Assembly: GCF_014904705.1 (NCBI RefSeq)
Contig: NZ_JACZCQ010000006.1
Coordinates: forward strand, 186,001-250,000
Direction of reading: 5' to 3'
DNA length: 64,000 bases
Source: Nisaea sediminum
GTDB taxonomy: Bacteria; Pseudomonadota; Alphaproteobacteria; Thalassobaculales; Thalassobaculaceae
Each line of letters starts with the position of its first letter. The first letter of the stretch is position 1. The notes under the pieces were generated by a model. The model made no database searches and was not told the origin of the DNA. It saw nothing but the letters and a program-made list of their open reading frames with translations. Positions 1 to 64,000 of the stretch are shown one piece after another. Both the position numbers and the translations under genes were made by a program.

Positions 1-1217
1 CCGGATACACGCCGGAGAAAAGGGATCTCGGCCCGGTCAAAGTGGAAACCCGGCTCGAAGGAACCACCGAGAACCTCGCCATCAACGGCCTGAAGCTCGG
101 CGCCGGCCCGCTGTCCCTCACCGGCAACGCGACCCTGGCGCTGAAGGAACCTCGCCCGAAACTGACGCTTGCTGCCGAAACCGGTGCCGTCGCCATCGAT
201 CCCTGGCTGCCGAAGGGGGCCGCGCGTCCGAGCGGCGGCGTCGCTCCGGCCGTCCCGGTGAAGAGCGGCGCCCGCGCCTGGTCCCGCGAGACGATCGACA
301 CCTCCGGCCTGCTGGCCGCGGATGCGGATGTCTCGCTGAAGGCGAAGCAGGTCCAGTACGGCGCCTATCTATTCGACAATCTCGATCTCGCCGCGACGCT
401 GGAGAATGGTGCCCTCACCGTCTCGCGCCTGACCTCCGGCCTCTTTGGCGGCACCGTGGACGGAACCGCGAACCTCCGCCATGCAGCCACGCCGTCGGCG
501 GAGATGACGCTCAAGATCAAGAACGCGGACGTCCGGCAAGCGGCGATGTCGGCCGCCGACGTCGCGCAGGTCACCGGTACGCTCGACTATGAGACGGCGC
601 TGCAGACCAGCGGCCGCAGCGAGTTCGCGCTCGTCTCGGGCCTGCAGGGCTCCGGCAACATGGCGGTCCGCAACGGTACCGTAGAAGGCTTCGACCTGCC
701 CGCCGTCAGCGAACAACTGAAGCAGCTCGACCGCTCCGTCGATTTCCTCGTCCTGGCGCAAAAAGCCATGAGCGGCGGCACAACACCGTTCGAGAGCCTG
801 ACCGCCAGCTACAGGATCACCGACGGCGTGCTGCGTTCCGAGGATATCGCCCTGAAATCCAGGGCCGCCGAGGGCCGCGGCACGGCAGTCGTCAACCTCC
901 CGCCACAGGAAATGGACGTGAACACCCAGTTCTGGCTGAGCGAACACCCGAACTCGCCGCCGATCGGCCTGCGCGTGGTCGGGCCGCTCAACAATCCACG
1001 CCAGATACTCGACGCCAACAAGCTGCAGGCCTTCGTGCTGCAGCGGGTGATCGAGCGCGGGATCCTACGTCAGTTTAACAAGGGTGGAAGCGGCACCCAG
1101 CAGCAGGGATCGGGAACCGCAACCGAACAGCCCTCGGCGGCACCCTCCCAGCCGGTGGAGAAGCTGACCCCCGAGAAAGCCTTGCAGGGCGTGCTGAAGG
1201 GCCTACTCGGGAATTGA
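1..1217 (+). CDS. AsmA family protein, C-terminal part (5' end outside window)
   Basis: The frame is open from base 3 to the stop at 1215-1217, so the gene starts upstream of the window and only about 405 residues are seen. The visible part is a repetitive beta-rich sequence, followed by the usual AsmA C-terminal pattern: a segment ending in a proline-rich motif (SPPIGLRVVGPLNNP), then a helix that runs into a low-complexity tail rich in Gly, Gln and Ser. AsmA-like proteins are inner-membrane-anchored periplasmic proteins linked to outer-membrane assembly or lipid transport. The 3' end overlaps the convergent ribbon-helix-helix gene by 15 bases. The GTG at 42 is an internal codon, not a start. 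Confidence 0.82.
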   Translation, partial: GYTPEKRDLGPVKVETRLEGTTENLAINGLKLGAGPLSLTGNATLALKEPRPKLTLAAETGAVAIDPWLPKGAARPSGGVAPAVPVKSGARAWSRETIDTSGLLAADADVSLKAKQVQYGAYLFDNLDLAATLENGALTVSRLTSGLFGGTVDGTANLRHAATPSAEMTLKIKNADVRQAAMSAADVAQVTGTLDYETALQTSGRSEFALVSGLQGSGNMAVRNGTVEGFDLPAVSEQLKQLDRSVDFLVLAQKAMSGGTTPFESLTASYRITDGVLRSEDIALKSRAAEGRGTAVVNLPPQEMDVNTQFWLSEHPNSPPIGLRVVGPLNNPRQILDANKLQAFVLQRVIERGILRQFNKGGSGTQQQGSGTATEQPSAAPSQPVEKLTPEKALQGVLKGLLGN

Positions 1218-1448
1218 GCCGGGACCGCCGCGCTGCAGTTCGGTGAGCACGAAGACGCGGAGCGCACTCGAAAGGTTGCCGCTTCGGGTGGAATCGACCT
1301 CGGAGACGAGTGCGTTGATCGAGAGTTCCCGCCGCCGCGCGATCTCCTTCAATGCCTCCCAGAAGGCTTCCTCGAGCGAGATCGAGGTCTGGTGCCCGGA
1401 GACCGTGACCGTGCGTTTGCGAAGTCGGGTCGGGTCGCCGTCACTCAT
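1203..1448 (-). CDS. Ribbon-helix-helix domain protein
   Basis: An 81-residue protein. After a short basic N-terminus comes a strand-like segment (RTVTVSGHQTSISLEEAFW) and two helices (residues about 30-48 and 55-72). This is the layout of the small alphaproteobacterial ribbon-helix-helix family (RHH_4 type), which usually acts as a dimeric DNA-binding protein, though targets are mostly unknown. Its ATG overlaps the stop codon of the RNA methyltransferase gene (ATGA, 1445-1448), so the two are probably co-transcribed and translationally coupled. The function is inferred from fold only. Confidence 0.75.
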   Translation of the reverse strand: MSDGDPTRLRKRTVTVSGHQTSISLEEAFWEALKEIARRRELSINALVSEVDSTRSGNLSSALRVFVLTELQRGGPGSIPE

Positions 1449-2815
1449 CGCCCCGTCCGCTCGAAGGTAGCGACGAGTTCGACATGCGGAGTCCAGAGGA
1501 ACTGATCGATCGGCGTGACCCCGGTAACGTTATAGCCGCCATCGGCCAGCGCCCGCGCATCGCGGGCGAAGGTCGCGGGATTGCAGGAGACATAGACCAC
1601 GCGCGGCACTGCGGATGCGGCAAGGGCCACGCACTGTTCGCGTGCGCCGGCGCGCGGCGGATCGAGAACCACGGCCTCGAAGCGTTCCAGCTCCTTGCCC
1701 GCGAACGGGCGCTGCGTCAGGTCCCGGCGTTCGGTCCGGAGGCGCGTGCCGAGCCCCGCCGCGTCGGCCCCGGAACGGATCGCCGCCAGCAGACTGTCGT
1801 CGCCTTCAACCGCGACGCGCTCTGCCGCGTCCTCGAGCGACAGGCATAGCGTGCCGCAGCCGGCATAGAGGTCCAGCACCGTGCGGGCCTCCCCGACACC
1901 CTCGCGGACGCAATTCTGGATTGCCGCCTCGCCGTCCCGCGTCGCCTGCAGAAAAGCGCCGGGCGGAGGCGTTACGGGCGTGCCCCCGAAGCGGATTTCC
2001 GGCCGCCGGCGTTCCGCCAGCGGCACCGCGTCGGTCAGGGTTTCGTCGCCGGCAAGATAGGAAATCCGGGCGAGGTCGCGGGTTTCGGCGAAGGCGGCCA
2101 GGCTCTCGCGGAAACCGAGGCCCGGATGGGCCGGCAGCCGGAGCAGCAGGTCGAGCCCGTTATCGAGCGCATTGACGACGCAATCGACGCCCTCGCCCGG
2201 TTTCAGGACCGGCTCGAACAGGGAGCGGAGAGGCTGCAGGAGCGCGAAGATCTCCGGCAGCAGGACCGGACATTCGGAAAGCTCGACGATCCTGTTGCTG
2301 GCCCGCTCGTGGAAGCCGGCGATCAGTTTCGCCCCGATCCGACGCAGCACGAAATCCGCGCGCCGCCGGGTTCTCGGTGCGGCCGGATGCAGCTCCGCCA
2401 CCGGAACATCTCCGAGCCCGACCCGGCGCAGATGCTGGACCACCTGATCCCGCTTCCAGCCGCGATAGGCCGCGTCCGAGAGATGCTGCACGGCGCATCC
2501 GCCGCAGGCCATGAAATGGGCGCAGGCGGGATCGATCCGCTCCGGTGACGGCTGGACCAGTTCGATCAGTTCGCAAGCGACGCCCTCGCCCCGGTCAGCG
2601 ACCGGCCGCACCCGGACCCGTTCTCCCGGCAGCGCGAAGGGCACGAACACGGGCCGCGTCTCCTCGGCATATCCGACCTTGATCTCGGCCTCGGCAAGCC
2701 CGTCGCCGCGTCCGCCGAGACGCTCGATCTCGAGCTCCAGAACCGTGCTGTTTGCGGCGAAACGTCGCCGCTGCCCGTCGCGTCCCCGCTTGCTTCTCTG
2801 CCGTCCGCGGCCCAT
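1445..2815 (-). CDS. Class I SAM-dependent RNA (uracil-5-)methyltransferase, RlmD/TrmA family
   Basis: A 456-residue protein if started at the ATG at 2815. The frame is open upstream to 3163, but that part reads as low-complexity antisense of the next gene. The N-terminus is basic (GRGRQRSKRGRDGQRRR) and is followed by a TRAM-like region. An iron-sulfur cysteine cluster (CAHFMACGGC, with a fourth Cys in ELSECP) is visible. The SAM-binding motif is DLYAGCGTL, and the nucleophile/catalytic segment is VSCNPATFARD. These are the hallmarks of the RlmC/RlmD/TrmA group, which methylates C5 of uridine in 23S rRNA or tRNA. Which uridine is modified cannot be read from the sequence; RlmD (U1939) is the usual default in this class. 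Confidence 0.88.
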   Translation of the reverse strand: MGRGRQRSKRGRDGQRRRFAANSTVLELEIERLGGRGDGLAEAEIKVGYAEETRPVFVPFALPGERVRVRPVADRGEGVACELIELVQPSPERIDPACAHFMACGGCAVQHLSDAAYRGWKRDQVVQHLRRVGLGDVPVAELHPAAPRTRRRADFVLRRIGAKLIAGFHERASNRIVELSECPVLLPEIFALLQPLRSLFEPVLKPGEGVDCVVNALDNGLDLLLRLPAHPGLGFRESLAAFAETRDLARISYLAGDETLTDAVPLAERRRPEIRFGGTPVTPPPGAFLQATRDGEAAIQNCVREGVGEARTVLDLYAGCGTLCLSLEDAAERVAVEGDDSLLAAIRSGADAAGLGTRLRTERRDLTQRPFAGKELERFEAVVLDPPRAGAREQCVALAASAVPRVVYVSCNPATFARDARALADGGYNVTGVTPIDQFLWTPHVELVATFERTGR

Positions 2816-2885
2816 AAAGCACCCATCCTTTTCACGCGTGCGCTGCCCGGTCCCTTGTCGGCGGGCGCGCCGCAATGGTGATGAC

Positions 2886-3293
2886 ATGGCACGAGCCGAT
2901 CTGACAACTGCCGAACTGAGGAGCGCGCCCGCCCCGGCCCACCGCCGGCGGCGCTTCCTTGCGGCATGGATCGGGCTTTTCGCTTTCGTCCTGCAGTTCG
3001 GCTTTTCGTTCGGCACCGCGGCCAGCCTCGGAAAACCGCTTCCGGGAAGCCTCGCCGCCGACCTTGCGGCGCTTTGCCTCGACGCCACGGACGGCACCGG
3101 CGGCGGAACGGAGACGGCCTCGCATCCCTGCGACCATTGCCGGCTCTGCGGCGGCTCTTTCACCTACCTGCCCGAGGCCGAGCAGTCTCCGGAACCGCTT
3201 CGCGTTCTTCGGAGCTTCTCCGCCGAGCTGCCGCGATCGGCACCCGCCCGGCGGACCGTATCGTCCGAATTCCCGCGCGCACCACCCCTCTGA
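2886..3293 (+). CDS. DUF2946-like small membrane/periplasmic protein
   Basis: A 135-residue protein from the ATG at 2886. A basic N-terminus precedes one hydrophobic segment (residues about 26-47, FLAAWIGLFAFVLQFGF), then a region with a clustered metal-type motif HPCDHCRLC. This matches the DUF2946 pattern: an N-terminal membrane anchor or signal with a short Cys/His motif. Such genes are commonly found beside copper chaperones and TonB receptors. The PCu(A)C gene follows 67 bases downstream on the same strand, so a role in copper handling is likely but inferred. Confidence 0.6.
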   Translation: MARADLTTAELRSAPAPAHRRRRFLAAWIGLFAFVLQFGFSFGTAASLGKPLPGSLAADLAALCLDATDGTGGGTETASHPCDHCRLCGGSFTYLPEAEQSPEPLRVLRSFSAELPRSAPARRTVSSEFPRAPPL

Positions 3294-3360
3294 CGCTCCA
3301 GTTCACACAAGCCCGATACCCGCGCGGCCCCGCCGCGCCGCAGAATTGAAAGCCAGAGCA

Positions 3361-3891
3361 ATGAATCTTTCCGTGAATAACATCGCGCGCTTCGCCGCGC
3401 TCGTCCTTCTCACCCTGCCGCTGTTCGGCGGCCTCTCGCCCGTCTGCGCCCATGAGTTCAAGGCCGGCGACATCATGATCGACCATCCCTGGGCACGCGC
3501 GACCCCGGGCCGGGCGAAGAACGGCGCCGCCTTCATGAAGCTGATGAACATGGGCGGCACGCCGGACCGGCTGATGGACGCCAAAGGCGACGTCGCCGAC
3601 CGCGTCGAGCTGCACACGCACATCCATGAGAACGGCGTCATGAAGATGCGCCCGAGCGGCCCGATCGAGGTGCCGGCGAACGGCCATGTCATGCTCGAGC
3701 CGGGCAGCTATCACGTCATGATGATCGGCCTCAAGGCGCCGCTGGTCGAGGGCGAGAGTTTTCCGGTGACGCTGGTATTCGAGAAAGCCGGCGAGGTCAC
3801 GGTCGAGATCACGGTCGAGTCCGTCGGCGCCGGCGCGGGCACCGGCATGAAGATGAACCATGGCGCCGGCCATGGCATGAAGAAGAACTAG
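3361..3891 (+). CDS. Copper chaperone PCu(A)C family protein
   Basis: A 176-residue periplasmic protein. Residues 1-30 form a signal peptide with cleavage expected after VCAHE-like residues. The mature part begins with the family motif IDHPWARATPG. It contains the conserved copper-ligand pattern H..M, seen as ELHTHIHENGVMKMR, followed by the later LEPGSYHVMMIGL. The C-terminus is Met/His-rich (MKMNHGAGHGMKK), typical of the flexible metal-binding tail. PCu(A)C delivers Cu(I) to cytochrome c oxidase Cu-A or Cu-B centres. It probably forms an operon with the DUF2946-like gene upstream. Confidence 0.9.
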   Translation: MNLSVNNIARFAALVLLTLPLFGGLSPVCAHEFKAGDIMIDHPWARATPGRAKNGAAFMKLMNMGGTPDRLMDAKGDVADRVELHTHIHENGVMKMRPSGPIEVPANGHVMLEPGSYHVMMIGLKAPLVEGESFPVTLVFEKAGEVTVEITVESVGAGAGTGMKMNHGAGHGMKKN

Positions 3892-3916
3892 GCAGATCGA
3901 GAGGGGGCGGGTGCCG

Positions 3917-4327
3917 TCAGGCGGGATCTTCCAGCTTGACCGTGCCCGGCCGGGTCACGATCCAGGCCGCGACCAGCGTCAGCAACGCGCTGGTCGCCGC
4001 CGCCATTCGCCAGTCCTCGAGCACGACACCCCACAGAAGACCGAGCGTGACCGCGATCATGGTCACCGCGGCGATCTTGGCGCGCGGCGGAATCACGCCG
4101 TATTCGTGCCATTCGCGCAGGCCCTGCCCGAAACGGGGATGGTTGTAGAGCCAGAGATGGAAGCGCTCCGAAGAGCGGGAAAAGGCCCAGAGCGCGATCA
4201 GCAGAAAGAGAGTTCCCGGCAGGCCCGGAAGGATGATTCCGGCAATGCCGACCGCCGTGCAGACCACGCCGACGGCGAGCAGCACGTAGCGGAACGGTCC
4301 GCAGATGGTTTTAGGCTCTCGGCTCAC
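3917..4327 (-). CDS. YbaN family (DUF454) inner-membrane protein
   Basis: I place the start at the GTG at 4327, because GGAGAG lies a few bases upstream of it. A TTG at 4363 would add 12 residues. The 136-residue product has a family-typical first hydrophobic hairpin with the motif GIILPGLPGTLFLLIALW. A loop with RSSERFHLWLYNHPRFG, highly characteristic of DUF454, follows, and then two further membrane segments. The function of the family is unknown. It is convergent with the PCu(A)C gene and is probably the last host gene before the phage-like cluster. Confidence 0.85.
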   Translation of the reverse strand: MSREPKTICGPFRYVLLAVGVVCTAVGIAGIILPGLPGTLFLLIALWAFSRSSERFHLWLYNHPRFGQGLREWHEYGVIPPRAKIAAVTMIAVTLGLLWGVVLEDWRMAAATSALLTLVAAWIVTRPGTVKLEDPA

Positions 4328-4396
4328 ACGACTCTCCAGATTGCCGAACCATCGTGCCGGCAAGCCGTTAAGATATAGTAAGAGCCAAGGCTCCGG

Positions 4397-5101
4397 CTAG
4401 AGGCGGCGGGCGAACCAGATCACACGGCCGACGATGTTCACCTCTTCCAGGGTCCGCTCGTAATTCTGATAGCGCGGGCTCTCGGAGCGGATCAGCAAAC
4501 GCGGAGGCTCGCTGTTGGGAATAAGCTCGAGCTGCTTGGCGACCAGTCCGATCCCGTCATGCAGCACGAAAATCCCTGGCGGCGAGGGGGCGGTCCGGCT
4601 GAGATCGATCATCACCTTGTCGCCGGATTGCAGCACCGGCTCCATGGAATCGCCGTCGATCGAGATGATCCTGAGATCGCGCGGCGCGGCGCGCAGCTCG
4701 TAGCGCAGCCAGCCGGAATCAAAATACCAGTCGGTCCCGCCGGGCTCCTGTTCCAGGTGAGCGCCCCCGCCGGCCGAGGCCGATATCCGGACTTCCGGCA
4801 CGGCGATCACGCCCGCGCCGCCTCTCTGGTCGGCCAAGGGCGAAGGGGTGAACCGGTTCGGCCGCGACACCGCCGGAAGCGCGTCGCGATCGGCCCTCAG
4901 CACGGATTCGTCCACCCCGAGATGGCGGGCCAGCGCATAGCGCACGTCTTCCGGCAGTTTGCGCGGCGTGCCGCGATTGATGAACTGATGCAGATAGGCG
5001 TGGTTCTTGCCGCAGGCCAGCGAGGCTTTCTTGAGATCCGTCGGCGGGTCGCGGTGCGCCACCAGCTCGAGGATGCGCTTGCGCTGGGTATCGAGTTTCA
5101 T
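4397..5101 (-). CDS. S24-family LexA/CI-like repressor
   Basis: A 234-residue protein. The N-terminal part (residues about 1-65) is a helical DNA-binding region in which a tryptic run KKASLACGKNHAYLHQFI resembles an HTH. The C-terminal part (about 100-230) is an S24 peptidase domain. The self-cleavage site is likely Ala110-Gly111 (in ISASAGGG), the nucleophile Ser152 (GDSMEP) and the general-base Lys189 (VAKQLE). All catalytic residues are present, so RecA-stimulated autocleavage after DNA damage is plausible. It is transcribed away from the structural genes, as expected for the regulator of a phage-like cluster. Confidence 0.87.
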   Translation of the reverse strand: MKLDTQRKRILELVAHRDPPTDLKKASLACGKNHAYLHQFINRGTPRKLPEDVRYALARHLGVDESVLRADRDALPAVSRPNRFTPSPLADQRGGAGVIAVPEVRISASAGGGAHLEQEPGGTDWYFDSGWLRYELRAAPRDLRIISIDGDSMEPVLQSGDKVMIDLSRTAPSPPGIFVLHDGIGLVAKQLELIPNSEPPRLLIRSESPRYQNYERTLEEVNIVGRVIWFARRL

Positions 5102-5328
5102 GACAGGAGCCTAGGCTTACTCAATCGGAAGTTCAAGAGTTTTTTTCCTATTGCAGACGGAATGCATATGGCATACAACAACCTACGCGTCAGTGAAGTG
5201 GGTATTTTTAACCGGGAAAATCCGATCCCGTGACGCAAGAACGTATTTGGCGCGGAACCAATCCACTCTGCAATTTTTTTGACGCCTGCACTGGATGCGC
5301 GCGCACGGGATCCTATTGGAGGGAGTCT
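5102..5328. promoter_or_regulatory. Divergent control region between repressor and DUF6362 gene
   Basis: A 227-base AT-richer gap between divergent genes. It must hold the promoters of both, and likely the repressor operators. I see A/T tracts (a run of seven T near 5140, and TTTTTAACC near 5210) but cannot assign -35/-10 boxes or operators with confidence. Confidence 0.4.
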
Positions 5329-5745
5329 ATGACTGTCACACAGAACGTGCCCGATCCAAAATGGATCAAGGAGTGCCTGAAAGAAGCGGCGGACACGCTG
5401 CGCCGACTGCCCCGGGCCTATGCGAAGCCGCGTCTGACGGGTTGGCCGGACGTCGTCCGGAACAGCTTGGCGCATGGATCCGCGCCCGGCCGCACAAGAC
5501 CCGCCGCCCCCAGTCCGGCGGCGATCGACCGGCTCGACGAGAGTCTCCACTGGATGTTTGCCTGCAGTCCCGAGCAGCGCAAGATCGTCTGGGCGCGCGC
5601 CTGCGGCATACCATGGCGAAAACTGGAGGATATCGACGGGCGCAGCCACGTCACCCTGCGCCGGATCGAGGACCAGGGCCTCACGGCCATCCGTGAACGA
5701 CTTCGAAGCGCGCCGGCCAAACCGGGATTTTTCACGCCTGAATGA
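5329..5745 (+). CDS. DUF6362 family phage protein
   Basis: A 138-residue protein. The start at 5329 is chosen because a strong Shine-Dalgarno (GGAGGGAG, 5318-5325) sits directly upstream. An in-frame upstream ATG-like extension to 5230 lacks such a site. The sequence shows the family pattern EAADTLRRLP, then WPDVVRN, then PSPAAIDRLDESLHWM. It ends with a putative helix-turn-helix (WARACGIPWRKLEDIDGRS then TLRRIEDQGL). DUF6362 proteins occur in the early or regulatory segment just before the terminase genes of alphaproteobacterial prophages. A DNA-binding role is inferred from the HTH-like end. Confidence 0.72.
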   Translation: MTVTQNVPDPKWIKECLKEAADTLRRLPRAYAKPRLTGWPDVVRNSLAHGSAPGRTRPAAPSPAAIDRLDESLHWMFACSPEQRKIVWARACGIPWRKLEDIDGRSHVTLRRIEDQGLTAIRERLRSAPAKPGFFTPE

Positions 5746-5764
5746 TCGGTTTTTTCCGATCATT
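5741..5764 (+). repeat. Perfect hairpin at the end of the DUF6362 gene
   Basis: AATGATCGG (5741-5749) and CCGATCATT (5756-5764) are perfect inverted repeats around a six-T loop. The gene's stop codon lies inside the left arm. No T-tract follows, so it is a poor Rho-independent terminator and could instead be a binding site. Confidence 0.6.
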
Positions 5765-5853
5765 TGTATAATCAACCATATGAAATTGCGGAATATTTCC
5801 AGATAGAGCACGAGACTGCATACTAAATTACGAAAATCTATCGGAAAAAACCG
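5747..5853. repeat. 14-bp motif present twice in inverted orientation
   Basis: CGGTTTTTTCCGAT at 5747-5760 and its exact reverse complement at 5840-5853. Each copy also has near-palindromic ends (ATCGG and CCG). The pair lies between the DUF6362 gene and the terminase operon, so a paired operator for a phage regulator is possible. Confidence 0.5.
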
Positions 5854-5897
5854 CTTTACAAACTTTATAAAATCGGCTAAATACTATCCTACAGTCG

Positions 5898-5933
5898 GCG
5901 CTCTGCGGGACCACTCCCGGGAGCGCTTTTTTT
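5898..5933 (+). terminator. Rho-independent terminator before the terminase genes
   Basis: The stem GCGCTC (5898-5903) pairs with GAGCGC (5921-5926), with an inner GGGA/TCCC pairing around CCAC, and is followed by seven T (5927-5933). It would stop transcription from the DUF6362 gene 13 bases before the small terminase start. Late expression would therefore need antitermination or a promoter inside or past the hairpin. Confidence 0.8.
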
Positions 5934-5946
5934 ATGGGTGAAAAAC

Positions 5947-6405
5947 ATGGCCGAATCCGCGCTCCGATCCCGCAAGAAGCGGCTCTTCCTGAAGGCCCTT
6001 TCGGAAACCGGCAATGTCAGCGAAGCGGCCCGCAAGGCACGTATCGCCCGCAGTCACGCCTACCAGATCCGCAGGCAGGATTCCGAATTCGCCGAGGCCT
6101 GGGACGACGCCCTCGATACCGCTGTCGACCTGCTCGAGGCGGAAGCCCGCAACCGGGCGGTCGACGGCATCGAGCAGCCCCGTTTCCATCAGGGAAAGAT
6201 CTGCGGAACGGTCCGCAAATATTCGGACTCGCTCCTGATGTTCCTGCTCCGGGCGCACAGACCCGAAACCTTCAGGGAGGGACGCGATGCCGGAACCGAC
6301 GATCTCGAACGCAAGCTCGAAGGCGCAAAGCAGCAGCTCGCGGCCCGGCTCGAGGCCGTCGCTCGGCAGTCTGACGGCTCTGGAACGGACCCGGATCCTG
6401 AATGA
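5947..6405 (+). CDS. Phage terminase small subunit
   Basis: About 152 residues from the ATG at 5947; a GTG at 5938 would add three. The N-terminal half has the helix-turn-helix of small terminases (FLKALSETGNVSEAARKARI then SHAYQIRRQD). A central RAVDGIEQPRFHQGKICG follows, then an acidic and helical C-terminus suited to oligomerisation. The family recognises the packaging site on phage DNA and hands it to the large subunit. The 3' end overlaps the large subunit gene by 119 bases in another frame. Confidence 0.85.
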   Translation: MAESALRSRKKRLFLKALSETGNVSEAARKARIARSHAYQIRRQDSEFAEAWDDALDTAVDLLEAEARNRAVDGIEQPRFHQGKICGTVRKYSDSLLMFLLRAHRPETFREGRDAGTDDLERKLEGAKQQLAARLEAVARQSDGSGTDPDPE

Positions 6406-7639
6406 GATCTCCGACGAGGAAGCCGCGATCCTGCTCTATGACTGGCTCTTTTGGGCACGGGAGAAGCAGCTCCCGCCCGCGCCGCCCTGGCGGGTCTGGC
6501 TGATCCTTGCCGGTCGCGGTTTCGGCAAGACGCGCACCGGTGCCGAATGGGTCCGCGCCGGCGCCGAGTCGGGCGCGCGCCGACGCATCGCCGTCATCGG
6601 CGCCACGGCCGGCGACGTCCGGGACGTGATGATCGAGGGCGAAAGCGGCCTGCTGGCGATCGCCCCGCCCTGGAGGCGGCCGCACTACGAACCGTCGAAG
6701 CGCAGACTCACATGGCCGTCCGGCTGCATCGCGACGCTGCTGTCCGCCGACGACCCTGATCAGGTTCGGGGACACCAGTTCGACGCCGCCTGGGCGGACG
6801 AGATCGCGGCCTGGCCGCGCCCCGAAGCCTGGGACAATCTGATGATGGCCCTCCGCCTCGGACAGGCGCCGCAATGTGTCGCGACCACGACGCCGCGCCC
6901 GAAGGCATGGCTGAAACGCATCATGGACGCTGCGGACACGGTTCTGACCCGAGGCCGCAGCACCGAGAACCGCTTCAACCTCGCGCCCGGCTTCCTGGCC
7001 GCGATGGAACAGGCCTATGGCGGCACAAGGCTCGGGCGCCAGGAGCTCGACGGAGAATTCCTCGCCGACATTCCAGGCGCGCTCTGGCAGCGCGACGGGA
7101 TCGAGCAGGCCCGGATCGCTCCGGCGGACGCGCCCGAGTTCGCCCGCATCGTTGTCGCCATCGACCCGGCCGCGAGCCACCATGCCGCCTCGAACGAGAC
7201 CGGGATCGTGGTCGCGGCCCGCGCCGGGGAGACCGGATACGTTCTGGAGGATCTGTCGGGACGCCGCGCGCCCGCCGACTGGGCGGCCGTCGCACTCGAC
7301 GCCTTTCGCCGCCACCGCGCCGACCGCATCGTGGCCGAGGTCAATCAGGGTGGAGACATGGTGGAGCAGATACTGCGCAGCATCGACCCGTCGGCCCCGC
7401 TGCGCCTCGTCAGGGCGAGCCGCGGCAAGCAGCTCCGGGCCGAGCCGGTCGCGGCGCTCTACGAACAGGGGCGCGTCAAACATCTCGGCCGCTTCGATGC
7501 GCTGGAAGACCAGATGTGCGGCTTTACCGGCGCACGGGAGAGCGGATCCTCGCCCGACCGGCTGGACGCGCTGGTCTGGGCGCTGAGCGACCTTCTTCTG
7601 AACCGGAACAGAACCCGCACGGAGCAGTTCCTGATCTGA
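6287..7639 (+). CDS. Phage terminase large subunit (GTA-like type)
   Basis: A 450-residue packaging motor. The Walker A motif is LAGRGFGKT (residues about 74-82) and a Walker B-like acidic motif lies at about 165-172 (FDAAWADE). The coupling segment VATTTPRPKAW follows. The RNase H-like nuclease domain begins near Asp293 (VVAIDPAAS), with later acidic residues in IVAEVNQGGD and SPDRLDALVW. The segment LAPGFL...GGTRLGRQELDGE closely follows the pattern of RcGTA-type large terminases. The ATG at 6287 is the only good start, since no start codon occurs in the poorly conserved first 45 residues after it. The length is normal for the family. Confidence 0.93.
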   Translation: MPEPTISNASSKAQSSSSRPGSRPSLGSLTALERTRILNEISDEEAAILLYDWLFWAREKQLPPAPPWRVWLILAGRGFGKTRTGAEWVRAGAESGARRRIAVIGATAGDVRDVMIEGESGLLAIAPPWRRPHYEPSKRRLTWPSGCIATLLSADDPDQVRGHQFDAAWADEIAAWPRPEAWDNLMMALRLGQAPQCVATTTPRPKAWLKRIMDAADTVLTRGRSTENRFNLAPGFLAAMEQAYGGTRLGRQELDGEFLADIPGALWQRDGIEQARIAPADAPEFARIVVAIDPAASHHAASNETGIVVAARAGETGYVLEDLSGRRAPADWAAVALDAFRRHRADRIVAEVNQGGDMVEQILRSIDPSAPLRLVRASRGKQLRAEPVAALYEQGRVKHLGRFDALEDQMCGFTGARESGSSPDRLDALVWALSDLLLNRNRTRTEQFLI

Positions 7640-7702
7640 GCGACAGGAGCCGGCGGTGATCGTCCGGGAACAATGGCCGGGACCAATGGAAGGGGATGAG
7701 AG

Positions 7703-8416
7703 ATGAGTGTGATCGCATGCCTCGACGCACCCGTCGGGCCCGGGATTGGCCAGCCGCACGACATCGCTCTTGTCCAGGCTCTGCTCGGACAGATCTGCGA
7801 TCCGGCTGGCCATGCTTACTGGGCAGGCCCGGTCGACGGTCTCGCTACCGACGAACTGGCCGACGTCATCAGCCGGTTCCAGGAGGATTTCGACCTTCTG
7901 GAGGAGTCGCTCGGCGATATCCGCGCCATGATCGATCCGGCCTCGGTGACTTTCCAGTGCCTGCGCGAAGCCGCACCGCCGGCCCTCGCCGGGCTGCGCG
8001 CCGTGGCCGGTACCGCCACGCTTTATATCCCACCACGCGGCGGGATGCGGGTGCTCTGCGCGTTGACCGCGAAACTGCGCACGCTGGGCTTCGCCGGCGA
8101 TATGGCGCTCGGCCGCAACCTGGCCGTTCTGGCCGAGCGGGTGTTCGACCGTCACCGCTTCGTCGTCCGTTTTCCAGCGCCCCAGCGGGATCGCCCGGTG
8201 CCGGCGCATCCGGAGCGCGTACGGGTTCATCTGCACGGCCTCAAATGGATGAACACGGATGGCCGTCTCACCTCTTCGGAAGTCGCCGGAGAGTCCATTC
8301 CAGGGCCGATCCTGACCCTGATTTCGACGGAGGCCGGCCGTTTCGCCGAACTCGTGCCCGAACAGTTCGAGATCGCCGGCCGTCACGAGCTCTGGCTCCG
8401 CCATGACGGCCGATGA
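7703..8416 (+). CDS. Hypothetical phage protein, possible peptidoglycan-binding-like N-terminus
   Basis: A 237-residue protein starting at an ATG preceded by GGGGATGAG. The N-terminal 65 residues (VQALLGQICD, then YWAGPVDGLATDELADVISRF) resemble the heptad layout of PG_binding_1 domains: helix, the G-x-x-D/G-x-x-T turn, and a second helix. The rest shows no motif I recognise, and no lysozyme or amidase catalytic residues. It lies between terminase and portal, where siphophages often keep an accessory morphogenesis protein. Function unknown. Confidence 0.6.
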   Translation: MSVIACLDAPVGPGIGQPHDIALVQALLGQICDPAGHAYWAGPVDGLATDELADVISRFQEDFDLLEESLGDIRAMIDPASVTFQCLREAAPPALAGLRAVAGTATLYIPPRGGMRVLCALTAKLRTLGFAGDMALGRNLAVLAERVFDRHRFVVRFPAPQRDRPVPAHPERVRVHLHGLKWMNTDGRLTSSEVAGESIPGPILTLISTEAGRFAELVPEQFEIAGRHELWLRHDGR

Positions 8417-8452
8417 CGAAGACTGCCCCGATCCCGAAACGCGGAAGGTGAG

Positions 8453-9673
8453 ATGATGAGTGCCGATGTCGCGACCCCGAATGCCGCCTACCGCGAGATG
8501 GCCGCCGACTGGGAACTGATTCACGACCTGCTCGGCGGGACCCGGGTGATGCGCCTGCGCGGCGAGAAATGGCTGCCGCGGGAACCCGGCGAGAGCCGCG
8601 AGGCCTATGCCATCAGGCTCGGCCGGAGCGTGCTCTTCAACGGATTGCAGCGCACCCTGCAGACCTTGGTCGGCAAGCCGTTCCACCGGCCGGCGAGCCT
8701 TGCCGGCGGACCAGCAACGGCAATGACTGCGCTGGCCGGCGATGTCGATCTCGGCGGCCGCAATCTGACGGTCTTTGCCCGCGACGTTCTGCAGGCCGCG
8801 CTGACCGACGGCCTGACGCATATTCTCGTCGACCATCCGCGCCTCGGCGACGACGGCGGCGATGCGGCGAGGCCCTATCTCGTCCATGTTCCGGCGCCGG
8901 ACCTGATCGGCTGGCGCGGGCAGGAGAACGGGGTCGGCAGCCAGCTCACCCGGGTCCGCATCCGGGAGAGCGTCAACGAGCGTTCCGGCGCCTGGGAGGA
9001 CCGGACCCGGCAGCAGATCAGGGTGTTGTTCCCCGGCCGCTACGAGATCTGGCGCCGCGGCGGCGAGGACGGCGACGGTCCCTGGCGCCGGACGGAGAGC
9101 GGCGACAGCAGTCTCGGCTGCATTCCGCTGGTCACCATCTATGCCAGCCGCACCGGCTTCTTGACCGCCCGCCCGCCGCTGATGGATCTCGCCTGGCTCA
9201 ATCTCGCCCACTGGCAATCGGCGAGCGACCAGCGCCATATCCTGCATGTCGCGCGGGTCCCGATCCTCTTCGGACGCAACCTTACCCTGCCGGAAGACGG
9301 TCTCGAACTCGGTCCGAACCGGATCGTGACCGGAGACGGGGATGGCGCCGACCTGCGTTTCGTCGAGCATAGCGGCGCGGCGATCGCGGCCGGTCGGCAG
9401 GATCTGATCGATCTGGAGGACCGCATGGCCGTCATGGGGCTCGACCTGATGACACGGCGCAGCGGCGCCGGCGCGACCACCGCCACGGCCCGCGCCATCG
9501 ATGCCGCCGAGAACAGCACGGCGCTGCTGTCCCTGATCCGCGCCGTGGAGGACGGGTTGACCCTCGCTTTCGGCTATATGGCGGACTGGCTCGATATTCC
9601 GCGAGACGAGGCGGGGCGGGTCGAACTGCACCAGAAGGACGCGTCGGACCTGCAGTCGCCGGAGACGATCTGA
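8453..9673 (+). CDS. Phage portal protein, DUF4055 family
   Basis: A 406-residue protein. The N-terminal pattern W-x-x-I-x-D-L-L-G-G, then KWLPREPGESREAYAIRLGR and NGLQRTLQTLVGKPF, is typical of DUF4055 proteins. These occupy the portal position in podovirus- and siphovirus-like prophages. A central SDQRHILHVARVPILFG and a late MGLDLMTRRSGAGATTATARA, resembling the portal C-terminal alpha-helical region, are also seen. It sits directly downstream of the terminase. The portal forms the dodecameric channel at the capsid vertex. The family assignment is moderately firm; the portal role follows from family and position. Confidence 0.8.
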   Translation: MMSADVATPNAAYREMAADWELIHDLLGGTRVMRLRGEKWLPREPGESREAYAIRLGRSVLFNGLQRTLQTLVGKPFHRPASLAGGPATAMTALAGDVDLGGRNLTVFARDVLQAALTDGLTHILVDHPRLGDDGGDAARPYLVHVPAPDLIGWRGQENGVGSQLTRVRIRESVNERSGAWEDRTRQQIRVLFPGRYEIWRRGGEDGDGPWRRTESGDSSLGCIPLVTIYASRTGFLTARPPLMDLAWLNLAHWQSASDQRHILHVARVPILFGRNLTLPEDGLELGPNRIVTGDGDGADLRFVEHSGAAIAAGRQDLIDLEDRMAVMGLDLMTRRSGAGATTATARAIDAAENSTALLSLIRAVEDGLTLAFGYMADWLDIPRDEAGRVELHQKDASDLQSPETI

Positions 9674-9779
9674 TTTTCCTCGTCTGACGGATTGCGGGCG
9701 CAACATTCCGGCGTTACAGCTCTTTACCGATTGATAACTTTGATCGCGTAAGTGTGGGGCGATTCAGAGGAGAGACGCT

Positions 9780-10511
9780 TTGCCCAGGTTCATGAAAACG
9801 CCTTACAGCATCGAGTCCAAGCGCACGGCCAATGCGGTCGTGAAAAAAGGCACGAACGCGAATGCCAACGCTGTCGTCGCCGCTGCCGAGGTGGATCTCT
9901 CGGAAGTGATGGAGGCGATCCGCAACCTGGAGCGCAAGATCGACGGGCGTGCGCCGGTCGATCCCGATGCGATCGCCTCCGTGCAGGACAAGAAGATCGA
10001 GGAGATCCGGACAGAGATCGCCGACATCGCCGGCCGTATCGCCGCGACCAAGGTCGAGATCGCGGCGCTGCGCCACCCGCTCTCCAACGACGACAAGTTC
10101 GAGGCCGCCTCCGCCGAGCTGAGCCAGATCGTGCGCCAGACGGAAAGCGCGACCGAAGGCATCATGTCGAATGCCGAGAAGATTGAGGAAGTCATCGCGG
10201 ACCTGATGTCGGTGACCAAGGACGAGTACGCGAACTCGCGGCTCGGCGAGATCGCCGACTTCATCACCGCGATCTACGAATCCTGTAACTTCCAGGACCT
10301 CACCGGCCAGCGCATCACCAAGGTGATCAAGGTCCTCAACTACATCGAGGAACGCGTCGACGCGATGATGGAAACGTGGGACATCCGCGAATTCCAGACC
10401 ATGCCGCTGCCGAAAGACATCACCCGCAAGGACGAGGATCTCACGCTCAGCGGGCCAATGCAGGAAGGCGAGGCCATCTCGCAGGACGAAATCGACGCCA
10501 TGTTCGACTGA
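9780..10511 (+). CDS. cheZ: Protein phosphatase CheZ (chemotaxis), inside the phage late operon
   Basis: A 243-residue protein read from the TTG at 9780, which has an excellent Shine-Dalgarno (AGAGGAGAG, 9766-9774) five bases away. An ATG at 9792 is the alternative. Residues about 70-160 are long amphipathic helices. The CheZ signature CNFQDLTGQRITKVIKV lies at 169-185, with the catalytic pair Asp173 and Gln177 (E. coli Asp143/Gln147). A linker and a terminal CheY-binding-type peptide SQDEIDAMFD close the protein. CheZ dephosphorylates CheY-P and so changes flagellar switching. It lies on the same strand between portal and scaffold genes but has its own terminator. It is not a phage structural gene by family. 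Confidence 0.9.
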   Translation: MPRFMKTPYSIESKRTANAVVKKGTNANANAVVAAAEVDLSEVMEAIRNLERKIDGRAPVDPDAIASVQDKKIEEIRTEIADIAGRIAATKVEIAALRHPLSNDDKFEAASAELSQIVRQTESATEGIMSNAEKIEEVIADLMSVTKDEYANSRLGEIADFITAIYESCNFQDLTGQRITKVIKVLNYIEERVDAMMETWDIREFQTMPLPKDITRKDEDLTLSGPMQEGEAISQDEIDAMFD

Positions 10512-10539
10512 CCGCCATTCCACATCAACGGATACCGAT

Positions 10540-10564
10540 ACGCCCCGCCCAGCGGGGCGTTTTT
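10540..10564 (+). terminator. Rho-independent terminator directly after cheZ
   Basis: The stem CGCCCCGC (10541-10548) pairs with GCGGGGCG (10552-10559) around a CCA loop, with A10540/T10560 closing, followed by TTTTT. It is 28 bases past the cheZ stop and 35 bases before the next phage gene. Confidence 0.88.
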
Positions 10565-10598
10565 CGTTTCAGACCTCTTTCACCAGCTGGAGCCAGCC

Positions 10599-11207
10599 AT
10601 GCCCCTGCCCGCCGTGACCGAATCCCTTGACGCCGTCCCGGAGGCGGCACGCGCCTTCTACGTTGAAACCGAGGGTGGCGGCTTTCGCCTCGATGCCGAA
10701 GGTGTCGAGGATGTGAGCGGCCTCAAGTCCGCGCTCGAGAAGGAGCGCGCCGCGCGCAAGGAGCTGAAGGCCGAACTGGATAGCCGCGGCGAGGCCGGGC
10801 CGGACGAGGCCCGTGGCAAGCTGGAAGCGGCGCTGGTCGCGGCCGAGGCGCGAGCCGCGATCCATGCCGAGCACGGCATCGCCGAACTGCTGCTACCGGT
10901 GGTGGTGCCGCGTCTGATGCTCACCGAGAGCGAGGCCGGCTATACCGTCGCGGTGCGCGGCGACGACGGCGAGCCGGTTCGAAATGCCGAGGACGGCATA
11001 CTCCTCACGCCGCGCGCCTTCGTGCAGTCCCTGCAGGCCAGCAAGACCTATGGCCGAGCTTTCGAGATCCCGGCCAAGGGCGGCAGCGGCGCCCCGAGCC
11101 TCGGACAGGCGGGCGCGCCGGAAACGGTGATCGCGCTCAACGACCAGAACGCGCTCGACCGCAATATCGCGGCGATCGCCAGCGGCCGGGTGCGGGTTAC
11201 CGGCTAG
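10599..11207 (+). CDS. Phage scaffold-like protein
   Basis: A 202-residue protein. An N-terminal acidic segment is followed by a charged coiled-coil (residues about 40-90, rich in Glu, Lys and Ala). The C-terminal part contains a Gly/Ala-rich stretch and NDQNALDRNIAAIASGRV. This is the build of scaffolding proteins, and it lies directly before the coat gene, the canonical scaffold position. No protease triad is evident. The assignment rests mainly on position and coiled-coil content. Confidence 0.65.
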   Translation: MPLPAVTESLDAVPEAARAFYVETEGGGFRLDAEGVEDVSGLKSALEKERAARKELKAELDSRGEAGPDEARGKLEAALVAAEARAAIHAEHGIAELLLPVVVPRLMLTESEAGYTVAVRGDDGEPVRNAEDGILLTPRAFVQSLQASKTYGRAFEIPAKGGSGAPSLGQAGAPETVIALNDQNALDRNIAAIASGRVRVTG

Positions 11208-11329
11208 AACGCTCTCAAATTCAGAACTGACCCAACCGGCGGCCGGGACGGCCGGCGGCGTTTCGTGCTGCGCGCGGGCCGGGCGGCGCGGACCTCCAAT
11301 CCCTTCATGCAATTCGAGGAGTTTCCGAA

Positions 11330-12481
11330 ATGGCGAATGCCATGACCGAAATCATGCCGAAGATCCTGGCCCGCGGCCTTCTGGCGCTGCGCGAGCAGGC
11401 GATCCTGCCGCGCCTGGTGAATGCGGATTATTCCAACGACGCGGCGCGCAAGGGCGACACGGTCGACGTGCCGCTGCCGAGCGCCATCGCCGCGACCGAC
11501 GTCACCCCCTCCGCAGCCGCCCCGCAGCCGGGCGACACCACGATCTCCAAGGTGCAGATCCCGCTCGATAACTGGAAGAAGGCGGGCTTCTTCATGACCG
11601 ACCGCGAGGTGATGGAGATCGACCGCAACGAGAGCTTCGTGCCGATGCAGATGAGCGAGGCGATCCGGGCTCTGGCCAATGCGGTGAACGCCTCCGTGCA
11701 TGCCGAGTACAAGGGCATCTACGGCCTGGTCGGCACGGCGGGCACCACGCCCTTCGGCGCGGATGTCACAGACGCCACCTCGGCGCGCAAACTGCTGAAC
11801 AAGCAGCTCGCCCCGCGCGGCGACCGGCGGGCCGTGCTCGACTATGACGCCGAAGCCAATGCCCTCGCGCTCTCCCCCTTCTCCGACGCGGAGAAGGTCG
11901 GCTCGGCCTCGGTGAAGATCGAGGGCGAGATCGGCCGCAAATTCGGGATCGACTGGTTCGCCGACGACGGGGTTCTGACCCACAGCGCCGGCAGCGCAAG
12001 CGACGACGGCAGCTTCACCATTACCGCGAACGCGGCGAGCGTGGGCGCGGTGAGCGTGGCGCTGAAATCCAACACCGGCAGCCCGGAGCTCAAGGCGGGC
12101 GACGTGATCAGCTTCGCCGGACACGGGCAGACCTACGCGGTCCTCTCCGACGCGACGCTCGACGGAACCGGCGTCACGGTCGCGCTCGTCCCGGCGCTGA
12201 AATCCAATGTCGCGACCGACGCGGCGGTGACGGTGGTCAAGAGCCACGTCGTCAACATGGCCTTTCACCGCGACGCCTTCGCGCTCGCCATGCGGCCGCT
12301 CAGCGCCGGCACCCAGGATCTCTCGCTCGGCAACCAGATCCTCTCGATGACCGACGCGGAGACCGGGATCTCGCTCCGGCTCGAGATCTCGCGCCAGTAC
12401 AAGCAGACGGTCTGGGAATTCGATGTCCTCTGGGGCGTCAAGCTGGTGCGCCCGGAGCTCGCGGTCCGCATCGCCGGATAG
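11330..12481 (+). CDS. Major capsid protein, P22 coat-like
   Basis: A 383-residue protein. The N-terminal region has the P22 coat pattern (YSNDAARKGDTVDVPLP, then VQIPLDNWKKAGFFMTDRE and EAIRALANAVNASVHAEY). The C-terminal part closes with YKQTVWEFDVLWGVKLVRPE, typical of the P-domain end. Between residues about 230 and 300 lies a beta-rich, Thr/Val/Gly segment (DGSFTITANAASVG onward) that looks like an inserted Ig-like or I-domain-type module. It forms the HK97-fold shell. The P22-like coat combined with a GTA-like terminase shows the element is a mosaic. Confidence 0.83.
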   Translation: MANAMTEIMPKILARGLLALREQAILPRLVNADYSNDAARKGDTVDVPLPSAIAATDVTPSAAAPQPGDTTISKVQIPLDNWKKAGFFMTDREVMEIDRNESFVPMQMSEAIRALANAVNASVHAEYKGIYGLVGTAGTTPFGADVTDATSARKLLNKQLAPRGDRRAVLDYDAEANALALSPFSDAEKVGSASVKIEGEIGRKFGIDWFADDGVLTHSAGSASDDGSFTITANAASVGAVSVALKSNTGSPELKAGDVISFAGHGQTYAVLSDATLDGTGVTVALVPALKSNVATDAAVTVVKSHVVNMAFHRDAFALAMRPLSAGTQDLSLGNQILSMTDAETGISLRLEISRQYKQTVWEFDVLWGVKLVRPELAVRIAG

Positions 12482-12576
12482 AGCCTTCCTCGCCCGCCTG
12501 GCCCGGGCCTCCCTCGCCCCTCTCCGGGAGGTCCGGGCCGCATTTTTCGCATCCGATTTACCGACGAGGCCGCGCC

Positions 12577-12834
12577 ATGTCCGAGCCCGAACCCGACCTG
12601 CTGCCGACCGTGACCCTGCAGCACCGCTACGGCGAGCAACGCATTCTGGCGAACCGGGCGGATTACATCCGCGGCAAGGACGGCCGGTTCCGCAACTGGT
12701 TGCTCGCGGACGACGATCCCGAACTCCGGCCGCCGCCCTGCCGTGCCATCGCCGAAACAATCCCCGATCCGGCACCGGCACCGGCGCAGGCAAAGCGATT
12801 GAACCGCCGGCACCGCCGCGGGAGGCGGAAATGA
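12577..12834 (+). CDS. Small hypothetical phage protein with basic tail
   Basis: An 85-residue protein. A beta-like start (TVTLQHRYGEQRIL) is followed by a short charged core (DYIRGKDGRFRNWLLADDDPE). A Pro/Ala hinge leads to a strongly basic end (KRLNRRHRRGRRK), suggesting nucleic-acid contact. Its stop overlaps the start of the next gene by four bases (ATGA). Position between coat and connector genes suggests a head-completion or decoration role, but I recognise no family. Confidence 0.6.
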   Translation: MSEPEPDLLPTVTLQHRYGEQRILANRADYIRGKDGRFRNWLLADDDPELRPPPCRAIAETIPDPAPAPAQAKRLNRRHRRGRRK

Positions 12835-13301
12835 GCCTTACCGTCGGCGAAGACAGCTATCTCTCGCTCGGCGACGCGGACGCCTATTTCGCGGCGCGCA
12901 ACGTCGCCGGCTGGTCCGGCGCGCCGAGCGTCGCGCGGGAGGCCGCCCTCCTGCAGGCGAGCGCCTATATCGACGGCAGTTACAGTTTCCGAGGCCGCAT
13001 CGCCGATCCGGGGCAGGCGCTTTCCTGGCCCCGCACCGGCGCGACTGACCGCGAGGGGCGTCCCCTCTCCGGCATCCCGCGCCGGATCGAACACGCCACC
13101 GCCGAGCTCGCGCTGATCGCGCTTGCCGGCGACCTGCTTCCGCCGCTCGAGCGCGGCGGCAAGGTGGCGCGCGAGAAGGTCGGACCGGTCGAGGTCGAGT
13201 ATCTGCCCGACGCCGGGCCCGGTCGGACCTATCCGCTGATCGACCTGCTGCTGAAGCCGCTGCTGCGCTCGGCCGCGAACCATGAGGTGAAACGCGCATG
13301 A
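12831..13301 (+). CDS. DnaT-like/head-tail connector family protein
   Basis: A 156-residue protein starting at the ATG at 12831. The opening VGEDSYLSLGDADAYFAARN and the later YIDGSYSFRGRIADPGQAL followed by SWPRTGATDREG are the signature of proteins labelled DnaT-like in phages. These lie in the head-tail connector position and adopt the gp6-type helical fold. It is translationally coupled to the genes on both sides by 4-base overlaps. A true DnaT replication role is unlikely; the connector role is inferred. Confidence 0.75.
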   Translation: MSLTVGEDSYLSLGDADAYFAARNVAGWSGAPSVAREAALLQASAYIDGSYSFRGRIADPGQALSWPRTGATDREGRPLSGIPRRIEHATAELALIALAGDLLPPLERGGKVAREKVGPVEVEYLPDAGPGRTYPLIDLLLKPLLRSAANHEVKRA

Positions 13302-13660
13302 CGGCAACCGGCTCCACGCTTTCCGGCACCGCGGCGCGGCTGATCGCCCGCTACGGCACGCCGATGACGCTCGGCAAGACAGCCGCCCCGTCCTACGATC
13401 CCGCGACCGGCACGGTTACGGGAACGCCATCGGAGCATGAGGTCCCCGGCATTGTCGAAAGCATCGAGGCCGCCTTCGTCGGCGGCTTGGTGCAGAGCGG
13501 CGACTTGCTGATCACGCTCTCGGGAGCCGGCCTCGGGGAGGTGCGTCCGGCACCGGGCGACCGGCTGCGCATCGACGGGCGCTGGCACGACATAGTCGAC
13601 GTCACCACCGTCTCCGCCGGTGCCGCGCCGCTGCTTTTCCGGCTGATCGTGCGCCGCTGA
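13298..13660 (+). CDS. Phage head-tail joining/neck protein
   Basis: A 120-residue, beta-rich protein with repeated short strands: MTLGKTAA, then VPGIVESIEA, then LLITLSGAGLGEVRPAPGDRLRIDGRWHDIVDV, read with breaks. The closing pattern is RLIVRR. The string PGDR-x-x-x-D-G-x-W-x-x-I-x-D-V is common in head-tail stopper proteins of the gp7/gpFII type. It overlaps the previous gene by four bases. Assignment is based on fold-like pattern and location. Confidence 0.65.
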   Translation: MTATGSTLSGTAARLIARYGTPMTLGKTAAPSYDPATGTVTGTPSEHEVPGIVESIEAAFVGGLVQSGDLLITLSGAGLGEVRPAPGDRLRIDGRWHDIVDVTTVSAGAAPLLFRLIVRR

Positions 13661-13688
13661 TTTCCAGATATCGAACGGAACCTGCCCC

Positions 13689-14081
13689 ATGTCCTTCACC
13701 GGCGCCCGGCGCGCGGTCGAAAGCTTCTTCGCGGCCAACTGGACGGAGACGCCGATCGCCTTCGAGAATGTGGTCTTCACGCCGCCCGAGGACGGGTGCT
13801 GGGTGAAGCTGATGATCCTGAACGAGCAGTCGGAACAGGCCGCGCTCGGCCGTCCCCAGCTGCGCCGCTACCGCGGCCGGATCCTGGTCTACTGCTTCGC
13901 ACCCATTGGCGGCGGGGCGCAGGCGGCGACCGCGCTCGCCGATATGGCGGCGTCTCTCTTCGACGGCGCTCTGATCGCGGGCCACGTGCTGCTGCCGCCC
14001 GAACTTGCCGAGGACGAGGAGATCGACGGCGCCTACCGGGCGCGGGTCGCGATCCCGTTCTGGCGCGACGAACTCGTCTGA
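13689..14081 (+). CDS. Tail terminator-like protein (DUF4128-type)
   Basis: A 130-residue protein with an alpha/beta plan: N-terminal helix (ARRAVESFFAANW), a strand pair (IAFENVVF; CWVKLMIL), then RYRGRILVYCFAP, a helix (ALADMAASLFD) and a final strand pair ending ARVAIPFWRDE. This is the pattern of gpU/gp17-type tail terminators, placed just before the tube gene as expected. Tail terminators cap the growing tube and connect it to the head. Confidence 0.68.
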   Translation: MSFTGARRAVESFFAANWTETPIAFENVVFTPPEDGCWVKLMILNEQSEQAALGRPQLRRYRGRILVYCFAPIGGGAQAATALADMAASLFDGALIAGHVLLPPELAEDEEIDGAYRARVAIPFWRDELV

Positions 14082-14126
14082 TCCCACCCCACTCGCATAA
14101 CCATTTCTGGCCAAAGGAGACTATCG

Positions 14127-15296
14127 ATGGCGGATTCGAGCCGCACGGAACTCGCCTATGTGAAGGAGCCGCTCTGGGGCACGACCCCGGCGGCGGCCCT
14201 CACCCGGCTGCGCTTCACCGGCGAGAGCCTCGGATACACGATCGCGACGACCAGCTCGTCCGAGGTCCGCGCGGACCGCCAGGTCCCGGACCTGATCCAG
14301 ACCGGCGCCAGCGCCGCCGGATCGGTCAATCTGGAGCTGTCCTACGGCGCCTACGACACGCTGATCGAAAGCGCGCTGTTCTCGGCCTGGAGCACGCCGG
14401 TCGCGGTCTCGATTGCCGACGACATCGCGGCGAGCAACGCATCCTCAGCCTTCACCAGTACGAGCACCGATTTCACCGCCGCCGGGATCCAGACCGGCCA
14501 GTGGGTGAAGGTCGGCGGCTTCGCGGCGAACAGCGGGGAGAATAACGGCCTCTACCGGGTGACCGGCATCGCCGCGAACAGCCTCTCCGTCTCGCCCGCT
14601 CCGGCGAGCGACGAGGGCGCGGCAGGGCTGTCCGTCACGATCGGCGGTTCGATGATCCGCAACGGGGTCTCCGAAACCTCGCTCACCCTCGAGAAGGCCT
14701 TCACCGATATCGGCCAGTACATCGCCTTCACCGGGATGGTGGCCGACAGCATGGACCTGCAGATCCAGACAGGGCGCGTGCTCACCGGCAGCTTCGGCTT
14801 CATGGGAGCGAAGGCCGCCATCGCCGGCACGACCGTCGGCAGCGGCCCCGCCGTGCCGGCGCTGAGCAACCCGGTGCTGAACGCCGTCAACAATATCGGC
14901 CAGGTGATGGAAGGCGGCGCCGCGCTCTCCGGTGTCTTCCTCCAGTCGCTTTCGATCTCGCTCGCCAACGGGCTGCGCGGGATCGGCGCGGTCGGCGCGC
15001 TCGGCAATGTCGATATCGGCAGCGGGCGCTGCCAGGTGACGGGCCGGGCCAGCTTCTATTTCGCCGACGGCGCACTCTACGAAAAATACCTGAACGGTAC
15101 CGCCACCAGTCTCTCCTTCCGGGTCACGGACGCGGACGGCAACGCCTATGTCTTCACGCTGCCGAAGGTGCGGCTCACCCGCGGCTCGATCGCCGCCGGC
15201 GGTCCCGACCAGGACGTGATGGCGGACTTCCAGTTCCAGGCGGTGCGCGATCCCGCGAGCGGCGCGACCCTCCAGATCGACCGTCTTGCCGCCTGA
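14127..15296 (+). CDS. Phage tail tube protein
   Basis: A 389-residue protein. The N-terminal LAYVKEPLWGTTPA and then LRFTGESLGYTIATTSSSE, followed by Q-V-P-D-L-I-Q-T-G-A-S-A-A-G-S (read in parts), match phage tube families of the Phage_tube_2 type. An inserted beta domain (residues about 100-165: FTAAGIQTGQWVKVGGF, then ENNGLYRVTGIA) looks Ig-like. The C-terminal half holds the second part of the tube barrel. It is longer than simple tube proteins because of the insert. Confidence 0.75.
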   Translation: MADSSRTELAYVKEPLWGTTPAAALTRLRFTGESLGYTIATTSSSEVRADRQVPDLIQTGASAAGSVNLELSYGAYDTLIESALFSAWSTPVAVSIADDIAASNASSAFTSTSTDFTAAGIQTGQWVKVGGFAANSGENNGLYRVTGIAANSLSVSPAPASDEGAAGLSVTIGGSMIRNGVSETSLTLEKAFTDIGQYIAFTGMVADSMDLQIQTGRVLTGSFGFMGAKAAIAGTTVGSGPAVPALSNPVLNAVNNIGQVMEGGAALSGVFLQSLSISLANGLRGIGAVGALGNVDIGSGRCQVTGRASFYFADGALYEKYLNGTATSLSFRVTDADGNAYVFTLPKVRLTRGSIAAGGPDQDVMADFQFQAVRDPASGATLQIDRLAA

Positions 15297-15328
15297 TTTT
15301 CAGGCCCTCTCAGAACAGGAAGAAACAC

Positions 15329-15793
15329 ATGGATCTTTGCAGGTTCAAATCCAACCGGACCGCCGAGGACGACGGTGTCTGGGTCGCGCTCGACGGCGGC
15401 GAGGCGGGCGGCGGCGCGTCCGTCAAGCTCGCCCGCATCGGCAACCGGCGTTACCGAGAGGCGATGCAGCGGCGCATGAAGCCCTACCGCCGGGCGCTGC
15501 GCGCCGGGACGCTGGAGGAGGTGACGGCCGAACGCGTCACCGCCGAGGTTCTGGCCGAGACCGTGCTGCTCGACTGGCGCGATCTCGAACTTGACGGCAA
15601 GGCGCTCGCCTATTCGCCGGACCACGCCCGCGAGCTGCTGCTCGACCCGGCATTGCGCGATTTCCGCGACCTCATCGTCGAGATGGCGAGCGACATCGAG
15701 CTCTATCGCCAGCAGGAACAGGAGGAGGCGGAAAAAAACTTGCCGCCTTCGTCCGCTGGCACGTCGCCTGGGGCGAGAGCGAAGAGTTCCTGA
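15329..15793 (+). CDS. Tail assembly chaperone, short form (gpG-like)
   Basis: A 154-residue protein with a beta-rich N-terminal half and a helical C-terminal half (LVEMASDIELYRQQEQEEAEK region). It sits between tube and tape measure, the standard place for tail chaperones. It ends shortly after the slippery site at 15733-15739, so only the last 19 residues are not shared with the frameshifted long form. Confidence 0.72.
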   Translation: MDLCRFKSNRTAEDDGVWVALDGGEAGGGASVKLARIGNRRYREAMQRRMKPYRRALRAGTLEEVTAERVTAEVLAETVLLDWRDLELDGKALAYSPDHARELLLDPALRDFRDLIVEMASDIELYRQQEQEEAEKNLPPSSAGTSPGARAKSS

Positions 15794-16089
15794 TCGCCCT
15801 CGCCGGGCGGGACGGCGCGATCCCGCCCGCGCTGGCGGAGAAGCCGGACCTGTTTCCCGACCTCGAGGAGACCGCCCGCGCCTTCACCCTGCTCGCCCGA
15901 GGCCGGCCGCTGATCGTCACCCCCGTCGGAGCGGCGGAGGCGCCGATCCCCCTGACCGAGATCGCGGCCTATTGCGCGCTCTTCGGAGAGCGGGAACCGG
16001 AACGTTTCGTCGCCCTGCTTCGCGCCATGGACGAAGCCTATCTCGCCGCCCGCGCCGAACGTCTGTCCACATCTTCCAGCAAGGACTGA
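15329..16089 (+). CDS. Tail assembly chaperone, long form by programmed -1 frameshift (gpGT-like)
   Basis: Translation in frame with the ATG at 15329 reaches codons AAA AAC at 15734-15739 preceded by A15733. This is the heptamer A AAA AAC. A -1 slip continues as L-A-A-F-V-R-W-H-V-A-W-G and then runs open to the TGA at 16087-16089, adding about 117 residues. The extension contains DLEETARAFTLLARG and ERFVALLRAMDEAYLAARAE and has no start codon of its own. The product would be about 252 residues. Such a gpG/gpGT pair binds the tape measure protein and the tube protein during tail assembly in many siphophages. Confidence 0.82.
15733..15739 (+). promoter_or_regulatory. Slippery heptamer A AAA AAC for -1 frameshifting
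   Basis: Seven A followed by C, with zero-frame codons AAA and AAC. It fits the X XXY YYZ rule. GC-rich sequence follows that could form a stimulating hairpin, but I did not model it. Confidence 0.8.
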
Positions 16090-16095
16090 ACCGCC

Positions 16096-19044
16096 ATGCC
16101 GATCCGCCAGCTTCCCTCGGACAGCGCCGCCCCCAGTGTCTACGCGCTGATGGAGGCCCTCGACCTCCTGCCGGAGGTTCTGCAACGGGCGGAGTCCGCG
16201 TTCGATAGCCTCGCCGCGAGCGCCGCCGACATGGTCGAGCGGATCGGGGCGGCCGCCATCGGCCTCGACCGGTTTCCGGGCCCGTCCTCCACCGACACGC
16301 TCGCCAACCCGGTCCTGCATGAGACCGCGTTCGACCGCCTTCAGACCGAAGCGCTCGCGACCGGCGCCGAACGCATAGGGCAGGAGCAGCGCATCACCGA
16401 AGCCCTGCGGGACCAGGCCGAGGCGACCGAAACGCTCGCCCTCGGTCAGGAACGCGCCGCGCGGCGGAGCGGCCTCGCCTGGGAGCGGCTTTCGGACGAC
16501 ATCGTCGGCGATTTCGACACCGCCTTCGCCGACATCGCCGGTACCGGGGCGGACACCTTCTCCGGGCTCTGGAACGAGTTGGCCTATGGACTGACCCAGG
16601 CGGTCTCCCGACTCGACTGGGACGGGATCGCCGGCAAGGGCGCCGGGCAGATCGCGTCGATCGCGGGCAGCCTGTTTTCCTCCTTCGGTGGCGGCGGAAG
16701 CTCCGGCATCCTCGGCATCGGGACATCCCTGCTCTCCAGCTTCCTGCCGATCGGCGGCGGCGCCGGGTTCGGCGCAGCGGGTTTCGGCGGCAGCCTGACG
16801 GGGCTCCTTGGCAGCGCCGGCAGCATCCTTCCCATCGGGGCGATCGCCACCGCCGCCGTGGCGGGCCTCGGCGAACTGTTCAAGGACGAGGACTACCCGT
16901 TCGCCAAGGCGGTGATCGGCATCGAGAGCGGCCGGGCAACGGCCGAGAGCTCTCTCGAACTCGACGGCGGCCCGCTCGACGAGATCCTGAACCTGCAGGA
17001 CCGGGTGATCGAAACCCTCGACGCCATGACCAGCCGGATCGGCGCCGCCTTCTCGGGCAGTGCCGCGAATTTCCTGCAGATCGGCTATGCCAGCGGCCGC
17101 AAGTCCTCGCTTCCGACCGGCTATTTCGTCGCCGGTCTCGACAGCAGCGGCGACTTCGCCAGCGGCGCCGATCTGACCGGCATCGAGGACGAGGAAGAAC
17201 TCATCGCACGGGCCGTCGAGCTGTCGCTCGCAAAGGCCCTTCGCGACAACACCCTGACCGGTCTCTCCGGCGATCCGGAAACCGACACCAGAGCCCGCAA
17301 GACCTTTTCCGACGGTCTGACACGGCTGCTCGCAGCGCCGTTCGAGGATCTCGAAAGCTCGCTCCGCCGGATCGACTTCCTCGCCAGCTTCGAGGAGACC
17401 GTTGCGCTCTATCGCGACGGCGCCGAGAGCCTCGACGCCTATAACCGGTCGCTCGAGGCGCAGCTATCCGCCCTGGGAGACGACGGGCGCGCCGCAGCCA
17501 CGGCGGCGTTCGAGCCGATCCGCCTGTTCTTCGAGGACGCGAAGCTGCTCTTCGGTCCCGGCGACGGGCAGCAGACGGCCGACGTCACGCGCCTGACCCA
17601 GGCCGGACGCGCGATCCGCGGCATGGTCTCCGACCTGCTGGGCACCCTCTCGCTTTCCGGTCCGGAACCGGCGCTGGAAGGCTTCGCGCTGCTCTACGAG
17701 CAGCAGCGCGCCCAGATCGCCGCTCTGGTTCCGAGCCTCGAAGCCCTCAATGCCGAACTCGCGGCCCTCGGGCTCGGGACCATCGACGTGACGGCGGCGA
17801 TCGACACGGCCAACGAACGGCTCGCCGCCGAGGTGCGCGGGCAGTTCGTCCAGTCCCTCGAGGACGGCCTCTCCCCCGGCCGCGCCGCCGCCCGGCAGGC
17901 GCTGGAGGAGCGCGACAGCCTGCTCCGGCAGGCCGAGCAGCTCGGGCTCGGCAACGACCGGAGCGTGCTCGACCGGATTGCCGGGAATCTCTCGCGCAGA
18001 CTGGACGAGCTCGGCTTCGCGCTCGATGCGAGCGGGAGCCTGGTCGAGACCTTCGCCGAAAGCATCGAGGCCGCGACCGCCGGTCTCGACCGGCAGATCT
18101 CGGTGCAAAAGGATACGGTCGACGATTTCGCCCGGCTGGCCGAGAACCTGCGGGCGGCCCGGGACGGTCTCGCCATCGACGGCAGCCTCTCGCCGCATTC
18201 CCCGCTGGAGCGGCTGGCACGGGCGCAGACGGCCTTCGCCGCGCTCGCCGCCGCCTCGACGGAGGGCGATCTCGACGCTCGCGCGGAGCTCGCGGCCAGC
18301 GCCCGCGACTATCTCGGCGTCGCTCGTGAGGTCCACGCGTCCGGCGAGGCCTATGCGGCAATCTTCGAGGAAGTGGACAGCACGCTCGAGGCCGCCCTCG
18401 CCGGCACCGAGACGCAAATCTCGACGGCCGAACGGCAGCTCGACGTGCTGACCCAGATCCGTGACCGGCTGGCCCCCGCCGAAGGGGCCGGCGGTGCGCT
18501 GACCTGGCACGAAAGCGGCGGCGGGCAGTATCTCTCCGAGGGCGGTGGACCGGTCGCGGCCGGCTACGATCTCGGCTACCGGCCGGAAATCGCGGTCGCG
18601 ATCCTGACCGCACTCGACGCCGCCGGACTGCCGCTGCCGAGCGGCTTCGGCGAAGGTCAGCTCGCGCGGCTCCGCCAGGAGAACGCCGCCGTCGACGCCG
18701 TGGTCTCGGCCATGGGTTTCGCCGGTGGCGGCATCATGACGGCGGGCGGCCCCGCGAGCGGCGGCATCGCCCTCGAACCGTCGGTCGCGATCTTCGGCGA
18801 AGGCAGCCTGCCGGAAGCCTATGTGCCCCTGCCCGACGGCCGAACCATTCCCGTCACTCTCTCGCTTCCGGCGAACGACGCGCCGGACCGGGAAAGCCGC
18901 GAGGCGATGCAGCGCCAGCATGCCGACAGCCGCGAGCTGGTGCGGGAGATGAAGCGCCTCAACAGCGAAGTCGCCGCCCTGCGCGACGACAACGAGCGCC
19001 TGAGCCGCCTGCTCGGACGCAGCCTGTCGCGGCGAAGCGCCTGA
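16096..19044 (+). CDS. Phage tail tape measure protein
   Basis: A 982-residue protein directly after the chaperone frameshift pair. A helical N-terminus is followed by a Gly/Ala/Leu-rich hydrophobic region (residues about 180-265) with repeated GGGGS- and GFGGSL-type runs. That region probably inserts into the host membrane during DNA ejection. Long coiled-coil-like helices fill 300-780. The C-terminus has the typical tape measure end GGIMTAGGPASGG, followed by the EGSLPEAYVPL-type motif, and a final charged helix (RELVREMKRLNSEVAALRDD). The length sets tail length. At about 1.5 Angstrom per residue this would give a tail of roughly 150 nm (inference). Confidence 0.87.
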   Translation: MPIRQLPSDSAAPSVYALMEALDLLPEVLQRAESAFDSLAASAADMVERIGAAAIGLDRFPGPSSTDTLANPVLHETAFDRLQTEALATGAERIGQEQRITEALRDQAEATETLALGQERAARRSGLAWERLSDDIVGDFDTAFADIAGTGADTFSGLWNELAYGLTQAVSRLDWDGIAGKGAGQIASIAGSLFSSFGGGGSSGILGIGTSLLSSFLPIGGGAGFGAAGFGGSLTGLLGSAGSILPIGAIATAAVAGLGELFKDEDYPFAKAVIGIESGRATAESSLELDGGPLDEILNLQDRVIETLDAMTSRIGAAFSGSAANFLQIGYASGRKSSLPTGYFVAGLDSSGDFASGADLTGIEDEEELIARAVELSLAKALRDNTLTGLSGDPETDTRARKTFSDGLTRLLAAPFEDLESSLRRIDFLASFEETVALYRDGAESLDAYNRSLEAQLSALGDDGRAAATAAFEPIRLFFEDAKLLFGPGDGQQTADVTRLTQAGRAIRGMVSDLLGTLSLSGPEPALEGFALLYEQQRAQIAALVPSLEALNAELAALGLGTIDVTAAIDTANERLAAEVRGQFVQSLEDGLSPGRAAARQALEERDSLLRQAEQLGLGNDRSVLDRIAGNLSRRLDELGFALDASGSLVETFAESIEAATAGLDRQISVQKDTVDDFARLAENLRAARDGLAIDGSLSPHSPLERLARAQTAFAALAAASTEGDLDARAELAASARDYLGVAREVHASGEAYAAIFEEVDSTLEAALAGTETQISTAERQLDVLTQIRDRLAPAEGAGGALTWHESGGGQYLSEGGGPVAAGYDLGYRPEIAVAILTALDAAGLPLPSGFGEGQLARLRQENAAVDAVVSAMGFAGGGIMTAGGPASGGIALEPSVAIFGEGSLPEAYVPLPDGRTIPVTLSLPANDAPDRESREAMQRQHADSRELVREMKRLNSEVAALRDDNERLSRLLGRSLSRRSA

Positions 19045-19055
19045 GGAGGGATTGA

Positions 19056-20564
19056 ATGGATGCCTTCGAGAAGCTGATCGCGGACCCGTTCGCGGTCCGG
19101 CGATATCTGGCGATCCTCGAGCCGTACGATCCCGCGCTCTCAGCCACGGTTCCGATCTATCTGAGTGATCACGGTTTTGCCACCGAGCCCGAAGACAGTC
19201 CCGGGAACAGCTATTTCGACGCGCGACTGCTCTCGGCTCTGAGTTTCGAGCGGCATCTCTACCGCAGCGGCGAACTCGGAGGGAGGTCGGTTCCGGGGTT
19301 CGGAACGCTGGACGCCAACAACGCGGATGGCGGCCTCGACCATTGGCGGGATCTCGCCTTCGATGGCCGCCGGGTGCGCCTGTTGCTCGGCGGCAACAAA
19401 TTCAGGCTCGCGGACTATCGCACCGTGTTCGACGGAACCGCTGAGCGCATCGAGTTCGACGACGACCGGATACGGGTCCATCTGCGTGACCTTCAGGTCC
19501 TGTTCGAGCGGCCGCTGCAGGAGAACCTCTATCTCGGCACCGGCGGGACGGAAGGCGACGCCGCGCTCGCGGGACGGGTCAAGCCGCTCTGCTACGGCCG
19601 CTGCCTGCATGTACCGGCGATCCTGATCGAAGCGGCGACCCTTACCTATCAGGTCCATGACGGCCCGGTCGACGCAATCGAGGCCGTCTTCGACAGCGGC
19701 GTGGCACTCACTTCCGGCACCGCCCCCCCTGCGCCGGCGCAGTATTCGACAAATCTCCCAGCCGGGACATTCCGCCTCGGCAGCGCGCCGGAGGGCCCCG
19801 TCACCGCGCATGTCCGCGGCGACGCGAGTTCAGGGGGATATGTCGAGGATGCGGCGAGCCTGATGCTGCGGATCGCTATGCGGGCTCCGGAACTGACCGA
19901 TATCGACTGGAGCGCCTTTGCGGTTCTGACGATCGCCACGCCGATGGCGACCGGTTTCTTCGCGTCGGAGAAGACGTCCTTGCTCGCCGCGCTCGACGCC
20001 ATCGCCGAGGCCGCCGGCGCCCATTTCGGCTTCGACCGCAACGGGCGCTTCACGGCCGGACGCCTTTCTGAACCCTCGGCCGAAGCTGAGGAACAGTTCG
20101 ACGAAAGCGCCATTCTCAGCCTGGAACGGGAGCCTGCCGCACTGCCGCTCTGGCGCCTCAGGCTCGGATACGGACGCTACTGGCGTGCGCTCTCGGAAGG
20201 CGAAAGCGCGGCGGGCCTCGATACCGGCACGCGCACCGCACTTGCCGAGACCTATCGCTATGCCGAGGCATCGGACAGCGCCGTCCGCACTCGCCACCGG
20301 CTCGCCCGCGATCTGCAGCTGGAAAGCCTGATCGCCTCCGGGACGGACGCGGCAGCCGAGGCCCTCCGGCGCCTCGCTCTTTTTGGCGTGGCGCGCGATC
20401 TTTTTCGGGTCCGGGTCAAGACCCGGCCCTACAGCCTCGCGCTCGGAACCACGATCCGGCTCAGCTACCCCCGCCATGGGCTTGCCGAGGGACGGAACCT
20501 GGTGCTGGTCGGCCTCTCCGAGGACAGCGCCTTCGACGAAGCGGAACTCATCCTCTGGGGTTAG
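19056..20564 (+). CDS. Phage tail tip/hub-like protein
   Basis: A 502-residue protein with no recognised motif. The N-terminal part (IYLSDHGFATEPEDSPGNSY, then FERHLYRSGELGG) and the central GRVKPLCYGRCLHVPAILI suggest a beta-rich structural protein. The C-terminal portion (LARDLQLESLIASGTD then IRLSYPRHGL) resembles hub proteins that cap the tail tube. It sits after the tape measure gene, where distal tail or hub proteins are found. The start has GAGGAGGGATTGA ahead of the ATG. Function inferred from order only. Confidence 0.6.
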   Translation: MDAFEKLIADPFAVRRYLAILEPYDPALSATVPIYLSDHGFATEPEDSPGNSYFDARLLSALSFERHLYRSGELGGRSVPGFGTLDANNADGGLDHWRDLAFDGRRVRLLLGGNKFRLADYRTVFDGTAERIEFDDDRIRVHLRDLQVLFERPLQENLYLGTGGTEGDAALAGRVKPLCYGRCLHVPAILIEAATLTYQVHDGPVDAIEAVFDSGVALTSGTAPPAPAQYSTNLPAGTFRLGSAPEGPVTAHVRGDASSGGYVEDAASLMLRIAMRAPELTDIDWSAFAVLTIATPMATGFFASEKTSLLAALDAIAEAAGAHFGFDRNGRFTAGRLSEPSAEAEEQFDESAILSLEREPAALPLWRLRLGYGRYWRALSEGESAAGLDTGTRTALAETYRYAEASDSAVRTRHRLARDLQLESLIASGTDAAAEALRRLALFGVARDLFRVRVKTRPYSLALGTTIRLSYPRHGLAEGRNLVLVGLSEDSAFDEAELILWG

Positions 20565-20571
20565 CGGGACC

Positions 20572-21423
20572 ATGAGCAACATGCTGATCGTGTACCGGAA
20601 CTATCTCGATGCGGCAGCCCTGACGGGCGAAGACTGGAGCAGCGGCCTGCCACTGGACAATCTCGCCCATCCGCATCCGAGCCGGGTCGCACGGAGCGTC
20701 GGCACGGCGAGCGGATGCTGCTGGTTCGAAGCCGATTTCGGCGTGCAGGCCCCAGTCAGCTTCGCTGGCATCCTGAACCACAATCTATCCCAGCGCGGCA
20801 CCTGGCGGGTCCGGCTGCATAACGGCGACCCGGAGACCCCGGAGCTGGATACCGGGACGGTTCCGATCTGGCCCCGGGTCGTGCCGTTCGGAACCGGTCA
20901 CTGGGGCGAATTCCAGTGGGGCGGGCATCTCGACACCGAGACCGCCGAAACCTACGGGATCGGCTCCTACGCCATTCTCCCTGCGGCTCGGCGGGTGCGC
21001 TACGTCCGCATCGACCTCGACGATCCGGACAATCCGGCTGGCTACCTGCAGGCCGGTCGCGCCTTGCTCGCACCCGCCTGGACTCCCAGCGTGAACCTGC
21101 AATACGGCTGGAGCATCGAGCAGGTGGACGAGAGCCGCATAGTGAAGTCGCGCGGCGGACAGGCCTATTTCGAGGCCAAGCCGAAATACCGCCGCCTGCG
21201 CTTCCGCATCGAGCATCTCGATATCGACGAGATGCTGGCCAATGCCTACGAACTGGAGCGCCTGAAGGGCACCGGCGGCGACATCCTCGCCATGGTCGAC
21301 CCCGACGACACGGCGCACCTGCACCGGCGCACGGTCTACGGACGGATCGCCGAGACCACCCCGATCGTGAACGACGTCTTCGAGCGCTATTCCAAGGAAT
21401 TCGTCATAGAGGAGCTTTACTGA
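20572..21423 (+). CDS. Phage tail protein, beta-sandwich-like (unknown family)
   Basis: A 283-residue protein (ATG 20572; a second ATG at 20581 is possible). It has a jelly-roll-like composition: SRVARSVGTASGCCWFEADF, then FAGILNHNLSQRGTWRVRL, then RRVRYVRIDLDDPDNPAGYL. This resembles galactose-binding or distal-tail beta-sandwich modules. The C-terminus ends with FERYSKEFVIEELY. Its stop overlaps the next start (TGATG). Likely a baseplate or tail-tip component. Confidence 0.58.
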   Translation: MSNMLIVYRNYLDAAALTGEDWSSGLPLDNLAHPHPSRVARSVGTASGCCWFEADFGVQAPVSFAGILNHNLSQRGTWRVRLHNGDPETPELDTGTVPIWPRVVPFGTGHWGEFQWGGHLDTETAETYGIGSYAILPAARRVRYVRIDLDDPDNPAGYLQAGRALLAPAWTPSVNLQYGWSIEQVDESRIVKSRGGQAYFEAKPKYRRLRFRIEHLDIDEMLANAYELERLKGTGGDILAMVDPDDTAHLHRRTVYGRIAETTPIVNDVFERYSKEFVIEELY

Positions 21424-22454
21424 TGAGCTGGTCCGCGACCATCGGCGACCGCACCTTCACCGACGCCAATCTCGACGGCAATGCCTATGCCGAGGAGGAG
21501 TCCGGCTTCCCGGCCATCGTCCGCGCGATCGCCGAGGAGACGGCGGCATTGAAGGGCGTGGCAGGACTGTCCGCATCGCCCCATGTGCCGGCCACCGGCT
21601 CCGTCGCCTTCGCCCTGATGGCGGCGCCGCCGCCAGCCTGGAAGGTGGGCCATGTTCTGCGCGCCTCCAGCGCGGGCGATCCGAGCCATTTCATGGTCGG
21701 CGCGATCACGGCGATCTCCGGGTTGGACGTCACCTTGTCTGTCGGCTTCTCGGGTGGCGCAACCAGCCGTGACGACTGGGTGATCACCTACCCGCTCTTC
21801 TCCGCCTTCCTCGAGCTGAGCGGCGGCACGATCGCCGGCGGGCTGAAGATCGACGGGCATTCCCTTCTGCTGAACGCGCCGCCCGGCCAGTATCAATATG
21901 TCCGCATGATGCGGAACGACCTGCCGTTCCTCGATTTTGGCCTCGACGACACCCCGCTCTCCGACACCGCGGGCGGAAGTCTCATCTTCCTGCACGCATT
22001 CGACAACACCGGCACATGGACCGGCCGCCCGATCGAGATCGACCGGGCAAGCGGAGAAATCCGCACGATGGGCGTCGACCTGCAAGGGTATGCCCTGGCA
22101 CGCGGCAATCTGCGCGGCACGCGCATGAGCGTCGAGGTGCTCGGATCGCTCGGCACCGAGACCGTGTCGATCAATGCGGATCGGTGGAACGCTTTCACCG
22201 CCACTCTGGACGGCAACGCGACATTCGATTTCTCAGCCATCGGAACGGGCTTCGAATATACCCGCAAGCTGCGCCTGACCCAGGGGACAGGCGGCGGTTT
22301 CGAACCGGTATGGACGCTCGGCGGCAGTGCCGCGGGCGTGAAACGCATCGGCCTGCAGCCGAACTATGCGGGCCAGACGGCCGGCACGGTCACGCGGGTC
22401 ACCGCCGAGGTCTGGGACAACGAACTGCGTCTCTGGGAAACGGAAGAGAGCTGA
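21423..22454 (+). CDS. Phage tail fibre/appendage candidate
   Basis: A 343-residue protein. An N-terminal helical attachment segment (FPAIVRAIAEETAALKGVAG) is followed by a long beta-rich region with Gly/Thr/Asn/Asp content and short strand repeats such as TGRPIEIDRASGEIRTMGVD. This is the usual plan of small tail fibres or receptor-binding appendages. It starts on the last base of the previous stop. No known fibre domain is recognised. Confidence 0.55.
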   Translation: MSWSATIGDRTFTDANLDGNAYAEEESGFPAIVRAIAEETAALKGVAGLSASPHVPATGSVAFALMAAPPPAWKVGHVLRASSAGDPSHFMVGAITAISGLDVTLSVGFSGGATSRDDWVITYPLFSAFLELSGGTIAGGLKIDGHSLLLNAPPGQYQYVRMMRNDLPFLDFGLDDTPLSDTAGGSLIFLHAFDNTGTWTGRPIEIDRASGEIRTMGVDLQGYALARGNLRGTRMSVEVLGSLGTETVSINADRWNAFTATLDGNATFDFSAIGTGFEYTRKLRLTQGTGGGFEPVWTLGGSAAGVKRIGLQPNYAGQTAGTVTRVTAEVWDNELRLWETEES

Positions 22455-22457
22455 GCC

Positions 22458-23087
22458 ATGTGGATCGTTGAAGACGGCACCGGCGGCGCGGCGACCGGCG
22501 TCCGCTGGAATCCCTCGGACAGTGCGACGAGCCTCTCCGCCGGCGACCGGATCGCGACGGCGACCAACAACAGCCCGGTTCTGATCGGACGCGGAGTCCG
22601 CTCCGTCAGCGGCAAGACAAGCGGTAAATGGTATGTCGAGCTGCGCTCTCTCCGGTTCCGCCCGGAGCGCGCCTTCTGTGGCTTCGATATCGACGGGGAC
22701 GAAAATCTCTTCACCGCAACCCCGACCGATTTCGTCGGCCCGGCGACCATGGCCTCGACAGCGCCGCTCACCACGACCACCGAGAGCGTCACGGTGGATG
22801 CGGGCGGCACCGCAATCGAACTCCTTTCAGGCGATGCAATCGCCATGGCGCTCGATCTCGACGGCGGCAAGCTCTGGATCGGCGCACTCAAACCCTGGGA
22901 ACACGAGGTTGCCTGGCATGGCGGCGCGGACCCAACGAGCGGAAACGGTGCGCAATTCAGCGGACTCCCGGCTGGAACCTATCATCTGCTTTGCGTGCTT
23001 GCCGTGAACGACGAGGCGATCCTTGCGACGGCGGAGATTCCGGAAATAGCCCGCGGGCATCCGCCCAGCGGATTCTCCGTCTGGTAA
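22458..23087 (+). CDS. SPRY-like (B30.2) domain phage protein
   Basis: A 209-residue protein. It shows the SPRY pattern: GKWYVELRSLR (strand), then RAFCGFDIDGDENL, then GDAIAMALDLDGGKLWIG, then ADPTSGNGAQFSGLPAGTYH. SPRY-like modules occur in phage fibres and carbohydrate-binding proteins. It is the last structural gene before the holin-like cassette, so it is a candidate receptor-binding subunit. Confidence 0.62.
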   Translation: MWIVEDGTGGAATGVRWNPSDSATSLSAGDRIATATNNSPVLIGRGVRSVSGKTSGKWYVELRSLRFRPERAFCGFDIDGDENLFTATPTDFVGPATMASTAPLTTTTESVTVDAGGTAIELLSGDAIAMALDLDGGKLWIGALKPWEHEVAWHGGADPTSGNGAQFSGLPAGTYHLLCVLAVNDEAILATAEIPEIARGHPPSGFSVW

Positions 23088-23097
23088 GCGGCCCCCG

Positions 23098-24402
23098 TCA
23101 GCGCCAGTGATCAAAAACCCAGCCGCGCCCGATCTGATGCGGCTTGGGGACGGTCGGGAAAGTGACCACGCGTGTGCCGGTTTCCGCCAGTCCGGCGGAG
23201 TCCAGATCCGGATGCAGCCCGCGATAAAGCCTTATCAGCCCCACAGGGAATGTGTCGATCATCGGCATGCATTCCTCGATCCAGTCCTGGTCGCTAACCA
23301 GGCGATCCATCACCGCCGGATCGAAACGATCATGTACCGGACGGGCGAATGCCCGGCTGAACAGCATGACCGAGGAATTGAAGCAGGGCTCCCCCGGATG
23401 CTCCAGAATATGGAACCCGAGAGGCATGCCGTCGACGAAATCGAGACTCCCGACGATCACCGTGTCGAGATCGAAATACAGCACGGCATCGTCAGGTATC
23501 GCCACGTCGGGATTGAACAAGGCGAGCTTCGCCCACCACCCGTTGGCCTTGAAACCCGAGATATCGATGGCCTGGATGCGTTCGTCGAGACCGCTCGCAT
23601 CGTCGGTCAGACAAATGAAGCGCCAGTTACCCGGGAGATGCCTGCGGACCATGTTGTAAAGCCGGTTCACGTAGTCCGCCGGATATTTCGTGCCGTGTTT
23701 CACGCAGACGACGGACAGTGCGTCGCAATCGACGGCGGCCGCGCCGTGGTGCGTCGCGGGCCGGCCGCCATCGATCAATCGCTCGGCGCGAACCAGAGTC
23801 CGATCGAGGAACTTGTCGTGCGCGACGTCGCGGAACCGAGTGCCGAGTTCGACGGCACGTTCCGGTTCTCCCCGGTTCACCAGCAGTCGGGTCATCCGCG
23901 CCAGGAGCGATCCGAGGAACGCTTTCTGCGCAGCGTCCGGCGCGGCGCCGAAAATCGGCAGCACGCGTTCCAGCAACGTCTCGCAGGTCGCGAAGGCACC
24001 GGCCAGATCGCCCCGCGCATAGTGCGCGCGGGCCAGCGTGGTGAGGACATTGATTTCGAACGGCCTGCCCGCCGCTGCCGCCCGCAGAGCCTGCAGCAAA
24101 GGCAATGCATCGCCGTAACGCCCGGTATCGACGAGAAGCGACGCATGCCAGAACGCATATTCGGGATTCTGAGGGAAAGCGGCGGCCAGAACCTTGATAT
24201 GCCCGAGCGCAGCCTCGTAATCCCGGTCGAGGTGAGACGCTCCGCTGTCGCTCCGGTGTTCCTCGGCCAAGGTGTAATAGGTCACAAGCGATTTGCGCAG
24301 CACTTCGGTTTCCGCCGTCATCCCGGCGTTCCGGAGCAGCTCCTCGCCGCGTCGCGCCGCATCGGCGTCTCCGCGCGAGATCAGGGCTGCCAGTTCCGTC
24401 AT
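23098..24402 (-). CDS. TPR-glycosyltransferase protein, copy A
   Basis: About 434 residues from the ATG at 24402; an ATG at 24420 would add six. Residues about 1-215 are helical repeats of TPR type (AFWHASLLVDTGRYGDAL, then LARAHYARGDLAGAFA). The C-terminal 210 residues form a GT-A-like domain with CVKHGTKYPADYVNRLYNMV, RRHLPGNWRFICLTDD, WAKLALF and the metal motif YFDLDTV. Conserved PCFNSSVMLF, QDWIEE and IRLYRGLHPDLD follow. The substrate is unknown. It lies antisense to the phage late operon and is closely related to the gene at 25168-26472. Confidence 0.75.
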   Translation of the reverse strand: MTELAALISRGDADAARRGEELLRNAGMTAETEVLRKSLVTYYTLAEEHRSDSGASHLDRDYEAALGHIKVLAAAFPQNPEYAFWHASLLVDTGRYGDALPLLQALRAAAAGRPFEINVLTTLARAHYARGDLAGAFATCETLLERVLPIFGAAPDAAQKAFLGSLLARMTRLLVNRGEPERAVELGTRFRDVAHDKFLDRTLVRAERLIDGGRPATHHGAAAVDCDALSVVCVKHGTKYPADYVNRLYNMVRRHLPGNWRFICLTDDASGLDERIQAIDISGFKANGWWAKLALFNPDVAIPDDAVLYFDLDTVIVGSLDFVDGMPLGFHILEHPGEPCFNSSVMLFSRAFARPVHDRFDPAVMDRLVSDQDWIEECMPMIDTFPVGLIRLYRGLHPDLDSAGLAETGTRVVTFPTVPKPHQIGRGWVFDHWR

Positions 24403-24491
24403 CGTTTTCCACCGTCGCATCTGTAGCTCGCGGCCGGCGGCACCGGCACGCCTGCCCGAGTCCGCCGCACAACATCACAAAGGAGTGGAAA

Positions 24492-24731
24492 ATGCCACGC
24501 TCTTGGCCTTTGACCGCCTTGATCCTGCTCTCTGTCGCCGGTGGCTGCGCCGATCCGGAGGCGGCCGCCCGGATCGAGGTCCGCCGGCAGAACGTGCTCG
24601 CCGCGCTTCACGCCGCGCGGGATATCTTCTGCGCCTTGCCGCCCGAGGCCCGCCGGCAATTGCGCGCAGCGGGCAAACTCGACCCCGATATCGACAATTG
24701 TGCCAGCGCCCCCGAGGAGACCGCACCATGA
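24492..24731 (+). CDS. Small lipoprotein-like phage protein beside the holin
   Basis: A 79-residue protein with an N-terminal hydrophobic segment (WPLTALILLSVAGGC, Cys at residue 19). The lipobox is imperfect, but an Rz1-like lipoprotein role is possible. The mature part is a short charged helix (RIEVRRQNVLAALHAARDIF) and an acidic end. The stop codon overlaps the start of the holin-like gene by four bases (ATGA, 24728-24731). Without a recognised Rz partner the lysis role is only suggestive. Confidence 0.6.
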   Translation: MPRSWPLTALILLSVAGGCADPEAAARIEVRRQNVLAALHAARDIFCALPPEARRQLRAAGKLDPDIDNCASAPEETAP

Positions 24732-24910
24732 AACTTGACCGAACCTGGATCCTTAACCGGCTTCGCGAGCGCAGCACCTGGCTCGGCGTGACGGCATGCC
24801 TCGCGTCTCTGGGAATTGCCGTTGCACCGGAGCTGCGCGATGCGATCGCCGGTTTCGGGGTTGCCGCCGCCGGCCTTGTCGCAGTCCTCACCGCCGATCA
24901 CGCAGACTAG
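24728..24910 (+). CDS. Holin-like small membrane protein
   Basis: A 60-residue protein. N-terminal charged segment LNRLRERSTWLG, then two hydrophobic helices (VTACLASLGIAVAPELRDAI and AGFGVAAAGLVAVLTA), ending in a short tail. This N-RLRERSTW pattern followed by paired helices is the common small prophage holin layout in proteobacteria. It would form membrane lesions during lysis. It is translationally coupled to the upstream lipoprotein-like gene. Confidence 0.65.
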   Translation: MKLDRTWILNRLRERSTWLGVTACLASLGIAVAPELRDAIAGFGVAAAGLVAVLTADHAD

Positions 24911-24924
24911 GGAGCGGTAGGGTG

Positions 24925-25161
24925 ATGAGCGATGAAGATGCCCGCCAGGTGGTGCGGGCAACCCTGACGGAGCTCGGTCTGGACGTCACCTCGCCCGAAC
25001 GGGTGATCCAGGCCCAGCACGATTTCGCCTATCTGCGCCACCAGCGCAATCTTTCGGAAAAGATCGGTATCGGCGTACGGCTGATGGTGCTGACAAGCAT
25101 CATCAGTTCCGGGCTCGCGGTAATCTGGCTCGGTATCCGCCACGCTCTGGCGCTGAAATAG
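24925..25161 (+). CDS. Small membrane protein of the holin cassette
   Basis: A 78-residue protein (ATG 24925; a GTG at 24922 is the alternative and lies closer to GGAG at 24911). The first half is soluble and helical (VRATLTELGLDVTSPERV then AYLRHQRNLSE), the second half one hydrophobic helix (VRLMVLTSIISSGLAVIWLG). Single-helix proteins of this kind follow holins in many proteobacterial prophages. No confident family name. Confidence 0.6.
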   Translation: MSDEDARQVVRATLTELGLDVTSPERVIQAQHDFAYLRHQRNLSEKIGIGVRLMVLTSIISSGLAVIWLGIRHALALK

Positions 25162-25167
25162 ACCGGC

Positions 25168-26472
25168 CTAGCGCCAGTGTTCCGGAACCCAGCCCTGTTC
25201 GATCATGTGGGGTTTCGGGTTGGTCGGAAAGGTCACGATACGTGTGCCGGTTTCCGCGAGGCCGGCCGGATCGAGATCCGGGTGGAGACCCCGGTAAAGC
25301 CGGATCGGGCCGTGCGGAAACGTGTCCAGCCCCGGCATGCATTCCTCGATCCAGTCCTGGTCTCCGACCAGGCGCTCGACATCCCGCTTCCTGATCCGCT
25401 GATAGACTGGCGCAGCGAAGGCGCGGTCAAACAGCATGACGGAGGAGTTGAAGCAGGGAGAATCCGGATGTTCCAGAATATGGAAGCCCACTTTCAGCCC
25501 CTCCAGAAAGCCGAGATCCCCCACCACCACCGTGTCGAGATCGAGGTAGAAGATGGTCGGGTCGGCGACCGGCAGATTCGGGTCGAACAGCGCCAGCTTG
25601 GTCCACCATCCGCGGATCTGGATACCCGAAATGTCGATCACGCGGACTTCCGGACGCAGGCCGCGGGGATCGTCGGTGTAGCAGACGAAGCGCCAGTTTC
25701 CCGGCAGGTGCCGCCTCACCATGGAAAAGAGGCGATTGACGTAGTCCGGGCCGTATTTCGTCCCGTGCTTCACGCAGGCCACGGTAAGGCGATCGAGTTC
25801 GACCGGACGCGCGTCGGAAAGCCGGGATGGCGGCCCGTCACTCAGGAGCGTCTTCGCCCGCTGCAGCGTCCGCCGCATGAACGGATGGTCGATCTCATAG
25901 GGATTTTCCTCGACGATCCGCGCCGCCCCTCCATAGTCGCCCTTGTTGATATGGATACGGGACAATCTCGCGAGCAGCGATCCGACCAGTCTTCTCTGCT
26001 CGTCGCTCGGCTCGGCGCCAAAGTGTTCGGTCGCCTTGGCGAGGATGCGGCGCAACAGGTCCGCGGCCCGGTCGAACTCCCCCCTATGATACAGCGCGCG
26101 CGCGATCGCGCCCTCGACATTGACCGTCAAATCGAACGTACCGCCCGCTTCCCGCAGCTTCTCCAGCAGCGGCATTCCTTCGTCATAGCGCCCGGTTTCG
26201 GTCAGCAGGGAGGCGAACCTGAAGGCGAATCCCGGATGATCCGGAGAGGCCTCGTAGAGTGGCCGCATGTGGCGGAGCGCCGCCTCGAAATCGCGTTCCA
26301 GGTGACCGACGCCCGCATCCCTGCGCGCGCCTTGCGACCGTGTGTAGTGCTGCACCAGGGCCTTGCGGAGTTCGTTTGCTTCCACATCATGACCAGCGGA
26401 GCGGACAAAATTCTCCGCCTGGCGGACGGCATTGGGTTCCCCCTCCAGGACCTTTTCGGCAAGCGACGTCAT
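25168..26472 (-). CDS. TPR-glycosyltransferase protein, copy B
   Basis: A 434-residue paralogue of copy A with the same order of features: TPR-type helices (residues about 1-220, e.g. FRFASLLTETGRYDEGMP and ARALYHRGEFDRAADLL), then a GT-A-like domain (CVKHGTKYGPDYVNRLFSMV, RRHLPGNWRFVCYTDD, YLDLDTVVVGDLGF, ILEHPDSPCFNSSVMLF, QDWIEECMPGLDTFP). Both copies end in a TRIVTFPTNPKPH-like segment and a terminal HWR. The two genes bracket the holin-like cassette in antisense orientation. The divergence in the TPR half is larger than in the GT half, which suggests an old duplication or separate acquisition. Confidence 0.75.
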   Translation of the reverse strand: MTSLAEKVLEGEPNAVRQAENFVRSAGHDVEANELRKALVQHYTRSQGARRDAGVGHLERDFEAALRHMRPLYEASPDHPGFAFRFASLLTETGRYDEGMPLLEKLREAGGTFDLTVNVEGAIARALYHRGEFDRAADLLRRILAKATEHFGAEPSDEQRRLVGSLLARLSRIHINKGDYGGAARIVEENPYEIDHPFMRRTLQRAKTLLSDGPPSRLSDARPVELDRLTVACVKHGTKYGPDYVNRLFSMVRRHLPGNWRFVCYTDDPRGLRPEVRVIDISGIQIRGWWTKLALFDPNLPVADPTIFYLDLDTVVVGDLGFLEGLKVGFHILEHPDSPCFNSSVMLFDRAFAAPVYQRIRKRDVERLVGDQDWIEECMPGLDTFPHGPIRLYRGLHPDLDPAGLAETGTRIVTFPTNPKPHMIEQGWVPEHWR

Positions 26473-26622
26473 GCAGCTACCCTATCCAGCCTTTGGCCGA
26501 GACGGCTGCAGGCGCTCCAAACTTTCCGGGCGGCAATATGCACCAGCAGACAGTGCCGCCATAGACGGGAGTGCCGAGGACGGAGTTTCGCCGTACTGCA
26601 GGATGCTGGAATGCGCGACCTG

Positions 26623-27426
26623 TCAGGGTTTCAGCAAGGCGCGTTCGGCAAGGTCGACACGTTCCGAGGCGCTGGTGATATGCCCGACCACCACGCCGAA
26701 CAGGCCTTCCGCCTCGAGCCGGACGGGAACCCAAGGTCCGTCCGCACTCAGCCGCGCGACCCAGAGGCGGGTCCGCGAATTGGACTTGTCCTGACCGAAC
26801 CACGGTTTTTTGTAGCCGCCGGCGAGCGTCTGGTACTCGACCTCGCAGACATCCGCGGGACCGCTGAAGGCGCTGTAATCGGTCTTCTGCAGCCGGTCGG
26901 TCCCAGCGCGCTTCAGCCTGAAATCGGTCCGCGTCCGGCCGTTGAAGACCGGAAGCTCGGCCTCGCAGGGATGGCCGTCGGACTTGAGGGCAAGCGCGAC
27001 AACCGCCGCATAAGGATCGAGTGTGCCGAGCTGAAGAGCTTCCGGGACCGCATCGCGCTTTTCCGGATCTCGCGGCGGATCCATGGTGATCTCCGGCGCG
27101 GCGCCGGTCCGGTTCCTGAGCGAGATCCGCCGCGGCTCGCCATTGAAGGTGCCGTGACTGAGATAGGCTTCGGGCTCGACCCGCCCGTCCGCAATGGCGC
27201 CGAGTCCTTCGCTCGTCACGTTGATCGGGAAGAAATATTCGAGGATTCCGGTCGACCGGGCTTCCGTTGTCACCCGGTAATCGTTGGCGCCGTACTCGAT
27301 CTTCGACTGGAAATCCGCAACGGAAAGACCGCCGAAATAGATCGCGTAGGACAGGTCCAGTTCGCGCGCTTCGGCCTTTCCGGCCAGCAACGCCGCTCCG
27401 ATCATTCCGGGGATAAGCCACCGCAT
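26623..27426 (-). CDS. DUF3108 domain protein, periplasmic
   Basis: A 267-residue protein. An N-terminal signal peptide (MRWLIPGMIGAALLAGKAEA) is followed by a beta-rich DUF3108 region: LSYAIYFGGLSVADFQSKI, then FFPINVTSEG, then NRTGAAPEITMDPPRD, and near the C-terminus RTRLWVARLSADGPWVPVRLEA. The family is an uncharacterised periplasmic beta-barrel-like protein. The next gene on this strand is ahcY (end 27512, 85 bases upstream). Confidence 0.85.
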   Translation of the reverse strand: MRWLIPGMIGAALLAGKAEARELDLSYAIYFGGLSVADFQSKIEYGANDYRVTTEARSTGILEYFFPINVTSEGLGAIADGRVEPEAYLSHGTFNGEPRRISLRNRTGAAPEITMDPPRDPEKRDAVPEALQLGTLDPYAAVVALALKSDGHPCEAELPVFNGRTRTDFRLKRAGTDRLQKTDYSAFSGPADVCEVEYQTLAGGYKKPWFGQDKSNSRTRLWVARLSADGPWVPVRLEAEGLFGVVVGHITSASERVDLAERALLKP

Positions 27427-27511
27427 GGGTCCGTCCTCTCGACGCGAGTGCGTATGGCTTCAGATAAGGGTAAGCGGCGGCGGGTCAAGCGCCGCCGCTT
27501 ACGATGTGTTT

Positions 27512-28813
27512 TTAGTAACGGTAGGTATCCGGCTTGAACGGACCTTCCGGCGTGACGCCGATATAGGAGGCCTGGTCCTTGGAAAGCTGCGAGAGCATGG
27601 CGCCGACCTTCTTCAGGTGCAGGGCCGCAACCTTCTCGTCCAGCTTCTTCGGCAGCACGTAGACTTGGCGCTCGTACTTGGCGTGATTGTTCCAGAGTTC
27701 GATCTGCGCCAGCGTCTGGTTGGTGAAGGAGGCGCTCATGACGAAGCTCGGATGACCGGTGGCGCAGCCGAGGTTCACGAGGCGGCCTTCGGCCAGCAGG
27801 ATCATCCGCTTGCCGTCCGGGAATTCGATCTCGTCGACCTGCGGCTTCACGTTGTGCCACGGCAGGTTGCGCAGCGGCTGGACCTGGATCTCGTTGTCGA
27901 AGTGGCCGATGTTGCAGACGATGGCGCGGTCCTTCATTGCCCGCATATGGTCCATCGTGATGATGTCCTTGTTGCCGGTCGCGGTGACAAAGATGTCGCC
28001 CCGCGGCGCGGCCTCTTCCATGGTCACGACCTCGTAGCCTTCCATCGCCGCCTGCAGGGCGCAGATCGGATCGATCTCGGTGACGAGCACGCGGGCGCCG
28101 CCGTTGCGCAGGCTCGCGGCCGAGCCCTTGCCGACGTCGCCGTATCCGGCGACCACGGCAACCTTGCCCGACAGCATGACGTCGGTCGCGCGACGGATGC
28201 CGTCGACCAGGCTCTCGCGGCAGCCGTAGAGATTGTCGAACTTGGACTTGGTAACACTGTCATTGACGTTGATCGCCGGGACCTTGAGGGTGCCGGCCTT
28301 CGCCATCTCGTAGAGCCGGTGCACGCCGGTCGTGGTCTCCTCGGAGACGCCGCGGACGTCTTCCAGAAGCTCCGGATATTCCTCATGCATCATCAGCGTG
28401 AGGTCGCCGCCATCGTCCAGCAGCATGTTCGGGGTCCAGCCGTCCGGGCCCTTGATGGTCTGGCGCAGGCACCAGTCATATTCCTCTTCGGTCTCGCCCT
28501 TCCAGGCAAAGACCGGGATGCCGGCCGCCGCGATCGCCGCCGCAGCCTGATCCTGGGTCGAGAAGATGTTGCAGGAGCTCCAGCGGATCTCGGCGCCGAG
28601 ATCGACGAGCGTCTCGATCAGCACCGCGGTCTGGATCGTCATATGCAGGCAGCCGGTGATCCGCGCGCCGGCCAGCGGCTTCTTGCCCTGGTATTCCTCG
28701 CGCAGCGCCATCAGGCCCGGCATCTCGGTCTCCGCGATGGCGATTTCGCGGCGGCCCCAATCTGCGAGGGAAATATCGGCGACTTTGTAATCGGTGAACG
28801 CGGTATCGGCCAT
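27512..28813 (-). CDS. ahcY: Adenosylhomocysteinase (SAH hydrolase)
   Basis: A 433-residue enzyme that splits S-adenosylhomocysteine into homocysteine and adenosine, closing the methyl cycle. The NAD-binding motif is GYGDVGKG (residues about 223-230). Active-site motifs [23 protein letters not shown] and [13 protein letters not shown] are intact. The C-terminus ends FKPDTYRY, the family end KPxxYRY. The length is that of the standard bacterial enzyme. The upstream leader on the minus strand shows no clear SAH riboswitch by eye. Confidence 0.97.
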
Positions 28814-28986
28814 TCGGGCAGCTCCTTGAACAGATTCGCACCGGCCAGCTGCCGGTATCGAGCGATGAGGGCTATATCAGGCCCGCAATGTAGGGGCAAC
28901 CCGGCAATGGGCAAGTGGGCCGCATTGACAGGCTCTGGCCAGCCGCATTATCTGGCATTCCCGCCGCCTGCCGAAAGCCCGACCAG

Positions 28987-30168
28987 ATGCCCGTACACTC
29001 CTCCTATATCGCCGCCATGGGCGGGTCCGAAGCGGACGACGCCTGGGCCGTTCATTCCGAAGCCCGCAGACTTTCGCGCACCGGCGAAAAAGACCTCATC
29101 GTGCTTTCCGTAGGAGACCACGACTTCACCACGGACGAGCGCATCGTCGACGCCGCGGTGAAGTCCTTGCAGGCGGGCCATCACCACTACACGCCCAATA
29201 TCGGGCTCATGCCGTTGCGTGAGAAGATTGCCGCCTTCCACAGCAAACGGATCGGGGAGCCTGTCGGTGTGGAGAATGTGGCCGTGATCCCCGGGGCCCA
29301 GTGCGGCGTCTTCACCGCCGGTCTAGCAACGCTCAATCCGGGCGACCACGTGATCGCCTTCGATCCGATGTACGTCACCTATTATGGCGCTCTCATCGCC
29401 CGCGGCGCGACGCTGACCCAGGTGCCGCTGCGCCCGGAGAACGATTTCCGACCGGATATGGACGACATCCGCGCAGCGCTGCGCCCCGAAACGCGGGCCA
29501 TGGTCGTCAATTCCCCGAACAACCCGACCGGCGCCGTCTGGCCCCGAGAAACGATGGAAGCGATCGCCACGCTCTGCCGGGAGCGCGATCTTTGGCTCAT
29601 CTCGGACGAGGTCTACTGCACCATGACCTACGAGCAGCCGCATTTTTGCCCGCGCCTGATCGACGGCATGAAAGACCGCACCGTCTCGGTCTATTCCTTC
29701 TCGAAAAGTTTTGCGATGACCGGATGGCGCCTCGGCTGGGTCGTCGCCGCCCCGGAGACGATCAAGGCCGTGGAGCACGTCATGAGCGCCATGCTGTTCG
29801 GCTCACCGCCTTTCGTACAGGAAGCGGCGATGACCGCGCTGGACGAGGCGGAAGACACGGTCGACAATATTAGGAAACTCTACCGCCACCGCCGCGACCG
29901 GGTCTGCGACGCGCTCGCCTCCGTTCCGAAAGTGAAGCTGCGGAAACCCGATGCCGGCATGTTCCTGATGCTCGACATCCGCGAGACCGGCATGAACACG
30001 ATCGATTTCGCCTGGAAACTGCTGGAGGAGCAGAAGGTGTCCCTTCTGCCGGGAGAAGGCTTCGGCAAGATGCTCGCGGGCCATCTCCGCCTCAGCTACG
30101 GCGCCTCGGACGAGACGCTCGACGAAGCGGGGCGGCGGCTCTCGGCGTTTATCCAGCGGAATGGCTAG
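28987..30168 (+). CDS. PLP-dependent aminotransferase, class I/II
   Basis: A 393-residue protein from the ATG at 28987. The open frame extends to 28915, but the upstream part lacks family residues. Conserved motifs are HYTPNIG, NSPNNPTGAVW, SDEVY and the PLP lysine in SFSKSFAMTGWRLG (Lys240). The C-terminal Arg motif is LRLSYG. The substrate cannot be told from sequence; the family includes aspartate, histidinol phosphate and aromatic aminotransferases. It stands alone on this strand beside an AT-rich island. Confidence 0.92.
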   Translation: MPVHSSYIAAMGGSEADDAWAVHSEARRLSRTGEKDLIVLSVGDHDFTTDERIVDAAVKSLQAGHHHYTPNIGLMPLREKIAAFHSKRIGEPVGVENVAVIPGAQCGVFTAGLATLNPGDHVIAFDPMYVTYYGALIARGATLTQVPLRPENDFRPDMDDIRAALRPETRAMVVNSPNNPTGAVWPRETMEAIATLCRERDLWLISDEVYCTMTYEQPHFCPRLIDGMKDRTVSVYSFSKSFAMTGWRLGWVVAAPETIKAVEHVMSAMLFGSPPFVQEAAMTALDEAEDTVDNIRKLYRHRRDRVCDALASVPKVKLRKPDAGMFLMLDIRETGMNTIDFAWKLLEEQKVSLLPGEGFGKMLAGHLRLSYGASDETLDEAGRRLSAFIQRNG

Positions 30169-30480
30169 GGCAAAATCTAGCTATTTAGATCACCCGCCTC
30201 GCTATCTAACGATTGCAGAAATCGCTTTTAGCGAGCCCCCCGAAGAAATGAGATAGTCGTCGATTTAATGCCATTTTGAGAAAAATATATCCTCGGATTT
30301 GCAACTCACATTGCCCAACCGCCACAATATGAGGTGCGTCGGTTTAAGAACGCTACATATCTACGAATTTAAGTTGTCTCGCTAACACGAATTTGCATAG
30401 CCTCTATGCATAGTAAGTTCGATCCTCGACACCGTCGAAGAAAATAACATATAACTTAATTAATCAGCGAGTTAACGTTC
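30169..30480. other. AT-rich intergenic region upstream of the toxin-antitoxin-chaperone island
   Basis: About 310 bases with clearly lower GC than the flanks. It contains the symmetrical 7-base pair CTCGCTA/TAGCGAG near 30197-30236 and a perfect palindrome at 30394-30410. No ORF or RNA gene is visible. A promoter of the three-gene island must lie here, but I cannot place -35/-10 boxes reliably. Confidence 0.5.
30394..30410. promoter_or_regulatory. Perfect palindrome TGCATAG-CCT-CTATGCA, possible operator
   Basis: Seven-base arms TGCATAG and CTATGCA around CCT, about 70 bases before the toxin start. Antitoxins of this type bind palindromes at their own promoters, so this is the best operator candidate. 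Inference only. Confidence 0.55.
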
Positions 30481-30867
30481 GTGAATCAATCGGACTGCAT
30501 CGAGATCTCTAAAGGAGAAAAGCACAGCGTCTGGCTGACTAAGCAAGTGTCAAAAAACCTAGAAAAGGCATCACCTAAAGACAGGGCAAGATGTTTGAAA
30601 TATATGGGTTTTTTTGCGAATGATGGGCTTGAATATTTGCATCTCGACGACACCAAATTCAAGAAGCAGGGAGACTTTTCAAATGGGAAACCGGATGGAA
30701 AGAAAATCCCTGTATTCGCATTTAAAGCCTATCAGCTGCGGATCTATGGAAGTTTTCTCCCCGGCGGAGATTTCGTTGGCACAGAAATTGATACGGGAAA
30801 GAAGCAGGACCAAGCAAACAAATCTAAACTAAAAGCCGCGGCAAAAAAATTTGCCGCTCTACTATAA
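30481..30867 (+). CDS. Putative RelE/HigB-like toxin
   Basis: A 128-residue protein read from GTG at 30481, with no ATG start nearby. A basic helical N-terminal half (WLTKQVSKNLEKASPKDRARC) is followed by a strand/helix C-terminal half (IPVFAFKAYQLRIYGSF, then FVGTEIDTGKKQDQANKSK, then a Lys/Ala-rich helix). The strand-Arg-Ile-Tyr pattern and the small, basic composition fit RelE/HigB RNA-cleaving toxins. Catalytic residues cannot be fixed by eye. It precedes an HTH protein and a SecB-like gene and has atypical AT-rich codon usage. Confidence 0.6.
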   Translation: MNQSDCIEISKGEKHSVWLTKQVSKNLEKASPKDRARCLKYMGFFANDGLEYLHLDDTKFKKQGDFSNGKPDGKKIPVFAFKAYQLRIYGSFLPGGDFVGTEIDTGKKQDQANKSKLKAAAKKFAALL

Positions 30868-30885
30868 AAGCTCGGGAGTAGGGGA

Positions 30886-31362
30886 ATGTTCGGACCGAAA
30901 AATGACGAAGAAAAACTGATCTTCGCGGTGGAGGATTTTAAGGCTGAAATTCAGTATGAAATTTTGCGTGCAATGAACGCCGAAGGCCTGAATCAAAAGA
31001 CTCTTTCGAAGAAAATGGGGATTTCGGCTGCCCGTGTTTCCCAAATTCTTGACGATGAGGCCAACCTCACGACCGAGAATATCACCAAAGTCTTCTATGC
31101 AATGGGATATACGCCTACCTTCTCCGCACTTAAACAAAAAGCTGCCGCAGGGAATGCGCGCACCTCTAGTGAGAGCAAATGGCAATCTGACGTTATTGCT
31201 CGGGGCAATGAACCACGCGTCAAAGCGAAATCGGACTGTGATGTTCTTGAAAGGTTGATTGCGACCCTTTCCCAATCTCGAACCAGTCATAAGATGGAAA
31301 TGATTTCGAACGATAACGCGGCGGCGCGGCGAGAGACTGTGGAGGCCTCCGATGCCGCCTAA
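30886..31362 (+). CDS. XRE-type HTH antitoxin with long C-terminal extension
   Basis: A 158-residue protein. A Cro/CI-like HTH lies at residues about 35-58 (LNQKTLSKKMGISAARVSQILDD), preceded by a helix EIQYEILRAMNAEG. The part from about 80 to 158 is unusually long, poorly ordered and lacks another domain. In known TAC systems such a tail is the chaperone-addiction (ChAD) segment that makes the antitoxin depend on its SecB-like chaperone. It is 18 bases downstream of the toxin and overlaps the chaperone gene by 11 bases. Confidence 0.68.
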   Translation: MFGPKNDEEKLIFAVEDFKAEIQYEILRAMNAEGLNQKTLSKKMGISAARVSQILDDEANLTTENITKVFYAMGYTPTFSALKQKAAAGNARTSSESKWQSDVIARGNEPRVKAKSDCDVLERLIATLSQSRTSHKMEMISNDNAAARRETVEASDAA

Positions 31363-31822
31363 GAAAAAAGGCAGCGACAGTTTGGTAGCAGCAAAACCTG
31401 ATCATATTCAACAATATGATCAGGTCGTCGAGGCCGCACAATTAATTGACGTCAGACTAAATGGATTAACATTCAACGTTGATCCTGATTATTATCAATT
31501 TGAAAGAAATAATTTTGATAAAGTAAAATTTAGTTTCGAAGGAGGGTTTAATTTCACACATTTTGACAAAAACAGCGGAACCTTAGTCGGGGAAATAAAC
31601 TGGAAATGCGTCGCAAAGCACAGGAATAAAAATCTATTAAAAGTCGACGCCACCTACGTGATTGCATATGGAGATATACCACCGGTTTCAGATGATCCGG
31701 CGAAAGCTTTCCTTACGAGAGTTGGGAAATTTACATCCTATCCTTATTTTCGCACTGTCGTCTCTCAGTTATCTTGGAATGCTGAAGCAAATATCCCGAT
31801 ATTACCAGTGTTGAAAAAATAA
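31352..31822 (+). CDS. SecB-like chaperone of a toxin-antitoxin-chaperone module
   Basis: A 156-residue protein. After a basic N-terminus it shows SecB-like strands (VRLNGLTFNVD; KVKFSFEGGFNF; GEINWKCVAKH; KVDATYVIAYGD). The diagnostic C-terminal pattern is YPYFRTVVSQLSWNAEANIP, ending in PILPVLKK. This compares with the E. coli SecB segment FPYARECI...FPQLNLAPVNF (compared from memory). A strong Shine-Dalgarno, GGAGG at 31341-31345, sits six bases before the ATG, but lies inside the 10-base palindrome GGAGGCCTCC. The last gene of the island; assignment to the SecB fold is moderately confident. Confidence 0.68.
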   Translation: MPPKKKGSDSLVAAKPDHIQQYDQVVEAAQLIDVRLNGLTFNVDPDYYQFERNNFDKVKFSFEGGFNFTHFDKNSGTLVGEINWKCVAKHRNKNLLKVDATYVIAYGDIPPVSDDPAKAFLTRVGKFTSYPYFRTVVSQLSWNAEANIPILPVLKK

Positions 31823-31845
31823 ACTTTAAAATCACGGCTCTTAAA

Positions 31846-32322
31846 TCACTGGATAAACCGCTTCTCCATATCCATCGAAGTCGGGGCGTAGAAACCCGCA
31901 TGGGCCTGACGGCCTGTCTCGACGAAACCCAGGCGCTGGAAGAAGGAAATATTCTGCGAGAGAGCGAGCCGGACGCCGAGCGTGACCCGCACCGCACCCG
32001 TCTCACGAGCGTGACGTTCCACAACTTCGATCAGCCGCTTCGCAATCCCCCGCCCACGCGCCTCCGGATCGACGGAGAGCCGGTCTAGATAGACCGCATC
32101 CCCCTTCCGCGTCGCGAACACCGCACCGCGGAATTTCCCTACCTCCTCAGCCAGAAATAGCCGGTTTTTCTCCAGCCTCTTCGCAAGACTCTCGACGGTC
32201 TCGGAGAGCGCACCGCTTTCCGGCTTCAGAACCCCGCGATACTCCGCGAACGCCCTATGCACCAGAGCGACGATTTCCGCGAGATCGTCCCGCGCCGGGT
32301 CGTAGGGACGGATATCCATCAT
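31846..32322 (-). CDS. GNAT family N-acetyltransferase
   Basis: A 158-residue protein. The start at 32322 gives an ATGA overlap with the stop of the aminotransferase gene; a second ATG follows at 32319. The acetyl-CoA motif A appears as RLSVDPEARGRGIAKRLIEV, and the C-terminal FFQRLGF motif is intact. It is translationally coupled to the aminotransferase gene, so it may act on the same metabolite, but the substrate is unknown. Convergent with the island's last gene. Confidence 0.88.
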   Translation of the reverse strand: MMDIRPYDPARDDLAEIVALVHRAFAEYRGVLKPESGALSETVESLAKRLEKNRLFLAEEVGKFRGAVFATRKGDAVYLDRLSVDPEARGRGIAKRLIEVVERHARETGAVRVTLGVRLALSQNISFFQRLGFVETGRQAHAGFYAPTSMDMEKRFIQ

Positions 32323-33509
32323 GCCGCCAGACTGGCGCGCAGCCGTTTCGCCAGCTCCGGCATCACCTCGGCGCTCGCGTTGGCGAAGGCGAGGCGCAGG
32401 AAGCGCTCCTGCCCCGGCCCGAAGAAGCTGCCCGGCAGGCAGAGGATGTTCTGCTCGTCCGCCAGCTTGCGCGCGACCTGTTTCGCCGTCAGATCCTCGA
32501 AGGGATGGCGGACATAAGAGAAATAGGCGCCGGCGGAGACCAGCTCGTAGCCGAGATCGTTCGAGCGGAAAGCCGCCTCCAGCGCCTCCTTGCGGCCTTT
32601 CAGCATGGCACGCTTCTCCGCCACCCATGGCCAGACATGGCGAAGGCCGTAAAGCGCCGCGTATTGCGAGATCCGCGGCGTGCAGATCTGGATCGTGTCC
32701 ATGATCTTGGTCACCGCGTCGATCACCTTCGGGCCCGCGATTACTGATCCCACCCGATAACCGGTCAGGCTGAAGGTCTTCGAGAAGCTGTAGAGCTGGA
32801 TCAGCGTCTCGCCCCATTTCTCGTCCTGGAACAGATTGTGCGGCGGTCCGTCCTCGTCCTCGAGAAAATCCCGGTAGGTCTCATCCAGGATCAGCGCGAT
32901 GCCCTTCTCGGCGGCAAGATCGCGGAATTCGGCGATCACCTCCGGCGGGTAAACCGCTCCGGTCGGGTTGTTCGGGCTGACCAGCACGATGGCTTTCGTC
33001 TTATCCGTCAGCATCTCGCGCGCCTGCTCCGGGTCGGGCACCCCGGCGCGGTCGAAGCGGAACGGCAGGTGGATCGGGTCGATCCCCTGCATCTCAAGCC
33101 ACATCTGGTGATTGAAGTAATAGGGCACCGGGAGCATCACCGCGTCGCCCGCCCGCGCGACGGCGAGAACCGCCATGCAGAAGGCCTGGTTGCAGCCGGC
33201 CGAAATCAGCACATGCTCCGGCCCGAGGCTACCGCCGTAGCGCCGGCCGACATGCGCCGCGAGGTCTTGGCGCAGTTCCAACAACCCCCGAATGACCGAA
33301 TATTGCGCGGTCTCGAAATGCGCCGCGCGCTCGGCGACATGGTCGGTCAGCTCCTTTGCCGGAGGATAGCTCGGCACGGCCTGCGAGAGGTCAAGCAGCG
33401 GCTTCTCCGCCGGGAATGTCCGGCCGGCGATCCAGGTCTGGGATTCGGCGATCGGCGGCTCGATCGCATCGAGCACGTCCGCGTTCAAGGCAAAAGTCAT
33501 CTGGGGCAC
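32319..33509 (-). CDS. Aminotransferase class I/II
   Basis: A 396-residue PLP enzyme. Motifs are SQAVPSYPP, SAGCNQAF, VSPNNPTGAVY, LDETYRDF and the PLP lysine in SFSKTFSLTG (Lys244). The C-terminal Arg motif is FLRLAFANAS. An internal ATG at 33500 is possible. It resembles aromatic or aspartate-type aminotransferases; the exact amino donor is unknown. It forms a transcription unit with the GNAT gene downstream and follows ptsI on the same strand (gap 30 bases). Confidence 0.93.
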   Translation of the reverse strand: MPQMTFALNADVLDAIEPPIAESQTWIAGRTFPAEKPLLDLSQAVPSYPPAKELTDHVAERAAHFETAQYSVIRGLLELRQDLAAHVGRRYGGSLGPEHVLISAGCNQAFCMAVLAVARAGDAVMLPVPYYFNHQMWLEMQGIDPIHLPFRFDRAGVPDPEQAREMLTDKTKAIVLVSPNNPTGAVYPPEVIAEFRDLAAEKGIALILDETYRDFLEDEDGPPHNLFQDEKWGETLIQLYSFSKTFSLTGYRVGSVIAGPKVIDAVTKIMDTIQICTPRISQYAALYGLRHVWPWVAEKRAMLKGRKEALEAAFRSNDLGYELVSAGAYFSYVRHPFEDLTAKQVARKLADEQNILCLPGSFFGPGQERFLRLAFANASAEVMPELAKRLRASLAA

Positions 33510-33539
33510 ACCCGAAGGAGCGGGAAAGAAAAGCCGAGA

Positions 33540-35312
33540 CTAGAGACTGTCGTTGAAATCGTCCAGCAGCGCGGAGATCCGCCCCTCATCGCCCTGGTCC
33601 ATGATCGCCAGCGCCCGCCGCGTTGCCGCGCCGGTATCGATCGCGCGGATCCTCTGTTTCACCCGCGGGATGCTGTGCGAGGTCATGGAGAACTCGCGGA
33701 CGCCGAGCCCCACCAGCAGCGGCGCATAGCGCGGATCGCCCGCGATCTCGCCGCATATGCTGACCGGGATCCCGGCCCGGTGCCCCGCCTGGACGGTGAA
33801 CTGGATCAGCCTCAGAACCGCCGGGTGCAGAGGGTTATAGAGCCCCGCCACAGCCTCGTCACTGCGGTCTATGGCAAGTGCGTAGCTGGTCAGATCGTTC
33901 GTCCCTATGGCGAAGTAATCGACCTCGCGCGCGAGCCCGTCCGCCATCAGCGCCGCCCCCGGAACCTCGATCATGGCCCCGAGCGGTGGGACCGGATCCG
34001 CGATGCGGACACCCTTGCGCGTCAGGCGGCGGACCACCTTGGTGAGGATCTTCCGCGCCTGCCGGATCTGTTCGGCAGAGGAAATCAGCGGCAGGAGCAG
34101 GCGCACCGGCCCATGCGCGCCGGCGCGCAGGATCGCTGCGAGCTGGGTCTCGAACAGCTTGGTCTCTGCGAGAGAAAGTCGGATGCCACGCAGCCCCAAT
34201 GCCGGATTCGGCGAGACTCCGATCCGGCCGCCGAGCGCTGTCGAAATCTTGTCGCCGCCGACATCGAGCGTCCGGATGGTCACCGGGCGTCCCTCAAGCC
34301 CCTCCACGATCCCGCGAAGCACCGCATATTGCTCGTCCTCGTCGGGCAAGCTGTCCCGGTTCATGAACAGGAACTCGGTGCGCAGCAGCCCAACCCCCTC
34401 CGCGCCGGCGGTCAGAGCCGGCTCGACATCGCGCGGCATTTCCAGATTGGCCTGCAGGGTGATGATCTCCCCGTCGCGGCTTTCCGCCGGCAGGGAACGC
34501 AAACGGGCGAGCTGCCTTTCGAGCCTCTTGCGCGCCTCGGCCTTGCGCTCGAACTCCGCCAGGGTCTCCGCGCTCGGCGAAATCACGATCCGGCCATGCT
34601 CGCCGTCGACCAGAACGCGGTCACCCGACCTCACCTTGCCGAGCAGCCCGGGCACCCCGAGAACCGCCGGCAGGCCCAGGGAGCGCGCCATGATCGCGGA
34701 ATGGCCCTCCGGCCCGCCCGCCGTTGTCGCCAGTGCTGCCACGCGCTTGGGATCGAGCAGGGCGGTGTCCGCCGGGCTCAGTTCGTCGGCGATGATGACG
34801 GCGTCTTTCGGCAACACTGAAAAGGCCTGATAGGGCTTGTCCGCGAGGTTGCGGAGCACCCGTCCGGCAACGTCCCGGACATCGGTCACCCTGGCCGCGA
34901 GATAGGGATCCTTCATCGCCGCGAAGGCTTCGGCGATGTCATGAACGACATGCTGAACCGCCGCTTCCGCATTGATCCGGCGCGCGCGGATCTGGGTCTC
35001 GATCCCTTTGCCGAGCCGGCTCGAACCGAGCATGGCGGCGTGCGCATCGAGCAGGGGCGCCAGTTCCTCCGCCACCGAGTCCGGCATGCCCACGGTCTTC
35101 TGGCGCAGCTTGCTGACCTGTTTCTGCGCCTTCGCGAGCGCAGCGCGGAACCTGCCCGCCTCCGCTTCCACCGCGCTTTCGTCGATCTCGTATTCCGGCA
35201 GCTGGCCGAGACCGGTCTCGACCACATGGGCGACGCCGATCGCGATCCCCGCCGAAACGCCGACCCCGTCGATCACCCGTTCTCCGGTCTTTCCGGATAC
35301 CCGTTTCGTCAT
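33540..35312 (-). CDS. ptsI: Phosphoenolpyruvate-protein phosphotransferase (enzyme I)
   Basis: A 590-residue enzyme I from the ATG at 35312; the open frame runs further to 35393 but is poor in family residues. The N-terminal HPr-binding domain leads to His204 (GGPEGHSAIMAR), which accepts phosphate from PEP. The C-terminal PEP-binding barrel shows LLRTEFLFM, RTLDVGGDK, MIEVPGAAL and GTNDLTSYALA. The phosphate goes to HPr, encoded 13 bases upstream. No EIIB or EIIC is present, so this is a regulatory PTS rather than a sugar importer. Confidence 0.95.
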   Translation of the reverse strand: MTKRVSGKTGERVIDGVGVSAGIAIGVAHVVETGLGQLPEYEIDESAVEAEAGRFRAALAKAQKQVSKLRQKTVGMPDSVAEELAPLLDAHAAMLGSSRLGKGIETQIRARRINAEAAVQHVVHDIAEAFAAMKDPYLAARVTDVRDVAGRVLRNLADKPYQAFSVLPKDAVIIADELSPADTALLDPKRVAALATTAGGPEGHSAIMARSLGLPAVLGVPGLLGKVRSGDRVLVDGEHGRIVISPSAETLAEFERKAEARKRLERQLARLRSLPAESRDGEIITLQANLEMPRDVEPALTAGAEGVGLLRTEFLFMNRDSLPDEDEQYAVLRGIVEGLEGRPVTIRTLDVGGDKISTALGGRIGVSPNPALGLRGIRLSLAETKLFETQLAAILRAGAHGPVRLLLPLISSAEQIRQARKILTKVVRRLTRKGVRIADPVPPLGAMIEVPGAALMADGLAREVDYFAIGTNDLTSYALAIDRSDEAVAGLYNPLHPAVLRLIQFTVQAGHRAGIPVSICGEIAGDPRYAPLLVGLGVREFSMTSHSIPRVKQRIRAIDTGAATRRALAIMDQGDEGRISALLDDFNDSL

Positions 35313-35325
35313 CGGGGTCAATTCC

Positions 35326-35619
35326 TCAATCTTCGTCGAACTTGTCGTCCACCAGTTTCGCGATGGCATCCAGCGCGGCTTCCGCGTCCGCACCCTCGGC
35401 CTCCACGCGGATCGTGCATCCCGGCGCCGCCGCCAGCATCATCAGCCCCATGATCGAGCGCCCGGACACGGTTGTATCGCCCTTGGTGACGGAAATCTCC
35501 GCCTCGTATTCCTCGGCCAGCTTCACGAACTTCGCCGCCGCGCGCGCATGCAACCCGCGCTGGTTGACGATCGTCAGGTCGCGCGCCGCACACCGGGTCG
35601 CCACGGCTTCCTCGCTCAC
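35326..35619 (-). CDS. HPr phosphocarrier protein
   Basis: A 97-residue HPr. The phosphorylated histidine is His24 (GLHARAAAKF). The regulatory serine is Ser55 (SGRSIMGLMMLA), the target of the HPr kinase encoded at 37064-37483. It lies between EIIA and EI genes, overlapping the EIIA stop by four bases. Having both a kinase and the serine site suggests HPr-Ser-P regulation as in other alphaproteobacteria. Confidence 0.94.
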   Translation of the reverse strand: MSEEAVATRCAARDLTIVNQRGLHARAAAKFVKLAEEYEAEISVTKGDTTVSGRSIMGLMMLAAAPGCTIRVEAEGADAEAALDAIAKLVDDKFDED

Positions 35620-36047
35620 GAATCGGTCCCGGCGAGGACCTGGGAAGCAATGCGAATGTATTTTCGTCCGGCGTCCTGAGCCTCGGCGGCCGCAGCGCTC
35701 ATATCGAGGGTGTTGCGGACACTCGCCAGCTTGATCAGCATCGGCAGGTTGGCTCCCGCGAGAACCTCGACATTCGCCTTTTCCATGATCGAGATCGCCA
35801 GATTCGACGGCGTGCCGCCGAACATGTCCGTGAGCACGATCACGCCGCGCCCCTGATCGACCGCTCCCACGCTCTCCAGGATTTCCGCCCGCCGCTGTTC
35901 CATATCGTCTTCCGGCCCGATACAGACCGTCGCCATATGCTCCTGCGGCCCGACGACATGTTCCACCGCCGCGCGGAACTCGTCGGCAAGCCTGCCATGC
36001 GTGACCAATACAATGCCTATCGGCAATTCCAATGCCTCCGCACCCAT
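35616..36047 (-). CDS. PTS EIIA component, mannose family
   Basis: A 143-residue EIIA of the Man superfamily. The active histidine is His17 (VLVTHGRLADEF). DMFGGTPSNLA and ANLPMLIKLASVR are conserved. It receives phosphate from HPr. Lacking EIIB/C partners, it is probably a regulatory EIIA-Man. The ATG (36047) follows a gap of about 80 bases from rapZ. Confidence 0.92.
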   Translation of the reverse strand: MGAEALELPIGIVLVTHGRLADEFRAAVEHVVGPQEHMATVCIGPEDDMEQRRAEILESVGAVDQGRGVIVLTDMFGGTPSNLAISIMEKANVEVLAGANLPMLIKLASVRNTLDMSAAAAEAQDAGRKYIRIASQVLAGTDS

Positions 36048-36125
36048 TCAGTTAGCCCCCGGTTGCCAGTGTTCTTTGCACTGTTTTCTTGTCGTTCAGC
36101 CGAATAATCCTGCCATGCCCGAGCG

Positions 36126-36992
36126 TCAATCCTGGCCGCTTCGGTCGACGTCACGATGCAACAACGTGACAGCAAGGCCGCCCGCCTTCAACTCCCGAGC
36201 CACCCTTTCGGCGACGAATACCGAGCGGTGCCGTCCGCCCGTGCAGCCGACCGCAATGGTCAGGTAACTCTTTCCCTCGGCCTGGAAGCGCGGCATCAGC
36301 GGCTTCAGGAAGCCGACCAGACGTCCATAAAAGTCGGTAAAGTCCGGATCCGCAGCGACATAGTCCGCAACCGCCGGATCCCGCCCGTCAAGCGGGCGCA
36401 GGGCTTCGTCATAATGCGGGTTCCTGAGGAAACGGACGTCGAACACCATGTCCGCCTCTCGCGGCAGGCCTCGGCGGAAACTGAAAGAGGTGACCGTCAC
36501 CGTCAGGCCTCCCTCTCCACCGATACCGAGCTGCTCGGAGAAAACCCGCTTGAAATCGGCGACGCTGAGCCGGGAAGTGTCGAGCGTCACGTCCGCCCGT
36601 TCCCGCAGCGGCGCCAGCATCTCCCGCTCGGTACGGATACCGTCGGCAACAGGGCGGTCCATGGCGAGCGGATGCCGCCGGCGGGTCTCGGTGAAGCGCC
36701 GGACCAGCACGTCCTCGTCGCAATCGAGAAAGACCACGGTCAGCGCAATATCGCTTCTGGCGCGCAGGGCCGCGAGTTCGCCGGTCAGGCGCTGCGGCGT
36801 GAAATCCCGGGTCCGCGTATCGATACCGACGGCGATCCGATGTCCGCCCTCCGCGTCCGTCCGCGGCGCCAGCAAGGCCGGGAGAAGCGACAGCGGCAAG
36901 TTGTCCACCGCCTCGAATTCCGCATCCTCGAGCACCTTCAGGCTTGTGGTCCGGCCAGCGCCGGAGAGGCCCGTCACGAGCACGACGCGCAT
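36126..36992 (-). CDS. rapZ: RNase adapter protein RapZ
   Basis: A 288-residue protein started at the ATG at 36992, which has a GGCGG seven bases upstream. A longer frame starts at 37064 and would be coupled to the hprK stop (TAATG), adding 24 residues. The P-loop is GLSGAGRT. The RapZ C-terminal signature appears as SFSFRRGLPREADMVFDVRF, then RNPHYDEALRPLDGRD, then TIAVGCTGGRHRSV. RapZ adapts RNase E to small RNAs in gammaproteobacteria; the alphaproteobacterial role is less clear but the gene is linked to PTS and cell-envelope control. Confidence 0.93.
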   Translation of the reverse strand: MRVVLVTGLSGAGRTTSLKVLEDAEFEAVDNLPLSLLPALLAPRTDAEGGHRIAVGIDTRTRDFTPQRLTGELAALRARSDIALTVVFLDCDEDVLVRRFTETRRRHPLAMDRPVADGIRTEREMLAPLRERADVTLDTSRLSVADFKRVFSEQLGIGGEGGLTVTVTSFSFRRGLPREADMVFDVRFLRNPHYDEALRPLDGRDPAVADYVAADPDFTDFYGRLVGFLKPLMPRFQAEGKSYLTIAVGCTGGRHRSVFVAERVARELKAGGLAVTLLHRDVDRSGQD

Positions 36993-37063
36993 CGGTTTTC
37001 CGCCGGTTTCCGCGGAGTCTTGCACGTTTTTCTCTCCCTGAACGCGCCGCTGCGAAGGCCGCA

Positions 37064-37483
37064 TTATCTGGTCGTGAAATGGATCAGTGCAAGCCGCACT
37101 TTGGCCGGTGTCGAGGCTTCGAACGGCGCGAGCGCCAGCAACGGAACGCCGATCTCGAGATAAGTGCAGGTTCCCGCTTCCGGGTAGCGCTCTACCTGCT
37201 CCGGCGGCACCAGATCGACGACGAGGTCGAGAGGGGCCCGGCGCACGTTCTGCACCGGCACAATGCCAACGCCACGAACCTCCAGCTGCCCGGCGATCGT
37301 GTCCGGCGCGCTCGCGACGAGCCGCCCGGCCTCGCGGACGAGGCGGGTCTGGTCGTCAGCCACCAGCTGCGCGCCCGCCTCGATCAGACGCAGCGCCAGA
37401 TCGGATTTGCCGCTGCCGCTCGGACCGCGCAAAAGCACCGCCCGTCCGTCGACAGCGACGGTCGTGCCATATACCAGTTCCAT
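37064..37483 (-). CDS. hprK: HPr kinase/phosphorylase, short form
   Basis: A 139-residue protein that lacks the N-terminal domain of the Gram-positive enzyme. The Walker A is GPSGSGKSDLA (residues about 20-30). The HPrK signature GQLEVRGVGIVPV is intact. It phosphorylates HPr on serine. Truncated HprK is the usual alphaproteobacterial type. Between chvG and rapZ, as in other members of this class. Confidence 0.93.
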   Translation of the reverse strand: MELVYGTTVAVDGRAVLLRGPSGSGKSDLALRLIEAGAQLVADDQTRLVREAGRLVASAPDTIAGQLEVRGVGIVPVQNVRRAPLDLVVDLVPPEQVERYPEAGTCTYLEIGVPLLALAPFEASTPAKVRLALIHFTTR

Positions 37484-37511
37484 CGGATCCCCACCCGGTC
37501 AGGTCAGGCTT

Positions 37512-39242
37512 TTACCCTATCACGCGGGGTAAACGTATGACGAACCGGGCGCCAATGACAGAGCCATCCGCGCCGATCCGGTTCTCCGCCCAGAGCCGCC
37601 CGGAGGAGGCCTCGACGATCTGCCGCGAGATGCTGAGACCGAGCCCGGAATGGGTGCCGAACTTCTCGCCGGAGGGGCGCTCCGAATAGAACCGGTCGAA
37701 GATTGCCTCGAGCTTGTTCTCCGGAATTCCGGGACCGTCATCCTCGACCGTGACGATGACCTCCCGGCCGTCGAGCGGATCGGCGCCGGCGGTCAGGCGG
37801 ACGGAGCCGCCTTCGGGCGAGAAGGTGATCGCATTGCTGACGAGATTGCGGATCACCTGGACGATCCGGTTCTCGCTGCCCCGGACGCTGAGATCCGCGG
37901 AGCCGTTCACAGTGGTCTGGACGCGGACCCCGTGCCGGTTGTCCGCCGTCGCATAAACCTCGGCGAGAGTCGCGAGCACGGCCGCCAGATTGACCGTCTC
38001 GGTTCCGGTCCGCGACAGCTCGGCATCGAGCCGGGAGGCCTCGGAAATATCGCTGATCAGACGGTCGAGACGCTGCACGTCGTCGAGGATGATCCCCATC
38101 AGCTTCTTCTGTTTTTCCGGATCCTGCACCTTCGCCGCGGTCTCGACCGCGCTCCGGACCGAGGTCAGCGGGTTCTTGATCTCGTGCGCGACATCGGCGG
38201 CGAAACGGTCGATCGCGTCCATCCGCTGCCAGAGCGCCTCGGTCATCTCGCGCATTGCGCGGGCGAGATCGCCGATCTCGTCGTCACGCCCCTCGAAGCC
38301 CGGGATCTCGGTCTCCCGGGTGCGGTCGCGGCGGATCCTTTCCGCCGCGGCAGCCAGGCGTTGCACCGGCCGGGTGATGGTTCCGGCGAGATAGAGGGAA
38401 AGCAGGATGGTCACGGCGAAAACAAAGGCGAAGACGCCGAGGATCTCGAAGCGCACGTCGCGCATCGCATTGTCGATCTCGTCGCCGTCGACGCTCAGCA
38501 TCAGCGCACCGAGCACCTGCTTGTAGCGGCGCACCGGCACCGCCGAAGTCAGGAGCAGGCGCCCGTCCGCCTGGGTCCGGACAGCGCGCGCGTTCAATCC
38601 TCGCAGCGCATCCCGCGCTTCCGGATAATCCTCGGCCCGCTGGATCTGCGGCTCCACATAGTGCGGAAAGTCGCCTCCCCGCGGCAGCCAGTTCACCAGG
38701 ACGTCGTAGAGATTGTCGAGCCAGAGCGAGGGCGACATGCCGGATTGCTCCGGCGGCGGAAGCGGACGGATCTGCACCACCCCGCCCTGGCGCCCGAAAC
38801 TGTTGCTGTCCGCCATGAGATGGCCGTCGGGCGCGAAGAGCCGGAGGCGCGTGCCGAACTGGTCCGATGCGTGACGCACCATGCGCCGGACCAGATCCTT
38901 CGAGAGTTCGGTGGCCTCGGAATATTCCGGCTCGACGGCGAGCGCGGCGACGCCCTTGGCGAAGATGCTGCCCTGCCGGGTCAGCGCTTCAAGTTCCGCC
39001 TCGATCAGATTGTCCTGGTAGCGGTCCATGTAAAGGAGGCCGACGAGCGGGATCGCGACGGCGAAAAGGTTGATTGCGAGGATCCGCTTGGTCAGCCCGG
39101 AAATGCGCGGGCGCCGGCGCACGCCGTCCGTCGCCGGCCTCTCCTGCGCGGCGGTCTCCGCCTTTTCCGGAATGTCAGCCACGCCCCGAGGCCTCCGCCA
39201 GCGGCCGAGCGCGCGGAAGCTCTCCCCCCAGGAAAGGCTCAT
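37512..39242 (-). CDS. chvG: Sensor histidine kinase ChvG
   Basis: A 576-residue kinase. The N-terminal 45 residues are charged. TM1 lies near 54-72 and TM2 at 267-288, enclosing a periplasmic domain of about 190 residues. HAMP follows ([18 protein letters not shown]). HisKA has His353 ([15 protein letters not shown]), and the ATPase core has the N-box [14 protein letters not shown] and G-box [11 protein letters not shown]. ChvG senses acid or envelope stress and phosphorylates ChvI. It overlaps chvI by four bases. Confidence 0.95.
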
Positions 39243-39958
39243 GCCGAGCCGGCGGGCACCATGGCCGGGTCGCGATAGCGGTACCCGACACCGTAAAGCG
39301 TCTCGATCTGCTCGAAATCGTCATCCACGCCCTTGAACTTCTTGCGGATGCGCTTGATGTGGCTGTCGATCGTCCGATCGTCGACATAGACCGCATCGCC
39401 ATAGGCGGCATCCATCAACTGGTCCCTGTTCTTAACATGTCCGGGGCGGGTGGCGAGAGAGCGCAGGATCAGGAACTCGGTCACGGTGAGCGGCACCGGC
39501 CTGCCTTTCCAGGCGCAGAGGTGACGCGAGCCGTCCATCACAAGGTCGCCGCGGGAGAGCACCGCCTCGCTCGCCGGGTTGGCCTCGTCCTGGGCCAGCT
39601 CCTGGCGGCGCAGCAGGGCACGGATACGCTCGATCAGCAGGCGCTGGGAGAACGGCTTGGTGATGTAGTCGTCGGCGCCCATCTTGAGCCCGAGTACCTC
39701 GTCCAGCTCGTCGTCCTTCGAGGTCAGGAAGATCACCGGCAGCGCGCTCTGGCGGCGCAGGCGGGCGAGCAGCTCCATGCCGTCCATACGCGGCATCTTG
39801 ATATCGAGAATGGCGAGATCCACCGGCCGCTGAGTCAGCCCGCGCAGGGCCTCCTCGCCGTCCTTGAAGGTGCGGACATCGAACCCCTCCGCCTCGAGCG
39901 CGATGGATACCGAGGTAATGATGTTCTGATCGTCGTCGACCAATGCGATGGTGCTCAT
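39239..39958 (-). CDS. chvI: Response regulator ChvI
   Basis: A 239-residue OmpR-type regulator. The phosphoacceptor is Asp52 ([13 protein letters not shown]) and the C-terminal winged helix shows [18 protein letters not shown] and [14 protein letters not shown]. ChvI with ChvG controls envelope, exopolysaccharide and central metabolic genes. The ATG at 39958 was chosen because family alignment ([10 protein letters not shown]) begins there. Its neighbour pckA, divergent across the HugZ gene, is a known genomic companion. Confidence 0.96.
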
Positions 39959-40118
39959 GACCCGTTCCTTTCCGCCGCAGGGCGGCGTCCCCCAATTCTG
40001 CACCGATCCGGGCCATCGAACCAGCCGGCCGGACAAGTGCTGCAATCTCCTACGTTCTGAATGATGTCGGAATGGGGCGAAGCTGTGACAAGCTTTGGGC
40101 ATTGTTTCGGCGGCGCAA

Positions 40119-40205
40119 GTGGATCCCGATTTTCATCGGGATGACGGTAATCGCCTGTGAAGAGACCTCCCCTTCGCCGTCATCCCGACGGAAGTCGGGA
40201 TCCAC
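40119..40205. repeat. Inverted dispersed repeat (REP-like), first copy
   Basis: Two 29-base arms (40119-40147 and 40177-40205) are near-perfect reverse complements: GTGGATCCCGATTTTCATCG versus its complement with a few differences. The string CGTCAT-CCCG is typical of short intergenic repeats. It falls between chvI and the HugZ gene. Confidence 0.7.
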
Positions 40206-40283
40206 TGCCTGCCATCCGCCCTTGCGCTTCCGCTCCGGCGCGATATTGATTCCGGCCAAGGTAGCAAACGGAGACGACAAACC

Positions 40284-41021
40284 ATGAGCGACGACGAGAA
40301 ACAGAATCCGACTCCCGGCGCTCAGATCCGGCACCTGATGCGCTCGCTCGACCGCGCGACGCTCTCGACTGCCATGACCGGTGCGGATGCCTGGCCCTAT
40401 GGCTCGCTGGTGATGGCCGCGGTCGATCAGGACGGCAGCCCGTTGCTGCTGCTGTCCGACCTTGCCGAGCATACGAAGAACCTCAAGGCGGACCCGCGCG
40501 TCTCGCTGCTGTTCGACGGCACGGGCGGTTATGACGAGCCCCTGACCGGTCCCCGCGCCACCGTGCTCGGCCGGATCGAAAAAACCGATGACGCTCGCCA
40601 CGCCGAACGCTATCTCCGCCGCCATTCCTCCGCGCGAATGTTTGCCGGCTTCAAAGATTTCAGCTTCTACCGGGTGACTGTCGAGCGGGCGCATATCGTT
40701 GCCGGCTTCGGGCGCATCCACTGGGTCGACGCGAGCGACATCCTCGCCGGCCGGGCGCCGGAACTGGAAGAGGCCGAAGCCGGGATCGTCGCCCACATGA
40801 ACGAGGACCATGCCGACGCCAATCAGCTCTACGCTTCTGTTCTTCTGGAACTTTCCGGCGAGGGCTGGGAGATGACCGGATGCGACACGGAAGGCTGCGA
40901 CCTGCGTCTCGGCGGCGCCGTCGCCCGGCTCGATTACGACGCACCGGTCCGGGACGCGGAAGAGACACGGAAGGCGCTGGTCGCGCTGGTCAAGCGGGCG
41001 CGGCAGAGTGCCGCGGAATAA
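40284..41021 (+). CDS. HugZ-like protein (pyridoxamine 5'-phosphate oxidase fold + DUF2470)
   Basis: A 245-residue protein. The N-terminal split-barrel domain has MRSLDRATLSTAM, then LVMAAVDQDGSPLLLLSDLA and HTKNLKADPRVSLLF. FYRVTVERAHIVAGFGRIHW follows, and the C-terminal DUF2470 begins IVAHMNEDHADAN. HugZ-type proteins bind haem and are linked to haem degradation or oxidative stress, though many such proteins are uncharacterised. It has GGAGACGA upstream and stands upstream of pckA. Confidence 0.88.
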   Translation: MSDDEKQNPTPGAQIRHLMRSLDRATLSTAMTGADAWPYGSLVMAAVDQDGSPLLLLSDLAEHTKNLKADPRVSLLFDGTGGYDEPLTGPRATVLGRIEKTDDARHAERYLRRHSSARMFAGFKDFSFYRVTVERAHIVAGFGRIHWVDASDILAGRAPELEEAEAGIVAHMNEDHADANQLYASVLLELSGEGWEMTGCDTEGCDLRLGGAVARLDYDAPVRDAEETRKALVALVKRARQSAAE

Positions 41022-41172
41022 TGCGGCATTTTTTCACGCCAAGGATCCGCCGCGCGGTTGCAATCGCAGAAACAGACTCGTAACAATCTCCGACCTAAAC
41101 GGAGCGGAACCGCAAAAAAGAGTCGCAATTTCCGCGCGGAGTCACTGAAGCTAGATCGAGGAAACGAGTCTC

Positions 41173-42777
41173 ATGGGCCAGGAACGATCCGCAAAGGATC
41201 TGGAACAGCACGGGCTGTTCAATCTCGGAACCGCCTACTGGAATCTCTCCGTAGCGGAACTCTACGAACATGCGATCCGCAACGACGAGGGCCAGATCGT
41301 CCCGGGCGGCGCGCTCGCGGTCGAGACCGGCAAGCACACCGGCCGCTCTCCGAAGGACAAGTTCATCGTCGATACCCCGTCGGTCCACGACCAGATCAAC
41401 TGGGGCGACGTAAACCGGCCCTGCACGCCGGAGCTGTTCGACGAGATGCACCGCCGTCTCGCCGGCTACATGCAGAACCGCGACTGTTACGTGCTCGACT
41501 GCTTCGCCGGCGCCGATGAGGATTACCGCCTGCCGGTCCGCGTCGTGACCGAGACCGCCTGGCACAACCTCTTCGCCAAGAACATGTTCCGCCGCCCGGA
41601 AGCGGCCGAACTCAAAGGCTTCGAGCCGCAGTTCACCGTGCTTCAGGCGCCGGGCCTGCAGGCCGCGGGCGAGGCCGACGGGCTGAATTCCGAGACCTTC
41701 ATCCTGGTCAATTTCGACAAGCGCCTCGTGATCGTCGGCGGCAGCTGGTACGCGGGCGAGATCAAGAAGTCGATCTTCGGCATCCTGAACCACATGCTCC
41801 CGGATGTCGGCGTGATGCCGATGCACTGCTCGGCCAACGTCTCGAAGGACGGCGAGAGCGCGATCTTCTTCGGCCTCTCCGGCACCGGCAAGACGACGCT
41901 TTCCTCCGACGGCACCCGCATCCTGCTCGGCGACGACGAGCACGGCTGGTCCGACAAGGGGATCTTCAATTTCGAGGGCGGCTGCTACGCGAAGGTGATC
42001 CGGCTTTCCGAAGAAGCCGAGCCGGAGATCTACGCCGCCTCGCAGCGCTTCGGCACCGTTCTGGAGAACGTGGTCTACGACCAGGACACGCGCCAGGTCG
42101 ATTTCGACGACGGCAGCCTCACCGAGAACAGCCGCTCCTGCTACCCGATCGACTTCATTCCGAACACCGATGTCGGCGGCACCGCAGGTCATCCGAAGCA
42201 CATCATGATGCTGACGGCGGACGCGTTCGGCGTTCTGCCCCCGATCTCCAAGCTGACGCCGGAACAGGCGATGTACCACTTCCTCTCCGGCTACACCGCA
42301 CGGGTCGCGGGGACGGAAAAGGGTCTTGGCAACGATCCGCAGGCGACCTTCTCGACCTGTTTCGGCGCGCCCTTCATGCCGCGTCACCCGAGCGTCTATG
42401 GCGAGATGCTGCGCGAGCGCATCGCCAAGCACGGCGCGACCTGCTGGCTGGTCAATACCGGGTGGCAGGGCGGCCGCGCCGGCTCCGGCGCCAAGCGGAT
42501 GGAGATCGCCTTCACCCGCGCGATGGTCCGGGCCGCGCTCGCCGGCAAGCTGGACAAGGTCCCGGTGAAACAGGAGCCGCATTTCGGCCTGTTCATCCCG
42601 GAGAGCTGCCCGGGCGTGCCGTCCGAAGTGCTCGACCCGCGCAACAGCTGGTCGGACAAGGAGGGCTACGACGCCACCGCGGCCGATCTCCGCAAGCGCT
42701 TCCAGGAGAACTTCCGGCAATTCGAGAAATATGTCGAAGCCGCCGTGATCGAAGCCGGGGTCAAGGCCGCCGCCTGA
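41173..42777 (+). CDS. pckA: Phosphoenolpyruvate carboxykinase (ATP)
   Basis: A 534-residue enzyme that converts oxaloacetate and ATP to PEP, first step of gluconeogenesis. The P-loop is GLSGTGKTTLSSDG (residues about 234-247). The oxaloacetate-binding Arg (ETGKHTGRSPKDKF), MPMHCSANV and GYTARVAGTEKG are all intact. Length equals the usual ATP-type enzyme. The pckA position near chvGI is typical of alphaproteobacteria and agrees with regulation of pckA by ChvI reported in relatives. Confidence 0.97.
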   Translation: MGQERSAKDLEQHGLFNLGTAYWNLSVAELYEHAIRNDEGQIVPGGALAVETGKHTGRSPKDKFIVDTPSVHDQINWGDVNRPCTPELFDEMHRRLAGYMQNRDCYVLDCFAGADEDYRLPVRVVTETAWHNLFAKNMFRRPEAAELKGFEPQFTVLQAPGLQAAGEADGLNSETFILVNFDKRLVIVGGSWYAGEIKKSIFGILNHMLPDVGVMPMHCSANVSKDGESAIFFGLSGTGKTTLSSDGTRILLGDDEHGWSDKGIFNFEGGCYAKVIRLSEEAEPEIYAASQRFGTVLENVVYDQDTRQVDFDDGSLTENSRSCYPIDFIPNTDVGGTAGHPKHIMMLTADAFGVLPPISKLTPEQAMYHFLSGYTARVAGTEKGLGNDPQATFSTCFGAPFMPRHPSVYGEMLRERIAKHGATCWLVNTGWQGGRAGSGAKRMEIAFTRAMVRAALAGKLDKVPVKQEPHFGLFIPESCPGVPSEVLDPRNSWSDKEGYDATAADLRKRFQENFRQFEKYVEAAVIEAGVKAAA

Positions 42778-42800
42778 TCTGTGCTTCACGCCGAACAACG

Positions 42801-42826
42801 AAAAGGCCGCCTCCGGGCGGCCTTTT
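42801..42826 (+). terminator. Rho-independent terminator of pckA
   Basis: AAAAGGCCGCC and GGCGGCCTTTT pair perfectly around TCCG, 24 bases past the stop. Confidence 0.92.
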
Positions 42827-42850
42827 CTGTTTTCACATCGATCTAAAAGA

Positions 42851-42934
42851 TCGTCATTCCCGCGAAAGCGGGGACCCAGGGATCGTAGAGCTCAGCCCGT
42901 CTTCCCTGGGTCCCCACTTGCGTGGAGATGACGA
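42851..42934. repeat. Inverted dispersed repeat (REP-like), second copy
   Basis: Arms of 32 bases at 42851-42882 (TCGTCATTCCCGCGAAAGCG...) and 42903-42934 are reverse complements with a few mismatches. It has a CGTCAT-CCCG core like the repeat at 40119-40205 but is a different element. It stands right after the pckA terminator. Confidence 0.7.
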
Positions 42935-43030
42935 CCTATTGGTAACCTATTGGTGCTTGCGACATGCCGTCCCTTCGGCCGGCCGCTTTCGTCCCCATAT
43001 GATGTTCAAACAACGGACCGGAGACGCCCC

Positions 43031-43405
43031 ATGATCAAGATCGCGAAAACCGCGCCGAACCGCATCGAGATGGAGTTCGAAGGCGACAGCATCGACGAAG
43101 AGACAATGCAGAATGCGATTGAGGAACTGATCGCGGTGACGGAAGACATCGAGCATGGTCAATTGCTCTACCGGCTCCACCAGTTTCCCTGGCCGAGCCT
43201 GGCCGCCATCGGCGTGAAGTTCGGGCACCTGCCACAGCTCTTCAGGATGCTTGGGCGCTTCGACCGTTGCGCCGTTCTCAGCGACGAAGGCTGGCTCCGC
43301 ACCGCGTCCGATATCGAGGGTGCGCTGATCCCCGGACTGGAGATCAAGGGGTTCAGGATGGACGAGATTGCGGAAGCCGAAGCCTGGCTCACCCGGACCG
43401 CCTGA
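43031..43405 (+). CDS. SpoIIAA-like (STAS-type) protein
   Basis: A 124-residue protein started at the ATG at 43031. An N-terminal strand (NRIEMEFEGDSIDEE) leads to the family core LLYRLHQFPWPSLAAIGVKF, ending RMDEIAEAEAWL. It fits the SpoIIAA-like family of small proteins, several of which affect envelope or cell-division signalling, but the function is unknown. A convergent GNAT gene follows. Confidence 0.75.
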   Translation: MIKIAKTAPNRIEMEFEGDSIDEETMQNAIEELIAVTEDIEHGQLLYRLHQFPWPSLAAIGVKFGHLPQLFRMLGRFDRCAVLSDEGWLRTASDIEGALIPGLEIKGFRMDEIAEAEAWLTRTA

Positions 43406-43424
43406 CATCCGGGTGTAGTCGGCA

Positions 43425-43955
43425 TTACCCGTCGCCGAGCGCCTTCTCGAACACGTGCGTCGCGACCCTATAACCGAGAATGTCGGTATCGATCCGGCCG
43501 GTCTCCTCGTAGCCCATGGCGCGGTAGAACACAGCCGCGCGGGCGTTGAAGACGTCACATTCGACATAGACAGAATTGTGGCCGGCTTTCGCGAGTTCCG
43601 CCTCGGCATCCTCCAGAAGCGCGCGGCCGACGCCCCGGCGCTGATGTTCCGGTAGAATCTGGATGGTCTTGATCTGCCGGTCGAGCAGGAAGGAAAAGCC
43701 GACCACGCCCGTCTTGCCGTCATCAGCCTCGGCCACCCTGCAGGTCTGCCAGGCGTGATCGACGAAGGCCTGACCGAGATTCTCGTTGCGGTAACGGGCC
43801 GGAACCGCCGGCGGCATGAACGGCATCCAGGTCGCCTCCCAGCACTGGTCCATGATCTCGACCATCCGCGCCTTGTCCCGTTCTTCCGCCTGCCGCACCG
43901 TGACGGGAAGCGGTTTGGCCTTGGGCTTCAGCTTCGGGCGCGGCGGACTGCTCAT
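43425..43955 (-). CDS. GNAT family N-acetyltransferase
   Basis: A 176-residue protein. A basic N-terminal leader (PPRPKLKPKAKP) precedes the GNAT core with ILPEHQRRGVGRALLEDAE (motif A) and YVECDVFNARAAVFYRAMGY (motif B). The leader is unusual and may mediate binding to a partner. Overlaps the VOC gene by four bases, so likely co-transcribed. Confidence 0.86.
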   Translation of the reverse strand: MSSPPRPKLKPKAKPLPVTVRQAEERDKARMVEIMDQCWEATWMPFMPPAVPARYRNENLGQAFVDHAWQTCRVAEADDGKTGVVGFSFLLDRQIKTIQILPEHQRRGVGRALLEDAEAELAKAGHNSVYVECDVFNARAAVFYRAMGYEETGRIDTDILGYRVATHVFEKALGDG

Positions 43956-44338
43956 GATGCCTCCGGCAAATGACAGACCGCCTGCAGCTTGTTGCCGTCG
44001 GGATCGCGGACATAGGCGGCGTAATAATTCCTGTGGTAGTGCGGCCGGAGGCCCGGTGCCCCTTCGTCGCTGCCGCCATGGGCAATCGCGGCAGCGTGAA
44101 ACGCGTCGACCGAGGCCCGGTCCGAAGCGAGAAAGGCGATATGGGTCCCGTTACCGACCGTTGCCGGCTTGCCATCGAAAGGACGCATGACCCAGGTCTG
44201 GTCGCCCTTGGTATCGCCGTAGCCGGCATGGAGCTCGTCGCGGAAGAAGCGGGCGATCCCGAGCGTGGCGAGGACCGCATCGTAGAAGGCAGCCGCGCGG
44301 TCGAGATCGTTGCTGCCGAGCGTTACGTGACTTAACAT
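43952..44338 (-). CDS. VOC family (glyoxalase-like) protein
   Basis: A 128-residue protein started at the ATG at 44338. Vicinal oxygen chelate motifs: SHVTLGSNDLDRAAAFYDAV, then GNGTHIAFLASDRASVDAFH, then YAAYVRDPDGNKLQAVCH. Members include glyoxalase I and bleomycin-resistance proteins; the substrate is unknown. The stop overlaps the GNAT gene by four bases. Confidence 0.88.
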   Translation of the reverse strand: MLSHVTLGSNDLDRAAAFYDAVLATLGIARFFRDELHAGYGDTKGDQTWVMRPFDGKPATVGNGTHIAFLASDRASVDAFHAAAIAHGGSDEGAPGLRPHYHRNYYAAYVRDPDGNKLQAVCHLPEAS

Positions 44339-44363
44339 CGGACCCTCCTCCCCGGATTGCGCC

Positions 44364-47216
44364 TCAGTGCGCCTCGGCCCAACTGTCGCCGGTGCCGGCA
44401 TCTGCCACCAACGGCACGGACAGTTCGACCACCGGATCGGCGGCGCCCTCCATCACCCGGCGCACCACCTCCGTCGTCTTCTCGAGCTCGGCTTCCGGCA
44501 CCTCGAACAGCAGTTCGTCATGCACCTGCAGCAGCATCTTCGCTTTCAGGCTCGCCTCGTCGAGCGCCGGGTTGATCCGCACCATGGCGCGCTTGATCAC
44601 GTCCGCGGCAGAACCCTGGATCGGGGCGTTGATCGCGGCGCGCTCGGAGAAGGCGCGGCGGGCCGGATTGTTGTCCTTGATCCCCGGGATGTGCACCCGG
44701 CGGCCGAAGATCGTCGTGACATAGCCATGTTCGCGGGCCGAGCTCTTGGTCTCGTTCATGTAGTCGCGGATGCCCGGATAGCGCTCGAAATAGGCGTCGA
44801 TATATTTCTTCGCGACGCCCGGCTCCGTGCCGATCTGCCGGGCGAGACCGAAGGCGGAAATGCCGTAGATGATGCCGAAATTGATCGCCTTGGCGTTTCG
44901 TCTTGTGGTCGGGTCCATGTCCTTCAGCGGCACACCGAACACTTCCGAGGCGGTCTGGGCGTGAATGTCGATTCCGTCGCGGAACGCCTGTTTCAGGCTC
45001 TCGATATTGGCGATATGGGCGACCAGTCGCAGCTCGATCTGGGAATAGTCGACCGCCAGCAGTTTGTTCCCCGGCTCGGCGACGAAGGCGGTACGGATCT
45101 TCCGGCCTTCTTCCGAGCGGATCGGAATGTTCTGCAGGTTCGGATCGTTGGAACTCAGCCGCCCGGTGCTCGCACCGGTCATGGAATAAGACGTGTGGAT
45201 GCGCCTGGTCTCCGGATTGATCGCCTCCACCAGCGCGTCGGTATAGGTCGATTTCAGCTTGGAGAGCTGGCGCCAGTCCAGCACCCGGGCCGGCAGATCG
45301 TGACCCTGCGCCGCCAGCTCCTCGAGGATGTCGGCGCCGGTCGCATAGGCGCCGGTCTTGCCCTTTTTGCCGCCCGACAGGCCCATCCTGTCGAAAAGGA
45401 TCTCGCCGAGCTGCTTGGGCGAGCCGATGTTGAACTCCTCGCCTGCCAGCTTGTGGATCTCCACCGCGAGCTCGTCCAGCCGCTTCTCGAAATCCTTCGA
45501 CATGTCGCGCAGGATCTGCGGATCGACGCGGATCCCCGCCTTCTCCATGCCGACCAGCACCGGGATCAGCGGCCGTTCCAGGGTCTCGTAGACCGTCAGC
45601 AATCCGGCTTTCGGGAGCTCCGGCCGGAGCGCGCGGTGGAGGCGCACCGTCATGTCCGCGTCCTCGGCCGCGTAGTCCAGTGCCTTGTCCAGCGCCACCC
45701 GGGAGAACGGGATCTGCGTCTTCCCCTTGCCGCAAACTTCCGAGAACTTGATGTTGGTATGGTCGAAATGCAGCTCCGAGAGCTCGTCGAGTCCGTGCCC
45801 GTGCAGCCCGCCCTCGAGCACGTAGGACATGCACATCGTGTCGTCCACCGGCGCGACATTCATCCCGCCGTTCCGCTCCTGCGCCAGCACGAGCAGGTCG
45901 TATTTCGCGTTGTGCAGGACCTTGAGAACCGACGGATCCTCGAAAAGCGGCCTCAGCAGTCCGAGAGCCACTTTCGGATCGATCTGCTTCGGACGCTCCT
46001 TGTCCGATCCGCCATCGAGGAGGCTGCCCTGTGCCTCTCCCTCGCTCTCGTGGCCGAGCGGGATATAGCAGGCCTTGCCCGGCTGGATGCTCATCGAAAC
46101 ACCGACGAGGTCGGCCTGCATCGCGTTCAGCGAGGTCGTCTCGGTGTCGATCGCCACCGTCCCCTCTTCATGCGCCATCGCGATCCAGCGCTTGAGATCT
46201 TCCACCTCCTGCACGAGTTCGTAGGCGACCTCGCCTTCCGGCTTCGGCGAGCCGACCGAGCCCTCCGCCGGCGCGGCTGCCGTTTTGCCACCGCCCGCCA
46301 CCGCTTGTCCGTCCGCCAGTTCCGCCTCGTAGCGCGCGATCAGGCGCTTGAATTCCATTTCCCTCAGAAAGGCGAGCACGGTCGCGTGATCCGGATCCTC
46401 GACCGTCAGCCGCTCCAGCGGCTCGACCACATCGACATCGTCCTTCAGCCGAACGAGCTCGCGGGAGATCCGGGCCTGCTCGGCGAACTCGATCAGGTTC
46501 TCCCGCCGCTTCGGCTGCTTGATCTCCTCCGCCCGTGCGAGGAGCGTGTCGAGATCGCCATATTCGGTGATCAACTGCGCCGCGGTCTTGATGCCGATCC
46601 CGGGCACGCCCGGCACGTTGTCGACGCTGTCGCCGGCGAGCGACTGCACGTCGACCACCCGCTCCGGTCCGACACCGAACTTCTCGAACACCTCGTCGCG
46701 GCCGATCGCCCGGTTCTTCATCGGGTCGTACATGTCGACCCCGTCATCGACGAGCTGCATCAGGTCCTTGTCGGAGGAGACGATGGTGACCCGCATCCCC
46801 TTTTCCTTCGCCTGCTTGGCGTAGGTCGCGATCAGGTCATCCGCCTCGTAGCCCTCCATCTCCAGGCAGGGCACGTTGAAGGCGCGGACCGCGTCACGGA
46901 TCAGCGAGAATTGCGGGCGCAAATCCTCCGGCGGCTCGTCCCGGTTCGCCTTGTAGTCGGCGAAAATCTCGTTCCGGAAGGTCAGCCGCTTTGTATCGAA
47001 GATGACGGCGACATGGTCGGCCTCGATATCCTCGACCAGCTTCAGCAGCATGTTGGTGAAGCCGAAAACCGCGTTGGTCGGTGTGCCGTCGGACCGGTTC
47101 ATCGACGGCAAAGCGTGGAACGCGCGGAAGATATAGCCGGAACCGTCCACCAGATAGAGATGGTTGTCCCCGTTCGAGGCGGCGGTCTGATCGTCGGGAA
47201 TGGCGAGATCGGTCAT
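44364..47216 (-). CDS. polA: DNA polymerase I
   Basis: A 950-residue enzyme. The 5'-3' exonuclease domain covers residues about 1-300 (LVDGSGYIFRAFHAL; VAVIFDTKRLTFR). The 3'-5' proofreading domain has TVAIDTETTSLNAM and YAAEDADMTV, so the DnaQ-like metal residues are kept. The polymerase domain shows LAVDYSQIELRLVAHIA (motif A), RRNAKAINFGIIYGISAFG (motif B) and LQVHDELLFEVPEAE (motif C). All active sites look intact. The protein is standard in length for the class. Confidence 0.97.
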   Translation of the reverse strand: MTDLAIPDDQTAASNGDNHLYLVDGSGYIFRAFHALPSMNRSDGTPTNAVFGFTNMLLKLVEDIEADHVAVIFDTKRLTFRNEIFADYKANRDEPPEDLRPQFSLIRDAVRAFNVPCLEMEGYEADDLIATYAKQAKEKGMRVTIVSSDKDLMQLVDDGVDMYDPMKNRAIGRDEVFEKFGVGPERVVDVQSLAGDSVDNVPGVPGIGIKTAAQLITEYGDLDTLLARAEEIKQPKRRENLIEFAEQARISRELVRLKDDVDVVEPLERLTVEDPDHATVLAFLREMEFKRLIARYEAELADGQAVAGGGKTAAAPAEGSVGSPKPEGEVAYELVQEVEDLKRWIAMAHEEGTVAIDTETTSLNAMQADLVGVSMSIQPGKACYIPLGHESEGEAQGSLLDGGSDKERPKQIDPKVALGLLRPLFEDPSVLKVLHNAKYDLLVLAQERNGGMNVAPVDDTMCMSYVLEGGLHGHGLDELSELHFDHTNIKFSEVCGKGKTQIPFSRVALDKALDYAAEDADMTVRLHRALRPELPKAGLLTVYETLERPLIPVLVGMEKAGIRVDPQILRDMSKDFEKRLDELAVEIHKLAGEEFNIGSPKQLGEILFDRMGLSGGKKGKTGAYATGADILEELAAQGHDLPARVLDWRQLSKLKSTYTDALVEAINPETRRIHTSYSMTGASTGRLSSNDPNLQNIPIRSEEGRKIRTAFVAEPGNKLLAVDYSQIELRLVAHIANIESLKQAFRDGIDIHAQTASEVFGVPLKDMDPTTRRNAKAINFGIIYGISAFGLARQIGTEPGVAKKYIDAYFERYPGIRDYMNETKSSAREHGYVTTIFGRRVHIPGIKDNNPARRAFSERAAINAPIQGSAADVIKRAMVRINPALDEASLKAKMLLQVHDELLFEVPEAELEKTTEVVRRVMEGAADPVVELSVPLVADAGTGDSWAEAH

Positions 47217-47379
47217 GGCTGCGGTCCAGCTTGGGCATCGGGGAAACCTCGGCGGAGTCTAGCGGCGGAACACTTCATGACAAGCAATTTGGCTGGGGAC
47301 AGGCGGTCTGGGCGATTGAACACGCGCAACGGCGGCTGTATGCATGAACCTCTCAAGGGAAAGGCCGAATCGAGACTCA

Positions 47380-48003
47380 ATGAAAACGCTGCTGCATGTG
47401 GGCTGTGGACGCCAGAGCACCGAGATCCTGCCGCCGTTCGACTTCGAGAACGAATGGCGCGAGGTCCGCGTGGATATCGATCCTTCGGTCGAGCCGGACG
47501 TGATCGACGATATCGCGACCTTGTCGAAGATTCCGGACGGATCGGCCGCGATGGTGTTCTCGAAACACAATATTGAACATCTTGAGTCCCATGTCGTGCC
47601 GCAGTGCCTCGCCAGCTTTTACAGGGTTCTGGGCGATCGCGGCTTCGCCACCATCCGCACACCCGACCTCGAGGGTATCTGCAGACGGGTGATCGAGCAC
47701 GGCCCCGAGAAACCGCTCTACCGTGCCAAGGTCTATGACGAGGAACATGACGTCATGGCCCTCGATATGCTGTTCGGAGCGAGCTGGGAAATCGCCAAAG
47801 GCAACCGGTTCATGGCGCATCGCACCGCCTTCACCAAGCGTACGCTCTTCCGCAAGCTCCGCGAGGCCGGCTTCGAGGGTGTGGAAATCAGGACGGTCCC
47901 GAACGGCCTCGAACTCTTCGCCATGGCGATGAAGAAGGTCGAGAACAACCTTTTCTGGGAGGTCACCGGGCGCGTGCAGAGCATGGCGGATGTGCCCGAA
48001 TGA
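47380..48003 (+). CDS. SAM-dependent methyltransferase, tandem paralogue A
   Basis: A 207-residue protein (ATG 47380; the frame is open to 47344). A Rossmann-like motif I (LLHVGCGRQS) is followed by a D-I-D-P acidic turn (VRVDIDPSVEP), DDIATLSKIPDGS and SKHNIEHLE. The C-terminal half has DMLFGASWEIAKGN and a helix AFTKRTLFRKLREAGF. The fold is class I; the substrate is unknown. The next gene is a close paralogue. Confidence 0.82.
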   Translation: MKTLLHVGCGRQSTEILPPFDFENEWREVRVDIDPSVEPDVIDDIATLSKIPDGSAAMVFSKHNIEHLESHVVPQCLASFYRVLGDRGFATIRTPDLEGICRRVIEHGPEKPLYRAKVYDEEHDVMALDMLFGASWEIAKGNRFMAHRTAFTKRTLFRKLREAGFEGVEIRTVPNGLELFAMAMKKVENNLFWEVTGRVQSMADVPE

Positions 48004-48055
48004 GCCACAACATTCAGATCGCGGAAACCCCGGCTATCAGCGGAATGCGCACTCG

Positions 48056-48661
48056 ATGAAAACACTTCTACATGTCGGCTGCGGACGCCAGAGCAAGGAA
48101 ACCCTGCCGCCGCTGGATTTCGAAACCCAGTGGACGGAAATCCGTATCGACCTCGATCCCGATGTCGAGCCCGATATCGTCGACGACATCCGGACCCTGT
48201 CGAAGGTCGCGGACGGTTCGGGACACATGCTGTTCTCGAAGCACAATATCGAGCACCTCGACTATCACGAGGTCCCGCTCTGCTTCAGCAACTTCCACCG
48301 CGTGCTGGACGATGCCGGCTTTGCCATCGTGCGGACGCCCGACCTTGTCGCGATCTGCCGGACCATTCTCAAGCATGGCCCCGAAACCAAGCTCTACGAG
48401 GCGGATACCCTGGAGGGCCCGAGAGACGTGACGGGCCTCGACATGCTGTTCGGCGCCTCCTGGGAGCTCGCCCGGGGCAATGACTTCATGGCGCACAGGA
48501 CCGCGTTCAGCGGCAAGACACTGACCGAGAAATTGCGTGCGGCCGGCTTCGAGCATGTCGAGGTCTCATCGGAGGCCGGCGAATTGAGGTGCGTCGCCCT
48601 GAAGAAGAGAGAGAGAAATCTCTATTGGCAGCTATCGGGCCGCAAACCGGCCGCGGCGTGA
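48056..48661 (+). CDS. SAM-dependent methyltransferase, tandem paralogue B
   Basis: A 201-residue protein that shares with paralogue A almost every fixed block: LLHVGCGRQSKETLPP, RIDLDPDVEPDI, DDIRTLSKVADGS, SKHNIEHLDYH and DMLFGASWELARGN. The C-terminal 60 residues diverge, as expected if the two changed target or partner after duplication. It lies 52 bases behind paralogue A in the same direction. Confidence 0.82.
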   Translation: MKTLLHVGCGRQSKETLPPLDFETQWTEIRIDLDPDVEPDIVDDIRTLSKVADGSGHMLFSKHNIEHLDYHEVPLCFSNFHRVLDDAGFAIVRTPDLVAICRTILKHGPETKLYEADTLEGPRDVTGLDMLFGASWELARGNDFMAHRTAFSGKTLTEKLRAAGFEHVEVSSEAGELRCVALKKRERNLYWQLSGRKPAAA

Positions 48662-48665
48662 CCGG

Positions 48666-48851
48666 TCAGGCCGCGCTTTCGCCCGCGACGGGCTTGCTGT
48701 AGACAAATTCGCGAGAGCAGTAAGGGCAGGTCACCTTGCCGTCGTGATGGTCGATCGTGAGGAAAACCCGCGGATGGCCAAGCGCACCCTTGCCGCCGTC
48801 GCAGGCGACGCGCTTGTCCGTAACAGTGATCACTTCGAACGGTTTTGCCAT
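48666..48851 (-). CDS. Zinc-finger domain protein (NDUFS6-like)
   Basis: A 61-residue protein from the ATG at 48851. It shows CDGGKGALGHPRVFLTIDHH followed by TCPYCSREFVY, i.e. Cys...His...CxxC ligands of the short zinc-finger family that includes mitochondrial NDUFS6. In alphaproteobacteria the family is a small accessory protein of respiratory complex I assembly type or unknown. Convergent with paralogue B. Confidence 0.85.
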   Translation of the reverse strand: MAKPFEVITVTDKRVACDGGKGALGHPRVFLTIDHHDGKVTCPYCSREFVYSKPVAGESAA

Positions 48852-48968
48852 CTGACTGGTCCTTCCACGCGCGGGCACCTATATTGAGCCCAGTCTCCGA
48901 TCCCGGAATGCCGGGAGATAATAGCCATTCGCCGCGTATTTTCAATCGCCTGCAAAGAGTCTTTTCCC

Positions 48969-49970
48969 GTGCCCAACGAGAGCCAGACCATCCGGACCGC
49001 CCCCGCCCTCGCCCTTGAGATCAAGGGGCTTGAGAAAGTCTACGGCCGGGCCGGCAGTCCACGCCGGAAGCACGCCCTCAAGGGCATCGATCTCGAAGTC
49101 CCGCGCGGCTCGATCTTCGCTCTTCTGGGACCGAACGGCGCCGGCAAATCGACGCTGATCAACATCCTCGCCGGCATGGTGAACAAGAGCGGCGGAACGG
49201 CAAAGGTCTGGGGCATCGATATCGACGAGGATCCGCGCCAGGCCCGGGCCGCGATCGGCATCGTGCCGCAGGAGCTGAACATCGACGCCTTCTTCAGCCC
49301 GCGCGAGCTGCTCGACCTGCAGGCCGGGCTCTATGGCGTGCCGAAATCCGAGCGGCGCACGGACGAGATCCTCGAGCTGGTCGAGCTCGCCGACAAGGCG
49401 GATGCCTATACCCGCTCGCTCTCAGGCGGCATGCGGCGGCGCCTGCTGGTCGCCAAGGCGATGGTGCATAACCCGCCGATCCTGGTGCTCGACGAGCCGA
49501 CCGCCGGCGTCGATATCGAGCTGCGCCGCAAGCTCTGGGACAATGTCCGCGAACTGAACCGGCGCGGCGTCACCATCCTGCTGACCACGCACTATCTGGA
49601 AGAGGCGGAAGAGCTCTGCGACCGCATCGCGATCATCAATCACGGCGAGGTCATTGCCTGCGACACCAAGGAAAACCTGATGCGCCGGCTCGACGCCAAG
49701 ACGGTCACGGTGACCGTCGCCGAGGACCTGCCGGAGGTGCCGGAGAAGCTGCCGCATGCGCTCTCGTCCTTCTCGGTGCAGATCAGCGGCCCCAACCGGC
49801 TGACCTTCGAGTTCCGGAAGAGCGACGGGCCGATCGCCCGCATCCTCGGCGCACTCGCCTCAGCCGGCTTCCACATCCAGGACATCAGCACCGAGGAAAG
49901 CGATCTCGAGGACATCTTCCTCGAGCTCACCAGCGCCAAGCAGGGGGCCGGCCGCATTCATGCGGCGTAA
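48969..49970 (+). CDS. ABC transporter ATP-binding protein
   Basis: A 333-residue ATPase (GTG start at 48969). Walker A is GPNGAGKSTL, the signature is LSGGMRRRLLVAKAM and Walker B is ILVLDEPTAGVD. The C-terminal 100 residues resemble the ABC-2 drug/antibiotic exporter type (SVQISGPNRLTFEFRKSDGP). No permease gene is adjacent: the next gene is a hydrolase that starts 11 bases inside this gene. The permease is expected elsewhere. Confidence 0.92.
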   Translation: MPNESQTIRTAPALALEIKGLEKVYGRAGSPRRKHALKGIDLEVPRGSIFALLGPNGAGKSTLINILAGMVNKSGGTAKVWGIDIDEDPRQARAAIGIVPQELNIDAFFSPRELLDLQAGLYGVPKSERRTDEILELVELADKADAYTRSLSGGMRRRLLVAKAMVHNPPILVLDEPTAGVDIELRRKLWDNVRELNRRGVTILLTTHYLEEAEELCDRIAIINHGEVIACDTKENLMRRLDAKTVTVTVAEDLPEVPEKLPHALSSFSVQISGPNRLTFEFRKSDGPIARILGALASAGFHIQDISTEESDLEDIFLELTSAKQGAGRIHAA

Positions 49971-51006
49971 GGCGCGTACCGGACTTCTGATTGCCGCTCT
50001 TGCCCTTCTGGCCGGAGCGTCGTGTACCCCCTCTGTCGCACCGCGCGTGGAAGCGCACCGTCCGGCCGAAATCCGGAACGACGTGCTCATCATGCAGGAT
50101 GGCGCGCTTCTTCCCTACCAGCGCTGGAGTCCGGACGGACGGCCGAAGGCCGCAGTGATCGCCCTGCACGGCTTCAACGACTATTCCGGCGCCTATCGCG
50201 ATCTCGGACCCCTGCTCGCCGCCAGAGGCCTGCTTGTCATCGCCTACGACCAGCGCGGCTTCGGCGGCACTTCGATGCGCGGCGACTGGGCCGGCGCCGA
50301 GGCGATGATCCGCGATCTCGACACCGTCACCGAGCTGCTGCGCGGAGCATACCCGGACCTGCCGGTCTATGCCCTTGGCGAAAGCATGGGAGGAGCCGTC
50401 ATCATGGCGGCACTCGGAGGCTATGGTCCGCCGCGCCTCGACGGCGCAGTGCTTTCCGCGCCCGCAGTCTGGGGCCGCAGCACCATGAATGTCTGGCAGC
50501 GCGGCGCGCTGACCGCCGGCGCCCATATCGCTCCCAGGATCCACGTCCGGCCGCAGACCCTGCCGAAACTCCCGTCGGACAATATCGAGATGCTGCGGCG
50601 GCTCTACTACGACCCGATGATGATCAAGGAGACGCGGATCGAGTCCGCCTGGGGCCTGACCGGCCTCATGGACCGGGCGCTAGAGGCCGCCCCCCTGCTC
50701 GACATGCCGCTGCTGGTGCTCTACGGCAAGGAGGATGGGATCATTCCGCGGGGTCCGACCTGCCGCATGCTGCAGACCCTGCCGGCGGGACCGGACGGGG
50801 TGCGCCGCTGGCGCCTCGCGCTTTACGAGAACGGCTACCACATGCTGTTCAGGGATCTCGAGGGCGATCTGGTCAGCGCCGACATCGCCGCCTGGCTGGA
50901 CAATCCGGACGGTCCGCTTCCGAGCGGGGCCGAACTCGCGGCCAAGGGCAGCGCGCGCCCGCTCCCTGAATTTTGCCGCCGCGTCCCGCGGGACCGGGCA
51001 CGCTAG
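49960..51006 (+). CDS. Alpha/beta hydrolase, monoacylglycerol-lipase-like, probable lipoprotein or periplasmic
   Basis: A 348-residue protein. The N-terminal hydrophobic signal (GLLIAALALLAGASC) ends in a Cys with an imperfect lipobox. Core motifs are ALHGFNDYSGAYRDLG, GESMGGAV (Ser nucleophile), VLYGKEDGIIP (Asp) and ENGYHMLF (His). These resemble bacterial monoacylglycerol lipases (Hydrolase_4). Overlap with the ABC gene suggests a link to lipid transport, which is inference. Confidence 0.85.
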   Translation: MRRKARTGLLIAALALLAGASCTPSVAPRVEAHRPAEIRNDVLIMQDGALLPYQRWSPDGRPKAAVIALHGFNDYSGAYRDLGPLLAARGLLVIAYDQRGFGGTSMRGDWAGAEAMIRDLDTVTELLRGAYPDLPVYALGESMGGAVIMAALGGYGPPRLDGAVLSAPAVWGRSTMNVWQRGALTAGAHIAPRIHVRPQTLPKLPSDNIEMLRRLYYDPMMIKETRIESAWGLTGLMDRALEAAPLLDMPLLVLYGKEDGIIPRGPTCRMLQTLPAGPDGVRRWRLALYENGYHMLFRDLEGDLVSADIAAWLDNPDGPLPSGAELAAKGSARPLPEFCRRVPRDRAR

Positions 51007-51088
51007 GCATGCAGAGAGAAATTTAAACCGTATTTTAAATATTCTTCGGTATCCATCGCCTCCTTCGATCACATGAGAGGCGGCACAG

Positions 51089-51595
51089 ATGTCGTTGCGG
51101 ACCTGCCTGAGAGCATGCGCGTTCTTTCTCCTAATCGCCGTCGTGGGCGGCAGCACGACCTGGACCGGTCCGGCGAGCGCCGCGGGCGAGCCCCTGCTCA
51201 CCGTGAGCGGTAATATCGCCGGCAGCAGCGCCGTCGATTTCGACCGCGATACCCTTGAGTCGATGGCGACCGAGACGATCCGGACAAGCACGCCCTGGAC
51301 TCAGGGAGTGCAGGAATTCAGGGGCATCCCTCTGAAGACACTGCTGGTGCATGTCGCCGCCTTGGGTGGCAAGCTGCGGGCCATCGCGCTCAACGATTAC
51401 GCCGCCGAAATTCCGATCGCCGAGGCCTCCGCCGCCGGGGCCATCATCGCCGTGCGCCAGAACGGCAAGCCGATGTCCGTCCGGGACAAGGGACCGCTGT
51501 GGATCGTCTTCCCCTACGACTCTGATCCGAAACTGGTGACCGACGATTTCCTGAACTGGTCGGCCTGGCAACTGCGTACGCTCGTGGTGCAGTAA
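51089..51595 (+). CDS. Periplasmic protein with Moco-oxidoreductase (sulfite-oxidase) fold
   Basis: A 168-residue protein. A signal peptide covers residues about 1-32 and ends GPASAAGE. The mature part follows the sulfite-oxidase Moco-domain pattern (EFRGIPLKTLLVHVAALGG, then ALNDYAAEIPIAE, then MSVRDKGPLWIVFPYD). The mature protein contains no cysteine, so the molybdenum-ligating Cys of this fold is absent. It is directly followed by a hybrid histidine kinase, so it is probably a periplasmic ligand sensor. Confidence 0.8.
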   Translation: MSLRTCLRACAFFLLIAVVGGSTTWTGPASAAGEPLLTVSGNIAGSSAVDFDRDTLESMATETIRTSTPWTQGVQEFRGIPLKTLLVHVAALGGKLRAIALNDYAAEIPIAEASAAGAIIAVRQNGKPMSVRDKGPLWIVFPYDSDPKLVTDDFLNWSAWQLRTLVVQ

Positions 51596-51596
51596 G

Positions 51597-53498
51597 GTGG
51601 ACGCCGCTCGGGGCAAGGACAGGACGAGGATCCGGCGGCTGACCGTCGCCGCCGTCGCGGTGATCGTCGCCAGCCTGGCGGCAGCGGCACTGGCGATCAC
51701 GATCTACAGCCAGCTGAAATCCGAGATCGCCGAACCCCGGGAAAACTATCAGTGGGCGGCCTATCAGCTGCAGGCCGAATATCTGAGACTCTCGCTCGCA
51801 CTGGAGCAGTCCGAGACCGGCAAGATCGCCGCCGAGGATCTCCAGACACGCTACGACATTTTCGTCAGCCGGGTCCTGACATTGCAGAATGGCGAGGCCT
51901 ACCGGCCGGTCCGCGAGACCGGCGGCTTCGACATGGTGCTGACGGAGCTGCTCGCCGCGATTGAGATCATCGACCACCGGCTCTCGGCCGCCCCGCCCCA
52001 TCCGGCCGACCGGGGCCGCATCATATCGGCAGGGCTCGCCGGCTTCGGTGCACCCTTGCAGCGCCTCTCGCTCGAAGTCGTGCGCGATGCCGCGGCCGAG
52101 CAGACGGAGCATCAGCTCGCCCTGCTCGACATCATGACCTATCTGGTCGCAACCCTCGTCGTGATCATCGGCATCAGCAGCCTGCTCGCCCTCGTCGCGA
52201 TCAAACAGCTCGGCGCGCTGCATCAAGGCCGGCGGGAACTGTCGAGGGCGCTTGAGCGGGCGGAGGAATCCAGCCGGGCCAAGAGCCGCTTCCTTGCCAG
52301 CATGAGCCACGAGATGCGCACCCCCCTGAATGCCATGATCGGATTGATGCGGGAAATCGGCTACCAGACGCGGACCCCGGCGATCCGCGAAATGGCGGAC
52401 ACCGCGACCACCTCCGCCGACATGCTCTGCACGCTCGTCGACGACGTCATCGACGCGACCCGGATCGAGACCGACAAGTTCCGCTTCAACGAGTCTGTTT
52501 TCGATCCCGAAATCCTGATGCACGAGGTCGCCGCCATGCTCGACTCCCCGGCGCGGGACCGGGACAACGAAATCCACGTCAACACCACGGGGCTGGACGG
52601 CAAATCAATCCAGGGTGACCGCGGCCGGATCAAGCAGATCCTGGTCAATCTCCTGACCAATGCCGTCAAGTTCACCGAGAGCGGAACGATCCGCCTGCGC
52701 GCGGCGCTGGTCGCGCCTTCCGGTCAGCGCCCGCACCTGCTGATAGACGTCTCGGACACCGGGATCGGGATCCCTGAAGACCAGCAGCACCGGATCTTCG
52801 AGCGCTTCGCCCAGATGGCAGGCGGCGAGGGTCTAGGGATCGGTCTCTCGATAACCCGCGCCCTGGTCGAGCGCATGAACGGCACGATCACCGTCAGGAG
52901 CAAACCGGGCGAGGGCAGCACCTTCTCCATAAGCCTTCCGGTCACGATTTCCGATATCGACGTGCCGGTGGAGCGCCAGATTTTCGCCGAACCGCTGCTG
53001 GTCGGCCTACGGCTGCTCGTCGCTGAGGACAATGCGACCAACCGGCAGGTCGTCGCGCACATCCTGCGCCGCCACGGCGCGAGCTACGTCTTCGCCCGGG
53101 ACGGAAAGGAAGCCGTCGAGCGCGCGGTCGAGGACGCGTACGATTGCATCCTGATGGACATCAACATGCCCCGGATGGATGGCCTGACCGCCATGAAGGT
53201 CCTGAAGCAGCGCCTGGATGGTTCGACGCCGCCGGTCCTGGCGCTGACTGCCGACGCACTACCGGAAGATCTCGACCGCTTCATTGAGGCCGGAATGGCT
53301 GCGGCCGTGGTCAAACCGATTTCCGAACCGGGATTGTTGCGCCGGATCGGAGAGGTCCTCGGCCGCGACGACATCGTCGAGCGCTGCCGAACACCGGCCC
53401 CGGGGCGGAACGGCGCGTCCGAACGCGAGACGGAACTGACCGGCGCGCAGCGCGACGCCCTTGCCGCCTTCATGGCCGAAGAGGAGGAGCAGGCGTGA
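51597..53498 (+). CDS. Hybrid sensor histidine kinase/response regulator
   Basis: A 633-residue protein (GTG start 51597). TM1 is near 16-38 and TM2 near 180-203, enclosing a periplasmic helical domain of about 140 residues. HisKA has His238 (FLASMSHEMRTPLNAM). The ATPase core has NLLTNAVKFTESGTIRL and DTGIGIPEDQQHRIFERF. A receiver at about 463-580 has the Asp in ILMDINMPRMDG. It forms an operon with the Moco-fold gene upstream and the receiver-Hpt gene downstream (GTGA overlap). The phosphorelay is likely His-Asp in this protein, then the Hpt of the next gene. Confidence 0.92.
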   Translation: MDAARGKDRTRIRRLTVAAVAVIVASLAAAALAITIYSQLKSEIAEPRENYQWAAYQLQAEYLRLSLALEQSETGKIAAEDLQTRYDIFVSRVLTLQNGEAYRPVRETGGFDMVLTELLAAIEIIDHRLSAAPPHPADRGRIISAGLAGFGAPLQRLSLEVVRDAAAEQTEHQLALLDIMTYLVATLVVIIGISSLLALVAIKQLGALHQGRRELSRALERAEESSRAKSRFLASMSHEMRTPLNAMIGLMREIGYQTRTPAIREMADTATTSADMLCTLVDDVIDATRIETDKFRFNESVFDPEILMHEVAAMLDSPARDRDNEIHVNTTGLDGKSIQGDRGRIKQILVNLLTNAVKFTESGTIRLRAALVAPSGQRPHLLIDVSDTGIGIPEDQQHRIFERFAQMAGGEGLGIGLSITRALVERMNGTITVRSKPGEGSTFSISLPVTISDIDVPVERQIFAEPLLVGLRLLVAEDNATNRQVVAHILRRHGASYVFARDGKEAVERAVEDAYDCILMDINMPRMDGLTAMKVLKQRLDGSTPPVLALTADALPEDLDRFIEAGMAAAVVKPISEPGLLRRIGEVLGRDDIVERCRTPAPGRNGASERETELTGAQRDALAAFMAEEEEQA

Positions 53499-54466
53499 GA
53501 AAGGCGTCCGGTCCAAGCGACAGCCTCTTCGATTCCCGCTCCGCGCTGATCGTGGAGGACAGTCATCTGATGCGGCAGCTGCTGCGTTCGCTGCTGCGCG
53601 AATTCGGATTCGGCGAGATCGGCGAGGCGACCGACGGTTCGGACGCGATGGAGAAGCTGAAGGCCCGGCGCTACGACGTGATCATCTGCGACTGGATGAT
53701 GGAGCCGACCGACGGCTTCACCTTCGTCAGCGGGCTTCGGCAGCATGGCTCGCCGGAACTGCGCGGTCTTCCGGTCGTCATGCTCACCTCCGTGAGCGAG
53801 GAGCCGCAGGTCGTCGCTGCGCGCGATGCGGGCGTGACCGAATATCTCGTCAAACCGGTTTCCGCCGACAAGCTGAAGAAGCGCCTGCATTCCGTTTTCA
53901 CCCGGCCGCGCGACTTTCTCGCCACCGACAGCTATGTCGGGCCCGACCGCCGGCGCCGTCAGCTCGAGGGACCGGGCACACCCGCACGGCGCCTTTCCGA
54001 CAAGCTGGAGATCCGGGCCGGCAGCAGTTGCCTCCCGACGGACGCCCCGACCGCGGAGGATTACCGCCCGGTACTGCGTGCGGAACTGAAACGGCTCTCG
54101 GCGCTCGCCGAGGAGATCGAGGAGGCCGGCGGCCGCTCCGCCGAGCCTTGGATCATGGCCATGCGGATTGCCCACGACCTGAAAGGCCAGGCCGCGACCT
54201 TCGGCTATGGCGTCATCGCGGAGATCGCCGCTAGGCTCGACCGGCTGACCAAGCCCGTCGCCCGTGACGGGAGATTGATGGAAAAACCGCTGGAACGGCG
54301 CATCGGCTCCGTCCGGCGTCATGTCGATGCCCTGCATCTGATTTTCGAGCAGGGCGTGCTCGCCCGTTCGGTGGAGACCGACGCGCTTCTCGAACAGCTC
54401 GACCGGGCGATCGCCAGGGTCGAGCGCGACGCCGCCGCACCGCCCCCGGACTCCGGCAAGGACTAG
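53495..54466 (+). CDS. Receiver-Hpt protein
   Basis: A 323-residue protein. The receiver has acidic pocket IVEDSHLM, Asp66 (VIICDWMMEP) and Lys120 (YLVKPV). The C-terminal helical part carries an Hpt-like motif AHDLKGQAATFGYG with His227. This gives a receiver fused to a histidine phosphotransfer module, with no DNA-binding domain. It can receive phosphate from the kinase upstream and pass it on to an unlinked regulator. Overlaps the kinase gene by four bases. Confidence 0.88.
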   Translation: MRKASGPSDSLFDSRSALIVEDSHLMRQLLRSLLREFGFGEIGEATDGSDAMEKLKARRYDVIICDWMMEPTDGFTFVSGLRQHGSPELRGLPVVMLTSVSEEPQVVAARDAGVTEYLVKPVSADKLKKRLHSVFTRPRDFLATDSYVGPDRRRRQLEGPGTPARRLSDKLEIRAGSSCLPTDAPTAEDYRPVLRAELKRLSALAEEIEEAGGRSAEPWIMAMRIAHDLKGQAATFGYGVIAEIAARLDRLTKPVARDGRLMEKPLERRIGSVRRHVDALHLIFEQGVLARSVETDALLEQLDRAIARVERDAAAPPPDSGKD

Positions 54467-54564
54467 GCCGTCCTACGCCGCCGCTTTCTCCTTGCATGAG
54501 GGCGCCCGCGCAGGTAGGTTCCGCGTCGCTCGCCTGCCGGCTTTTCCCGGCACGGCCCCGGCAT

Positions 54565-54641
<77 letters not shown>

Positions 54642-54774
54642 CTTTTCCGATGTCCTCTCCAATCTCGCGGCAAGTCCGGGCCGATGCCAGCGCGTGCACA
54701 GCCCCTTCCCGCACGCGTCCGCCGCGTCTAACCTTCGCCCGGGGATCCGGACTCAACCGGGAGGAGACACTTAA

Positions 54775-56403
54775 GTGCGCTTTGCTTTCTTTGCGGTGAT
54801 CGCCGCAGCGGCCGTCGCCGCGCTCGGGCTCGGGCTGGCTGGCTTTACCTGGGCATGGCTCGCCTTTCCCGTCTTCGCCTTCCTGACGCTCCTCGGCATC
54901 CGCGATCTCGTCCAGATCCGGCACAGCCTGCTCCGCAACTATCCCGTCCTCGCCCATATGCGCTGGCTCTTCGAGGGCATCCGTCCGGAGATCCGCCAGT
55001 ACCTGATCGAGAGCGATGCCGACGCCTTTCCGTTCAACCGGGAACAACGCTCGCTGGTCTACCAGCGCGCCAAGCAGGAACAGGAGACCGTTCCCTTCGG
55101 CACCCAGTTGGACGTCTACAAGGCGGGCTACGGGTATTTCACCCATTCCCTCGCCCCGGTTCACCCGAAGACGGACAATTTCCGCCGCAGGGTGGGCGGG
55201 CCGGACTGCACGCAGCCCTACGACATCTCGCTCTTCAACGTCTCCGGCATGAGTTTCGGCGCCCTCAGCGCCAATGCGATCGCCGCGCTCAACAAGGGCG
55301 CCGCCGCCGGCGGCTTCGCCCACGATACCGGGGAAGGCTCGATCTCGCCGCATCACCGGCGCCATGGCGGCCGCCTGATCTGGCAGATCGCGGCGGGCTA
55401 TTTCCGCTGCCGCACCGCGGACGGGAAGTTCGACCCGGAAAAGTTCGCCGCGACCGCCGCAGACCCTCAGGTCAAGATGATCGAGCTGAAACTCTCCCAG
55501 GGCGCGAAGCCCGGCCATGGCGGCGTCCTGCCCGCCTCCAAGATCACGCCCGAGATCGCCGAGACCCGCGGTATCCCGATGGGCCGGGACTGCATCTCCC
55601 CGGCCTGCCATCCGTCCTTCTCGACGCCGGAGGGCATGGTTTCCTTCCTCGCGGAGTTGCGCCGGCTCGCGAAGGGCAAGCCGGTCGGCTTCAAGCTCTG
55701 CGTCGGCCATCCGCACGAGTTCATGGCGATCTGCAAGGCGATGATCGCGCAGGGCGCCTATCCCGATTTCATCGTCGTCGACGGCAAGGAGGGCGGCACC
55801 GGCGCTGCGCCGGTGGAATTCACCAACAGCCTCGGCATGCCGCTGCGCGAGGGCCTGCATTTCGTCCACCAGACCCTGATCGGCGCCGGGCTGCGGGAAC
55901 GGATCCGGATCGGCGCCAGCGGCAAGATCATCTCCGGCGCGGATATCGCGACCGCCCTTGCGCTCGGCGCCGACTGGTGCAATTCGGCCCGCGGCTTCAT
56001 GTTCGCGGTCGGCTGCATCCAGGCAAGGGCCTGCCACACCAACCGCTGCCCGACCGGCGTCGCGACGCAGGACCCGACGCGGCAGCGCGGGCTGGTGGTC
56101 GAGGACAAGTACAAGCGGGTGGCGAACTTCCACCGCAACACGCTGCACGGCTTCGCCGAGATGCTGGGCGCCATGGGGCTGGACGATCCGAGCCAGATCC
56201 GGCCGGAGACGCTGCATATCCGCGCGACCGACCCGACCAGCATCCTGCATCACCGCCTGAAACCGGGGCAGCTCTTCGAGGAGGATTGTCCTGTCGCCTT
56301 CGCGACCCCGTGGAACCTCGCCCGGATCGACAGCTTCCGCCCCTCGGATCTGGCGGAGACGCCGACCTCCGGACCCTACGCGCCGTCCGAGACGCATCCG
56401 TAG
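54775..56403 (+). CDS. FMN-binding glutamate synthase family protein (Glu_synthase domain)
   Basis: A 542-residue protein (GTG start 54775). It has two N-terminal membrane-type helices (residues about 4-45). The large Glu_synthase domain shows SGMSFGALSANAIAALNKGA, TGEGSISPHH, KPGHGGVLPASKI, GKEGGTGAAPVEF, GASGKIISGADIATALALGA, and CHTNRCPTGVATQDP (Cys cluster). It lacks the amidotransferase domain of full GltB. Such proteins are of unknown substrate, possibly amino-acid oxidoreductases. Confidence 0.88.
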   Translation: MRFAFFAVIAAAAVAALGLGLAGFTWAWLAFPVFAFLTLLGIRDLVQIRHSLLRNYPVLAHMRWLFEGIRPEIRQYLIESDADAFPFNREQRSLVYQRAKQEQETVPFGTQLDVYKAGYGYFTHSLAPVHPKTDNFRRRVGGPDCTQPYDISLFNVSGMSFGALSANAIAALNKGAAAGGFAHDTGEGSISPHHRRHGGRLIWQIAAGYFRCRTADGKFDPEKFAATAADPQVKMIELKLSQGAKPGHGGVLPASKITPEIAETRGIPMGRDCISPACHPSFSTPEGMVSFLAELRRLAKGKPVGFKLCVGHPHEFMAICKAMIAQGAYPDFIVVDGKEGGTGAAPVEFTNSLGMPLREGLHFVHQTLIGAGLRERIRIGASGKIISGADIATALALGADWCNSARGFMFAVGCIQARACHTNRCPTGVATQDPTRQRGLVVEDKYKRVANFHRNTLHGFAEMLGAMGLDDPSQIRPETLHIRATDPTSILHHRLKPGQLFEEDCPVAFATPWNLARIDSFRPSDLAETPTSGPYAPSETHP

Positions 56404-56412
56404 CCAGCTCGC

Positions 56413-56469
56413 TTCCGGGCCGTCCCGGAAACCGCCGACCACATGCCCCGGACGAGCGTTATCCGGGGC
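56413..56469 (+). repeat. Two consecutive GC-rich hairpins after the glutamate-synthase-like gene
   Basis: TTCCGGG/CCCGGAA (56413-56430, loop CCGT) and GCCCCGGA/TCCGGGGC (56445-56469). No T-tract follows either, so terminator function is uncertain. Confidence 0.5.
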
Positions 56470-56604
56470 AATGAACGCCTCCGGAGCACCGCCGGGCCGA
56501 CCTGGTCCACCAGAATAATCGTTGTACGCCAGCGCGTAATTGCTACTGTTTGAGCCAGATCAGCCGCGTATCCCGTATTCCAACCATGCGAAAACAGTAA
56601 GAAA

Positions 56605-58059
56605 ATGCAGGGCCTCCCGGACTACGACGACTTCGACGCAACCGGACTGGCCGAGGGCGTCGCGAAGGGCGATTTCAGCCCGGACGAGTTGCTCTCCACC
56701 GCACTGGAGCGGGTCGACGCCCTCAACCCCGCGCTGAATGCCGTCACCCAGGTTCAGGCGGATCGCGCCCGCGCCAATATCGCTGCCGGCCTGCCCGACG
56801 GAGCGCTCAAAGGCGTGCCGTTCCTGCTGAAGGATCTCGGCGCCGAGGCCATCGGTTTTCCCGGCAATAACGGCTCGCGCCTGCTCCGGAACACGACCTA
56901 TTCCTACAATTCCACGCTGGTCGAACGGCTGCTCTCGGCCGGCCTCGTGGTCTTCGCCCGCACGACCTCGCCCGAAGGCGGCATCGGCTGCGCGACCGAG
57001 GCTGCGGTCTATGGCGGGCCGACGCGAAATCCATGGAATCTCAACCACACGCCGGGCGGCTCCTCCGGCGGCTCCGGCGCCGCGGTCGCGGCCGGGATCG
57101 TTCCCGCCGCGCACGGCTCCGACGGCGGCGGTTCGATCCGCATTCCGGCTTCCAGCTGCGGCCTCGTCGGCTTCAAGCCGACACGGGCCCGGCTTCCCGA
57201 CGGCCCAGCCTCCGGCGAGGGCTGGGGCGGCATGGCGATCGAGGGCTTCCTCACCCGCTCGGTGCGCGACAACGCACTGCTGCTCGATATCGGCTCCGGC
57301 CCGGAGCTGGGCGCTCCCTATGTGGCACCGCCGCTCGAAGGCAGCTTCATCGAGGCGATGGAGAAACACCCGAAAGGTCTGCGGGTTGCGCTCTGTACGA
57401 CGACCTTCGACGGCGACAAAGTCCATCCGGAATGCGCCGCGGCGGCCGAAGCGGCGGCGAAGCTGCTGGAACAGATGGGCCACCATGTCGAGATCGCCCG
57501 TCCCGAGGTGGACACGATGGGCATGATGCAGTCCTGGACCTCGATCGTCGCCTGCGGCACCGCGCTCGGCGTCAGCCAGAAGCTCGCGAAGCTCGGACGC
57601 GAGCTGCAGCCTGACGATCTGGAACCGGTCGCGCGCAGCGCCTGCGAGTACGCCCGGACGATCTCTGGCGCCGATTACCTTGATGCGCTGGAGACGGTGC
57701 ACGCCTACGGACGGCAGATGGCCGGCTTCCTCGATCGCTACGACCTGCTGGTCAGCCCGACGCTCGCGGAACCTCCGGCGAGGGTCGGGCGTTTCTCCCA
57801 CGACAGGGAAAGTTATCTCGACTACCGGCTCGGCCCGGACGGAGTGTTCGCCTATTCGCCCTACACAGCCTGCTTCAACGCTTCCGGCCAGCCCGCGGCC
57901 TCGTTGCCTCTGTCATGGTCGCGCGACGGCCTGCCGATCGGCGTCCATATCGCTGCCCCCTTCGGCGCGGATGAACTCCTGATGAGCGTCTGTGCCGAGC
58001 TCGAACGGGCGGCGCCCTGGTTCAACAAACGTCCGCCACTGGCAAGGGAGGGGCGCTGA
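56605..58059 (+). CDS. Amidase (amidase signature family)
   Basis: A 484-residue enzyme. The Ser-cisSer-Lys triad is Lys76 ([10 protein letters not shown]), the cis-Ser in [14 protein letters not shown] (Ser153) and Ser177 in [13 protein letters not shown]. Length and order match the family (indoleacetamide hydrolase and aliphatic or carbamoyl amidases). The last base of its stop is the first base of the following potA-like ATG, so it belongs to the polyamine uptake operon. A substrate delivered by that transporter is a reasonable guess. Confidence 0.93.
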
Positions 58060-59132
58060 TGACCGACGTCGCGGTTTCGGCCCAATCGATCACCAAGATC
58101 TTCGGCCCGACCGAGGGCGGTCTCCGCGCGCTCGACGATGTCTCCGTCGATATCCACACCAACGAGTTCTTCACCCTTCTCGGCCCGTCCGGCTGCGGCA
58201 AGACCACCCTGCTCCGGATGATCGCCGGCTTCGAGACCCCGACCTTCGGCAGCATCATTCTCGACGGCAAGGACATCACCACCGATCCCCCGTTCCGGCG
58301 GCCGGTCAACACCGTGTTCCAGAGCTACGCCCTCTTCCCGCACCTGACGGTGGCCCAGAATGTCGGCTTCGGGCTCGAGATGCGCGGCAAGCAGAAGGCA
58401 GAGATCGGCGCGGCGGTCGCCGAGGTTCTGGCGCTGGTCCGCATGGAGCAGATGGCAGAGCGCTATCCCTCGCAGCTTTCCGGCGGCCAGCAGCAGCGCG
58501 TCGCGCTCGCCCGCGCGCTCGCGCCGCGGCCGTCCGTCCTGCTGCTCGACGAGCCGCTCTCCGCCCTCGACCTCAAATTGCGCAAGCAGATGCAGATCGA
58601 GCTGAAGCGGATGCAGCTCGAGACCGGCATCACCTTCATCTTCGTCACCCACGACCAGGAAGAAGCGCTGACCATGTCGGACCGGATCGCGGTGATGAGC
58701 GCCGGCCGGATCCTGCAGATCGGCGCCCCGCGCGAGATCTACAACGCGCCCGCCAACCGCTTCGTCGCGGACTTCATCGGCGAGTCCAACTTCCTACCCG
58801 CCGAAGTGGCCGGAGCCGGGACGGTCAAATTCGGCAACGGCAACTCCGCCCCCGCCGTCATCCCCGACACTCCGAGCGCCGGCACCCGCGTCACCGTTGC
58901 GGTCCGCCCGGAGCAGATCGACCTCTGCCCGGAGGCCGACGGTATCCTCTCCGGGACCATCAGCGAGCTGGTCTATTTCGGCACCGACATGCATGCCCAT
59001 ATCGAGCTCGGCGACGGAACCGTGCTCGTCGCGCGCGTCACGGCACGCTCCGACGCCGGCCTGGAGAAAGGCGGACGCACCGGCATCCGCTTCGCGACAG
59101 GCGCGCTGCGCGTCGTCGAGGAAAACGCATGA
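58059..59132 (+). CDS. potA: Polyamine ABC transporter ATPase (PotA-like)
   Basis: A 357-residue ATPase. Walker [14 protein letters not shown], signature [15 protein letters not shown], Walker [18 protein letters not shown], and a C-terminal TOBE regulatory domain ([17 protein letters not shown]) are present. Together with the two permeases and the binding protein that follow it forms an importer of the PotABCD type. It overlaps the amidase by 1 base and the permease by 4. Confidence 0.93.
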
Positions 59133-60058
59133 GCGAGGCGAGCGGCAGCCTTAGAACCCTCGAAGCCGACGCGGCGGCCCGCCGGGTCAGGCGCAACTGG
59201 CTGCTCTCCCTGCCGGCGCTGACACTCTTGCTCGTCGGCGCCTCAGGCCCGCTGCTGATCGTGCTGGTCTATTCCTTCCTGAAACCCGGCGATTTCAGCG
59301 GCGTGATCTGGGAGCCGAGCTTCAATGCCTGGTTCCAGATCCTGTTCTCGCGGGACATCTTCGACGACACGATCGGGCTCGCCGACGCGCATCTGACGAT
59401 CTTCTGGCGTTCCGTCCGGCTCTCGCTCTCGACCACGCTGATCACGCTGCTGCTCGGCCTGCCGACGGCCTATTTCATCGCCACCCGCTCCGGCCGCCAG
59501 CGCATGTTCTGGCTCTTCCTGATCACCATCCCGTTCTGGACCAACCTGCTGATCCGCACCTTCGCGATCCTCGAGATGCTGCGCAACGAGGGCATCGTGA
59601 ACAACGCGCTGATCGACCTCGGCGTAATCGCGGAGCCGCTGCAGATCCTCTATACCGACACCGCCGTGCTGATCGGCATGTCCTATGTCTATCTGCCGCT
59701 GATGGTGCTGCCGCTCTATGCCGCGATCGAGCGGCTGGACTTCCGCCTCGTCGAGGCCGGATACGACCTCTATGCGAACCGGGTGCAGGTGTTCCGCCGC
59801 ATCATCCTGCCGATCATCAAGCCGGGCATCGTCGCCGGCTCGATCCTGGTCTTCGTGCCCTCGCTCGGCGCCTATGTGACGCCGCGGGTGCTCGGCGGCG
59901 GCAAGAACATGATGATCGGGAATTTCATCGAGCTGCAGTTCGGCCAGGGCCGGAACTGGCCGCTCGGTGCCTCGCTCTCGATCCTATTGCTGTTCATCGT
60001 GATGGCCGCGCTGCTGCTCTATGTCCGGGCCTCCTCGCGGGAGGAGCCGCATGGCTGA
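59129..60058 (+). CDS. potB: Polyamine ABC transporter permease (PotB-like)
   Basis: A 309-residue permease with six hydrophobic helices. The N-terminal [11 protein letters not shown] and the central [20 protein letters not shown] (EAA-loop type: [16 protein letters not shown]) are the family signature. Topology and length match the PotB family. Overlaps potA by four bases. Confidence 0.92.
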
Positions 60059-60875
60059 GCGCAGGCGGAAAACCTTCTCCGTCCGGCAGCTGCCGGGCGT
60101 GACGCCGATCACCATGGCCTGCTTCGCCGCGCTCTACGCCCCGATCGTGATCATCGTGATCTATTCCTTCAATGCGGGGGATTCGGTCGCGCTCTGGCAG
60201 GGCTTCTCCTTCCGCTGGTACGCCATCGCGGCGGAGAACGAGCTGGTGCAGGAAGCCACAATCCGCTCGCTGGTGATCGCGCTCTGGGCCTCCGGCATCT
60301 CGACGGTGCTGGCGACCATGGCGGCGCTCGGAACGACGCGGACGGCGAGATTCCCGGGCAACACCTTCATCTATGTGATGATAAACCAGCCGCTGATGGT
60401 GCCGGAGATCGTCACCGCGGTGGCGCTGCTGATCTTCTTCGCCTCGATCAAGGTCGCGACCGGCTATTCCGGCCTCGGCTACCTGATCCTCGCCCATTCC
60501 GCCTTCTGCGTGCCTTTCGCCTATCTGCCGATCCGGGCCCGCCTCGAGGGCATGGACCGCACGCTGGAGATCGCGGCGGCGGATCTCTACGCCACGCCCT
60601 GGCAGACCTTCCGCAGGGTCACCCTGCCGCTGGTCCTGCCGGGCATCGTCGCCGGCGCGATGCTCGCCTTCGTCATCTCGCTCGACGACGTCATCATTAC
60701 CGAGTTCGTGAAGTCGGCCGGACAGGATACCCTGCCGACCTATATGCTCGGTCAATTGCGGCGGGCGGTCACGCCGGAGGTCAACGCCATCTCGACGGCA
60801 TTGCTCGGGCTGACGATTGTGCTGCTCACCGCCTTCTTCCTCCTCACCGGGAGGGGCAACGACAAGAAACCGTGA
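60051..60875 (+). CDS. potC: Polyamine ABC transporter permease (PotC-like)
   Basis: A 274-residue permease started at the ATG at 60051, with GGGAGGAG upstream. Six helices. The EAA loop is EIAAADLYATPWQTFRR with VTLPLVLPGIVAGAMLAFV. Its end FFLLTGRGNDKKP is basic and cytoplasmic. Overlaps the end of potB by eight bases. Confidence 0.92.
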   Translation: MAERRRKTFSVRQLPGVTPITMACFAALYAPIVIIVIYSFNAGDSVALWQGFSFRWYAIAAENELVQEATIRSLVIALWASGISTVLATMAALGTTRTARFPGNTFIYVMINQPLMVPEIVTAVALLIFFASIKVATGYSGLGYLILAHSAFCVPFAYLPIRARLEGMDRTLEIAAADLYATPWQTFRRVTLPLVLPGIVAGAMLAFVISLDDVIITEFVKSAGQDTLPTYMLGQLRRAVTPEVNAISTALLGLTIVLLTAFFLLTGRGNDKKP

Positions 60876-60916
60876 ACGGAAAAGAACAGAACAGAGGCGC
60901 ACGAAAGGAGATTCTC

Positions 60917-61948
60917 ATGCGTACGTCCTTGCTTGCACTGACAGCCGCCGCGACGCTCGCCCTGAGCGCACCGGCCTTCGCCGCGGGCGAACTGAACATC
61001 TATAACTGGGGCAACTACACCAACCCCAAGCTGATCGAGAAATTCGAGAAGACCTACGACGTCAAGGTCACACTCACCGACTATGACTCGAACACCACCG
61101 CGCTGACCAAGATCGAGGCCGGCGGACACGGCTTCGACATCGTGGTGCCGACCAACAACTACGTGCCGATCTATGTCGAGAAGGGACTGCTGCTCGAGAG
61201 CCGCCCGGACCAGATGGAGAACTTCAAGCATCTCTCCAAGCAGTGGCAGGACGTCACCTGGGATCCGAACCGCCACTACACCGTTCCCTGGCAGTGGGGC
61301 ACCACCGGCGTCGCGGTCGATACCTCGGTCTATGGCGGCGACATCAACACCTCGGCGATCTTCCTCGACCCGCCGGCGGAACTGGTCGGCAAGGTCAATG
61401 TCGTCCCGGAAATGAACGACGTCATCAACCTGACCCTGTTCTATGTCGGCGGCGAGGCCTGCACCACCGACAAGACGGTGCTGAGAAAGGTCCGCGACAC
61501 GCTGATGGCGGCGAAGCCGAAATGGCTGTCGATGGATTACGGCACCACCGACAAGCTCTCCAGCGGCGAATACAAGGCGACCGTGAACTGGAACGGCTCG
61601 ACCTTCCGCGCCCGGCTGAACAACCCGAAGGTGGCCTACGGCTATCCGAAGGAAGGCTATCCGCTCTGGATGGATTCCGTCGCCGTTCTGAAGGACGCCA
61701 AAAACGCCGAGAACGCCAAGCTGTTCCAGAACTTCATCATGGATCCGGAGAACGCCGCGATGATCTCCGCCTTCGCGCGCTACGCGAACGGCGTCGACGG
61801 CTCCGAGGCGTTCATGCCGGAGGAGATGAAGACCGCACCGGAAATCGTCACGCCGGAAGCGCTGCGTGCCGCCGGCAAGTTCCTGCCGACCTGCCCGCCG
61901 GAATCGCGCGATCTCTACACCGCGATCTGGACCGAGCTGCAGAAGTAA
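60917..61948 (+). CDS. potD: Polyamine-binding periplasmic protein (PotD/PotF-like)
   Basis: A 343-residue protein started at the ATG at 60917, with AAAGGAG ahead of it. The signal peptide is residues about 1-22 (LLALTAAATLALSAPAFAA). The mature protein begins ELNIYNWGNYTNPKLIEKFE, the family hallmark. TKIEAGGHGFDIVVPTNN, YTVPWQWGTTGVAVD and WMDSVAVLKDAKNAENA are also typical. It binds polyamine (putrescine or spermidine). A strong terminator follows. Confidence 0.94.
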   Translation: MRTSLLALTAAATLALSAPAFAAGELNIYNWGNYTNPKLIEKFEKTYDVKVTLTDYDSNTTALTKIEAGGHGFDIVVPTNNYVPIYVEKGLLLESRPDQMENFKHLSKQWQDVTWDPNRHYTVPWQWGTTGVAVDTSVYGGDINTSAIFLDPPAELVGKVNVVPEMNDVINLTLFYVGGEACTTDKTVLRKVRDTLMAAKPKWLSMDYGTTDKLSSGEYKATVNWNGSTFRARLNNPKVAYGYPKEGYPLWMDSVAVLKDAKNAENAKLFQNFIMDPENAAMISAFARYANGVDGSEAFMPEEMKTAPEIVTPEALRAAGKFLPTCPPESRDLYTAIWTELQK

Positions 61949-61974
61949 GCGCTCGCGTCCGAGTGAAGATCAAG

Positions 61975-62006
61975 ACGGCCCGGAAGGAGACTTCCGGGCC
62001 GTTTTT
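61975..62006 (+). terminator. Rho-independent terminator of the pot operon
   Basis: ACGGCCCGGAAG (61975-61986) and CTTCCGGGCCGT (61991-62002) pair perfectly around GAGA, followed by TTTT. Confidence 0.95.
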
Positions 62007-62026
62007 CGTTTAGTCCCTTTGCTTGC

Positions 62027-62491
62027 TCACAGCGACTGCGCCAGCGCCTCCAGCTGCTCACCCGCCTTGCCCCAGCCGTCATGGAAGCCCATGGCCTCAT
62101 GCTCCTGCTTCGCTTCGGCGCTCCAGTGCATGGCGCGGGCGAGATAGTCCGTCTTGCCGCCGGGCGCATCCTTCAGCACCACTTCGGCGCACATAAAAGG
62201 CCGGCCGGAGGGGCGCCAGCCGGGCGTGAAGGCATCGGTGAAGACGAGCTTCTCGCCCGGGACGATTTCGAGAAAGACACCGGCATTGCCGAATGACTCG
62301 CCATCGGGGCCGTTCATCCGGGTAAAGAACTCGCCGCCGGAACGGAGGTCCATCCGCGCCTCGGAGACGAACCAGGGCTTGGGGCAGAACCATTGCATCA
62401 GCAGCTCGGGTTCGGTCCAGCAGCGCCAGATCGCGGCGCGGGGCGCGTCATAGGTACGGCTGAGGACGAGGTCGTTTTCAGTCTCGGTCAT
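62027..62491 (-). CDS. SRPBCC/AHSA1-type domain protein
   Basis: A 154-residue protein with the Aha1-like/START fold pattern: LSRTYDAPRAAIWRCWTEPE, then LLMQWFCPKPWF, then GGEFFTRMNGPDGESF, then FLEIVPGEKLVFTDAF, and a C-terminal helix (HEAMGFHDGWGKAGEQL). Such proteins bind hydrophobic ligands or activate stress responses; the ligand is unknown. Third gene of the TetR-led minus-strand unit. Confidence 0.88.
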   Translation of the reverse strand: MTETENDLVLSRTYDAPRAAIWRCWTEPELLMQWFCPKPWFVSEARMDLRSGGEFFTRMNGPDGESFGNAGVFLEIVPGEKLVFTDAFTPGWRPSGRPFMCAEVVLKDAPGGKTDYLARAMHWSAEAKQEHEAMGFHDGWGKAGEQLEALAQSL

Positions 62492-62533
62492 GATCTATGC
62501 TCCAATTGCGAATGCGGTGCGAAATGCGACCGC

Positions 62534-63149
62534 TCAGGTCCTGTCGTCGCGAAAATCTCCGGTCCGGAACGGGGCGCCACGCGTGAAGTGATTGATGAGG
62601 GTGCCGGAAGCGGTGGCCGTCGAGCTGATCAGTGAAAGCGTCTGCGGGCCCGCGGCATCGGAGAAGAAGCGCTTTCCGGTTCCGAGCAGCACCGGATAGA
62701 CGAAGAGCGTGACCTCGTCGGCCAGCCCTTCGCCGAGCAGCAAGGGTGTCAGGCTCGAGCTGCCCCAGAGGATCAGGTCGGGACCGTCCGTCGCCTTCAG
62801 ACGGCGAACGCCTTCGGCGATATCCGCGCCGAGGCTTTCGACCGGCTCCCAGTCGAGACTGTCCGGTCGGCGGGTCGCAACGTACTTCGTCGCGCCATTG
62901 ATGCTGTCCGCGATCGGCCCGGCCTCTGCGGTCGGCCAGTAGCCGCTCCAGATGTCGTAGGTATGGCGGCCGAGCAGCAGGTCGAAGGGTTCGCTGTGGG
63001 TGGATACCACCAGATCGCCGGGCCGGATCCGAATGCGGCCAGACCCAGCCGCCGTGCTCGAACCCGCCGTCACGGTCCTCGTCCGGACCGCCCGGTCCCT
63101 GGATGATTCCGTCGAGCGAGATATGCTCGAAGATCCTGATCTTTCGCAT
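62534..63149 (-). pseudogene. Dihydrofolate reductase-like (RibD_C) gene with a single-base frameshift
   Basis: The start (63149) reads MRKIRIFEHISLDGIIQGPG, then GGFEHGGWVWPHSDPA, and then shifts. The following part (GDLVVSTHSEPFDLLLGRHT, then DIWSGYW, then LILWGSSSLTPLLLGEGL, then DEVTLFVYPVLLGTGKRFFS) is in another frame to the stop at 62534. Removing one G from the GGG at 63020-63022 restores a continuous family-typical protein of about 204 residues. The cause may be a real indel or a sequencing error. The family includes bacterial RibD-like reductases. Confidence 0.8.
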
Positions 63150-63167
63150 GATGGTCTCTCTCGGAAA

Positions 63168-63803
63168 TCAGTGCCGGACCGGTTTTCCGGTGGCGAACAG
63201 CAGCTCGATATAGCGTCTCAGGTGATCGACGCTCTCGATCGCGACGGCGGGATCGCCGGTCGCCTTGGCGAGGATGAAGGCGCCCTGCAGCACCGCCTGG
63301 GTATGCCGGGCGAGGCTCGCGACACTCCAGTCGCCGGTCACGTCATGACGCTGCATGGCCGCTTCGATATCCGGCTCAAGCGCCGCGGCGTGTCCAAGAA
63401 TGCTCTCGGCGCAGGCCGCACGGATCGCCGGATGAGAGTCGTAGACTTCCTGGCTCATGGTGCCGACAAGGCAGGTGAACTCGGCCAGCTCGCCCGCAAT
63501 TATCTCGCGTCGGAAATCGATATATCCCAGGACCCGCCGAAGCGGGTCCTCGTGCGCATGATACGGCGCGCTCGCGAAAAACGCGGCGGTCGTCTCCGAC
63601 CAGTAGTCGGCCGCCGCAACACCGAGCGCCTCCTTGCTCTCGAAATGATGGAAGAAGGCACCCTTGGTGACCCCCGCCCGGGTACAGAGCGCGTCGACGC
63701 TGGTCGCGGCAAAGCCCTGCTCCCGGATCACGTCCCGGGCAGCCTCAAGGAGGCGGGTGCGGGCATCGCCGCGTTCGGGAGAGTGTTTTGTCGGTCTTGG
63801 CAT
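63168..63803 (-). CDS. TetR family transcriptional regulator
   Basis: A 211-residue repressor from the ATG at 63803; an in-frame GTG/ATG upstream to 63872 is poorly supported. The N-terminal HTH shows DARTRLLEAARDVIREQGFA, then TSVDALCTRAGVTKGAFFHH and FESKEALGVA. The C-terminal helical domain (residues about 70-200) would bind a small ligand. It heads the unit TetR, DHFR-like, SRPBCC. A palindrome lies just upstream, likely its own operator. Confidence 0.92.
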   Translation of the reverse strand: MPRPTKHSPERGDARTRLLEAARDVIREQGFAATSVDALCTRAGVTKGAFFHHFESKEALGVAAADYWSETTAAFFASAPYHAHEDPLRRVLGYIDFRREIIAGELAEFTCLVGTMSQEVYDSHPAIRAACAESILGHAAALEPDIEAAMQRHDVTGDWSVASLARHTQAVLQGAFILAKATGDPAVAIESVDHLRRYIELLFATGKPVRH

Positions 63804-63812
63804 GAAAAATAC

Positions 63813-63830
63813 ATACCAACCAGTTGGTAT
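63813..63830. promoter_or_regulatory. Palindrome ATACCAAC-CA-GTTGGTAT, likely TetR operator
   Basis: Perfect 8-base arms around CA, 10 bases upstream of the tetR start. ACCAAC/GTTGGT arms are common in TetR operators. Autoregulation is inferred. Confidence 0.7.
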
Positions 63831-63903
63831 TATCGCAAGCTTTAATCTGCGGTGAAGCGGAGAAAGCCTCATAATTATCTGTAATCGTTGAAATTATCGA
63901 ACT

Positions 63904-64000
63904 TCAGGCGGCTTCCGTCTCGTCCCACGAGATATCGAGCGAGGCCAGCTCGGCAAGATAGTCATGCAGGCTGATCAGACCGACGCAGGGTATTGCACCG
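63904..64000 (-). CDS. C-terminal end of an unidentified protein (5' end outside window)
   Basis: On the minus strand the frame ending in the TGA at 63904-63906 is open to the window edge. Its last residues read as LISLHDYLAELASLDIS, then WDETEAA. Only about 31 residues are visible, too few to name it. It runs in the same direction as the TetR unit but is upstream of the tetR promoter region. Confidence 0.4.
   Translation of the reverse strand, partial: GAIPCVGLISLHDYLAELASLDISWDETEAA

Follow-up and report, generated by a model that had tools for sequence, protein, structure and literature searches.

Does the low-GC island that lies between two host genes of Nisaea sediminum encode a complete toxin-antitoxin-chaperone (TAC) module? 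Few TAC systems are known from experiment, and they were recently shown to be phage-defence switches. The island is part of a stretch of 64,000 nucleotides, here called the window, and the original prediction described it as a probable TAC module, possibly of a divergent type, with a toxin of unclear class. We refer to its three genes as T (toxin), A (antitoxin) and C (chaperone), and all features are listed in Table 1. The three genes are read in the same direction between positions 30481 and 31822, with a gap of 18 bases between T and A and an overlap of 11 bases between A and C, and this predicted layout was found to be exact, coordinates included, when it was checked again. The predicted TAC module itself is upheld as well, since the gene order, its conservation, the SecB-like and toxin folds and the features of the antitoxin tail agree with each other. 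By every feature that sequence can test, the operon is a TAC system, which lies beyond the SecB profile and the named RelE/HigB profiles, and we put the probability that the island is a mobile TAC operon working by the mechanism proposed below at about 90%.

Table 1. Features of the island and their positions in the window.
Feature	Positions	Strand	Basis or remark
Low-GC acquired island	30169..31845	.	GC contrast; flanks with other cargo in relatives
Perfect palindrome with 7-bp arms, TGCATAG-CCT-CTATGCA, possible second regulatory site	30394..30410	.	
Operator-like site ATAACATATAACTTAA	30444..30459	+	Matches the family palindrome TTAAGTTATAACTTAA at 13/16; its right half is intact and its left half degenerate
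T, predicted RelE/HigB (BECR)-fold toxin, 128 aa, GTG start	30481..30867	+	AlphaFold2, Foldseek, Gp49 profile-profile comparison
A, XRE-type antitoxin, probable autorepressor, 158 aa	30886..31362	+	HTH_3 (PF01381), PDB HigA match
Long C-terminal tail of A, residues 80-158, candidate chaperone-addiction (ChAD) region	31123..31359	+	Conserved tail tryptophan
ESKW in the tail of A (W99)	31171-31182	+	Candidate chaperone contact
C, SecB-like chaperone, 156 aa	31352..31822	+	AlphaFold2, Foldseek, family profile
ssrA-like Ala-Ala end of A, candidate ClpXP degron	31354..31359	+	[ALVI]A ends across the family

The GC content of the island is 0.38-0.50, compared with 0.61-0.67 in its flanks, which are an aminotransferase gene on the left (28915-30168, plus strand) and a GNAT-type gene on the minus strand that abuts position 31846 on the right. 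Both flanks are kept at 80-84% DNA identity in three genomes of the same genus (G001-G003), in which the island is absent. The lower GC and the conserved host genes on both sides are confirmed. The trio in the window is a horizontally acquired operon. At the same site, two of these genomes, both of sister species, harbor a RES toxin with an Xre/MbcA/ParS antitoxin (G002, L042:563-1530, G002:C4; G003, L043:374-1323, G003:C82), an assignment that comes from a Pfam run on the G002 copy, and the third (L041) has an isochorismatase-like ORF between the same aminotransferase and GNAT flanks. Because of the RES-Xre pair in two sister species, the site can be regarded as a turnover hotspot at which TA modules replace each other. 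No phage genes directly flank the copy in the window. There is also no tRNA gene close to the island, the sole one found being at 54565, and a tRNA integration site is therefore not supported.

The order T-A-C is present in the window and in 11 other divergent loci. In most of these loci A and C overlap by 4-11 bases, and in nearly all they at least adjoin. Since order and spacing recur in these 11 loci at protein identities of 24-45%, the ORF trio is not due to chance, and since the reading frame of T stays intact at this identity to its relatives, T is under selection. Scanning 84,980 species genomes with a degenerate pattern yielded 12 loci for C that could be confirmed; the trio is rare and patchily distributed. 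The hosts of the trio are Rhizobium deserti, Pelagibacterium luteolum, Rhizobium subbaraonis, Loktanella and another Rhodobacteraceae bacterium; it was also found in MAGs of Hyphomicrobiales and Myxococcales, in a pair of genomes of the same class and in two phage contigs. In both phage contigs (L012:3151-4414 and L013:3139-4414) the trio is part of the packaging operon, directly 3' of the gene for the large terminase subunit and between the terminase and portal genes, the portal being verified in L012. In another genome (G074) it sits beside the gene for the major head protein in a prophage-like locus, in two Rhizobium loci an integrase is encoded nearby, and a conjugative Sphingobium plasmid carries a version of the trio with a divergent first protein. 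Two weak matches (L007 in G093 and L010 in G028) were rejected, the trio being absent at both loci. Mesorhizobium sp. ES1-4 has a decayed remnant of the chaperone gene (L027:2800-3126), in which only the last ~42 residues align and the trio is not intact.

C had been predicted to be SecB-like, and the C-terminal end noted at that time, SYPYFRTVVSQLSW...IPILPV, is indeed present. Used alone, C matched nothing in Pfam, NCBIfam, PADLOC, PHROG or the PDB sequences, the curated cut-off of PF02556 (SecB) was reached neither by C nor by any of 13 family members, and scans of viral contigs with single sequences found nothing. As single-sequence searches were empty, alignments of the distant loci were needed, and a family profile of C was built with 12 relatives from genomes and phage contigs. 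This profile retrieved one relevant PDB chain, Rv1957 (5mtw_C), although weakly (E 0.011), and aligned with it in register across the motifs A-x-L-x-x-I-R-L and YPYFR. The AlphaFold2 model of C (pLDDT 90.7, pTM 0.80) has the topology of SecB, H-E-H-E-E-E-long H, in which the four antiparallel strands and the C-terminal helix are long. Foldseek placed the TAC chaperone Rv1957 of Mycobacterium tuberculosis (5mtw) first, with an E of 4.5e-8 and a TM of 0.66-0.76, followed by the SecBs 1ozb, 1fx3 and 1qyn, those of Escherichia coli and Haemophilus influenzae among them. Direct comparison of C with canonical SecB by hhalign was not significant (E 0.024, probability 2%), and due to this weakness we used the fold comparison and a bridge via SecB-like proteins of Gordonia phages: the C family matches these with an E of 9.6e-12, and these in turn match canonical SecB with 2.4e-4, compared with 0.3 for unrelated-family controls. 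The SecB assignment thus holds for the predicted fold, which resembles Rv1957 and then SecB, but not for a single-sequence profile search, which finds no SecB. The SecB fold, together with the ability of TAC chaperones to substitute for SecB in export (PMC6377645), would also suit a second export chaperone, i.e., a SecB paralogue in an operon with an unrelated HTH regulator. We consider this the least probable of all readings, as C is linked to a toxin-fold gene, canonical SecB is encoded elsewhere in the same genome, and neither the low GC nor the patchy distribution over 12 confirmed loci would be expected for it.

T alone had no match in Pfam, NCBIfam, PADLOC, PHROGs or the PDB, and this includes PF05973 (Gp49) and the other named HigB/RelE families. 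Its AlphaFold2 model (pLDDT 89.6, pTM 0.84) is built of helices, then a four-stranded antiparallel sheet and a C-terminal helix, which is the fold of the RelE/HigB superfamily. Every credible PDB match of the model in Foldseek is a toxin of this superfamily, though at an E of only 1.8e-3 and a TM of ~0.55, with HigB of Streptococcus pneumoniae (6af4) as the best, and RelE2, HigB2 and the M. tuberculosis TAC toxin HigB1 (7nbu) are also found. In profile-profile comparison T matches Gp49 with an E of 7.4e-5, aligned over the helical half, and the Gp49 profile matches one of ten members of the T family (E 0.0023). The family has conserved K82, R87, Y89, E102, K107 and K108 as well as a basic C-terminal helix, all of which are retained in the window copy. 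Among these, the near-invariant K82, R87 and K107 may be equated by alignment with R68, R77 and K95, the catalytic residues of HigB-TAC (PMC9098466); E66 and the N73-loop features of Gp49-like HigB are absent from T in the alignment. On the basis of its predicted structure, T is identified as a putative divergent RelE/HigB (Gp49-like) toxin, which probably cuts mRNA. The idea of a divergent TAC type consequently stands, whereas the toxin class is no longer unclear; the suggested search against toxin families remained empty for T as a single sequence but leads to HigB/RelE toxins via the predicted fold. Two ordinary Gp49-family (PF05973) toxins are encoded elsewhere in the genome (G000:C6:330838-331104 and G000:C17:48800-49075).

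Three loci of a sphingomonad type (L002:2113-2523, L023:2049-2462 and L025:2113-2523) have a T-like first protein without equivalents of R87, K107 and K108, and this protein may either be an inactive toxin or serve another purpose. Such proteins, the occurrence of the cassette in phage late regions and in a prophage-like locus, and the fact that the window T is recognised by its fold only would all be in line with a phage-derived regulatory cassette of repressor and chaperone, in which T has lost its toxin activity. We give very little credence to this explanation for the island, because the window T retains the six conserved residues and the basic last helix, and because an ORF that is intact at 24-45% identity is under selection.

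The antitoxin A matches HTH_3 (PF01381) with an E of 2.7e-5, above the Pfam cut-off, and stays below the family cut-off of TIGR02607 (HigA). Among natural PDB chains it is matched best by HigA from the HigBA complex of S. pneumoniae (6af3_B), whose HigB is the best fold match of T. Matches to designed armadillo repeats in the PDB were rejected as low-complexity. A is thus an XRE-HTH protein with a long tail, as predicted. A tail tryptophan is present in 13 of the 14 XRE antitoxins of the family, L020 being the only exception, and 13 of 15 partner proteins, including one unrelated partner, have [ALVI]A ends, compared with 7.4% of 136 background ORFs; the nominal p is ~2e-13, ignoring shared ancestry. 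In M. tuberculosis HigA1 the chaperone buries W108 of the ChAD (PMC6377645), and Val-Ala at the very end of this antitoxin serves as the ClpX degron (PMC8165232). CmdA and other TAC antitoxins end with LAA (PMC11618068), and a ClpXP signal at the C-terminus of the antitoxin is an established rule for TAC systems (PMC8165232, PMC11618068). ClpX is encoded in the genome. The conserved tryptophan and the ssrA-like C-terminus across the family support the earlier assumption of a chaperone acting through the tail: the tail of A may bind C, and its C-terminus is a candidate ClpXP degron.

In two Sphingobium loci (L028:2195-3423 and L003:2207-3423) a C homologue is located beside a MarR-like protein of 249 aa that ends with FDEDLAA and has tail tryptophans, and there is no T gene. 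Here, an unrelated, MarR-like partner seems to have taken over the pairing of tail and chaperone. These loci could also be read in favor of a plain two-gene TA pair of the HigBA type, with the third gene unrelated or accessory and C a general SecB-fold chaperone that is not dedicated to A, and so could the frequent action of XRE antitoxins on their own and the position of C below PF02556. We regard such a pair as very improbable, even if less so than the other alternatives: C runs into or directly adjoins A at almost every locus, a canonical SecB is already encoded in the genome, the antitoxin tails carry TAC hallmarks, and the end and tail tryptophans of the MarR-like protein are what a dedicated tail-chaperone pairing predicts.

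Directly 5' of the toxin gene, 12 of 13 loci have a palindrome of the TTAAGTTATAACTTAA type with 12-16 matches out of 16, the copies in Rhizobium and Pelagibacterium being perfect or near-perfect. The operator-like site in Table 1 is the sole one of this type in the 64 kb of the window, and a score of at least 13/16 is reached in <1% of shuffles. The natural reading is that A would repress its own operon via this palindrome. The second palindrome in Table 1 is not conserved upstream of the toxin genes of relatives, and a scan for sigma-70 promoters gave sites no commoner than in shuffles and none upstream of T.

From gene order and conservation, folds, tail tryptophan, degron-like ends, operator motif and mobility we infer the following mechanism for the TAC operon. 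T would be toxic by entering the ribosomal A site and cleaving mRNA, and the N-terminal XRE half of A would bind and neutralise it. Binding of A to the palindrome just upstream of T would keep the operon repressed. C would form a tetramer that holds the tail of A at a chaperone-binding segment near ESKW (W99), aids the folding of A and shields the Ala-Ala degron at its end. When C is titrated away, as could happen if an infecting phage supplies a capsid or tail protein that binds it, A would be removed by ClpXP, T would be freed and translation would stop. In CmdTAC the trigger is a capsid protein (PMC11618068), and by analogy to the literature on CmdTAC and MqsRAC (PMC11618068, PMC9519451) phage defence is the most likely role of the operon, whereby the phage-borne copies suggest protection of the lysogen. 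A broader reading, which we put forward tentatively and with considerable doubt, is that the TAC family is mobile and that temperate phages carry copies in or beside head-gene operons to protect the lysogen, with C sensing the head proteins of competitors and the tail-chaperone module being exchangeable among DNA-binding partners of XRE and MarR-like type, some of which would lack an active toxin.

As toxin and chaperone give no profile match in the libraries tested, the family of the window operon is probably under-counted. The antitoxin tails of its relatives form a natural alignment that allows the chaperone contact (W) to be told apart from the degron (AA), and since phages themselves carry the system beside head genes, the trigger is directly testable.

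Among known systems, HigBAC of M. tuberculosis (Rv1955-Rv1956-Rv1957) shares with the window operon the order of toxin, tailed XRE antitoxin and SecB-like chaperone, the chaperone fold that is the best match of C, the RelE/HigB toxin fold, the tail tryptophan and a C-terminal degron of a hydrophobic residue and Ala. However, the identity in structural alignments is 18% for the chaperone and 18% for the toxin, family profiles fail to recognise the window sequences, the E66 and N73-loop features are missing from T, and the tail shares the W alone with the HigBAC ChAD, but not the R110/Y114 pair. Regarding the chaperone, earlier lists, as they are cited in PMC4257090, contain 33 TAC chaperones outside PF02556. 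The phage-defence system CmdTAC (PD-T4-9) of E. coli also has the tripartite order, a SecB-like chaperone and an antitoxin with a ClpXP signal (LAA). CmdT is an ADP-ribosyltransferase and CmdA consists of two N-terminal helices and a long unstructured region (PMC11618068), whereas the toxin in the window is RelE/HigB-like and the antitoxin is of the XRE type. S. pneumoniae HigBA (6af3/6af4), which is closest to T in fold and to A in sequence among natural PDB entries, differs in that the solved HigA chain has 97 aa and no long tail and that the complex has no chaperone, and from the Gp49-like toxins of PF05973 T is distinguished by not matching this family itself. The temperate Gordonia phages Azula (43-42-41, L082:283-1680), Suerte (39-38-37, L083:311-1710) and Horus (52-51, L080:1210-2234) contain an HTH and SecB-like pair between immunity repressor and integrase, with HTH proteins that end with ALAA, DAA or LAA and a 4-base overlap with the gene of a SecB-like "hypothetical protein". 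In Azula and Suerte, the XRE protein has the ESKW tail motif as in the window and an ALAA or DAA end, and a 176-aa protein with a RelE-like stretch, REYRVYF...KQTTQKIRN, is encoded upstream of the HTH gene; unlike the window operon, this cassette lies in the immunity locus, and its putative toxin has no Pfam match. The cassette appears to be a phage TAC, or a pair of antitoxin and chaperone, that has escaped annotation. The window operon, in turn, is a sequence-divergent relative of the known TAC kind.
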